Origin: Chitinophagaceae bacterium
GTDB taxonomy: Bacteria; Bacteroidota; Bacteroidia; Chitinophagales; Chitinophagaceae
Length of the DNA: 39,259 bases
Assembly (NCBI GenBank): GCA_947466405.1
Contig: CANICR010000007.1
Location: 1 to 39,259, forward strand
Direction of reading: 5' to 3'
This document shows, piece after piece, positions 1 through 39,259 of this stretch (position 1 is the stretch's first letter; every line of letters begins with the position of its first letter). The notes under the pieces are model-generated. The model saw only the letters and a program-made list of their open reading frames with translations. It did no database searches and was not told the origin of the DNA. The position numbers and the translations under genes are program-made.

Positions 1-815
1 CCAGTGCAATTAATTAATATTTCTATTCTTTCTCCTGCTGATAATAAATAACGCGTTACAGCCACTGGCTGATTTAATAAACCACCATCTGATGTAATAA
101 CAAAGAATTGCCTATTGTCACTAAATCCTAAATTATAGGATCTTTCAATTGCTGCGTTTAATATTCTAAATCTCACAACCTGAGCGGGAATATTATATTG
201 TGGAGACAATACTCCATTAACCATTAATGAATCACCATAAGGTGCCGTTATTGAAAACTGATTAGAATTAGTAAAAGTCCGATCTGTTATTACCAATGGA
301 ATATCATCCACTCCATAAGTTCTTGGAAGTGGTAATGCTGCTTCTATAGAATCTCTGACGATGATCAAGCCGCCCACTCCTTTTGTAATTTGCTCTTGAG
401 TCATTTCATGAAGGTGTGGATGGTACCAATAAGTTGCAGCGCTATTAGTTACTTTCCAATAAGGTTGCCAAAGTGTACCAGGAGGAATGATTTGATGAGG
501 CCCGCCATCCATAACAGCAGGAAGGTGCATTCCATGCCAATGCAAAGTCGTAGAATCATTTAATGAATTTCTAACATTAAGGTGAACAGTATCTCCTTGA
601 TTGAAAAACAATGTAGGCCCCCAGAAATGATCATTATTAATTCCTGCAGTTATTGTTTGCTGACCAGCTTTTAACTGAGAGAATGTATCTTTTATATTCA
701 AATTAAAAGTTGTTCCAGATAAGGTATCTGGTATCCAAAGAGTATTGTATTGTGCAAATGAATTATTTGCAAAAAGCAAGCTAACAATTAATTGAAAGGA
801 TAATATTTTTTTCAT
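1..815 (-). CDS. Multicopper oxidase (CueO/CotA/SufI-like), N-terminal part, cut by window edge
   Basis: The first 271 codons are visible; the C-terminal part lies beyond position 1. The start is ATG at 815-813. It is followed by a Sec signal peptide (MKKILSF.. ending SFAQ, residues 1-22). Cupredoxin domain 1 carries the copper motifs H92-W-H94-G-M-H97 and H132-P-H134-L-H136, the type 2/type 3 ligands of laccase-like oxidases. Domain 2 follows, with 'MVNG' and 'RFRILNAA' typical of the family. Known members oxidise Cu(I), phenols or bilirubin, or act in cell division (SufI), at the expense of O2. The type 1 copper ligands and the exact substrate lie outside the window. It sits 48 bases downstream of the sensor-like gene and is probably the effector of that operon. 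Family assignment is firm; the copper-detoxification role is inferred. Confidence 0.93.
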   Translation of the reverse strand, partial: MKKILSFQLIVSLLFANNSFAQYNTLWIPDTLSGTTFNLNIKDTFSQLKAGQQTITAGINNDHFWGPTLFFNQGDTVHLNVRNSLNDSTTLHWHGMHLPAVMDGGPHQIIPPGTLWQPYWKVTNSAATYWYHPHLHEMTQEQITKGVGGLIIVRDSIEAALPLPRTYGVDDIPLVITDRTFTNSNQFSITAPYGDSLMVNGVLSPQYNIPAQVVRFRILNAAIERSYNLGFSDNRQFFVITSDGGLLNQPVAVTRYLLSAGERIEILINCT

Positions 816-863
816 TTCTATTTTTTAAAGACTTATTTTTTAAAATTGGTAATGATACGCTAA

Positions 864-1607
864 TTATAATTCATCTGGAGGAGGCTCATGGGGCGGCCTG
901 CCTGGGCGACCCGGAGGATGATTAAACCTTCTACCCGGAGGTGGTGGCCCATCTGGGAATCGTTCAGGATCATTTTCATCAAATCCATCTTTTCTACTCC
1001 CATTCAATTGGCGAGGAGGCCTTCCTTCTCTTGGTGGATTTTCGAATCGATTATTTTTATTGTTTTCAATCTCTTGATTTTCGTGTAATTTATCATCCCC
1101 TTGCTCAAATTTACTACTAGTACTGTTTGCCCCCTCTCTAAACATAGGCGGTGGTGGTGGTGGAAGAAATAAGTTTTCTATTAAAGAATCTAATTTTAAC
1201 AGCTGAGATGGATTGCAGATTTTCCTTATTCTTTTGAAATGATAAAAAACAGACGTGTCTATCTGCATTTTAATTTTAGCAGCATCGTTAACACAATTTA
1301 ACACGACTAAAGAATCATAGGGATCTGATTTCAATAATTCAAAAAGCGTTTCCCTATATCCCCTCTCTTTATCTTTAAACAACTCTAATTGTGCATGATG
1401 TTGCAGCATTAAATTATCCAACTTAGATTGCTGAATACTATCAAGATCCAGATTTTCAATCAGAAATCTTTCGCGTACTGATTTTCTCATATCCTCATGC
1501 TTTGGAGGATTTGTCCTAAACCATAGAATGGTAGTAAAAATTGTATTCATTATTAATAATGCGATCATCACATATACCAATAATTTGTTTTTATTGTTTG
1601 TCATCAT
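864..1607 (-). CDS. Spy/CnrX-like membrane-anchored sensor candidate with proline-rich tail
   Basis: 247 residues; the start is one of two adjacent ATGs (1607 or 1604). An N-terminal membrane anchor spans about residues 9-30. A helical region follows with LTxxQ-like repeats ('LDLDSIQQSKL' and 'CNPSQLLKLDSL'), as in Spy/CpxP/CnrX-type periplasmic proteins. A histidine pair (LQHHAQ) and a cysteine in 'NPSQL' context could bind metal. From about residue 150 the protein becomes low-complexity and proline-rich (a run of six prolines, then PPPPGRR, PPGRPGRPP), ending PPPDEL. The start overlaps the preceding gene by 17 bases, suggesting translational coupling. By analogy with CnrX in CnrYXH it may relay a periplasmic metal or misfolding signal to the anti-sigma factor. 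Homology is weak, so the function is an inference. Confidence 0.7.
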   Translation of the reverse strand: MMTNNKNKLLVYVMIALLIMNTIFTTILWFRTNPPKHEDMRKSVRERFLIENLDLDSIQQSKLDNLMLQHHAQLELFKDKERGYRETLFELLKSDPYDSLVVLNCVNDAAKIKMQIDTSVFYHFKRIRKICNPSQLLKLDSLIENLFLPPPPPPMFREGANSTSSKFEQGDDKLHENQEIENNKNNRFENPPREGRPPRQLNGSRKDGFDENDPERFPDGPPPPGRRFNHPPGRPGRPPHEPPPDEL

Positions 1608-1908
1608 AATAAAATATTGAAGTTGTATTCAAATCATATTCGTTTGAGAATTCACTTTGAGCAGATACTGCATGATTATTAATTTTTACTGTTTGTTCAG
1701 ATGCCTGTGATAACATAACTGCATTTACAAAAAATAAAATTGCGCAGATACTGATCAACACTAAAGATTTTTTTAATGGCATTTCAAATTCTTGTTCTTG
1801 ATCAAAAATCCTATGCATCAATTTTGCTTTTATAAAAGGAGACAGTTCTGCAAGTTGCATATCGTCAAAACTATTAAGCACCATTTCTATTTTCGTATTC
1901 TTTTCCAT
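1591..1908 (-). CDS. Putative anti-sigma factor (CnrY-like single-pass membrane protein)
   Basis: 105 residues starting with ATG at 1908. The cytosolic N-terminus of about 45 residues contains 'VLNSFDDMQLAELSPF', a pattern seen in small Bacteroidota proteins encoded after ECF sigma factors. A transmembrane helix lies at about residues 48-66, followed by a short periplasmic tail of about 39 residues. There is no zinc-finger HxxxCxxC motif, so it is not a ZAS-type anti-sigma factor. It starts 16 bases after the sigma gene and overlaps the sensor gene. Position, topology and size support a role in holding the sigma factor at the membrane. No enzymatic motif is visible. The assignment rests mainly on context. 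Confidence 0.65.
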   Translation of the reverse strand: MEKNTKIEMVLNSFDDMQLAELSPFIKAKLMHRIFDQEQEFEMPLKKSLVLISICAILFFVNAVMLSQASEQTVKINNHAVSAQSEFSNEYDLNTTSIFYYDDKQ

Positions 1909-1924
1909 TGTATAATATTAACTA

Positions 1925-2491
1925 CTATTCGTAGTAAGCTTCTTTTAAAATATTTCTTAAATTTTCATTCGCTCTATGAATCAATCCTTCAATACTTTTC
2001 GTTGTCTTTTTCATTATTTTGCCCACTTCCTGATAACTCAACCCTTCTGATTTTATTAATAAAAAAGCAACTCTTTGATTTTCAGACAAATGATTTAAAG
2101 CTTTAAAAAGCACTACAGCATTTTCTTTATTTTGTAGCGCAATTCCAGGATGATAAAAATCCGGAACATCTTCTTTATCCGTTTGAATACCAATAAGATT
2201 TTTAAAATAATTAATGGATCTTTTCGATTTCTTTTTACGCTCCCATTCAATTGCTTTAAGATAGGCTATCTTATATATCCAGGTTGATAATTTAGATTCT
2301 CCTCTAAAATGCTGTATACCCCTGTAAATTTGAATAAAAACTTCCTGAGTTAAATCTTCCGCATCATGTGATTGCTGCGTTATTTTCAAAATCGTATTAA
2401 AAACTACATGCTGATACTCCTCTACTAATTGAGTAAAAGAAACCCTGTCCCCTTTTTTAAGAAGTTCAATAAATTCTAAACTATCAGGCAA
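1925..2491 (-). CDS. ECF-type RNA polymerase sigma factor
   Basis: 188 residues. Region 2 is at about residues 24-90, with the core-binding pattern 'DAEDLTQEVFIQIY' and the -10-reading segment 'STWIYKIAYLKAIEW'. Region 4 is at about residues 134-181, a helix-turn-helix ('LSYQEVGKIMKKTTKSIEGLIHR'-like, split here by length rules). Regions 1.1 and 3 are absent, as expected for ECF sigma factors. The likely start is TTG at 2491-2489: a TGA lies two codons upstream in frame and no ATG precedes region 2. It is the first gene of the run sigma, anti-sigma, sensor, multicopper oxidase and probably activates that operon. The stimulus is not visible in the sequence. Confidence 0.92.
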   Translation of the reverse strand: MPDSLEFIELLKKGDRVSFTQLVEEYQHVVFNTILKITQQSHDAEDLTQEVFIQIYRGIQHFRGESKLSTWIYKIAYLKAIEWERKKKSKRSINYFKNLIGIQTDKEDVPDFYHPGIALQNKENAVVLFKALNHLSENQRVAFLLIKSEGLSYQEVGKIMKKTTKSIEGLIHRANENLRNILKEAYYE

Positions 2492-2611
2492 AACTCAAAC
2501 TTTGTATATTAGATGTATAAATTAGTAAATCCCCTTGTAAATAAATAAAATTACAGTTATTTATGAATAATAGGTTCATTAGTTAACTTTACACACTAAT
2601 TATTCGTTCTA

Positions 2612-3331
2612 ATGATAAAACTTTCTGTTAATATCAACAAACTAGCTACGCTTAGAAACTCAAGAGGGGGCAATAACCCTGATATATATAAAGCTGCTGT
2701 GGATATACAGAAATTTGGGGCAGATGGTATTACCATTCATCCAAGACCAGATGAAAGGCATATAAAGTATGCTGATGTATTCGAATTAAATAAAATAATT
2801 ACTACCGAATTTAATATAGAAGGCAACCCAGCCGATGATAAATTCATTCAATTAGTTTTAGCGAATAAACCAACTCAAGTAACCTTGGTTCCAGATGCAC
2901 ATGGTCAACTTACAAGTAATCATGGGTGGAATACCATTGAACATACCCATTTCTTAAAACCGATTGTACAATTATTTAAAGCAAATAACATCAGGGTATC
3001 CATTTTTATTGATCCAATCATTGAGATGATTGAAGCTTCAAAAGAAACAGGAACAGACAGAATAGAATTATATACAGAGTCGTATGCTCGAGAATTTTCT
3101 GCAGGCAATAAAGAAAAAGGAATCAAGCCATATGTTGAATCTGCTATGAAGGCGAAAGAGTTGAACCTAGGGATAAATGCAGGGCATGATTTAGATTTTA
3201 ATAACCTAGCCTACTTTTCCAGGGAGATACCAAATTTAGAAGAAGTTTCTATTGGTCACGCTTTGATTTGCGACTCCATTTATTTAGGACTAGAAAATAC
3301 CATTCAATTGTACAAAAGACAATTAAAATAA
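2612..3331 (+). CDS. pdxJ: Pyridoxine 5'-phosphate synthase PdxJ
   Basis: 239 residues, the usual length for PdxJ. It condenses 1-deoxyxylulose 5-phosphate with 3-amino-2-oxopropyl phosphate to give pyridoxine 5'-phosphate, the last ring-forming step of DXP-dependent vitamin B6 synthesis in the cytosol. Visible family signatures are the N-terminal 'LSVNINKLATLRN', 'DGITIHPRPDERHI', 'VTLVPD' and the C-terminal 'GINAGHDLDFNNL' and 'EVSIGHALICDS', which build the TIM-barrel active site. The ATG at 2612 directly precedes the conserved first strand. It is transcribed divergently from the sigma operon and stands alone; other pdx genes are not in the window. A TAACTTTA element at about 2583-2590 is a weak -7 candidate. 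Confidence 0.96.
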   Translation: MIKLSVNINKLATLRNSRGGNNPDIYKAAVDIQKFGADGITIHPRPDERHIKYADVFELNKIITTEFNIEGNPADDKFIQLVLANKPTQVTLVPDAHGQLTSNHGWNTIEHTHFLKPIVQLFKANNIRVSIFIDPIIEMIEASKETGTDRIELYTESYAREFSAGNKEKGIKPYVESAMKAKELNLGINAGHDLDFNNLAYFSREIPNLEEVSIGHALICDSIYLGLENTIQLYKRQLK

Positions 3332-3354
3332 TTATTATCCTTTGTATAAAAATA

Positions 3355-4437
3355 TCACTTGAAAATACTGGCAAGTTTAGCTTCCAATGCTTCTCCCCTA
3401 AGATTTTTTCCTATGACAATACCAGCAGGGTCTATTAAAAAATTTTGCGGTATACTGGTGATGCCAAATTTTTGAGCTGCTGAATTACTCCATCCTCTTA
3501 AGTCGCAAACATGCGTCCAAGTTAATTGATCTTGGTTAATTGCTTGAATCCATGGTTCTTTACTTTTATCTAAAGAAACACCAAGCACAGTGAACCCTTT
3601 ATTTTTGTATTTATTGAATGCGCTTACGACATTGGGGTTTTCGCCTCTACATGGGCCACACCAACTAGCCCAAAAATCTATCAGCACATATTTCCCTCTG
3701 AAAGATTTAATATTGATCATTTTCCCATTTTCATCAGCTTGTTCGAAATCGGGTATCACTTTCCCCATTGGGTCTTTTTTCAATTCAGCAATTTGCTGAC
3801 CAATATAAGATCCAATATTAGAATTTTGTACATCCTGAGTTAGTCCTGTATACAATTGCTCCATCATAACGCCATCATTACTCAATTGATTAATTCTATA
3901 TATAGCTAAGGGTGCTATGAAAGAAGATTTATTGTTCATGACAAAATTGATCAAATCGTAAATACATTTTTGAGCTTCGCCATTATCAATAACTGCATTG
4001 GGTTGAAACATACTTTCATATGGCTTAGTGATTTGACTATATTTTATAAAATCATCATGGCTTTTAGACCCTGAAACTATAGCTCTATCCAATTCGTCTT
4101 TTTTAACTTTGATTTCTACATTACTATTGTCTAAAAACAATACAATAAATGCCTGCGATTTGTCAAAAGTAATAAGCTTAAAATCTGGAGTTGACATTTT
4201 CCCATCAAAGGAAAAGTTTCCATTACTTACAACAGTGGTAGCTTCTGGAGCTCTGTTATTTCCATTCAAGAAATCCACAACAGTTCCATCAGGAAATCCT
4301 TCAGTAAGGCCATTAATTTTATACCCTTCAGAACTTGCGGTAATTGGAGGATCTGTATTAATTGATTTTTTTTTCTTTTGTTGAGCTGATGCAAATACAG
4401 GTAAGAAAACCAGGCATAGAAAAAAATGCTTTATCAT
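3355..4437 (-). CDS. TlpA/ResA-like thioredoxin-fold protein with DUF4369-like N-terminal domain
   Basis: About 360 residues from ATG 4437; an upstream in-frame start at 4467 would put ten polar residues before the signal peptide and is less likely. The signal peptide (MIKHFFLCLVFLPVFASAQ) sends it to the periplasm. Residues about 30-220 resemble the DUF4369 beta domain found before thioredoxin domains in Bacteroidota. The C-terminal third is a TlpA-type thioredoxin domain with 'FWASWCGPCRGENPNV' (active cysteines about C260 and C263) and the cis-proline segment 'ITSIPQNFLID'. It probably reduces or isomerises disulfides in exported proteins. It is convergent with pdxJ and shows no partner gene. 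Family assignment is strong; the substrate is unknown. Confidence 0.9.
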   Translation of the reverse strand: MIKHFFLCLVFLPVFASAQQKKKKSINTDPPITASSEGYKINGLTEGFPDGTVVDFLNGNNRAPEATTVVSNGNFSFDGKMSTPDFKLITFDKSQAFIVLFLDNSNVEIKVKKDELDRAIVSGSKSHDDFIKYSQITKPYESMFQPNAVIDNGEAQKCIYDLINFVMNNKSSFIAPLAIYRINQLSNDGVMMEQLYTGLTQDVQNSNIGSYIGQQIAELKKDPMGKVIPDFEQADENGKMINIKSFRGKYVLIDFWASWCGPCRGENPNVVSAFNKYKNKGFTVLGVSLDKSKEPWIQAINQDQLTWTHVCDLRGWSNSAAQKFGITSIPQNFLIDPAGIVIGKNLRGEALEAKLASIFK

Positions 4438-4515
4438 AGTAAAATCAGTTGATGATGTATGTTGCAAATTAAGACGTTTCTTCCTTTTTACCTAACCAAA
4501 AAGAGAAATTATCAT

Positions 4516-5160
4516 TTAATTATCGACTTGATTAACTGTTTGGATAAATGAAGATATCATAGCGAAATCATTCATTTTGGGGTCCTTTTCAAAATTTTCG
4601 TCAAAATTAACACCAAAAAAATCGGGATGCTTAAATTTATGAAGGAAGGAAGCATCACGTAGTTTAATAAGGCCGCCACCAATAAAGAATGGCTTTTCAA
4701 AGCTAATATCATTAAAGATTTTCAAGTCAATGTTAATTGATGCAGCGTTATTTAACACATTATGATTCCTTTGAAATAAATAATAGTCACAAACATCATC
4801 AAAATCTTTTATTTTAATTTCAATGGCCGTTTTATTAAAATCCTCAAGTTGGAAAGTCTTAATTACTTCTATTTTATTTGAAATTAATTTACAAAACTGC
4901 GGTGATTCATTTCCATTCAGCTGAATAAGATCTAAATCAAACTCCTCTATTGTTTTAAAAATTTCTTCTACTGGTGAATTAACAAAAACCCCAACTTTCA
5001 AAATTTCGATTTCTGCCGAAGTAATATCAGCAGCTTGTATGAAATTTCTAATATAGTGAATCGATGATTTATCAAATACAAGTCCAACATATTCAATCTC
5101 TAATTTATCGAGTTGAAATAATTGCTCTACACTTTTAATTTCACAAACTTTGATATTCAT
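4516..5160 (-). CDS. trpF: Divergent phosphoribosylanthranilate isomerase (TrpF-like) lacking the catalytic aspartate
   Basis: 214 residues, TrpF length, with an (alpha/beta)8 pattern. Recognisable blocks are the N-terminal 'KVCEIK' (family K-[IV]-C-G; catalytic-base Cys kept), 'VGLVFDKSSIHYI', 'KVGVFVNSPVEEIF', 'LDLIQLNGNES', 'EVIKTF', 'PFFIGGG' and 'FEKDPKMND'. Normal TrpF has Asp in the '[FVY]-[VL]-[LF]-D' strand as general acid, followed by a GG[ST]G loop. Here the strand reads 'DYYLFQRNHN' and the loop is replaced by 'NNAAS'. The enzyme would isomerise phosphoribosyl-anthranilate in tryptophan synthesis, but activity is doubtful. It follows trpG/pabA by 25 bases. The reading frame is intact, so it is either decaying or has taken another role. 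Confidence 0.75.
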   Translation of the reverse strand: MNIKVCEIKSVEQLFQLDKLEIEYVGLVFDKSSIHYIRNFIQAADITSAEIEILKVGVFVNSPVEEIFKTIEEFDLDLIQLNGNESPQFCKLISNKIEVIKTFQLEDFNKTAIEIKIKDFDDVCDYYLFQRNHNVLNNAASINIDLKIFNDISFEKPFFIGGGLIKLRDASFLHKFKHPDFFGVNFDENFEKDPKMNDFAMISSFIQTVNQVDN

Positions 5161-5185
5161 ATTATTAGAAAGTTAATGAAAAAGA

Positions 5186-5758
5186 TTATCGATACAACCA
5201 ATTACTAAGTATTTTCTCTCCACAGGGCGATAATATACTTTCTGGATGAAATTGAACGCCTTGAAGATCATAGTTAACATGTTGTAATCCCATAATATTT
5301 TGATCTTCATCTTCTGCGGTTACTTTTAATACTGATGGGAAGTTTTCTCTATTGACGACCCAGCTATGATATCTTCCAACTTGCTGTATTTCATCTAATT
5401 CTATAAACAGTTTGCATTTTTTTTCTAGAATTTTTATGGGAGTAGCTACTCCATGAAAAACGGTGGCAAGATTTGATAGGGTGCCTCCGAATACTTCCGC
5501 AATGGCTTGATGCCCTAAACAAACGCCAAGTATAGATTTGGAAGAAGCGTATTCTTTAATTAATAATTTTAATATCCCAGCTTCTATCGGAAGACCCGGT
5601 CCTGGTGAAAGAACTATTTTATCATACTTGGCAATTTCTTCCAATTCGATTTTATCATTTTTAAACACATCCACTTTTATGTGTGCTAATTTCTCGATAA
5701 TATGGACAAGATTATAAGTAAATGAATCATAGTTATCAAAAATTAAGACTTTGGTCAT
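5186..5758 (-). CDS. trpG: Anthranilate / aminodeoxychorismate synthase glutaminase subunit (TrpG/PabA)
   Basis: 190 residues from ATG 5758 ('MTKVLIFDNYDSFTYNL', the standard family N-terminus); the earlier in-frame start at 5773 adds only five residues. It is a class I glutamine amidotransferase: 'LSPGPGLP' oxyanion strand, nucleophile elbow 'GVCLGHQA' with Cys about residue 80, and 'GVQFHPESIL' supplying catalytic His and Glu. It hydrolyses glutamine and channels ammonia to TrpE (tryptophan) or PabB (folate). Neither synthase subunit is in the window, so TrpG and PabA cannot be told apart; dual use is common. Its neighbour is a degenerate trpF, which makes the folate role worth weighing. 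A rho-independent terminator of the preceding gene lies just upstream. Confidence 0.92.
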   Translation of the reverse strand: MTKVLIFDNYDSFTYNLVHIIEKLAHIKVDVFKNDKIELEEIAKYDKIVLSPGPGLPIEAGILKLLIKEYASSKSILGVCLGHQAIAEVFGGTLSNLATVFHGVATPIKILEKKCKLFIELDEIQQVGRYHSWVVNRENFPSVLKVTAEDEDQNIMGLQHVNYDLQGVQFHPESILSPCGEKILSNWLYR

Positions 5759-5782
5759 AAAAAATAAAATCAATTTATTTTA

Positions 5783-5812
5783 AATAAAAAAAGACGGAAC
5801 AAATCCCGTCTT
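5783..5812 (-). terminator. Rho-independent terminator after the transaldolase gene
   Basis: On the minus strand a 7-bp GC-containing stem (AAGACGG / CCGTCTT, arms at 5806-5812 and 5791-5797) with an 8-base loop is followed at once by a T-rich tract. It sits 22 bases after the transaldolase stop codon and before trpG, so it separates the two transcription units. Confidence 0.88.
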
Positions 5813-5834
5813 AATAAAATTGCGTTTTAATCAA

Positions 5835-6488
5835 TTAAGCAAACTTTTTTGCATCTTCTAAAAATTTGGCCAACCCAATATCTGTAAGCGGATGCTTTAA
5901 TAATCCTAAAATTGAATCAAGGGGGCAAGTACATACATCTGCACCGGCTTCAGCACATTTAATAATATGATTTGGATAACGAATAGATGCAGCGAGAATT
6001 TCCGTTTTAAATCCTTGTGTACTAAAAATTTGTCTAAGCTGATGAATTAATTCCATTCCATCCCAGCCACTATCATCAATTCTTCCGATAAAAGGAGACA
6101 CATATGTAGCGCCGGCTTTCGCTGCTAAAATAGCCTGCCCCGCTGAAAAAACTAATGTGCAATTCGTTTTTATCCCATTTTCTGTAAACCATTTAATCGC
6201 TTTAATGCCCTCTTTAATCATGGGCACTTTTACAACAATATTTTTATGAATAGCAACTAATTTTTTACCTTCTGCAATGATTCCATTAAAATCAGTTGAA
6301 ATAACTTCAGCGCTTATATCACCATCCACCATTTCACAAATTGTTTTATAATGCTGCATCACTGCTGCTTCTCCCTTAATCCCTTCTTTAGCCATTAAAG
6401 ATGGATTGGTGGTAACCCCATCTAGTATACCTAAATCATTGGCTTCTTTTATTTGAGCTAGATTTGCTGTATCAATAAAGAATTTCAT
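5835..6488 (-). CDS. tal: Transaldolase, short TalC/FSA-type subfamily
   Basis: 217 residues from ATG 6488. The open frame continues upstream to 6632, but that extension would run into the SRP RNA, and 'MKFFIDTANLAQIKEAN' is the family's normal N-terminus. It is a TIM-barrel enzyme with Schiff-base lysine in 'NIVVKVPM' (about K87), plus 'DGVTTNPSLMAKEG', 'NCTLVFSAGQA' and 'YVSPFIGRIDD'. It transfers dihydroxyacetone units between sugar phosphates in the non-oxidative pentose phosphate pathway; close relatives act instead as fructose-6-phosphate aldolases. The length (not about 320) places it in the small subfamily. A terminator follows directly. The 112-base leader to the SRP RNA holds no clear promoter. 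Confidence 0.95.
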   Translation of the reverse strand: MKFFIDTANLAQIKEANDLGILDGVTTNPSLMAKEGIKGEAAVMQHYKTICEMVDGDISAEVISTDFNGIIAEGKKLVAIHKNIVVKVPMIKEGIKAIKWFTENGIKTNCTLVFSAGQAILAAKAGATYVSPFIGRIDDSGWDGMELIHQLRQIFSTQGFKTEILAASIRYPNHIIKCAEAGADVCTCPLDSILGLLKHPLTDIGLAKFLEDAKKFA

Positions 6489-6596
6489 TGTAAACTTTTT
6501 AAAAATTGAAATAAAAAAATATTTTACGAAGTTAATTGCGAAACGTAAATTTTCAATAAAAGAAAGGAAAAAGATTCTTTTATTTTTTGAAATAAA

Positions 6597-6694
6597 AAAT
6601 GGCAAGTTACTTACATCGCACCGCTCAACCATCTACCCTTGCTACCTTCCGGTCCTGGGGGAGTTCAATAGGAGCTGGTCGTATAAGACTTGCC
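6597..6694 (-). ncRNA. ffs: Signal recognition particle RNA, small bacterial (4.5S) type
   Basis: The minus strand contains the conserved SRP apical domain, with CAGGACCGGAAGGTAGCAAG on the minus strand (about 6637-6656), including the GGAA tetraloop and the asymmetric internal loop bound by Ffh. The outer stem is closed by GGCAAGT (6688-6694) pairing with ACTTGCC (6601-6607), with an alternative GCACCG/CGGTGC pairing. The 3' arm runs into ATTTTTTA, so the molecule's own hairpin may serve as terminator. The deduced size is about 95-100 nt. The RNA scaffolds Ffh for co-translational membrane targeting. An ORF on the opposite strand here is spurious. Exact ends are inferred from the promoter and the T tract. 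Confidence 0.93.
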
Positions 6695-6698
6695 GGTG

Positions 6699-6706
6699 CA
6701 AATATA
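6699..6706 (-). promoter_or_regulatory. -7 promoter element of the SRP RNA gene
   Basis: The minus strand reads TATATTTG, an exact match to the Bacteroidota -7 consensus TAnnTTTG, five bases before the deduced first G of the SRP RNA (6694). The -33 region is T-rich without a clear TTG. Confidence 0.65.
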
Positions 6707-6746
6707 ATCAATTATTTGAATGAAGGAAAAAAATTGAAATTCGTTT

Positions 6747-8036
6747 CTAAAAACCAAAGCCTGCCCTATCCCTTCTTGAATTAATAGTAGAAACGCCAAT
6801 TAACCGATCATTTCTATCTGTAAAAGATTTATAGTAAACCAATACTGTATAGGTATTTTCCGTATCAAAATTATTGCCCTCTAGATCCATTCTTATAGAG
6901 GGGTCTTTTTTATCAACAGCAATATATGTATAATTATAATATCCTTGCTTTAAGTATGCACTACATTCATATTTATTCGAATTATCATTATACTTCATTT
7001 TCCATTGATCATTCAATTCAAAATTGGTAAATTGACCTGCCAGATATAAGTCTTTATTATTCAATTGGTTTAACTTATCTGAAAAGAAAAAATGAATAGT
7101 TGCATAATCAGCTTGCCATAATGGATTAATACTTTCATACGTGCAAATATTGTACATGCCATTATAATCAGGGAAATACATGTATTGTTCACCTTCTCTA
7201 TTGAAATCTGTTTTAAGATAAAATTCTTGTTGATCTTTATTAAACAATCCACTTTCAATCCTGTCAGATGTCATTCTAAAGCTTCTAATATCCAACCATC
7301 GCCATTCTTTGCCGCCAGGAAAAAGTCCAACATTCTCAGTATTGTATTCTAACAAATTACCTCTAACAAAAGTTGGGGTGATATTTTTTTGTGCATTTTC
7401 CCATCTGTTATTTTGCAATACAACCAATTTTATTTGCTGGGCGGCACTAAAAGAATTGATATCTTTTATATTAACATTGATTTTTATTCGCTGATGGGTA
7501 TAAAAATAATCTGCTGTAAAAGGCTGAACCATGCTTGCTTGAACGATTGCTTTTTGCTCCAACACCAACATTTTTTTTGTAAAAACCACTTTAGATGTAT
7601 CTCCATCCAAAAATACTTTTAATAAATAATTGCCAGACTTTATTGGATAAGAAGTTTGATCTGGGAGTAGTGCTTGATAATGCGTATACTTTGTAAAAGC
7701 AAGATTTGAATACCTGTATGTGGTAATTCTGTTTTGGGTAAATCCCTTAATAAAGTCAAAAGTGCTCAAATTAAGTGGCTGCCAATTGTAATCGCAAAGA
7801 ACATAGGTATAGTAATAACTTTTGTACCCTCCTTCCATGTCGTCGAAATCCAATTCAAGTTTATTATTAGCCTCAATGGTATATACAGGCAATCCTTGTT
7901 GATTACCATATGCAAATAATTGAATTGTTTGAATATTATCACGATACACTTTTTCGGCATTTTGAGCGGAAGCTACCATCGGCAACAAAAGAAATGCGGT
8001 ATAAATAATTTTATAAATTTTCAACTGGGAAGCCAT
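6747..8036 (-). CDS. DUF5103 protein, type IX secretion system plug-like
   Basis: 429 residues with signal peptide (residues 1-24, ending VASAQ). The body is beta-rich and aromatic and matches the DUF5103 pattern: 'YRDNIQTIQLFAYGNQ', 'LELDFDDMEGGYKSYYYTYVLCDYNW', here cited in part, 'SNLAFTKYTHYQALLPD', 'SGNYLLKVFLDGD', 'PGGKEWRWLDIRSF', and a C-terminal Ig-like segment 'LAGQFTNFELNDQWKM'. In Flavobacterium the family member Plug blocks the periplasmic side of the SprA translocon when no substrate is engaged. This gene is therefore a marker that the organism probably has type IX secretion, although no other T9SS gene is in the window. The ATG at 8036 starts the signal peptide. It is divergent from the permease gene. 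Confidence 0.85.
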   Translation of the reverse strand: MASQLKIYKIIYTAFLLLPMVASAQNAEKVYRDNIQTIQLFAYGNQQGLPVYTIEANNKLELDFDDMEGGYKSYYYTYVLCDYNWQPLNLSTFDFIKGFTQNRITTYRYSNLAFTKYTHYQALLPDQTSYPIKSGNYLLKVFLDGDTSKVVFTKKMLVLEQKAIVQASMVQPFTADYFYTHQRIKINVNIKDINSFSAAQQIKLVVLQNNRWENAQKNITPTFVRGNLLEYNTENVGLFPGGKEWRWLDIRSFRMTSDRIESGLFNKDQQEFYLKTDFNREGEQYMYFPDYNGMYNICTYESINPLWQADYATIHFFFSDKLNQLNNKDLYLAGQFTNFELNDQWKMKYNDNSNKYECSAYLKQGYYNYTYIAVDKKDPSIRMDLEGNNFDTENTYTVLVYYKSFTDRNDRLIGVSTINSRRDRAGFGF

Positions 8037-8054
8037 TTAATAGTTTTATTAATT

Positions 8055-8062
8055 TATTTTTG
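8055..8062 (+). promoter_or_regulatory. -7 promoter element for the FtsX-like permease gene
   Basis: TATTTTTG matches TAnnTTTG exactly and lies 22 bases before the TTG start codon at 8085. No convincing TTG at -33 is seen, so this is a candidate only. Confidence 0.45.
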
Positions 8063-8084
8063 AAAGATAACTAAAATATCTCTT

Positions 8085-9314
8085 TTGAATCTCCCATTTT
8101 TTATAGCGAAAAGGCTTGCAAAGAAAAATAAACAAACTTTTTCTAGGTTTATTATTCGACTTGCTATCGCTGCCACTTCTTTAAGTGTGGCAGTCATGAT
8201 AGTAGCCTTAAGTTTTGTTAATGGATTTCAACATGAAATAAGTAAAAAAGTTTTTAGCTTTTGGGGACATATAAGGGTATTGCAAAATTTAGAAAATAAG
8301 GTAACTATCGCAGAAGAATATCCCATTCACCAAAATGATACCATTGAAACATATTTACATTCTTTCAAAGAAATTGAAACCGTTGAAAGATATGCAACTA
8401 AATCTGCCATATTAAAATATAAAACAAGTATTGAAAGTATATTATTAAAAGGCGTAGATAACCAATTCAACTTTACTAGGCTGCAACCTTTTTTACAATC
8501 AGGTCGCTGGATTAACTTTGTAGATAGCGGCTACAGTAAAGGCATCGATATTAGTACTTATACAGCCAAGCAATTAAATATTAAATCAGGCGATAGTTTA
8601 ATTGTATTCTTTTTTAAAGCAGATGGAAGCAAAAGCACCAGGAAATTATTTGTATCAGGAATTTACAAATCGGGCATTGAAGAGTTTGATAAAAATTTTG
8701 CTATTTGTGATATAAATCTGATCAGAAGATTAAATAATTGGGACCGAACGCAGATTGGAGGATATGAAATATTTTTAAAGGATTACCGGCTTACCGATTC
8801 TATTGCCAATAAAACATATGAGGGACTGCCACAGGGATGGTATAGTAAAAGCATCAGAGAGATTTTTCCGGCTATTTTTGATTGGTTGAATTTACAGGGG
8901 CAAATAAAAAATTTACTTATTGCAATAATGATGATTGTGGCAGTAGTAAATATGATTACCTGTTTAATAATATTAGTTTTAGAAAGAACCAGGATGACAG
9001 GTATAATGAAAGCGTTGGGAAGTTCTAATTGGATGATTCAAAAAGTGTTTTTATACAATACAACGTTTATTGCAATTGGAGGAATTATTATTGGCACCAT
9101 TACCGGTTTACTACTTTGTTGGATACAAGAAAAAACTGGATTTATAAAACTTAATGAAGAAGCTTATTACATTTCTAAGGCCAGTGTATTTATCGTTTGG
9201 TGGCAAGTACTTTTAGTGGATCTAATAACCCTGATAGTTTGTTTTATCACTTTGATAATCCCTACCATGTTAATTAAAAAAGTATCCCCGGTTAAAGCGA
9301 TTCAATATAGATAA
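8085..9314 (+). CDS. FtsX-like ABC transporter permease (LolC/LolE-type)
   Basis: 409 residues. The architecture is one N-terminal transmembrane helix (about 25-48), a periplasmic MacB-PCD-like domain (about 50-265) and three C-terminal helices (about 270-400), with '[24 protein letters not shown]' (cited in part) as the FtsX signature and a closing '[17 protein letters not shown]'. Homologues extract lipoproteins from the inner membrane with the LolD ATPase and pass them to LolA. The start appears to be TTG at 8085: the conserved '[11 protein letters not shown]' begins there and an in-frame TGA lies at 8061. No ATPase gene is adjacent, which is common for this Bacteroidota family. Lipoprotein export is the likeliest role. 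Confidence 0.88.
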
Positions 9315-9319
9315 AGGGA

Positions 9320-10072
9320 TTATCTTTTCCTGTTTAATTCGTATAAGAAAATTGATGTGGCGATTCCCGCATTTAAAGATTCTGCCATTCCTACCCTTGG
9401 AATTGAAATTTTTTCATCTGAAATATTAATCAGCTCCTGTGACAAACCATTCGCTTCATTTCCTATCATGATGATAGCTTCATTAAAAGTAGAAATGCTA
9501 TTCAATGGCTTACCATTTAATACTGTTGCAATTACTTTGACATCATGATTACTTTTCAACCAATTAGCCAAATTGGTATATACCACATTAACCCTACCTA
9601 AACTTGCCATTGTACTTTGAACCACCTTATTATTATACAGATCCACCGTATTTTCGGAGCAAATAATATTTTTTACACCAAACCAATCGGCCGTTCTTAT
9701 GATAGTGCCCATATTCCCCGGATCCTGAATATTTTCCAGCATTATTGTGAACTTATTTTTAACCACTATGTCAAAATTATCTTCCCTTTTTTTAAAGACC
9801 GCTATTACATTATTGGAGGTTGATTGTTGAGATATTTTAGACAATTCGTGTTCTTCAACTACATTAATAACCTGTTCAATATGTGAAAAAACCGTTCTAT
9901 CTATAGTTTTTATCCAAATTTCAAGTGCATAAATACTAAGACATTCAAATTTATTGTCTGATAAAAGCTCTTTAACCACTTTTGGACCTTCAGCAAGAAA
10001 ACAGTTGAATTCATCTCTGAATTTTTTGTGCTGCAAACTTTGAATATATTTGATGATTGATTTACTTATCAT
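9320..10072 (-). CDS. TrmH/SpoU-family RNA 2'-O-ribose methyltransferase
   Basis: 250 residues with the three SPOUT motifs: 'LENIQDPGNMGTIIRTADWFG' (motif 1, cited in part), 'AIIMIGNEANGLSQEL' (motif 2) and 'IPRVGMAESLNAGIATSIFLYEL' (motif 3, cited in part), forming the knotted SAM-binding site. The N-terminal part resembles the SpoU substrate-binding domain ('FRDEFNCFLAEGPKVVKELL'). Such enzymes methylate ribose in rRNA or tRNA loops; the target base cannot be read from sequence. It is convergent with the permease gene (5-base gap) and divergent from tamL with only 12 bases between start codons, so its promoter must overlap the tamL coding region. Confidence 0.93.
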   Translation of the reverse strand: MISKSIIKYIQSLQHKKFRDEFNCFLAEGPKVVKELLSDNKFECLSIYALEIWIKTIDRTVFSHIEQVINVVEEHELSKISQQSTSNNVIAVFKKREDNFDIVVKNKFTIMLENIQDPGNMGTIIRTADWFGVKNIICSENTVDLYNNKVVQSTMASLGRVNVVYTNLANWLKSNHDVKVIATVLNGKPLNSISTFNEAIIMIGNEANGLSQELINISDEKISIPRVGMAESLNAGIATSIFLYELNRKR

Positions 10073-10084
10073 TGATTTTTGATT

Positions 10085-12514
10085 ATGCTCGATTTCAGTA
10101 TTAAAAGAATAGGATTTAGTTTTTTCACAAAGCTATTATTGTTAATGTCACTATTAGTTTCATGCGGCAAACCATTTGTTAAGAAAGCTCCTAAAGATAA
10201 ATTTTACTTATATAAAAATAACATTGAAGTTACTGAAGGTAATTTTACCAAATCTCAAAAAACAAATTTAATTCAAAAATCATTCAGCCAATTAGATGAT
10301 AGTGCTAAAGTTAACATTTCACAAAACTTCTTTTTCAATGTGATTAAACATCCTTTTGTTTACGATAGTGCCATTTCAAGAAATTCTGCTGATAATATGG
10401 AAGCATCCTTATTTCATAGTGGATATTATAATGCTGAAATTAAAATAAAAAGAGACACTATTGGAAAAAAAATTATAGTACACTATCAAATCAATGCAGG
10501 CAAACCTACCCTAATTGATACGCTGAATTATACATTTAAAATAAAAGAACTGCAAATCATTGGAGAAAATATTAAAAAAAATACATCCCTTCAAAAGAAT
10601 GCCCCAATAACAAAAATTGGCGTATTGTCTGAAGTAAATCGAATCGTAGAAGGTTTTAGAAATAATGGATATTATAAGTTTACCGCATCAGAATTAAAAG
10701 TACTTGGGGATACTGCTATAGATGCACTTACCTCCTTATCTGATGACCCATTTGAGCAATTACGTTCAATTGCCCTAGCACAAGAAATGAGGGATAACCC
10801 TAAAATAAAAATAAATATTGTATTAAACCCTCCACTTGATTCCTCCAAATTGAAAAAATATAGAATTAATAAAATTTTCATTTATCCAGATTTTCGAATC
10901 AATGCAGTCTCTGTTTTGATTCCATTTAATAAAATAGACGCTAAGGGCTATCAATTCATACAATTTAATAAATCCTTCAACTACTCTCTATTTGAGAAAT
11001 TAATTACATTCAAATCTGGAGACATTTTCAAGCAATCCGAATACTATAATACCATTGCGAATATATCAAAAACAGGTGCCTGGCAAAGTATTAATATTCA
11101 AATTGAAGAGATAAAAAATTGCGATTCCTTAATTAATTTAATCGTACAATTAATTCCAACGAGAAAGTATTCATTTGAAACAGCTTTAGAAATGAGTTAT
11201 TCTGCCAGCAACAGTGCTAACATACTGGCTGGTAATCTATTTGGTTTATCCGGTAATATTTCAATTATTAATAAAAATCTTGCTAAAGAAGCCATCAGTA
11301 TGAAGCACAATATCAGAGCGGGTATTGAATTCAATAATAATAGTGGTGGCAACAGCAATTTTATCAATTCAAATGAAATAAGTTATACAAACACGACCTC
11401 TTTTCCGAGATTATTATTCCCTTTCATACCTAATGCTTTTAATAAAAAAAGTCAATACAATAAGGGAGAAACATATATTAATGCAGGAACAAACTATATA
11501 ACAAGATTTAATTTATTTAAACTTCAATCCACTAATACAAGTTTCGGCTGGACAGGTGTAAATAAAAAAACATGGAGATGGAATTGGAATTTTTTAAATA
11601 TTGGATACAGTGATTTGTTTAATAAAACGGACAGCTTTTCTGCAATACTAGCAGATAACCCTTTTCTTAGATTTTCATATAACACTGCTTTGGTAACAGG
11701 AATGGGATTGAGTTTTTATAAAGTAAACTCAAATCTTAATCATCCTAATTCTCTATCTAAAGAAAACTCTTACAGATTTAATATTGAAGAATCCGGATTA
11801 AGCTGGGGTTTAATCCCTGTTCTTAATAAAAATAAAAGAAGATATATAAAAGGAGATGTAGAAATTAAACACAGTGTAAAATACAATAAAACAACCATTG
11901 CATTAAGAAGCTTTATTGGTATAGGGATTCCTTTATTAGGTACTGATACTAATAGAACTCTGCCTTTCTTTAAGCAATATTATGGAGGGGGAAGTAATAG
12001 TATGAGGGCTTGGCCTGTAAGAGGCATTGGCCCTGGTGGAAATGCCTTGATTCCTTTCTCTTCAAATCGTACTATTTTCAATGACCGAACCGGGGATGTT
12101 CAAATAGAATTAAATGCAGAATACAGATATGATATTGCCCGAATAATTCCAAATACACTTACACTAAGGGGCGCCATTTTTACAGACATTGGCAATGTAT
12201 GGAATTTCAAAAACACAAAACTTGATGGATCTGCAGACACTTCACAAATTCAATGGAAGAATATCTATAAACAACTAGGCGTTACTGCTGGTACTGGATT
12301 TAGATTAGATTTTAATTATTTTATCGTAAGATTGGACCTTGGTTTTAGAATAAAAAAACCAGATTTATTTTATATAAATGATGGCTGGAGTACCCCTAGT
12401 GTTGGATTTGACGATATCTTAAAGAAAATATTTACAAGAGGAAATGACGATGAATATAGGAAATGGAGGTACGAGAATTTTAATTTCACTATAGGAATTG
12501 GATATCCTTTTTAA
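10085..12514 (+). CDS. TamL-type BamA/TamA-family outer-membrane lipoprotein
   Basis: 809 residues from ATG 10085; a TTG two codons earlier is less likely. The N-terminus has a lipoprotein signal ('LLMSLLVSCGKP', lipobox Cys at about residue 33). Three or so POTRA-like repeats lie between residues 40 and 360, e.g. 'HSGYYNAEIKIKRD' and 'FRNNGYYKFTASELKV'. The C-terminal half is a 16-strand Omp85 barrel with the lid motif 'YYGGGSNSMRAWPVRGIGPGG' (cited as YYGGGSNSMRAW then VRGIGPGG) and 'TAGTGFRLDF'. In Bacteroidota TamL partners TamB for outer-membrane assembly. No tamB is adjacent here. The lipid anchor distinguishes it from BamA. Confidence 0.88.
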   Translation: MLDFSIKRIGFSFFTKLLLLMSLLVSCGKPFVKKAPKDKFYLYKNNIEVTEGNFTKSQKTNLIQKSFSQLDDSAKVNISQNFFFNVIKHPFVYDSAISRNSADNMEASLFHSGYYNAEIKIKRDTIGKKIIVHYQINAGKPTLIDTLNYTFKIKELQIIGENIKKNTSLQKNAPITKIGVLSEVNRIVEGFRNNGYYKFTASELKVLGDTAIDALTSLSDDPFEQLRSIALAQEMRDNPKIKINIVLNPPLDSSKLKKYRINKIFIYPDFRINAVSVLIPFNKIDAKGYQFIQFNKSFNYSLFEKLITFKSGDIFKQSEYYNTIANISKTGAWQSINIQIEEIKNCDSLINLIVQLIPTRKYSFETALEMSYSASNSANILAGNLFGLSGNISIINKNLAKEAISMKHNIRAGIEFNNNSGGNSNFINSNEISYTNTTSFPRLLFPFIPNAFNKKSQYNKGETYINAGTNYITRFNLFKLQSTNTSFGWTGVNKKTWRWNWNFLNIGYSDLFNKTDSFSAILADNPFLRFSYNTALVTGMGLSFYKVNSNLNHPNSLSKENSYRFNIEESGLSWGLIPVLNKNKRRYIKGDVEIKHSVKYNKTTIALRSFIGIGIPLLGTDTNRTLPFFKQYYGGGSNSMRAWPVRGIGPGGNALIPFSSNRTIFNDRTGDVQIELNAEYRYDIARIIPNTLTLRGAIFTDIGNVWNFKNTKLDGSADTSQIQWKNIYKQLGVTAGTGFRLDFNYFIVRLDLGFRIKKPDLFYINDGWSTPSVGFDDILKKIFTRGNDDEYRKWRYENFNFTIGIGYPF

Positions 12515-12539
12515 AAATATTTTAAAAAAAAGAGTAGGC

Positions 12540-13346
12540 TTAATTCAAACTCTTTAGAAAATCCTCAACAGAGGGCGCCTCCTTTATCTTAAAATCACCT
12601 ATTGAAGTTCGACGGAGACTACTCAAATACGCCCCACAACCAATAGTATTTCCGAAATCATGAGCGATGCTTCGAATATACGTACCTGTTGAGCACGTGA
12701 TTTCAAATTCCACAATGGGAAGTTTTATAGATGTTATTTCAAAAGCGTGTATGGTTATCTTTCTTGCTTTCAATTCTACCTCCTCCCCTTTTCTTGCCAA
12801 CTCATATAAGGGAGTTCCATTTTTTTTAATGGCAGAATAAATGGGCGGCACCTGATCTATTTCACCGATAAAATTAACAACAGTATCATTAATGATTTTT
12901 TCTGTTATCAATGATATGTCTTTTTTATTTTCCGGAGTGCTTTCTAAATCATAGGTAGGTGTAGTTGCCCCTAATGTAAAAGATCCTGAATAACCTTTTG
13001 TTTGGGACATGAATTCATTTATTTTCTTTGTAAACTTCCCTGTACAAATAATTAATAACCCGGTGGCTAAAGGATCTAGCGTACCAGCATGACCAACTTT
13101 TTTGACCTGAATAGCAGCCCTTATTTTTTTTACAACATCAAAAGAAGTCCAATGCATAGGCTTGTCAATCAAAATCACCTTACCCTCTTCAAAAACAGAT
13201 TTTGACTCTTTAGAAATAGAAACTTTAACGAATGTATTTTCAGCTGCGTTATTATCTCCTGACTGAGCAATGAATTTTTGCCTATAACTACCTTTTTGAT
13301 TCAAAATAATATGCTTTGATATTAAATGATTAATAAGCCCTTGCAA
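12540..13346 (-). CDS. truB: tRNA pseudouridine(55) synthase TruB
   Basis: It converts U55 of the tRNA T-loop to pseudouridine. The catalytic core is clear: '[20 protein letters not shown]', '[20 protein letters not shown]' with catalytic Asp in GTLDP, '[19 protein letters not shown]' and '[15 protein letters not shown]'. The first possible start (TTG 13346) gives 268 residues and overlaps proS by 17 bases. A second TTG at 13304 would give 254. There is no ATG before the core, so the N-terminus of about 55 residues ahead of the 'DKP' motif is uncertain and longer than usual. It lies directly downstream of proS on the same strand and is probably co-transcribed. The C-terminal PUA domain is reduced. 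Confidence 0.92.
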
Positions 13347-14808
13347 ATAAAACTCTTTGAGTACTTGGATTCCCGGTCAGAATGCATTTTCCTTCTTCTT
13401 GCTTATTTTGTAATGGAATGCATCTGATGGTTGCTTTTGTTTTTTCTTTTATTTTTTCTTCCGTGTCTTCTGAACCATCCCAATGCGCGGAAACAAAACC
13501 CGCTTTAGTATCCAGCAATTCAACAAACTCATCCCAAGAGTTGGCTTCTCTGATATTTTCATTTCGGAACGCTAGTGCTTTATTGAAAATATTCTGCTGA
13601 ATTTCTTCTAAAAGATTTTTAATATACATCGCTAATCCATCAAAAGAAACGGATGATTTCTCTTTGGTATCTCTTCTAGCCAACTCAACTACATTATTTT
13701 CAATATCTCTTAACCCCATGGCAACTCTAACAGGAACTCCTTTCAATTCATATTCGGCAAATTTCCATCCTGGTCTTGCGTGATCACTATTATCATATTT
13801 TACAGAAATCCCTTGAGATTTTAAGTCATTTATCAGGAGTGATACTTTTTCATCAATAATCGGTTTGCTTTCTTCCCCTTTATATATTGGCACAATTACA
13901 ACTTGCAATGGGGCAATTCTTGGAGGCATAATCAATCCCTGATCATCACTATGTGCCATGATCAAGGCTCCAATTAAACGTGTAGACACACCCCAGCTTG
14001 TAGCCCAAACATACTCCTTCTTATTTTCTTTAGTTAAATACTGAACATCAAATGCCTTAGCAAAGTTCTGTCCAAGAAAATGAGAAGTGCCGGCTTGTAA
14101 TGCTTTCCCATCTTGCATTAATGCTTCAATACAATAAGTATCTTCTGCTCCGGCAAATCTTTCATTTTTAGTTTTAACACCTTTAATAACGGGAACGGCC
14201 ATGTAGTTTTCAACAAAATCAGCATATACATCCAACATTTTTGTTGTTTCTTCAATAGCTTCTTCTTTAGTAGCATGAGCAGTATGACCTTCTTGCCATA
14301 AAAATTCTGCGGTTCTTAAAAAGAGCCTGGTTCTCATTTCCCAACGAACCACATTAGCCCATTGGTTAACGAGGATAGGTAAATCACGATACGATTGAAT
14401 CCAACCTTTATAAGTATTCCAAATAATGGCTTCACTAGTAGGTCTAATAACCAATTCCTCTTCCAATTTCGCTTCAGGGTCAACCATTAATTTACCAGGA
14501 TTATTTGGATCGTTTTTTAATCTATAATGGGTAACTACTGCACACTCTTTGGCAAAACCTTCTGCATTTTTTTCTTCTGCTTCAAATAAACTTTTAGGAA
14601 CAAATAAAGGGAAATATGCATTTACATGTCCCGTTTCCTTAAACTTACGATCTAATTGATCCCTCATATTCTCCCATAAAGCATACCCATATGGCTTGAT
14701 AACCATGCAACCTCTTACTGCAGAATAATCAGCTAACTCACCTTTAATAACTAAATCATTGTACCATTGGGAATAATCAGAAGCTCTTGAAGTAATTTCT
14801 TTACTCAT
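13330..14808 (-). CDS. proS: Prolyl-tRNA synthetase, archaeal/eukaryote-like (ProS type 3)
   Basis: 492 residues, too short for the E. coli type with its INS editing insert. It charges tRNA-Pro with proline. Class II motifs are visible: '[19 protein letters not shown]' near the N-terminus (motif 1 region), '[26 protein letters not shown]' (motif 2, cited in part), and '[23 protein letters not shown]' (motif 3, cited in part). The anticodon-binding domain follows ('[12 protein letters not shown]') and the characteristic zinc-binding-like C-terminal domain ends in a terminal tyrosine ('RVLFARAY'), a hallmark of this subtype. ATG at 14808. A TATTTTTG element lies 49-56 bases upstream. It is followed immediately by truB. 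Confidence 0.97.
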
Positions 14809-14856
14809 AAATGTATTTTATCGAATTCAGTTTCTATAATAATATCTATACAGCTG

Positions 14857-14864
14857 CAAAAATA
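14857..14864 (-). promoter_or_regulatory. -7 promoter candidate for proS-truB
   Basis: The minus strand reads TATTTTTG, matching TAnnTTTG, about 50 bases before the proS ATG. No TTG is found at the expected -33 distance. Confidence 0.4.
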
Positions 14865-14931
14865 GCAACTTCAATGTATAAAACTTAGAAAGATACAAAA
14901 TGTGCAATATTAGGCAGGAATAGCTTTTTTA

Positions 14932-15828
14932 CTATACAATAGTATCCAAATGCCTGATTATATTATCAACATCAGGAGAAACCCATGTGATATTGGTATC
15001 TTTTTTAAACCAAGTCATTTGACGTTTAGCATAATGACGTGTATTTTGCTGAATTGAGTAAATAGATTGATCCAGTGAACATTTATTTTCAAAATAATCA
15101 AACAATTCTTTATACCCGACAGTTTGTAGCGCATTTAATGATTTAAAAGCACATAGATTTTCAACTTCCGCCACAAGGCCTGCATCAACCATATTATCAA
15201 CTCTGTCATTAATTCGAGAATACAATTCAGGCCTTGGTAATTCTAGTCCAATTTTAACTATTTCAAATTCCCGGGTTTTTTGTTTATTTATTTGGTAGGT
15301 GCTAATTGAATTCCCGGATGACAACATTACTTCTAGCGCCCTCATCATTCTTTGCGGATTTTGCATATTGCCTACCTCTGCAAAAATCGGATCATTTTGT
15401 TGAAGCATCTCCTGCAACCATACCAGTCCATTTTCTTGATAATTATCCATTATCATTTGTCTGATATCAGCAGATACAGGAGGAATAACATCCAATCCTT
15501 CGCAGAAAGCTTTTATATACAACCCAGTACCACCAACCATTACAGCAATATCATTGTCTACAAATATTTCATTGATTGAATTCAACGCGTAGCTTTCGAA
15601 ATCAACGGCATTGATTGATTCCTGAATAGAATGAGTATTAATAAAAAAGTGCTGTATCGTTGAAAGTTCTTTTTCGGAAGGCTTAGCGACGCCAATATTT
15701 AATTCTTTATAACATTGACGGCTATCTGCAGATATTATTTTTGTAGAGAAATGTTTGGCAATTTGAATAGCTATTTCAGTTTTGCCAACGGCAGTTGGAC
15801 CTGCAATGAGAATACATTTTTTATTCAT
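14932..15828 (-). CDS. miaA: tRNA dimethylallyltransferase MiaA
   Basis: 298 residues, normal length. It transfers the dimethylallyl group to N6 of A37 in tRNAs reading UNN codons. Visible are the P-loop 'IAGPTAVGKTEIA' (residues 7-19), 'IISADSRQCYKELNIGVAKP' with the catalytic/tRNA-binding Asp, 'VMVGGTGLYIKAFCEGLD', 'NPQRMMRALEVM', and near the C-terminus 'LQTVGYKELFDYF' and 'TRHYAKRQMTWFKKD'. ATG at 15828. The zinc finger of MiaB-like partners is absent, as expected. It is preceded by the pRiA4b-like gene with 48 bases between them and may share its transcript. Confidence 0.97.
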   Translation of the reverse strand: MNKKCILIAGPTAVGKTEIAIQIAKHFSTKIISADSRQCYKELNIGVAKPSEKELSTIQHFFINTHSIQESINAVDFESYALNSINEIFVDNDIAVMVGGTGLYIKAFCEGLDVIPPVSADIRQMIMDNYQENGLVWLQEMLQQNDPIFAEVGNMQNPQRMMRALEVMLSSGNSISTYQINKQKTREFEIVKIGLELPRPELYSRINDRVDNMVDAGLVAEVENLCAFKSLNALQTVGYKELFDYFENKCSLDQSIYSIQQNTRHYAKRQMTWFKKDTNITWVSPDVDNIIRHLDTIV

Positions 15829-15876
15829 AACATGTTGTTGAGTTTGTAAAGAACTCTTTAACCTTTTCTGTTAGAT

Positions 15877-16449
15877 TTAAAATTCCTGCGATTGATCATC
15901 CGTAAAAGAATCTTCCTCGCTTTCGGTATTTTCTTCTTCGTCACCTTCTTCGCTATAACCATCGCCCATAGCGTCTGGATGCAAATCGTATTTTTCTTCC
16001 ATTTCTGCTAGGCGACTATCAATCAACCCTTTAGTTCCGTATTGTGAAGGCCCAAGTCCTTCAATTCTCATACAACTCGGATATTCTATTTTCTTATTTT
16101 CTTCTTTATCTACATTAATTAATTCCACCATAAAACGCCAATTCTTTTCAAAATCATATTGGTAAATAAATTTCTGATTAGGATCTGCTATTTGGCTTCC
16201 AATATTAACCTCTGCCATTATTAATGGGTCAACTTTATATACCTTATCATACTTTTCAAAAGTGATTTCTTTCCCTTCTTGCCAATTATCATTGCTTTTA
16301 TAAAAAGTGGCAGCATGTTTACTGTCAAATTCATAACATTTTAAAATTGCCTGATGTAAATCAAGAAACGTTTGTTGATGTTTGATGACGATATCCCTGT
16401 AGATCCCTTCATCTTCTTCCCAGTATATTCTAAATTTTAAAATAGCCAT
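15877..16449 (-). CDS. pRiA4b ORF-3-like protein with acidic C-terminal tail
   Basis: 190 residues from ATG 16449; a TTG two codons earlier is less likely. The first 130 residues follow the plasmid pRiA4b ORF-3-like fold: 'AILKFRIYWEEDEGIYRDIVI', cited in part, 'FLDLHQAILKCYEFDSKHAA', 'FIYQYDFEKNWRFMVELI'. The last 30 or so residues are strongly acidic and disordered ('YSEEGDEEENTESEEDSFTD'). The biochemical role of the family is not established; the name comes from an Agrobacterium plasmid ORF and does not mean a plasmid origin here. It lies between the CCA-adding enzyme and miaA, a tRNA-maturation setting. Function unknown. Confidence 0.8.
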   Translation of the reverse strand: MAILKFRIYWEEDEGIYRDIVIKHQQTFLDLHQAILKCYEFDSKHAATFYKSNDNWQEGKEITFEKYDKVYKVDPLIMAEVNIGSQIADPNQKFIYQYDFEKNWRFMVELINVDKEENKKIEYPSCMRIEGLGPSQYGTKGLIDSRLAEMEEKYDLHPDAMGDGYSEEGDEEENTESEEDSFTDDQSQEF

Positions 16450-16488
16450 GATCAAAAATAATGAAAATATTTATACGATTTAGAGATT

Positions 16489-16542
16489 AGGTGTCAAATA
16501 AAAACACCTCTTCATTGATTCATTGAATATACTCCAGTATAT
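16489..16542 (-). other. Two short hairpins between the CCA-adding gene and the pRiA4b-like gene
   Basis: Arms AGGTGT/ACACCT (16489-16494 and 16504-16509) and ATATAC/GTATAT (16527-16532 and 16537-16542) can form 6-bp stems. Neither is followed by a T tract on the minus strand, so they are not typical terminators. They may be chance or weak transcript-processing structures. Confidence 0.25.
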
Positions 16543-16559
16543 AAGCAAGCATCGGCTCT

Positions 16560-18002
16560 TCAAAGCCCTAATTCTCTACCCTTTTCTATCATAAACAGAT
16601 GTGCTGCTTCGTATTCATTAGGTATTATACCGTCTAATATAGCTTCCCTTATGGCATTTTTAATAATTCCTACATTTCTGCTTGGCGATAATTTAAAATG
16701 CTTCATTATCATATCACCGGTAACGGGTGGTTGCCAGTTTTTTATATGGTCTTTTTCTTCAACTTCTGCACAACGCTGCATGACCGTTTCAAAATTCGCC
16801 AAATATTTTTTTACTTTTTCTTTATTTTTTGAGGTGATATCTGCCTTACATAATAAAAAAAGCGAGTCCAAATCTTCTCCTGCATCAAAAATAAGTCTTC
16901 GTATAGCCGCATCAGTTATATTTTCTTTTGTTAAACTTATTGGCCTCAAATGCAATTCAACCATTTTTCTAACAAACTTCATTTTTTCATTTTGAGGAAG
17001 CTTAAGCTGAATGAATATTTTTGGCACCATTCTTCCACCTACAACTTCATGACCATGAAATGTCCAACCATGGCCTTCTTCAAATCTTTTAGTAACAGGC
17101 TTAGCTATATCGTGAAGAACAGCAGACCATCGTAGCCATAAGTCATCGGTAGTATTAGCAATATTATCTACCACTTGTAAAGTATGATAAAAATTATCTT
17201 TATGCCCTTTTCCGTCAATATATTCCGCTCCGGCCAAATCAGTCATCTGAGGAAAGATAATGTGTAATAGACCTGTTTTGTATAACAAATCAAAACCAAC
17301 CGATGGCTTTTTTGTCATTAAGATTTTATTCAATTCATCAGCAATTCTTTCTCCACTAATTATTTTTATTCTTTGCGCAATCGTTTCGATGGCGAGCATT
17401 GTTTTTTCTTCAATAATAAAATCTAATTGTGCTGCAAATCTAATCGCACGCATCATTCTCAATGGGTCATCGCTAAAAGTTTCTTCAGGAGCTAGCGGCG
17501 TTTTAATGATTTTATTTTGCAAATCAGTCACCCCATCAAATGGGTCTATTAATATTCCATAATTGTTTTTATTCAAACTTATTGCCAATGCATTAATAGT
17601 AAAATCTCTTCTATTTTGATCATCCATTAGAGTACCTGCTTCAACTACAGGGTTTCTGCTATTTAATTGATAACTCTCCTTTCTAGCTCCAACAAATTCA
17701 ATTTCAATAATTAATGGCCCTTCTTCTGCATCATTAACATTTTCAAGCATTATTTTTAACTGTGCAGTACCAAAGTTTTTAAAAAAACTCACCACGGGTG
17801 TTGGATGAAACAATGTTGCTGTTTCATTGGCCAATGCAATTCCATCTCCAACGCAAACAACATCAATATCTTTAGTTGATCTGCCCAATAATTTATCCCT
17901 TACGAAGCCGCCCACCACATAAGATTCCAATTGCAAATTTTCTGCAGCAATGGCTATTTTTTTAAAGATGTTTTTTTCTATTTCAGATAAGGAGATATGC
18001 AT
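16560..18002 (-). CDS. cca: CCA tRNA nucleotidyltransferase / poly(A) polymerase-family protein with HD domain
   Basis: 480 residues. The N-terminal class II nucleotidyltransferase head has 'VVGGFVRDKLLGRSTKDIDVVC' (cited in part; G-G-x-V-R-D and catalytic D-x-D), 'RRDFTINALAISL' and 'DDPLRMMRAIRFAAQLDF'. A helical body with an HD domain follows ('WSAVLHDIAKPVTKRFEEGH'). Such enzymes add or repair the CCA end of tRNAs using CTP and ATP; HD-containing forms may also hydrolyse 2',3'-cyclic phosphates. The closely related PcnB adds poly(A) instead, and motif reading alone does not fully exclude it, though in Bacteroidota this architecture normally serves CCA addition. ATG at 18002. Confidence 0.93.
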   Translation of the reverse strand: MHISLSEIEKNIFKKIAIAAENLQLESYVVGGFVRDKLLGRSTKDIDVVCVGDGIALANETATLFHPTPVVSFFKNFGTAQLKIMLENVNDAEEGPLIIEIEFVGARKESYQLNSRNPVVEAGTLMDDQNRRDFTINALAISLNKNNYGILIDPFDGVTDLQNKIIKTPLAPEETFSDDPLRMMRAIRFAAQLDFIIEEKTMLAIETIAQRIKIISGERIADELNKILMTKKPSVGFDLLYKTGLLHIIFPQMTDLAGAEYIDGKGHKDNFYHTLQVVDNIANTTDDLWLRWSAVLHDIAKPVTKRFEEGHGWTFHGHEVVGGRMVPKIFIQLKLPQNEKMKFVRKMVELHLRPISLTKENITDAAIRRLIFDAGEDLDSLFLLCKADITSKNKEKVKKYLANFETVMQRCAEVEEKDHIKNWQPPVTGDMIMKHFKLSPSRNVGIIKNAIREAILDGIIPNEYEAAHLFMIEKGRELGL

Positions 18003-18156
18003 TGTGGCAAAAGTAGTATTTATGTACTAAATCTTTGTAAATTGAAGATTCGTATAGCAATGGGCTCAGATAAAATCTTTTAAAATGATGAGCTTGTAAA
18101 AGTGGCACTAATCTTGTCTATTATAACTTCCAATATAAAATAAGGAAATAACAAAC

Positions 18157-18164
18157 TAAATTTG
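18157..18164 (+). promoter_or_regulatory. -7 promoter candidate for lon
   Basis: TAAATTTG matches TAnnTTTG, 26 bases before the lon ATG. The -33 position lacks a TTG. No CIRCE-like inverted repeat was seen in the 188-base leader. Confidence 0.45.
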
Positions 18165-18190
18165 ACAAACTGACTATTATCTAATAAATT

Positions 18191-20587
18191 ATGAATAAAA
18201 ATATATTTATGCAAAGTGGTGAAGATGAAATGGAATTCATGCCCATTATCCCCCTGAATGAAGAAGATGCAAATGCAGATGCACAGACAATTCCAGAAGA
18301 ATTACCTATACTTCCGTTGAGAAATACAGTGCTTTTCCCTGGGGTTGTAATACCCATTACTGTTGGTAGAGATCGAAGTATTAAAGCAGTGACGGATGCC
18401 TATAAGCATGACAAATTGATAGGTGTTGTGGCGCAAAAAGACAGCGCAATTGAAGAACCTTCCGTTCATGATTTAGAAGTTATTGGCACGGTGGCAAAGA
18501 TTGTTAAACTGATAAAAATGCCCGATGGTGGAACAACCATTATCATTCAAGGAAGAAAACGTTTTAAAATCGAACAAATAACTTCTGAAGATCCTTATTT
18601 CAAAGCAAAAATTATTTTATTAGAAGAACAAACGCTAAAAGACGATCCTAGCTTTAACGCAATGATAAGTAGCATTAAAGATCTTGCTTCGCAGATTGTA
18701 GGGTTATCTCCAAATTTACCTAGTGAAGCTGCCATCATTTTAAAAAATATTGAAAATCCCTCTTTTCTTATTCACTTTGTTAGTAGCAATCTGAATTGCG
18801 ATCTTAAACAAAAGCAACAACTACTTGAAATCAATAACATTAAAGAACGTGGTGAATTACTGATGAATCTCATGCATACTGAATTACAATATGCTGAGTT
18901 AAAAAACAAAGTAACCAATAAAACCAGAGCCGAATTAGACAAACAGCAAAGAGATTATTTCTTGCAACAGCAAATGAAAGCCATTAAAGATGAATTAGGA
19001 GGCGAAAATTCTGCTGAAGTAAAAGAAATGACTAAGAAAGCTGAATCGAAAAAGTGGACTAACGCCGCAAAAGAAATGTTTAATAAAAGCATTGAGAAAT
19101 TAGAGCGGATGCACCCTTCTACCCCTGATTATTCTGTTATTTATAATCACTTAGATTTATTACTAGATTTACCATGGGAAGAATATACAACAGATTCCTA
19201 TGATCTTAAAAAAGCAAAAAAAGTATTAGATAAAGATCATTATGGAATGAATAAAATAAAGGAGCGTATTCTTGAATATTTAGCTGTACTAAAACTGAAA
19301 GGAGATATGAAAAGTCCTATCCTTTGCTTTATTGGACCTCCAGGTATTGGTAAAACAAGTTTAGGCAAAAGTATTGCCGCTGCTATAAATAGAAAGTATG
19401 TTAGGGTAAGCTTAGGTGGATTGCATGATGAAAGTGAAATACGCGGACATCGTAAAACATATATTGGAGCGATGCCTGGGAGAATAATTCAATCTATTCG
19501 CAAAACAAAATCGAGCAATCCTGTGATGATTTTAGACGAGATAGATAAAGTGGGTAGCGATCAAAGAGGTGATCCTTCTTCTGCTTTATTAGAAGTATTA
19601 GACCCAGAACAAAATCATTCTTTTTATGATAATTATTTAGAATTAGAATATGATTTAAGTAAAGTTTTATTTATAGCTACAGCCAATAATTTAAGTAACA
19701 TTCAACCTGCTTTGAGAGACCGATTAGAAATAATCGATTTGAGCGGGTATGCAATCGAAGAAAAAATTGAAATTGCAAAACAACACCTCATTCCTAAACA
19801 AAAAGAATTACATGGTTTAAAAGAAAATAGTTTCAAAATAAATGAAAATGTTTTGGAAAAAATCATTACCGATTATACCAGAGAAAGTGGCGTAAGAGAA
19901 TTAGACAGGGTATTGGCAAGTATCATGCGTAATCAGGCAAAGGAACTTGTTGTAAAAGGAAAATTAAAATCGACGATTACTACAAATGATATCGAAAGAA
20001 TTTTAGGCAGATCAAAATTCAACAATGAACTTTATAAAATGGCTCACATCCCAGGTGTAGCGGTAGGACTCGCTTGGACCTATGTTGGAGGTGATATATT
20101 ATTTATTGAAGCTCAAGCTAGTGAAGGAAAAGGCGAGTTAAAGCTAACTGGCAACTTAGGCAACGTCATGAAAGAAAGTGCAAGCACTGCCTATACATGG
20201 GTGCAGGCAAATGCAAAAAAAACCGGGATAGATCCTGAATTATTTTCGACCAAAAATATTCATATACATGTACCAGAAGGTGCAGTTCCTAAAGATGGCC
20301 CAAGTGCAGGCATTACGATGATGACAGCCATCACGAGTGCTTTAACGGGAAGAAAAATAAAACCTTATCTGGCAATGACAGGAGAAATCACTTTGCGCGG
20401 ACAAGTGTTACCGGTAGGTGGAATCAAAGAAAAAGTATTAGCAGCAAAAAGATCTGGCATCAAAGAAATTATCATGTGTTTTCAAAATGAAAAAGATGTA
20501 GAAGAAATAAATCCGAAATTTATCAGCGGCATCCATTTTCATTATGTAAAAACGATGCAACAAGTATTGGATATTGCCTTGATGTAA
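18191..20587 (+). CDS. lon: ATP-dependent Lon protease
   Basis: 798 residues, complete. Order of parts: N-terminal LON substrate-binding domain ('LPILPLRNTVLFPGVVIPI', about residues 37-240), coiled-coil linker ('QQRDYFLQQQMKAIKDELG'), AAA+ module with Walker A 'GPPGIGKTSLGKS' (about 382-394) and Walker B 'VMILDEIDKVG', then the serine protease domain with catalytic Ser705 in 'DGPSAG' and Lys748 in 'GGIKEKVLAAK'; the 43-residue spacing equals that of E. coli Lon. It degrades misfolded and regulatory proteins in the cytosol. ATG at 18191; Met7 is an alternative. It stands alone, with a convergent membrane-protein gene downstream. Confidence 0.98.
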   Translation: MNKNIFMQSGEDEMEFMPIIPLNEEDANADAQTIPEELPILPLRNTVLFPGVVIPITVGRDRSIKAVTDAYKHDKLIGVVAQKDSAIEEPSVHDLEVIGTVAKIVKLIKMPDGGTTIIIQGRKRFKIEQITSEDPYFKAKIILLEEQTLKDDPSFNAMISSIKDLASQIVGLSPNLPSEAAIILKNIENPSFLIHFVSSNLNCDLKQKQQLLEINNIKERGELLMNLMHTELQYAELKNKVTNKTRAELDKQQRDYFLQQQMKAIKDELGGENSAEVKEMTKKAESKKWTNAAKEMFNKSIEKLERMHPSTPDYSVIYNHLDLLLDLPWEEYTTDSYDLKKAKKVLDKDHYGMNKIKERILEYLAVLKLKGDMKSPILCFIGPPGIGKTSLGKSIAAAINRKYVRVSLGGLHDESEIRGHRKTYIGAMPGRIIQSIRKTKSSNPVMILDEIDKVGSDQRGDPSSALLEVLDPEQNHSFYDNYLELEYDLSKVLFIATANNLSNIQPALRDRLEIIDLSGYAIEEKIEIAKQHLIPKQKELHGLKENSFKINENVLEKIITDYTRESGVRELDRVLASIMRNQAKELVVKGKLKSTITTNDIERILGRSKFNNELYKMAHIPGVAVGLAWTYVGGDILFIEAQASEGKGELKLTGNLGNVMKESASTAYTWVQANAKKTGIDPELFSTKNIHIHVPEGAVPKDGPSAGITMMTAITSALTGRKIKPYLAMTGEITLRGQVLPVGGIKEKVLAAKRSGIKEIIMCFQNEKDVEEINPKFISGIHFHYVKTMQQVLDIALM

Positions 20588-20651
20588 TGGGGAATTATAT
20601 TCATAGAATTTGGAAAAGCTAAAAGATATTACATTTTGTACCTTTCAATAG

Positions 20652-21125
20652 TTACTTATCAGTATACTTATCCATCCAGTCTTTTTCATTTGGTAAAGCG
20701 AGCGCCTGAACTACTCCAATAAAAAAAATAGAGAACACGTTAAATACAAGGTATAGCAGATTATAACTGTTATACTTATCTATATCCGGATAACCATTCT
20801 TAAAGAAAGTGATGCAATCAAATACCAAAATAATAATCCAAGTTGCCATTATTAATACAAAAAAAATATGGGAGGACAACCGGATTATTTTTGAAGGATG
20901 AGTTTTCGTTCTAGAAAAAAAAATTGAAAATATACTCAAAAATAAACCTGCGGGTATCAAGAGCATTAAGGTGAAATAAACGTATCTAAACCAAGGTATG
21001 TAATCCAATACACCTAAAACATACCTTAATCCGATTAATACTAAAGCAAGTATTAATATAAATCCAATCGCGGAAAAAAATATTGTTCCAAACAATCGAA
21101 GGTATTTACTGAATTGATCTTCCAT
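20652..21125 (-). CDS. Small four-helix membrane protein, unknown function
   Basis: 157 residues, not recognised. Four hydrophobic helices are visible at about residues 10-35, 42-66, 84-106 and 122-146, with short loops ('FSRTKTHPSKI' between helices 2 and 3, basic and so probably cytosolic). No catalytic motif, signal peptide or metal ligand cluster stands out. It begins 17 bases after the M42 peptidase stop codon on the same strand and is probably the last gene of a four-gene unit (lipoprotein, UbiA-like, peptidase, this). ATG at 21125. Confidence 0.75.
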   Translation of the reverse strand: MEDQFSKYLRLFGTIFFSAIGFILILALVLIGLRYVLGVLDYIPWFRYVYFTLMLLIPAGLFLSIFSIFFSRTKTHPSKIIRLSSHIFFVLIMATWIIILVFDCITFFKNGYPDIDKYNSYNLLYLVFNVFSIFFIGVVQALALPNEKDWMDKYTDK

Positions 21126-21142
21126 GAATGCAAGTTACTTGT

Positions 21143-22249
21143 TTAAAAATAACTCAAATTTGTTTTTGGTGTTAATGCCAATAGCGATTCATACATCAAC
21201 TTAATAGTATTTTCTATATCATCCTTATGCAGCATCTCAACAGTAGTATGCATGTACCGCAAAGGGATAGAAATCAATACAGAAGGGCATCCCTCATTTG
21301 CATAAGCAAATGAATCAGTATCAGTACCGGTACTCCTGCTAATCGCTCTTAATTGAAATGGTATTTTTGATTTATTTCCAATGTCTTGAACAAAATCAAG
21401 TAATTTATTATGAACAGCGGGACCATAGCATAACGAAGGACCTTCTCCGCACTTACACTCTCCTTCAATAATTTTATTAATCATGGGCGTAGTACTATCA
21501 TGCGTAACATCTGTAATAATCGCAACATCAGGCTTTATGCGACGGGCAATCATTTCAGCGCCTCTTAAACCAATTTCTTCTTGAACAGCATTTACAATAT
21601 ATAAGGCAAAAGGTAATTTTCTTTTATTGGCATGTAAAATCCTAGCCACTTCAGCAATCATAAAACCACCAATTCTATTATCAAATGCCCTTCCGATTAA
21701 AAATCCATTTGCTAATTCATCATACCCTTCTTCATAAGTGGCCACGGCTCCAATATGAATACCTAAAGCTTCTACTTCTTTTTTATTTCGAGCCCCACAA
21801 TCAAGAAATAAGTTATCTACTTTTGGCTGTGGTTCTTTTGTATCTGCGTTTCCTAATCTTGTGTGAATGGCAGGCCAACCAAATACAGCTTTAACTGGAC
21901 CTTTTTTACCATGAATGAGCACACGCATTGAAGGTGCAATCTGGTGATCCACTCCCCCGTTTCTTTTTAAATAGATCAGCCCTTCTGATGAAATATAATT
22001 TACAAACCAGCTGATTTCATCTGCGTGAGCTTCTATGACTACTTTAAAAGCAGCTTTCGGATTAATAACACCTACTGCTGTTCCATAAGGATCGGTAAAC
22101 ATTTCGTCTACATATGGCTTCAAATACTTCATCCATATTTTCTGACCACTACTTTCAAATCCAACCGGTGAAGGATTGTTAATATATTCTTTCAAAAAAG
22201 TGTAAGAACTTTTTTCCAGTATCGATTTGTTTTTTACTGATTTTGCCAT
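21143..22249 (-). CDS. M42-family metallo-aminopeptidase
   Basis: 368 residues. Family motifs of the dinuclear M42/glutamyl-aminopeptidase type are present: 'VIEAHADEISWFV' (first metal His about residue 75), 'GRAFDNRIGGFMIAEV' (bridging Asp), 'AVQEEIGLRGAEM' (catalytic Glu and metal Glu), 'AIITDVTHDSTTP' (metal Asp) and 'IPLRYMHTTVEML' (last metal His). Members form dodecameric tetrahedral (TET) particles that trim peptides in the cytosol. No signal peptide. Annotations as 'endoglucanase' for relatives are historical errors. ATG at 22249; 25 bases after the UbiA-like gene. Confidence 0.94.
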   Translation of the reverse strand: MAKSVKNKSILEKSSYTFLKEYINNPSPVGFESSGQKIWMKYLKPYVDEMFTDPYGTAVGVINPKAAFKVVIEAHADEISWFVNYISSEGLIYLKRNGGVDHQIAPSMRVLIHGKKGPVKAVFGWPAIHTRLGNADTKEPQPKVDNLFLDCGARNKKEVEALGIHIGAVATYEEGYDELANGFLIGRAFDNRIGGFMIAEVARILHANKRKLPFALYIVNAVQEEIGLRGAEMIARRIKPDVAIITDVTHDSTTPMINKIIEGECKCGEGPSLCYGPAVHNKLLDFVQDIGNKSKIPFQLRAISRSTGTDTDSFAYANEGCPSVLISIPLRYMHTTVEMLHKDDIENTIKLMYESLLALTPKTNLSYF

Positions 22250-22274
22250 ATTGATAAATTAAAAAGCAAATTAA

Positions 22275-23105
22275 CTAAATAGTTACCAAATAACTCGCTA
22301 AAGCTGAAAACAACATTAAACCATCCACTAAAAAATAGTAAAAATAATAGCTTCGCTTTTTAAATGATAACATATATAAAAGAAATGCCAATACTCCTGT
22401 TGTTAATAATACGAAAAATTGACCTCCTAGTATTGAAAAATAATTTGAACAAAATAACAAGGTACTATACATAATAAATGAAATGAACATCAGCATTTTT
22501 ACTGACCTACTTGTAAAATCAGTTGCAATGCTTTGAAAACCATTAAACTTATCAACGATAATATCCCTGGAATCAAAAATAATACATAGCATAAATAACA
22601 ATAAAAATCTTACAGAAAACAGGAATAGCAATTCATGAAAATTAGTATAAAATAAATGATGAGCAGGGAATACAATCGTTACAAAAGTCCAGGTTAAAGA
22701 CAATAACATTGTTTTAATAATACCTAAATATTTAAAATTGAATGAAGCGGTAGGGAGCAAAAAAGGCAAGCAATATAAAAAAGTAAAAAAAAATGCAACC
22801 AAAACGAAAATTAGCAACTCCGGAATTAAAAGCAAATAATATAAAAACCCAATGGCCGAAATAAGAATAAATAAAATGTTGTACAAGTAATTAGAATATA
22901 AAAATGCCTTCTCTTCTTTTTTATCAAAACTCCATTTGCACAGCACCCAATATGCATTATAGCTGCCTAATGTGGCAAAAAAAATAAAATTGCAAATTGA
23001 AATATTAATCGGGAATTTTAATAAAATAAAAGTCTGACAAGTAAGTGCAGCGGCGCAAAAAGAAATAAATAAAGAGTGAGATAAAATGAATTTAAATAAT
23101 CTCAT
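22275..23105 (-). CDS. Polytopic membrane protein, possibly a degenerate UbiA-type prenyltransferase
   Basis: 276 residues with about eight or nine transmembrane helices and few charged residues, the size and topology of UbiA. Around residues 175-195 it has 'FDSRDIIVDKFNGFQSIA', similar to the second Asp-rich motif of UbiA enzymes (D-x-R-D-x-x-x-D). The first Asp motif (N-D-x-x-D-x-x-x-D) is not present; the equivalent place reads 'GSYNAYWVLCKWSFDKKEE'. So either it is a non-catalytic relative or it uses different Mg-diphosphate ligands. The ATG shares one base with the stop codon of the preceding lipoprotein gene (TAATG), showing tight coupling. Confidence 0.6.
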   Translation of the reverse strand: MRLFKFILSHSLFISFCAAALTCQTFILLKFPINISICNFIFFATLGSYNAYWVLCKWSFDKKEEKAFLYSNYLYNILFILISAIGFLYYLLLIPELLIFVLVAFFFTFLYCLPFLLPTASFNFKYLGIIKTMLLSLTWTFVTIVFPAHHLFYTNFHELLFLFSVRFLLLFMLCIIFDSRDIIVDKFNGFQSIATDFTSRSVKMLMFISFIMYSTLLFCSNYFSILGGQFFVLLTTGVLAFLLYMLSFKKRSYYFYYFLVDGLMLFSALASYLVTI

Positions 23106-23569
23106 TAGGGAATGATATAATAGAAATTAGCCGTTTCGGTAGTATCGCTGACATTACCAGCGAAATCTTTTACATAAAAACGGAATTGAACCGTATCCGT
23201 TCTTGGAGGAAATGCAGCAGTGTTTGGCCTCAATGAATTTAATATTACGTTGCTGATATTTAGGCTAACATCTAAATCCATATTTTTATCATTGCTAATA
23301 GACATACTAGGAAATTGAAAAGAAAAAGTATCCGCTTTGTTGATAACATAAATATTAGTATAAGAACCATTAACAAAATTATAGCCAATATCCCCTTCTT
23401 TATCTTTAATATGAAAATTCAACATTGGTCCTTCTGTACTATAATTAGTATACAGCCAATTATTGGGGGTAAAAGAGGTAAAAGTAATGGTAGGTGCCGT
23501 TGACACTTTCCCTTTTTTACATGATAAAAATATACAAGCTAATAAACCGAGAAAAAATAGAACTCTCAT
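23105..23569 (-). CDS. Hypothetical lipoprotein
   Basis: 154 residues, not recognised. The N-terminal lipoprotein signal has lipobox 'ACIFLSCKKG' (Cys about residue 17), so the mature protein should be membrane-anchored. The rest is beta-strand-like, with 'HIKDKEGDIGYN' and a closing 'FYVKDFAGNVSDTTETANF' resembling an Ig/cadherin-like fold that ends in a calcium-loop-like pattern. It is first in the unit followed by the UbiA-like and M42 genes. A well-formed promoter lies just upstream. No function can be given. Confidence 0.75.
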   Translation of the reverse strand: MRVLFFLGLLACIFLSCKKGKVSTAPTITFTSFTPNNWLYTNYSTEGPMLNFHIKDKEGDIGYNFVNGSYTNIYVINKADTFSFQFPSMSISNDKNMDLDVSLNISNVILNSLRPNTAAFPPRTDTVQFRFYVKDFAGNVSDTTETANFYYIIP

Positions 23570-23586
23570 AAATATTTAATTATTTT

Positions 23587-23617
23587 CAAATTTACTGAAC
23601 GATTTTCATATAACAAT
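23587..23617 (-). promoter_or_regulatory. Bacteroidota-type promoter for the lipoprotein operon
   Basis: On the minus strand ATTG (-33 box, 23614-23617) is followed after 19 bases by TAAATTTG (-7 box, 23587-23594), an exact TAnnTTTG. The predicted start of transcription is near 23582, about 12 bases before the ATG at 23569. Confidence 0.75.
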
Positions 23618-23648
23618 CTTAAAATAATAACGCAAATTTGCAGAAGAA

Positions 23649-24662
23649 ATGACAAACCAACCAGAAAATAGAATTCAGGCTCAAATATTCGATTGCAAAC
23701 CCGAGCAATTTGAACAATTAGCATTGGACATATTCGAGTTTCAATACAACCATAATGATATATATAAAGCTTATTGCAACGTAATTAGTAAAACACCAGA
23801 TTATGTAGATTCTTTTTTTAAAATTCCTTTTTTACCTATTCAATTTTTCAAAACGAAAGTTATCACATCTGGCAAATTTGAAGCCGTTACTATATTTGAA
23901 AGCAGTAGAACCACAGGTAGCATTTCAAGTAAACATTTTATTAAAGACCTAAACTTGTATGAAGATAGTTTTATGAAGTGCTTTGATATGTTTTACGGGG
24001 ATGTGAAAAAATATTGTATTCTTGGATTACTCCCCTCTTATTTAGAAAGAAGCAACGCCTCGTTGGTGTATATGGTTGATCATTTAATCAAAAAAAGTGA
24101 GCACCCGAATAGTGGCTTTTATTTAAATGAATATGATAAACTTGCTGAAGTAATAAAAATAAATGAAGCCAACAATCAACAAACATTATTAATTGGGGTG
24201 TCTTACGCATTATTAGCCTTTGCAGAAAAGCATCCGATGAAATTGAGCAATACTATAGTAATGGAAACAGGTGGCATGAAAGGTCGTAGAGAAGAAATTA
24301 CTAAAGAAGCTATGCACTCCATATTAAAACAGCAATTTGAAATTTCTGAAATTCATTCTGAATATGGGATGACAGAATTAATATCTCAGGCATATTCTAA
24401 AAATAGGGGCATTTTCACTTGTCCTCCTTGGATGAAAATATTGCTTAGGCCTGAAGACAACCCTTTAGAAATAATTAATCCTGATTTTTCTGAAAATAAA
24501 TTTATAACAGGCGTTGTAAATATTATTGATTTGGCCAATTTGCACAGTTGTAGTTTTATCGCCACTGATGATGTAGGAAAAGTATATAAAAATGGAGATT
24601 TTGAAATACTTGGGAGGTTAGAAAATAGTGATATCAGGGGCTGTGGGTTGATGATTATTTGA
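23649..24662 (+). CDS. LuxE-like acyl-protein synthetase/adenylate-forming protein
   Basis: 337 residues. It resembles LuxE, the acyl-protein synthetase of bacterial luciferase operons, and the acyl-CoA ligase fold in general: 'FLPIQFFKTKVI' preceding a phosphate-binding loop 'ESSRTTGSISSKHF' (about residues 84-97, equivalent to S-S-G-T-T-G), then 'SEYGMTELISQAYS' (about 237-250, the adenylate-binding Y-G-x-T-E) and 'SFIATDDVGKVYKNGDFEILGR' (cited in part). It should activate a carboxylate with ATP. No luxC, luxD or luciferase genes are present, so the acceptor and acid are unknown. ATG at 23649; a terminator lies about 115 bases downstream. Confidence 0.85.
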   Translation: MTNQPENRIQAQIFDCKPEQFEQLALDIFEFQYNHNDIYKAYCNVISKTPDYVDSFFKIPFLPIQFFKTKVITSGKFEAVTIFESSRTTGSISSKHFIKDLNLYEDSFMKCFDMFYGDVKKYCILGLLPSYLERSNASLVYMVDHLIKKSEHPNSGFYLNEYDKLAEVIKINEANNQQTLLIGVSYALLAFAEKHPMKLSNTIVMETGGMKGRREEITKEAMHSILKQQFEISEIHSEYGMTELISQAYSKNRGIFTCPPWMKILLRPEDNPLEIINPDFSENKFITGVVNIIDLANLHSCSFIATDDVGKVYKNGDFEILGRLENSDIRGCGLMII

Positions 24663-24776
24663 TACTAAACAGTTTTACTTTATATTAGTTTTAATAAAAG
24701 TGGACAAACTTCCCCCTTTATTGCACACTGGACTTTGTATTTTACAAGATAAATAATATTATATACCCAAACAGAT

Positions 24777-24808
24777 TCCAACTTCTAATAAAAGTTGGAG
24801 TTTTTTTT
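24777..24808 (+). terminator. Rho-independent terminator downstream of the LuxE-like gene
   Basis: An 8-bp perfect stem TCCAACTT / AAGTTGGA (24777-24784 and 24792-24799) with a 7-base loop is followed by G and eight T's on the plus strand. It lies 115 bases after the LuxE-like stop codon; on the minus strand the sequence after the stem is not T-rich. The remainder of 24663-24870 holds nothing else recognisable. Confidence 0.9.
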
Positions 24809-24870
24809 ATGCTAATTTAAATGAGGCAAAAAGTAATAATGATTTTTAAATCATGGAGACATCTAATAAA

Positions 24871-26469
24871 TCACACTTCTGACATAATACAAAATTCATG
24901 ATCCATTACTTTAGAAAGGGTATACAATTCATCAATAAATGATGTGCCAAATTGGTTATAGTATTGTAAAATATTTTCCTTCCTTTCTTGTAATATATCA
25001 TCTGGAAATAATGCCTGTTTCAATTCTATTAGTTCATTTATTTCTGATTCAAACTTTCTTTTTTCGGCTTTTTTTATTTTCTTTTCAAGCGCTTCTATTT
25101 TCTTAACCGACTTGGCAAATAAAGCCTCTACATGCATCACTAATGATTTATCAATAATAGCAGCTTTTTTATTGATGTCGTAATACAATTCTTTTAATCT
25201 AATCTTTTCAGCTGATAACAAAAGTTCATTTTTAGAGAATCGAGCTAATACCTTATCAATTAATATATTTTCATGTTCAAATAAATCAATCGGAGAAAGG
25301 GAAAACTTCTCCAGCGCTTGTGTATACTTTTTTTCAATAATTAAAAATGAATTTCTTAAGAATAACACAGGATAAGGCACTTGCTTTTGACTGAAAATAC
25401 TTTTCAACTCTAACCAATAGGCTAATTCTCCTCCACCTCCAACAAATGCGACATTGGGCAACATCATTTCTTGAAATAATGGCCTTAAAATTACATTGGG
25501 ACTAAACCTTTCTGGATGACTATCAATCTCTGCTTTTATTTCTTCCCTTGTAAAATGTATATCCGTATCAACTATTGAATACCCTGAATCACTTTGCTCA
25601 ATTCTTTCTCTAATATTATCCTTTAAATAAAATAAATTAATTAATCTGCCCTTTGCTTGAATGGTAAATTCTTTGGGGAACAAATCTATTGTTTCATTTA
25701 CCAATTTATTTGAAAACTGATTAAACAACTCATCTTCTATTACCGCTTTAAATTCTTTTTTAAATGCTTTATTGTCAGACAAGAAAATCAATAATCCGAA
25801 TTTACCAAACAACTCATTGACCAAATTTAATGTAGCCCTTTCAATCGTGACCCCTTCTACATATGCAACTCTTATAATCTTAACAAGCTCTTCCCCATAT
25901 GGAGAAGCCAGTAATTCAATCGACAGCCTATCTATTAAGGTGATAAAAAGCTTATCCACTTTCATTCTGCCAACAGCACCTTTTTGATTTGTCTCCCATC
26001 GATACTGTTTACCATTCAACATTATTTCTCCCAACTCATTTAAATCTGCATCTTCCGAACCCATATAATATACAGGGACAAAATGTAAACCAGTAGTATT
26101 TTTATTCAACTCATCCGCTAGTTTAATAGCATGAATTATTTTATAAATAAAATAAAGATGGCCTGTAAAAATGTTGGGTTGATGGGCTGTACAAACAGTA
26201 AAAGTATTTTCGTTTGCTAGGGCATTAATATTATCGCTTACTTTTTCATGAAGAGGAACCGCCTGATACGACTTCTTCATTTCATCAACTAGCAAGCTTC
26301 TATTTATTTTGTTTTTTTTTCGAATCTTTATAGCTTCCTCAACCCCTTCTTTCGTTGGCTGATGAGTATAGAAATCTTTTAAGTTAGGCTCGTCTGCTAA
26401 ATAATCCAATACAAGCTTTGAAAAAGCATTGGTAGAAGCATATGAATGATATGTTGATTTAAACTTCAA
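24871..26469 (-). CDS. bshC: Bacillithiol synthase BshC (putative cysteine-adding enzyme)
   Basis: 532 residues when started at TTG 26469, giving 'MKFKSTYHSYASTNAFSKL', which fits the family N-terminus. The open frame runs up to 26559 inside rimO, but those extra 30 residues have no family counterpart. Family signatures: 'FTVCTAHQPNIFTGHLYFIY', 'PVYYMGSEDADLNEL', 'FVGGGGELAYWLELK', and a long C-terminal coiled coil ('KKIEALEKKIKKAEKRKFE'). BshC joins cysteine to glucosaminyl-malate in the last step of bacillithiol synthesis, a low-molecular-weight thiol of Bacillota and Bacteroidota. bshA and bshB are not in the window. Confidence 0.93.
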   Translation of the reverse strand: MKFKSTYHSYASTNAFSKLVLDYLADEPNLKDFYTHQPTKEGVEEAIKIRKKNKINRSLLVDEMKKSYQAVPLHEKVSDNINALANENTFTVCTAHQPNIFTGHLYFIYKIIHAIKLADELNKNTTGLHFVPVYYMGSEDADLNELGEIMLNGKQYRWETNQKGAVGRMKVDKLFITLIDRLSIELLASPYGEELVKIIRVAYVEGVTIERATLNLVNELFGKFGLLIFLSDNKAFKKEFKAVIEDELFNQFSNKLVNETIDLFPKEFTIQAKGRLINLFYLKDNIRERIEQSDSGYSIVDTDIHFTREEIKAEIDSHPERFSPNVILRPLFQEMMLPNVAFVGGGGELAYWLELKSIFSQKQVPYPVLFLRNSFLIIEKKYTQALEKFSLSPIDLFEHENILIDKVLARFSKNELLLSAEKIRLKELYYDINKKAAIIDKSLVMHVEALFAKSVKKIEALEKKIKKAEKRKFESEINELIELKQALFPDDILQERKENILQYYNQFGTSFIDELYTLSKVMDHEFCIMSEV

Positions 26470-26548
26470 ATTCGTTTTGATAATTTGGCCATTCCTAATT
26501 AAATGATTTGAATATAATTTACTAACTAATCTACACTTCAATAATAAA

Positions 26549-27862
26549 TTAAGAACCAACTACATCTCCTTCTAGATCATAGTCAAATGCATTGGTGATT
26601 TTAACGTTAACAAAATCGCCTATAGATAGTTTATTACTCGAATTGATGATCACTTCATTGTCTACTTCCACACTATCAAATTCTGATCGTCCGATATATC
26701 TTCCAGATTCTTTTTTATCTATGATTACTTTTAGTACTTTACCTATTTTTTCCTGATTTTTCTCAAGACTGATATCTTGCTGTACTTCCATGATTTCCTG
26801 AGCCCTTTCTTCTTTTTCTTCGGGTGAAATATTATCTATCAAATCATGTGCGCTGGTTTGCTCTTCATGACTATATGTAAATATACCCACTCTGTCAAAC
26901 CGCATTTTTTGTAAAAATGTTTTCAGCTCTTCTACATCATCTCTTGTTTCACCAGGGAACCCGGCAATTAATGTAGTGCGCAAGCAAATATCAGGAATTT
27001 TATTTCGTATTGCCCCTACAAGATCTTCCATTTCCTCTCTGGTTATTTGACGTTTCATTGCTTTTAACATATTGTTAGAAGCATGCTGCAGCGGCATGTC
27101 AAGATAATTGCAGATATTGCTGCGTTCTTTAATTGCATCAATTATTTCTAAAGGAAACTTTGATGGATAGGCATAATGCAATCTTATCCATTCTAGTCCT
27201 TCGACATCTGCAAGCGCATGTAACAATTTAGGCAGCTCTCTTTTTTTGTAAATATCTAATCCGTAATACGTTAGCTCTTGAGCAATGAGCATCACTTCCT
27301 TTACACCACGTTGAACAAGACTTTTAGCTTCCTGTACGATAGACTCAATACTTCTGCTAACATGTTGACCTCGCATCAGCGGAATGGCACAAAAAGAACA
27401 AGTACGATTGCATCCTTCACTAATTTTCATGTATGCATAATGCTGTGGGGTACTCAATAATCTTTCTCCAATTAATTCGCCTTTATAATCCGCATTAAAT
27501 CTCTTTAGGATCATGGGTAATTCCATGGTACCAAAATAGGCATCTACTTCCGGAATTTCTTTCTCTAAATTAGATTTGTATCTTTCACTTAGGCAACCTG
27601 TAACAAATAATTTATCAATTTTGCCATTCTTTTTCAGGTTAACATGCTCTAGAATAGTATTGATACTTTCTTCCTTTGCCTTTTCAATAAATCCACAAGT
27701 ATTGATAATGACAATATTATGATCCTTTTTTGCATTCTCATGCACTGTATCAATATCATTGGCAATTAATTGACCGCTAAGCACTTCACTATCAACCATA
27801 TTTTTACTACATCCTAGGGTAATAATGTTGACTTTGTCTTTCTTTAATGTTTTTGTCTTCAT
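26549..27862 (-). CDS. rimO: Ribosomal protein S12 methylthiotransferase RimO
   Basis: 437 residues from ATG 27862 ('MKTKTLKKDKVNIITLGC'); the upstream extension to 27907 lacks family similarity. The N-terminal UPF0004 domain has 'TLGCSKNMVDSEVLSGQL', the RimO signature that separates it from MiaB, plus further cluster cysteines in 'NTCGFIEKA' and 'GCLSERY'. The radical SAM domain has 'EGCNRTCSFCAIPLMRG' (CxxxCxxC). A C-terminal TRAM domain ends the protein. It methylthiolates an aspartate of ribosomal protein S12 (Asp89 in E. coli numbering). An excellent -7 element lies immediately upstream. Confidence 0.96.
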   Translation of the reverse strand: MKTKTLKKDKVNIITLGCSKNMVDSEVLSGQLIANDIDTVHENAKKDHNIVIINTCGFIEKAKEESINTILEHVNLKKNGKIDKLFVTGCLSERYKSNLEKEIPEVDAYFGTMELPMILKRFNADYKGELIGERLLSTPQHYAYMKISEGCNRTCSFCAIPLMRGQHVSRSIESIVQEAKSLVQRGVKEVMLIAQELTYYGLDIYKKRELPKLLHALADVEGLEWIRLHYAYPSKFPLEIIDAIKERSNICNYLDMPLQHASNNMLKAMKRQITREEMEDLVGAIRNKIPDICLRTTLIAGFPGETRDDVEELKTFLQKMRFDRVGIFTYSHEEQTSAHDLIDNISPEEKEERAQEIMEVQQDISLEKNQEKIGKVLKVIIDKKESGRYIGRSEFDSVEVDNEVIINSSNKLSIGDFVNVKITNAFDYDLEGDVVGS

Positions 27863-27872
27863 AATAATGTTG

Positions 27873-27880
27873 CAAAGATA
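27873..27880 (-). promoter_or_regulatory. -7 promoter candidate for rimO
   Basis: The minus strand reads TATCTTTG, matching TAnnTTTG, ending only ten bases before the ATG at 27862, which implies a very short leader. The nearest upstream TTG lies about 24 bases away, longer than the usual spacing. Confidence 0.5.
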
Positions 27881-27952
27881 ATAAACTATTATTGGATACA
27901 TTTCCAAGTGGTTCCTTCATATAAAATAGGTAATTTAGCACCCAGTATAAAG

Positions 27953-28786
27953 ATGAACCAACAAATAATCAAAATAGCCATATTAAACCTTTACGAAGGC
28001 ACCGAAAACCAAGGTATGCGATGTTTGCGGGAGATTATTCATGATTTTTCTACAACAAATAATATCACGCTCCAATTAGAAGAATTTGATGTCAGGTTAT
28101 TAAAAGAAACACCTGGTACAGAATTTGATTTATACATTTCAACCGGTGGTCCGGGAAATCCAATGCATAGCGAAAACAGCGATTGGGAAAATATCTATTT
28201 TGAATGGCTTACTTCAATGATACACTTCAATGAAAACGAGAAAAATCACATAAAGAAAAACATTTTTTTCATCTGTCATTCATTTCAATTAGCCTGCAGG
28301 TATTTTAATGTTGCCCAAGTAATAAAAAGAAAGAGCACTTCCTTTGGCGTATTCCCTGTTCATTTTATAGAAGAAAATATTAATGATGTCATTTTTTCTG
28401 GCTTATCCAATCCTTTTTATGCAGTAGACAACAGAGATTACCAAGTGGTGCAACCAAACGAAATTAATATGAAAAAGGTTGGAGCTAAAATTTTAGCTAT
28501 TGAAAAAGATCGACCACATGTACAATACGAACGAGCCATAATGGCTATGCGATTTAATAAAAATATGATTGGTACACAATTTCATCCAGAAGCTGATTCA
28601 ATTGGGATGACAAAATACCTCAGCGCTGGTGAAAAGAAAACCTTAGTGATACAGAATTATGGAGAAGAAAAATGGAAATCGATGATTGATCAGTTAAATG
28701 ATCCTGAAAAAATAAGTTTAACGCACGATTCTATTCTTCCTGCATTTCTTCAATTATCCATTTTAAATCATTCAGACGAATCATAA
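27953..28786 (+). CDS. Class I glutamine amidotransferase-like protein with atypical nucleophile elbow
   Basis: 277 residues from ATG 27953; a GTG at 27908 would add 15 residues before the first strand and is less likely. The GATase1 fold is recognisable: first strand 'IKIAILNLYEG', 'FDLYISTGGPGNPMHS' (oxyanion strand), 'IFFICHSFQLACRYF' with nucleophile Cys108, and 'MIGTQFHPEADS' with His211 and Glu213, completing a Cys-His-Glu triad. The usual elbow G-x-C-x-G is replaced by F-I-C-H-S, so both glycines are lost. It ends 6 bases before the ATP-grasp-like gene. It may release ammonia from glutamine for its partner or cleave a gamma-glutamyl substrate. The real substrate is unknown. Confidence 0.85.
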   Translation: MNQQIIKIAILNLYEGTENQGMRCLREIIHDFSTTNNITLQLEEFDVRLLKETPGTEFDLYISTGGPGNPMHSENSDWENIYFEWLTSMIHFNENEKNHIKKNIFFICHSFQLACRYFNVAQVIKRKSTSFGVFPVHFIEENINDVIFSGLSNPFYAVDNRDYQVVQPNEINMKKVGAKILAIEKDRPHVQYERAIMAMRFNKNMIGTQFHPEADSIGMTKYLSAGEKKTLVIQNYGEEKWKSMIDQLNDPEKISLTHDSILPAFLQLSILNHSDES

Positions 28787-28792
28787 ACTATT

Positions 28793-29977
28793 ATGGACAA
28801 AAAAATAAGGGCTGCATTTAATAACCAATTTACTGAAGAGGAATACAAATCATATTTAAATGAATTTGATATAATTGGCAATCATTCCCTAGATTTCAGG
28901 ATTGCAGAAACACCTATTTTCATTCCGAAAGAATTCCGCGAAAAGATGCTTGATACTTGTGAGTATATTATTGATTTTATTAAGGATACTAATTTTAAAT
29001 CAATAACAGACAACAGCATTCCTTCCAAATACAAAATACCTAACGAAGAAGACTTCCCTTCTGTGCTTGTAATTGATTTTGCTGTTTGCAATAACAAACA
29101 AAATGTGCCAGAGCCACAACTTATTGAAATGCAAGGATTCCCTTCTCTGTATGGGTTTCAGGTAATTAATGATGAAATAACCAGGAATTATGCGCAGGTT
29201 CCTGATAATTACAAATCCTACTTAAATGGCTATCAAAAGGATAGCTATATTTCTCTATTAAAAGAAATTATTGTAGCCGAAACCAATAAAGAAAATGTTA
29301 TTTTACTGGATGTTTTTCCGAATAAACAAAAGACAAGAATAGACTTTTATTGTATTGAAAAATTATTAGGCATCAAAACCGTTTGTGTAACAGAAATAAA
29401 ATCAAATGGAACAGAATTGTTTTATTTAAGGGATGGAGAAAAAATAATTATAAAAAAGATTTTCAACCGAATTGTATTTGAAGAATTAGAAAAATACAAC
29501 CTGGCCAATATCATTGATTTCAATTTAGAATATGATGTAGAATGGATTAATCATCCAAATTGGTTTAATAGAATCAGTAAATACACGATGCCTTTTTTAG
29601 ACCATCCTAATATCCCTGTGACTTATTTTCTTCAAGACATCAAACAGCCAATCAAATTAAATGAATTTGTATTAAAACCTTTATTTTCATTTGCCGGCAT
29701 GGGAGTTATAATAAACCCTAGTCAAGAAGACATTGATTTGATTGATGACCCAGGCAATTGGATTTTACAAAAAAAAGTAGAATACGCCCCTATCGTTGAA
29801 ACATTAGAGGACCCAGCAAAAGCAGAAATTCGATTATTTTATTTCTGGAAAAAAACATGGGAAAGACCCATAGCCATTCATAACCTAGCACGATTAAGTA
29901 AAGGGGAAATGATTGGAACAAGATATAATGAAGGTAAAAAATGGGTTGGAGGAACTATCGCCTATTTTGAGCAATAG
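28793..29977 (+). CDS. ATP-grasp-like ligase candidate, partner of the amidotransferase
   Basis: 394 residues; I recognise no named family. Features consistent with an ATP-grasp fold: 'FVLKPLFSFAGMGVII' (about 297-312; nucleotide-binding Lys and glycine-rich loop), 'WILQKKVEYAPIVET' (about 326-340; hinge contacting adenine), 'AEIRLFYFW' (about 347-355; acidic metal-binding strand) and 'AIHNLARLSKG' (Arg/Asn site). 'IEMQGFPSLYGFQ' (about 113-125) may form a substrate loop. No signal peptide or membrane helix, so it is cytosolic. The intergenic gap of 6 bases to the amidotransferase suggests a joint ligase/amidase pathway. It could activate a carboxylate as acyl phosphate for amidation. Confidence in the fold is moderate and in the reaction low. 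Confidence 0.65.
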   Translation: MDKKIRAAFNNQFTEEEYKSYLNEFDIIGNHSLDFRIAETPIFIPKEFREKMLDTCEYIIDFIKDTNFKSITDNSIPSKYKIPNEEDFPSVLVIDFAVCNNKQNVPEPQLIEMQGFPSLYGFQVINDEITRNYAQVPDNYKSYLNGYQKDSYISLLKEIIVAETNKENVILLDVFPNKQKTRIDFYCIEKLLGIKTVCVTEIKSNGTELFYLRDGEKIIIKKIFNRIVFEELEKYNLANIIDFNLEYDVEWINHPNWFNRISKYTMPFLDHPNIPVTYFLQDIKQPIKLNEFVLKPLFSFAGMGVIINPSQEDIDLIDDPGNWILQKKVEYAPIVETLEDPAKAEIRLFYFWKKTWERPIAIHNLARLSKGEMIGTRYNEGKKWVGGTIAYFEQ

Positions 29978-30015
29978 TGTAATTGAATAAATTGAAAACG
30001 AAATACTTTCTATTG

Positions 30016-30837
30016 TTATCTACTTAATGCATTGAAAATATTATATTCAAATCTGAATAAACCGCCGTTAGGACTAGTTCTCACTAATTCATTAGAAACA
30101 GCAAAACGATATCCCACATCCACTCTCATCCTACTTTTTATGATAAATTGAACAGAAGGAGCAAAATCCAAATACGTTTTACCAGTAGCAATATTACTTT
30201 GACCTAATATTTCCAACATGCCATTCACATTTAATTGATCATAACTGATGTATTCTTTTGGAAAAAACAACTTTCCTATTGAAGCTGTGAAGTTAATCGC
30301 TCGCCTGTTGGTGGCTCCTTCAATCAACCAAGGTTTATTAATATTGTCTGAACCATATACATATCCAACGGAGGAAGAGATGGCTAATTTATTTATCAAT
30401 TTTGTGGCAATTGAACCAAATTCAAATCCTGAATTATGTCCATTTAAATCAATCGCCGGTTGATGAATTTCACTGTTATTAAATGCATATCGAGAAAACA
30501 ATGCCAATCTGAAATGAGCATGCACGTCATCATTGCTGATTAAGCGGTATTTCAGATATAAGGCTCCACCTTCTGATGCTAATGATTGGTTTCTGTTTGA
30601 TATGAAACCATCAGCATGAATCATTATTTTTTTTGAAATACCAAACATAATTTCCGGAAGCATATAGAAATTAAGTTGAGCTGTATTTTTTTCCTTCATC
30701 AAGGAACTCGTCATTCGAAAACCGAGCGTGCCCGTTGCCATATTACTGGCAGGTTCAGTATACACAAAAAGCTCCTGAGATTTTGAATTAAAAAAGAGAC
30801 AACAATATATTATTAACTGAAGAATTGACTTTTTCAT
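30016..30837 (-). CDS. Outer-membrane beta-barrel protein in metal-related cluster
   Basis: 273 residues from ATG 30837 with signal peptide ('KKSILQLIIYCCLFF', cleavage near NSKSQ). The mature part has alternating hydrophobic/aromatic strands separated by short turns, e.g. 'GTLGFRMTSSLM', 'FRLALFSRYAF', 'ISSSVGYVYGS', 'MRVDVGYRFAVS', ending 'GLFRFEYNIFNAL', as in small Bacteroidota barrels of about 12 strands. No family name can be given. It is the last gene of the HYC/HMA cluster, separated from the HMA gene by a strong hairpin. It could be a porin or assembly component for metal handling; this is inferred from position only. Confidence 0.7.
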   Translation of the reverse strand: MKKSILQLIIYCCLFFNSKSQELFVYTEPASNMATGTLGFRMTSSLMKEKNTAQLNFYMLPEIMFGISKKIMIHADGFISNRNQSLASEGGALYLKYRLISNDDVHAHFRLALFSRYAFNNSEIHQPAIDLNGHNSGFEFGSIATKLINKLAISSSVGYVYGSDNINKPWLIEGATNRRAINFTASIGKLFFPKEYISYDQLNVNGMLEILGQSNIATGKTYLDFAPSVQFIIKSRMRVDVGYRFAVSNELVRTSPNGGLFRFEYNIFNALSR

Positions 30838-30840
30838 AAA

Positions 30841-30882
30841 AAACAAATAAAGGATACAGCTTAGTAATGACAGCTGTATCCT
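30841..30882 (-). terminator. Strong hairpin with T-rich tail between HMA and barrel genes (terminator or attenuator)
   Basis: A perfect 11-bp stem AGGATACAGCT / AGCTGTATCCT (arms at 30872-30882 and 30851-30861) with a 10-base loop is followed on the minus strand by TTATTTGTTT. It ends only 13 bases before the barrel ATG, so it would both reduce read-through and shape the ribosome-binding region. Confidence 0.7.
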
Positions 30883-30890
30883 ATGAATAG

Positions 30891-31433
30891 CTATATTATT
30901 ACATGATAGATTCTTGTGCCCATTGATTTGCTTTTATTATTGCAGCAATTTCCAATGATACCTGAATGGTAACATTCCATTTTAGTATATTTTTCATTTT
31001 TTTTATACTCTTTTGCTGACACAAACCCTTTATCTACAATTCGTAGCACATTTTCACCATTTAATGTATTCGCATTTACATGCAGAAAATGATACATAAT
31101 TCCATCAACTTCTATATGGGCGTCATTTGATACATTAACATGATCAAACATTATGGTGGCTTCTAATTTAGCAACAAAAAATCCTGCGCCTTCTACTTTC
31201 TTTTTTAATTGATCGTAACTTACTGCAGCATTAGATTTGAAACTGATTTCGAAACTTGAATTTTTGATATCAGGGACAACATGATCTACATAATCAATTG
31301 ATTTCAATGCTTTATTTATTGCATTGCTACACATACTGCAGGTTAATCCGCTTGCCTGAATGACCACTTTATTTATTTGGGCATTGGCATGTAGGCAAAT
31401 ACATGAGATCAATAAAATAATACTATTTTTCAT
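30891..31433 (-). CDS. Exported heavy-metal-associated (HMA) domain protein with Cys-rich C-terminal extension
   Basis: 180 residues. Signal peptide (residues 1-19, ending LHANA), then an HMA domain (about 21-95) with metal site 'GLTCSMCSN' (C32, C35) and a ferredoxin-like pattern ending 'VEGAGFFVAKLE'. The remaining 85 residues are not a known domain to me: 'IEVDGIMYHFLHVN', 'VDKGFVSAKEY', and the Cys/His-rich 'MECYHSGIIGNCCNN'. Such domains bind Cu(I) or Zn(II). Export to the periplasm is unusual for HMA domains, which mostly act in cytosolic chaperones and P-type ATPases. It overlaps the next gene by one base (TAATG), so the two are translationally coupled. Confidence 0.88.
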   Translation of the reverse strand: MKNSIILLISCICLHANAQINKVVIQASGLTCSMCSNAINKALKSIDYVDHVVPDIKNSSFEISFKSNAAVSYDQLKKKVEGAGFFVAKLEATIMFDHVNVSNDAHIEVDGIMYHFLHVNANTLNGENVLRIVDKGFVSAKEYKKNEKYTKMECYHSGIIGNCCNNKSKSMGTRIYHVII

Positions 31434-31804
31434 TATTGAGGAGTTGCATTAATAATAGCAGGACTCAATGCAGCACGCTCATATTGGCAACAGCCTGGCA
31501 AATCGGAATATACATTATCCGCTGCTCTAAAATCCTGTGTATCATATCCGATTTTAGCAATAGCTTCTTGAATAGTTGCACTGGAAGTTTTTTCAGTATT
31601 ATAAGCGACTTCTAATGATAACTTGTCTGCATCCCATGAAGCCGAGTTTGCACCTACAGATTTTGCGGCTTTTTCTATTTTCTTTTTGCACATACCGCAA
31701 TTTCCCCAGACTTTAATTGTTTCCTTTTTTGATGTTTGTGCCATTGAGACATTGGAAAATAATATACCTAATAATAAAACTGATATTAATGATAGTGTTT
31801 TCAT
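31433..31804 (-). CDS. Exported heavy-metal-associated (HMA) domain protein
   Basis: 123 residues. Signal peptide (residues 1-22, ending VSMAQ), then an HMA domain with 'IKVWGNCGMCKKKIEKAAKS' (metal ligands C36 and C39), 'ANSASWDADKLSLEVAY' and 'AIAKIGYDTQDF'. The C-terminal 'DLPGCCQYER' adds a vicinal Cys pair. It matches the periplasmic Bacteroidota HMA proteins that resemble mercuric-transport MerP, here most likely for copper or zinc. Distance from the HYC_CC_PP gene is 109 bases, containing one dyad. ATG at 31804. Confidence 0.92.
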   Translation of the reverse strand: MKTLSLISVLLLGILFSNVSMAQTSKKETIKVWGNCGMCKKKIEKAAKSVGANSASWDADKLSLEVAYNTEKTSSATIQEAIAKIGYDTQDFRAADNVYSDLPGCCQYERAALSPAIINATPQ

Positions 31805-31859
31805 TTTTTGTTTTTTAAAATGTTAATAATTGTTATGGATATTTTATACGAAAATTAAA

Positions 31860-31874
31860 CCCAACTAAGTTGAG
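31860..31874 (-). other. Short dyad upstream of the HMA gene (weak terminator or operator)
   Basis: The minus strand reads CTCAAC, a TTA loop, GTTGGG, with one G-U pair, then TTTAATTTT. It lies 40 bases after the HYC_CC_PP stop and 56 bases before the HMA ATG. It could be a weak terminator or a protein-binding dyad. Confidence 0.35.
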
Positions 31875-31913
31875 AAATTTTTTATGCAATAATTCAATAT
31901 AAAAGAAATAATT

Positions 31914-32300
31914 CTAAATTCTAAAGACTCTATTTCTAATAAAAAGTGGTGGGGAGTAGATAAAAGGTAGGGCTGTTAATTTAACAACTAACTGATGTCG
32001 CTTTATTAATTTATTATCAAATTGAAAAGTTATAGGTAAACAGTAAATTGCTTTTGCGAATTGGAAATGTATATTATTAGATGTGTTTTTATGTGCGTCA
32101 TCAATTTTGTAGAAAACATGCTCATCATTGCAACATCCATTCTCCTTTTCAATCATGCCACATCGGCTACACTTCTTATTATTAAGTTGATAAAAATCAA
32201 CCCCTGCTCTATTTCCCATACAGTAATGTATCTCCATTGCTAAGCCAGTGGAAAGCATCATGTATATTAATGTCAATATGGAAAGGAAGAATTTCTTCAC
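31914..32300 (-). CDS. HYC_CC_PP family exported protein
   Basis: 128 residues. N-terminal signal-like helix (residues 4-20). The three motifs that name the family are all present: 'EIHYCMG' (H25-Y-C27), 'NGCCNDEH' (C56, C57) and the C-terminal 'SPPLFIRNRVFRI'. A further CxxC ('KCSRCGM', C44/C47) makes it rich in soft-metal ligands. The family is confined to Bacteroidota and is found near HMA proteins and copper genes; its role is unproven. The start is GTG at 32300-32298, since the conserved 'KKFFLSIL' begins directly after it; the next Met is within the signal helix. It heads the metal cluster and has its own promoter. Confidence 0.88.
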   Translation of the reverse strand: MKKFFLSILTLIYMMLSTGLAMEIHYCMGNRAGVDFYQLNNKKCSRCGMIEKENGCCNDEHVFYKIDDAHKNTSNNIHFQFAKAIYCLPITFQFDNKLIKRHQLVVKLTALPFIYSPPLFIRNRVFRI

Positions 32301-32304
32301 GAAG

Positions 32305-32335
32305 TAAAAGTAGAAAATTATATGTTAATATCAAT
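32305..32335 (-). promoter_or_regulatory. Promoter of the HYC/HMA cluster, apparently leaderless
   Basis: On the minus strand ATTG (-33, 32332-32335), a 19-base spacer and TACTTTTA (-7, 32305-32312; one mismatch to TAnnTTTG). The predicted transcription start falls at or next to the GTG start codon. Confidence 0.55.
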
Positions 32336-32352
32336 AAAAAATTACAAAAGCA

Positions 32353-32364
32353 AATCAGCTGATT
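32353..32364. promoter_or_regulatory. 12-bp perfect palindrome upstream of the HYC/HMA promoter
   Basis: AATCAGCTGATT is its own reverse complement and lies 18-29 bases upstream of the -33 box, a place where an activator could bind. No such copy was noticed before the multicopper oxidase operon. Confidence 0.35.
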
Positions 32365-32389
32365 GAGTAGAATAAACAATCGCTATTAC

Positions 32390-34435
32390 CTAATTTACAA
32401 ACCACCATTGAATACCAAATCTAATCATAAAGCCTTGTGTTGGATACAACGGTGCAGCAAAATTATTATTAATCCAACTAAACCCATTTTTAAAGCTAGC
32501 TGTATTTAAATTTTCTGCCCTAATAAATCCCGCAAAAGCTTTGATTCTAAAATGAGTAAAGATGGAGATATCTGGAATATTATGTATTGTAGTAGTGTCT
32601 TGAACAAAAAACTGGCCAATAACTGGGGAGTATCCATAGGCTTTGTAGGCCGAGTAATACCTTACTTCTACTCCAGTAGATAAAAGTAAATTTTTGAAAA
32701 AGCGTCCTTCGTAAGCGATTCTATTCCTGCTAAGAAATAATGGCACTTTTATTGGAGAAGATAAGCCTGTTTGCTGAAAGGTACACTCTGCATGCCATAC
32801 CCAATTTTTGGTAAGTTTTATTTTTTTACTTGCTAATATCTGTACCAAATGAATTACGCTATTATCCTGTTCGCTTTGATAATAATTTTTATAAAATGCA
32901 TGGTGCAATATCAGGTTGCTATTGATATTGATATTAAGAAAAGGATTTTTCGACTCTGCTCCAAATGAAATAATATTCTCTTTTTTGTAATCAACTTTGT
33001 TACCTAAATTAAATGCAGATCTATTATCATAAATAAAAGACTGAGACCTGTTAATATTCTTGAAATAGAAAGCTACATTTCCCACTTTTTTATTAAAATT
33101 TCTACTCAAAGAAATATCCATTGAATAATCTCCTTGATTATGTCCATTTAAATAATAAGCTCCTTTACTTTTTATATCCCACAATTTATTTTTAGTATTA
33201 TTTATATACTCTCCATGAATGAAGGTGTTATTGAAAACTATATTTTCGGATTTAACATCTCCGATAATTTTTTGATAGCTAATACCTACTAAAAAAAACT
33301 GATTATTGTTTTTTGAATCAGGATATTGAACAATACTAAAGTCATGTGTGTAGGTTCGCCATTTTTCATACAAGGAAAGGGTATCACGAGGATTAGTGAT
33401 TGTCATACCATACCATTGACTGTACACACTGGAATCTGTAGCAGCGTCACTATATAAAAAACGATTTTTTACCGAATTGTAAGCATATTGAAACCTGGTT
33501 TTTGGATAGAACGAATACCCCTTGGTAGAATCGTTAATAATAGTAGTAACTTTTTTACCAAAGTCGTACATCTGTTTGAAGTATACATTAATATCCTGGT
33601 AATGATTGCCTGTTGAAACTGTAGTAACAAATGGACTATTTCTATACAATGCTCCTGCACCCAAGTTGACAGGTACTGTAAAACGATCTTTTCTATTGGG
33701 GTCAATTAAATCAGCATTGTTTTCAATGCCGCCATTTTCCGATGCTCTTATATTATTTCCAAACAAAGAAAAAAGTGCATTATATCTTTCATGCTTTCCC
33801 TGATAATTAGAAAACAATCGATAACTATTATGATTATTGTTTTGAGTTACAAAAAAACCTGGTGCAGTTATCAATTTGTAATCAAATCCTATGTTTGTTC
33901 TTGGATTAATATTTTGAGTATACCCGGCTTTCAACATTTGCTCTTTACCTGAAGCCAGCTGATAGCTGATAAACGAAAATGGTTTGGTAGTATTGTAAAA
34001 CTTTGTGTTTTCATTTGTAAATTTATAAATATCGAAAGCATGAAACCCCATGTCAAATCCAATAATAGAAGTGGGTATATACAACAGCGAAGTTGCTGCT
34101 GCCCCATTGTTTCCCAAATAAGCAAAAGTAGATGGAACGGAAAAATATCTATCAAAATCATCGATAGAAGAGTCTAAGCGATTCAACTTATTATCAGCAA
34201 GGAATTTGAAGAAAATTTTTATGGAATCTTTCGCATCATTTCTATGCTCAAAACCAAGTGTATCATACCTAGTCTCGCTTTTTGCAGTGCTTTGATTCTG
34301 GCTATTAACGTTATTATTTGATTCATTTGAATTATTTCCGCTTATTGATCTAACATCTTTTCTAATCTTTGGCCTCTGCGAAAGAGCAGAAAAAGATAAG
34401 ATGCTTAATAAAATAATACTTACAAAACTTTTCAT
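32390..34435 (-). CDS. Putative porin (Porin_10-like outer-membrane barrel)
   Basis: 681 residues with signal peptide (residues 1-19, ending SALSQ), then a Ser/Asn/Gln-rich linker ('SGNNSNESNNNVNSQNQST') and a large beta-barrel of many amphipathic strands, ending 'GFMIRFGIQWWFVN' with the aromatic final strand typical of outer-membrane proteins. Blocks such as 'YDTLGFEHRNDAKDSIKIFF' and 'TYLGNxG'-like 'STFAYLGNNGAAAT' match the Bacteroidota putative porin family. It begins 16 bases after the purine nucleoside phosphorylase stop codon on the same strand, and this pairing recurs in the phylum, so nucleoside or phosphate uptake is possible but unproven. Confidence 0.82.
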   Translation of the reverse strand: MKSFVSIILLSILSFSALSQRPKIRKDVRSISGNNSNESNNNVNSQNQSTAKSETRYDTLGFEHRNDAKDSIKIFFKFLADNKLNRLDSSIDDFDRYFSVPSTFAYLGNNGAAATSLLYIPTSIIGFDMGFHAFDIYKFTNENTKFYNTTKPFSFISYQLASGKEQMLKAGYTQNINPRTNIGFDYKLITAPGFFVTQNNNHNSYRLFSNYQGKHERYNALFSLFGNNIRASENGGIENNADLIDPNRKDRFTVPVNLGAGALYRNSPFVTTVSTGNHYQDINVYFKQMYDFGKKVTTIINDSTKGYSFYPKTRFQYAYNSVKNRFLYSDAATDSSVYSQWYGMTITNPRDTLSLYEKWRTYTHDFSIVQYPDSKNNNQFFLVGISYQKIIGDVKSENIVFNNTFIHGEYINNTKNKLWDIKSKGAYYLNGHNQGDYSMDISLSRNFNKKVGNVAFYFKNINRSQSFIYDNRSAFNLGNKVDYKKENIISFGAESKNPFLNININSNLILHHAFYKNYYQSEQDNSVIHLVQILASKKIKLTKNWVWHAECTFQQTGLSSPIKVPLFLSRNRIAYEGRFFKNLLLSTGVEVRYYSAYKAYGYSPVIGQFFVQDTTTIHNIPDISIFTHFRIKAFAGFIRAENLNTASFKNGFSWINNNFAAPLYPTQGFMIRFGIQWWFVN

Positions 34436-34451
34436 TAATTATATTTCAATT

Positions 34452-35267
34452 TTATATAACAGCGATCAATGCATTGAAAATTAATTTCAATTTAGGCTCT
34501 GCTGCTTTTGCTGCCTGTAATACTTCTTCATGTGTTATAGGTATCTCAAATCCCTCAACCCACATATCTGTAATAACACTAATTGCAAAACATGATAAGC
34601 CCATGTGAATGGCTGCAATAACTTCCTGAACAGTACTCATTCCAACCGCATCCCCACCAATTGCTTTAATCATTCTATACTCGGCTTTGGTTTCAAATGT
34701 GGGGCCAGTAACACTGATGTATACGCCTTCTTGTAAATGAATACTGTTTTTTCCTGCAATATCTTTTGCTGTTTGAATTAACTTAAAATTGTAGGGTTCA
34801 CTCATATCTGGAAATCTAGGACCAAATTCTATATCATTTTTACCAACTAAAGGGTTTGGAACAAACTGACTAACATGATCTTTTATTATCATCAAGTCAC
34901 CTACTTTAAAATCAGGATTTACTCCGCCAGCGGCATTACTAATTAATAGGGTTTTAATACCTAAACATTTCATCACCCGAATTGGGAAAACAACTTCTTG
35001 TGCCGAATATCCTTCGTAATGATGAAATCTTCCCGACATGACTACAATTTTTTTGCCACTTAATTCACCAAAAATCAATTTCCCACTATGCCCTTCTACG
35101 GTACTAATTGGAAAATTTGGAATGTCTTTATATGATATTTCTTTTTCTATAAGAAGATCGGATGTAAAATTGCCCAATCCGCTACCTAGTACAACCCCAA
35201 TAGAAGGAACGAGAGTACAATTCGATTTAATGAAATCAACCGCTTCAAATACTTTTTCTTTACTCAT
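34452..35267 (-). CDS. Purine nucleoside phosphorylase, trimeric class I
   Basis: 271 residues. It splits inosine and guanosine with phosphate into base and ribose 1-phosphate. Motifs: 'GVVLGSGLGNFTSDL' (phosphate loop Ser), 'MSGRFHHYEGY' (His of the phosphate site), 'LLISNAAGGVNPDFKVGDLM', 'YISVTGPTFETKAEYRMI' (purine-site Glu), 'AVGMSTVQEVIAA' and 'ISVITDMWVEG', where the base-contacting Asn of mammalian PNP ('TNKV') is replaced by TD. That change may affect base preference. ATG at 35267. It is followed closely by the porin gene and diverges from sucC. Confidence 0.95.
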   Translation of the reverse strand: MSKEKVFEAVDFIKSNCTLVPSIGVVLGSGLGNFTSDLLIEKEISYKDIPNFPISTVEGHSGKLIFGELSGKKIVVMSGRFHHYEGYSAQEVVFPIRVMKCLGIKTLLISNAAGGVNPDFKVGDLMIIKDHVSQFVPNPLVGKNDIEFGPRFPDMSEPYNFKLIQTAKDIAGKNSIHLQEGVYISVTGPTFETKAEYRMIKAIGGDAVGMSTVQEVIAAIHMGLSCFAISVITDMWVEGFEIPITHEEVLQAAKAAEPKLKLIFNALIAVI

Positions 35268-35289
35268 TTATACAATTTAATATTATTTG

Positions 35290-35297
35290 CAAATTTA
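35290..35297 (-). promoter_or_regulatory. -7 promoter candidate for the PNP-porin operon
   Basis: The minus strand reads TAAATTTG, matching TAnnTTTG, 23 bases before the PNP ATG. The -33 position has only a weak match. Confidence 0.5.
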
Positions 35298-35442
35298 CGG
35301 TAGAATAAGGTGATATAATAACTTGAACCCATAGAGCTCCTGATATTAATTACTTGTAGAAAATGGGATTATTTAGAAAAAGGCGTATCAATTAGATTAT
35401 GTATTTTTTTCATGCATTCATAAACAATGAAACATCTTTGCA

Positions 35443-35474
35443 ATTGCCTAATCAACACAATTTACTTACTTTTG
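35443..35474 (+). promoter_or_regulatory. Promoter of sucC
   Basis: ATTG (-33, 35443-35446), a 20-base spacer and TACTTTTG (-7, 35467-35474, exact TAnnTTTG) place transcription start near 35480, about ten bases before the ATG at 35490. This also argues against the upstream in-frame start at 35427. Confidence 0.7.
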
Positions 35475-35489
35475 CAAAAAAAATACAAG

Positions 35490-36701
35490 ATGAACTTACA
35501 TGAATATCAAGCAAAGGAGTTACTGAAAAAATTTAATGTACCAGTACAGGAAGGTGTTGCCTGTAGTACTGTTAATGAAGCAGAGGAAGCTTATCGCCAA
35601 ATTCATACACAGTACGGTAGCAAATTTGCTGTTGTAAAGGCTCAAATTCATGCAGGGGGAAGAGGTAAAGGGAGTATTCAAGGAAAAGAGCAACGAGGTG
35701 TTGCAGTAGGGAAAAGCATGGAAGATGTGGTAAAGATTGCAGAAAATATTTTAGGAGGCACATTAGTTACGATACAAACTGGACCAGAAGGAAAATTAGT
35801 TAGCAAAGTATTGGTTGCTCAGGATGTATATTATGAAGGGCCTAATCCAGTAAAAGAGTTTTATTTAGCTGTATTATTAGATAGAAGTAGTTGCATGAAT
35901 GTAATCATGTATAGTACAGAAGGTGGTATGAACATTGAGGATGTTGCTCACAATACTCCTGAAAAAATATTTAAAGAATTTGTTCATCCAGGTGGAAAAC
36001 TTCAAGGTTTTCAAGCTAGAAAAATTGCATTTAATTTAGAATTAAGTGGAGAGGCTTTTAAAAATTGCGTAAAGTTTGTAACAAATTTATATAACGCATA
36101 TGTAGATTTAGACTGCGGAATGCTAGAAATAAATCCACTATTCAAAACAAGTGATGATAAGATCATTGCAGTGGATTGTAAGATGAATGTAGATGACAAT
36201 GCATTAATGCGTCATGCGGATGTAGCGGCTTTGAGAGATTTTTCAGAAGAAGATCCTACCGAAGTTGAAGCAGGTAAATTCAATCTTAATTTTGTAAAAT
36301 TAGATGGTAATGTTGGTTGTATGGTTAATGGCGCTGGATTAGCAATGGCAACCATGGATATGATTAAATTAAGTGGTGGCGAGCCTGCAAATTTTCTTGA
36401 TGTTGGCGGTACAGCGAATGCTCAAACTGTGGAAGCTGGATTTAGAATAATCATGAAAGATCCAAAAGTAAAAGCAATTCTTATTAATATATTTGGTGGT
36501 ATTGTTCGCTGTGATCGTGTAGCCCAAGGCGTAATTGACGCATACAAAAGCATTGGAAATATCGAGATCCCAATAATAGTAAGATTACAAGGAACAAATG
36601 CGGATGTTGCTAAAAAATTAATTGATGAAAGCGGATTAAAGGTACAAAGTGCTATATTACTTAGTGAAGCTGCTGCTTTGGTTAATAAAGCCGTTGCGTA
36701 A
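35490..36701 (+). CDS. sucC: Succinyl-CoA synthetase beta subunit
   Basis: 403 residues from ATG 35490 ('MNLHEYQAKELLKKFNVPV', the family N-terminus). Succinyl-CoA synthetase converts succinyl-CoA to succinate with formation of ATP or GTP in the TCA cycle. The N-terminal ATP-grasp domain has 'VVKAQIHAGGRGKG' and 'LDCGMLEINPLF', with 'VDCKMNVDDNALMRH' for the metal site. The C-terminal domain has 'GAGLAMATMDMIKLSGG', 'NFLDVGGTANAQTV', 'INIFGGIVRCD' and 'RLQGTNADVAKKLI'. The alpha subunit gene sucD is not adjacent, as often in Bacteroidota. Convergent with the fucose synthase gene. Confidence 0.97.
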   Translation: MNLHEYQAKELLKKFNVPVQEGVACSTVNEAEEAYRQIHTQYGSKFAVVKAQIHAGGRGKGSIQGKEQRGVAVGKSMEDVVKIAENILGGTLVTIQTGPEGKLVSKVLVAQDVYYEGPNPVKEFYLAVLLDRSSCMNVIMYSTEGGMNIEDVAHNTPEKIFKEFVHPGGKLQGFQARKIAFNLELSGEAFKNCVKFVTNLYNAYVDLDCGMLEINPLFKTSDDKIIAVDCKMNVDDNALMRHADVAALRDFSEEDPTEVEAGKFNLNFVKLDGNVGCMVNGAGLAMATMDMIKLSGGEPANFLDVGGTANAQTVEAGFRIIMKDPKVKAILINIFGGIVRCDRVAQGVIDAYKSIGNIEIPIIVRLQGTNADVAKKLIDESGLKVQSAILLSEAAALVNKAVA

Positions 36702-36715
36702 TTTATTGCTGGATT

Positions 36716-37666
36716 TTACAATTTCATTTCTCTCAAGTGATGTACATTTTCTAAAAACCAATTGTACGTTTCTGTAACGCCTTCTATTAAATTAGTTGTT
36801 GCCGTCCATCCTTCGTTTCTCATTTTAGAAACTTCTAATACTTTACGAGGTGTACCATTAGGCTTACTTGAATCCCATATTATTTCTCCTTCATGCCCTA
36901 CCACTTTTTGAATAATTGAAGACAATTCCCTGATTGTAATATCTGCACCCGTTCCAATATTGTAAATATGATCTGAGAGATTCTTTTCAAAAGCGAATAT
37001 GATTCCGTCTGCAAGATCTTCTACGTAAATAAATTCACGCAAAGCACTACCATTGCCCCAAAGCGTTACCGGTTCATTGCTTTTTACTTTTGCTTCATGA
37101 AATTTTCTTATCATAGCAGGTAACACATGAGAAGTTTGTAAATCAAAATTATCTTTTATACCATAAGTATTAGTTGGCATCAAACAAATGAAATTCCTAT
37201 TGAATTGCTTGCGAATAGCTTCGCATGTTTTAATTCCTGCAATCTTTGCCAATGCATACCATTCATTGGTTGGTTCCAAAGCTGAAGATAGCAAGTACTC
37301 TTCTTTTATTGGCTGAGGGCACATTTTTGGATACACACATGAACTACCAAGAAAAATAAATTTTTCAACATCATTTTCTAAAGCAGCGTTCATCAAATTA
37401 TTTTGTATCAGCAAATTATCCATTAAAAATTGATACGGATAATTATTATTTGCCATAATTCCACCTACTCTAGCAGCAGAATCAAAAACAAATTGTGGCT
37501 TTTCATTTTGAAAAAAATCATTGACTAATTTTTGATTTCTTAGGTCTAATTCCGCAGAGGAAATCGTAATAATATTACTATACCCTTTTTTTAAAAGAGC
37601 TCTATGAATAGCCGAACCTACAATACCATTATGACCAGCAATAAATATCTTATCTGTGTAACCCAA
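36716..37666 (-). CDS. fcl: GDP-L-fucose synthase
   Basis: 316 residues. It performs the epimerisation and NADPH reduction of GDP-4-keto-6-deoxymannose to GDP-L-fucose for surface glycans. Short-chain dehydrogenase features: 'IFIAGHNGIVGSAIHRAL' (nucleotide loop, residues about 7-24), 'DSAARVGGIMANN', 'FLGSSCVYPKMCPQPIKE' (catalytic Ser region), 'NEWYALAKIAGIKTCEA' (Tyr and Lys) and 'LMPTNTYGIKDNFDLQTSHV'. The start appears to be TTG at 37666, because a TAA lies three codons upstream and no ATG precedes the Rossmann strand. The partner GDP-mannose dehydratase is not in the window. It follows the SAM-hydrolase gene by 20 bases. Confidence 0.95.
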   Translation of the reverse strand: MGYTDKIFIAGHNGIVGSAIHRALLKKGYSNIITISSAELDLRNQKLVNDFFQNEKPQFVFDSAARVGGIMANNNYPYQFLMDNLLIQNNLMNAALENDVEKFIFLGSSCVYPKMCPQPIKEEYLLSSALEPTNEWYALAKIAGIKTCEAIRKQFNRNFICLMPTNTYGIKDNFDLQTSHVLPAMIRKFHEAKVKSNEPVTLWGNGSALREFIYVEDLADGIIFAFEKNLSDHIYNIGTGADITIRELSSIIQKVVGHEGEIIWDSSKPNGTPRKVLEVSKMRNEGWTATTNLIEGVTETYNWFLENVHHLREMKL

Positions 37667-37686
37667 CTTTTGTTAATTTAAAAATA

Positions 37687-38520
37687 TTAATGAAAAAATA
37701 CTTTTACGGTTTGATAAAAAAGGCGGCTATTTAAATACTGTTGCTGAATGGTTTGTTGTTGTTTTTCTGAATAGCCCTGCAGTCCAAATAAACCAGCGGC
37801 ATTACCTTTATTGACCGCAATTTCAAGATATCCTGCTGAATTAAAATAAGCTAGCTTTTCTCCTTCAGCTACATCCGAATATGTTTCGCTAATCTTATCA
37901 ATAATTTCATCTCTTTTGAAAATAATCGAAAACTTTTTCCCTTGCCTGTTTTCTTCAAACTCAACCTTATTAATATTTACAATTACATTTTCAAAATTGT
38001 CAATAAATATTATTTGTCCTTCAATATAATCATCTCCAATAATGGGCCTCAAAGGATTTTTTTCAACAAACTGAACATTCACACTTCCAACTTCTTCAAT
38101 TGTTTTGCCGTTACTAAGTTCATGAAAAGCTTTTGCAAAAACATTGGTACAAAAGAGTGTGCTTTTTTGAGAAATCTTATCCAATTCCAGACTAACAACT
38201 TTCTGAGGTAACTCTTCTAATATCATGGTTAACAGACCGTTATCTGCGCAGCCAATAAAATGCCCATTATGTTCTGCTAACAACATATGATCCAACTTTT
38301 CATCAAAAATATTTACAAGGATTAAATGAAAAGTTCCTGTAGGATAATTTTTAATGGCATTTCGGCAAACATATGCCGCCTGTGGATAATTGAAAGCTGA
38401 TAAAGAATGGGTAATGTCAATTATATTAATATCCTGCTGATATCTTAGAAACTGCCCTTTTATAGCTCCTGTCAGGAAGTCTTGTTCTCCAATATCACTT
38501 ATCATGGTTAAAAGGGGCAT
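37687..38520 (-). CDS. SAM hydroxide adenosyltransferase family protein (DUF62)
   Basis: 277 residues. Members split S-adenosylmethionine with water into adenosine and methionine; the fluorinase and chlorinase enzymes are specialised relatives. Visible: 'LTMISDIGEQDFLTGAIKG' (the conserved Asp before Gly and the Asp-Phe pair), 'INIIDITHSLSAFNYPQAAYV', cited in part, 'GTFHLILVNIFDE' and 'NGHFIGCADNGLLTMIL' (conserved Asn-Gly/Asp), then the C-terminal beta domain 'GQIIFIDNFENVIVNI' and 'YSDVAEGEKLAYFNSAGYLEIAVN', cited in part. Halogenase-type loop insertions are absent. Physiological purpose is unclear; SAM turnover is the usual suggestion. ATG at 38520. Confidence 0.9.
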   Translation of the reverse strand: MPLLTMISDIGEQDFLTGAIKGQFLRYQQDINIIDITHSLSAFNYPQAAYVCRNAIKNYPTGTFHLILVNIFDEKLDHMLLAEHNGHFIGCADNGLLTMILEELPQKVVSLELDKISQKSTLFCTNVFAKAFHELSNGKTIEEVGSVNVQFVEKNPLRPIIGDDYIEGQIIFIDNFENVIVNINKVEFEENRQGKKFSIIFKRDEIIDKISETYSDVAEGEKLAYFNSAGYLEIAVNKGNAAGLFGLQGYSEKQQQTIQQQYLNSRLFYQTVKVFFH

Positions 38521-38623
38521 TGTTCTTAATCTTATTTTTTATGGCAGCTTATTGATAAAGATTAAAGTTACATGAAAAGTGATTTATATACCTCAAACAG
38601 GCACAGAATATATAGGACTTTTT

Positions 38624-39259
38624 TTATTTAATCAACTGCTCATTTTTATAAAAAAAATTTCTTACTAACTTATCTGCCCATGCTGGGAAAATCTTATTCA
38701 TAAAGATTGTTTGTTTCCCTTTGAATGTGAGCACGAGTGTTCTTTTTCTTTTTTCAATGGAACGTAAAATATGCTGAGCACAAACTTCCGATTTCATTAA
38801 TGAATTTTCATCAAGCGGACTTTCACCTTGTGCGATAGCTTTTTCATTTAACGCAGCATTTCTGATATTACTTTTTGTAAAACCTGGACAAACCCACATA
38901 ACATTCACCCCTAGGTGTAACAACTCTGTTCTTAATGATTCTAGCCATCCATTTAGCGCAAACTTACTGGCTGAATAACCACTCCTTCCTGGCAAACCCC
39001 TATACCCTGCAATGGAAGAAATACCAACGATAGACCCTTTCCTTTCAATAATTGAATGTAAAGCCTCTTTAGTACAATAAACAGTTCCAAAGAAATTAAT
39101 ATCCATCACTTTTTTAATGACTTGAATATCAGTATTAACAAATTCAGAGCGCATTGAAACTCCTGCATTATTTATTAAAATATCAATCCCTCCAAATTTA
39201 GCAATAGTGGATTGAATAAAAACTGCACAATCTTCTTGTTTGCTTACATCTGCGACTAC
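38624..39259 (-). CDS. Short-chain dehydrogenase/reductase, N-terminus outside the window
   Basis: The last 212 codons are visible; the frame is open to the window edge, so the start and most of the cofactor-binding Rossmann N-terminus are missing. SDR motifs: 'DILINNAGVSM' (structural NNAG), 'GISSIAGYRGLPGRSGYSASK' cited in part, with catalytic Ser, Tyr and Lys in S-x12-Y-x3-K arrangement, and 'VNVMWVCPGFTKS' (PG motif). The basic C-terminus ('NKIFPAWADKLVRNFFYKN') resembles membrane-associated SDRs of the DltE/short-chain type that reduce lipid substrates. Substrate unknown. An internal ATG at 39154 is not the start because homology continues upstream. Confidence 0.92.
   Translation of the reverse strand, partial: VVADVSKQEDCAVFIQSTIAKFGGIDILINNAGVSMRSEFVNTDIQVIKKVMDINFFGTVYCTKEALHSIIERKGSIVGISSIAGYRGLPGRSGYSASKFALNGWLESLRTELLHLGVNVMWVCPGFTKSNIRNAALNEKAIAQGESPLDENSLMKSEVCAQHILRSIEKRKRTLVLTFKGKQTIFMNKIFPAWADKLVRNFFYKNEQLIK

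Follow-up and report, generated by a model that had tools for sequence, protein, structure and literature searches.

The described enzymes that come closest to the second of the two genes studied here are YgiC, YjfC and the glutathionylspermidine synthetase Gss of E. coli, all of which have the ATP-grasp fold in common with it. YgiC and YjfC are named peptidylpolyamine synthetases in PMC12568646, where Pederick 2023 is cited for peptide-spermidine ligase activity, and the K-12 annotation names them peptide--spermidine ligases. For the first gene, a relative of the class I glutamine amidotransferases (GATases), the known enzymes to be considered are the plant gamma-glutamyl peptidase GGP1 and PuuD, both gamma-glutamyl hydrolases with the class I GATase fold, and the homoserine O-succinyltransferase MetA of the HTS family, besides the glutaminases CarA and GuaA. 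As regards operons of this general kind, Iyer et al. 2009 is said to be a survey of amidoligase operons that combine ATP-grasp ligases, glutamine-synthetase-like ligases and peptidases, and would be the likeliest source for an earlier description of the present one; among the papers listed in our searches, which covered open-licence literature only, no description of this operon was seen.

The window, that is, the whole stretch of 39,259 nucleotides that was analysed, corresponds to contig C7 in a genome of 2.08 Mb, 96% complete and divided into 188 contigs. Gene 1 (27953..28786, + strand) encodes a protein of 277 residues and gene 2 (28793..29977, + strand) one of 394 residues; a gap of 6 bases (28787..28792) separates them. 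Alignment of homologues places the start of gene 1 at the ATG at 27953, and not at the start of a longer GTG ORF at 27908. Upstream, rimO is read divergently on the − strand from its start at 27862, and downstream a convergent ORF of 276 residues occupies 30016-30846 (−), so that the compact unit with divergent and convergent neighbours proposed in an earlier note on this DNA is borne out by the ORF coordinates. The divergent intergenic region between rimO and gene 1 (27863..27952) is the presumed location of a promoter, none being supported by patterns: the Bacteroidetes-type promoter pattern has 3 matches against 4.4 by chance, none of them before gene 1, while promoter-like sites (19 versus 14.0 ± 3.6 in shuffles) and terminator-like sites (3 versus 1.3 ± 1.1) are not clearly above the shuffled values.

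The sequence motifs of gene 2 that had been quoted as an apparent ATP-grasp core (LKPLFSFAGMGV, LQKKVEYAP, EIRLFYF, NLARLSKG) are present in its translation, and the assignment to this fold is supported both by the predicted structure, compared by means of Foldseek, and by profile comparison. The AlphaFold model (pLDDT 93.2) yields 26 PDB hits at E<=0.001, all of them chains of glutathione or homoglutathione synthetases, a GSS-like effector, GspS (including a putative one), YgiC/YjfC or Cp1B; the top fold matches are eukaryotic glutathione/homoglutathione synthetases, with 10-14% identity in the Foldseek alignments. At the level of sequence the relationship is more distant. The match of gene 2 to Pfam GSP_synth (PF03738) has an E of 0.039 and 13.6 bits, below the gathering cutoff of 29.3, and no Pfam family matches the window protein above its cutoff; GSP_synth is nonetheless the family most often touched by homologues: of 56, 15 match it at E<=0.1, the best of them at 3.7e-4. 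Comparison with the YgiC/YjfC profile gives E 3.4e-4 and a probability of 38% over 62 columns, among which are FVLKPLFSFAGMGV / YVVKPIFSREGANV, and the gene 2 profile against YgiC gives E 0.012, at the edge of detection. Kinship of gene 2 with the RimK-like protein described below found no support. Where the earlier note could name no family, the models and profiles assign gene 2, as a divergent member, to the superfamily that comprises glutathione synthetase, GspS and YgiC, its predicted ATP-grasp fold being closest to GSS/GspS. Among the 80 matches listed, many are from Chitinophagaceae or Ferruginibacter, and the best named ones, at 60%, belong to a Ferruginibacter and an uncultured Bacteroidetes assembly; in 72,556 plasmid records no match to gene 2 was found at E 1e-5.

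The residues expected of such an enzyme appear to be in place. Gene 2 has a predicted metal site, D95 ... E112-x-Q114 (29075..29134, +), that aligns with D102, E115 and N117 of YgiC, and a pair of lysines, K263 and K295, that align with K267 and K302; all five residues are invariant in 56 of 56 homologues. The predicted ATP-binding lysine with its glycine-rich loop, KPLFSFAGMGV (29675..29707, +), has KPIFSREGANV as its equivalent in YgiC. The D ... E-x-N/Q site, the lysine pair and the K-P-glycine loop are shared with YgiC/YjfC; the row of Gss is misplaced around E112-Q114 in the alignment and was excluded from the residue comparison. The differences are also clear: the metal motif has Asn in YgiC/YjfC and Gln in gene 2, gene neighbours differ, and of the invariants that lie apart from the metal and ATP sites, most (R226, H254, F300, E345, R347, R367 and W384 among them) are not matched by an identical residue in YgiC/YjfC. 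Since these invariants are not common to both, the acceptor and donor of gene 2 need not match those of YgiC/YjfC.

Gene 1 matches Pfam GATase (E 3.5e-10), as do all 40 of its aligned homologues. As the earlier note had read from the translation (FFICHSFQ; H211-P-E213), the triad is complete: the nucleophile Cys108 (codon 28274..28276, +; context F-F-I-C-H-S-F-Q) and His211-Pro212-Glu213 (28583..28591, +) are invariant in 40 of 40 sequences, and the GGPG loop is conserved in the family. With an AlphaFold model of pLDDT 92.3, the protein is predicted to have the class I glutamine amidotransferase superfamily fold with a Cys-His-Glu triad. The nucleophile elbow is another matter. Neither glycine of G-x-C-x-G is found in any of the 40 homologues, which have F, L or M at Cys-2 and Ser at Cys+2 throughout, whereas both glycines occur in CarA (FGICLGHQ) and GuaA (FGVCYGMQ) of E. 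coli in the same alignment; the gamma-Glu-GABA hydrolase PuuD (FAICRGLQ), likewise from E. coli, has only that at +2, and MetA (LFVCWAVQ) has neither. To judge from these sequences, the altered elbow is a genuine and conserved feature that sets the family apart from both glutaminases in the comparison. Gln at Cys+4, kept in 39 of 40 homologues, is nonetheless shared with glutaminases and leaves some room for glutaminase activity.

The best Foldseek matches of the gene 1 model are TM1158, the gamma-glutamyl peptidase GGP1, DnfC and MetA, with TM1158 and the gamma-glutamyl peptidase ranked slightly above MetA. In PuuD the nucleophilic Cys and a His-Pro-Glu align with those of gene 1, although PuuD has Gly at Cys+2 where the gene 1 family has Ser. 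In profile comparison with the PDB a single entry, MetA 2vdj, reaches E<=0.001 (E 3.8e-4), and it also has a Ser-Arg motif in common with gene 1; Pfam HTS (PF04204) reaches 15 of the 40 homologues at E<=0.1 (best 1.9e-5), although in the window protein itself no HTS match reaches this threshold and GATase is its only family.

The co-occurrence of the two genes was studied in an order-level sample of 149 genomes and in a phylum sample of 395. At the order level gene 2 is matched in 51 genomes, nearly at full length in 48; the short matches are contig-edge pieces in two genomes (G120, G046) and a 49-residue hit with E 9.1e-4 in a third (G008). Both genes are present in 49 genomes, two others have only the gene 2 hit and one only gene 1, these three cases (G046, G008, G139) amounting to a contig-edge piece and to hits of E 9.1e-4 and 2.6e-4 with stops. 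Gene 1 lies directly upstream of gene 2, on the same strand and within 500 bp, in 32 of the 49, and within 5 kb in 4, and is far away or on another contig in 13, from which it follows that the coupling of the two genes is not just linkage. In the phylum sample gene 2 is hit in 115 genomes, gene 1 in 86 (after six weak hits, G483, G194, G351, G522, G412 and G404, with E 1.7e-6 to 5.9e-4, were set aside) and both in 69. Fisher P values for co-occurrence in this sample ignore shared ancestry and are therefore inflated. At the level of the class or closer, gene 1 and gene 2 are carried by an identical set of 48 genomes. The co-occurrence in related genomes on which the earlier reading had been staked, along with the predicted ATP-grasp fold, thus held within the class. 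Beyond it the pairing loosens: 46 of the 115 gene-2 genomes have no GATase hit, a count that depends on the scoring of at most 6 candidates per genome and that includes one genome (G191) whose gene 2 hit is only 24 residues long, and gene 2 is without a hit in 17 of the 86 genomes with the GATase. A strict two-gene complex was rejected on these figures. In 7 of the 8 GATase-only loci that were read, a circularly permuted ATP-grasp protein (cluster 36), with weak kinship to gene 2 (hhalign E 0.0025, probability 12), is placed between a RimK-like gene and the GATase; the eighth showed the GATase alone.

The gene set is in fact larger than two genes, since a GCS2/YbdK-type carboxylate-amine ligase and a RimK-like ATP-grasp protein share the operon or the genome with it. 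Of the idea of a two-gene unit, the functional association therefore stands, co-occurrence being seen even where the genes are unlinked, and the limitation to two members does not. Each of the two additional ligases is found in 109 of the 115 gene-2 genomes of the phylum sample; GCS2 occurs without gene 2 in 20 genomes. Operons were mapped, with ORFs called only at >=80 aa, in 41 loci (the window and 40 picked by hand for diversity, hence not at random) and in 80 named loci; alignments A1 and A2 cover 24 and 27 of 30 loci, respectively. A RimK-like gene is near the locus in 17 of the 41 diverse and 14 of the 80 named loci, and a GCS2 gene in 14 and 17. Two loci (L206 and L208) show the most complete arrangement, esterase - RimK-like ATP-grasp - GCS2 - GATase - gene 2. 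The family matches are PF00756 for the esterase and, in locus L205, PRK13515 (E 2.1e-160) for GCS2 and rimK_fam (E 1.9e-5) for the RimK-like protein. In the window's own genome, GCS2 is on a different contig (C156) and is 75% identical to that of a relative; a RimK-like gene was not found in this genome at its 96% completeness. Just upstream of GCS2 on C156 there is a class A beta-lactamase-like ORF (L238:1-771, E 4.2e-15, below the cutoff), at the position that the RimK-like ligase has in several relatives.

A further gene emerges from the gene-2 loci that lack the GATase. In four of these (L204, L205, L209, L213) a gene resembling M29 peptidases, whose Pfam identity was checked for two, lies between GCS2 and gene 2. 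We searched for close matches to it (E<1e-150) in 80 genomes, namely all 46 with gene 2 and no GATase hit and 34 of the 69 with both (none of the 17 GATase-only genomes being included): 8 of the 46 have one, versus 0 of the 34. In 7 of these 8 genomes the gene is situated between GCS2 and gene 2, and the genomes belong to families f40, f51, f55, f59 and f67; in the remaining one (G344) it is elsewhere. The f55 genome is G434, and the eight other sampled gene-2 genomes of that family carry the GATase, adjoining gene 2 in five. The M29-like protein is therefore an apparent natural substitute for the GATase homologue in some genomes. Against such an exchange, no close M29-like gene was found in the remaining 38 of the 46 genomes without a GATase hit, and a distant M29 relative (E 4e-26 to 2e-37) is present elsewhere in 18 of the 34 that carry the GATase.

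These results can be interpreted in terms of a pathway that builds a gamma-glutamyl-type amide and then trims or edits it, as would fit the joint presence of GCS2, a GSS-like ligase and an enzyme similar to GGP1, PuuD or MetA. Glutathione synthesis offers a likeness, inasmuch as the set pairs GCS2, a relative of glutamate-cysteine ligase, with a GSS-like ligase. We see about an even chance that the two genes belong to such a pathway, with several ligases making an amide or peptide non-ribosomally and the GATase homologue acting on a gamma-glutamyl-type acyl group, which it would cleave off or transfer. With substrates, order and direction of the reactions as we infer them, the GCS2/YbdK-type ligase, encoded elsewhere in the window's own genome, would link an amine to an acid, probably to the gamma-carboxylate of glutamate; gene 2 would convert a carboxylate of this intermediate to an acyl phosphate and couple it to a further amine, for which an amino acid or a polyamine are the best guesses; and the RimK-like protein would make another amide bond in most genomes with the set. 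Gene 1 would not be an ammonia donor: its Cys may form an acyl-enzyme on a gamma-glutamyl-type amide and pass the acyl group to water or to another acceptor, in the manner of PuuD, GGP1 or MetA, thus trimming or editing a product that is probably a small peptide or amine conjugate. Against this reading, the search of the window's own genome yielded no RimK-like gene, and its GCS2 sits on a separate contig, downstream of the ORF resembling beta-lactamases. A more explicit version, in which GCS2, the GSS-like and the RimK-like ligases form a phylum-wide, undescribed pathway to a gamma-glutamyl-peptidyl amine similar to glutathionylspermidine, finished by a GATase-derived deglutamylase that the M29-like protein can replace, strikes us as rather doubtful.

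It was originally proposed, from CarA/CarB and PurQ/PurL, that ammonia derived from glutamine, or a gamma-glutamyl group, is used by gene 2 as a carboxylate ligase. In the ammonia model gene 1 would be a glutaminase feeding gene 2, which would form a primary amide on a carboxylate. The superfamily match with its full triad, the retention of the GGPG loop and of Gln at Cys+4, and a co-occurrence that is near perfect inside the class all agree with this. Nevertheless, the replacement of both elbow glycines in 40 of 40 homologues, the many gene-2 genomes with no GATase hit (46 of 115) and the M29-like gene at the operon place of the GATase in 7 genomes together disfavor ammonia supply, as do the 13 of 49 genomes in which the genes are far apart and the resemblance of gene 2 to ligases that use amino acids or polyamines; we consider it unlikely, while the use of a gamma-glutamyl group, the other half of the proposal, stays plausible. 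It is similarly improbable, in our opinion, that gene 1 is a MetA-like acyltransferase whose Cys accepts the acyl group of a thioester or amide and hands it on, at an alcohol or amine, to the substrate that gene 2 then ligates: the homoserine O-succinyltransferase 2vdj as the sole PDB profile match, the HTS matches of 15 homologues, the E. coli MetA elbow likewise devoid of glycines and the MetA structures among the top Foldseek hits speak for it, but the window protein has GATase as its sole family, one shared by all 40 homologues, TM1158 and the gamma-glutamyl peptidase are slightly ahead of MetA in Foldseek, and a relative of M29 peptidases would be an odd replacement for an acyltransferase. 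Finally, the tagging of a protein or ribosomal peptide with residues added by the RimK-like and GSS-like ligases and removed by gene 1 or the M29-like protein, although suggested by a RimK-family-like member of the set, by the combination of a hydrolase with ligases and by the peptidase-like substitute, is very unlikely given that gene 2 resembles small-molecule ligases and, as a weak argument with ORFs <80 aa uncalled, that no recurring precursor-peptide gene lies beside the mapped operons.

Whichever chemistry applies, this amide-bond gene set is apparently widely shared in Bacteroidota-type bacteria and uncharacterised. With a gene 2 hit in about three in ten of the phylum genomes sampled (115 of 395), the frequency of the ligase set suggests that these bacteria may have a common metabolite or modification still to be characterised. 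The gene 1 family also provides a natural case for examining how the class I GATase fold departs from glutaminase chemistry, PuuD and MetA being known end points.

Several other genes were noted around the locus. On the upstream side, divergent from gene 1, bshC (bacillithiol cysteine-adding enzyme, TIGR03998; 24871-26559, −) adjoins rimO (TIGR01125; 26549-27862, −), and its cluster is also upstream in five named loci (L061-L064, L066); a link to bacillithiol by way of bshC was rejected as local gene order only, the cluster being present in 6 of the 121 loci compared, window included. An M42 glutamyl aminopeptidase is encoded at 21146-22249 (−), and its cluster is upstream of the GATase in 17 of the 80 named loci, immediately next to it in 15; it may be a further member of the pathway or merely reflect the gene order of the lineage. 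A protein similar to the LuxE acyl-protein synthetase is encoded at 23649-24659 (+), and its cluster is present in 16 of the 17 loci holding the M42 cluster. Near a Porin_10 gene, two small proteins are encoded at 30891-31804 (−), one of 180 residues with an HMA domain and one of 123 residues that is similar by eye: could they take part in metal handling? Lastly, amidohydrolases of one cluster (the two members that were tested belong to Amidohydro_3) are encoded beside gene 2 or the GATase pair, or one gene away, in loci of two distant groups, one consisting of L217, L218, L221, L227 and L228 and the other of L083, L094, L095, L101, L113, L115, L124, L125 and L133.
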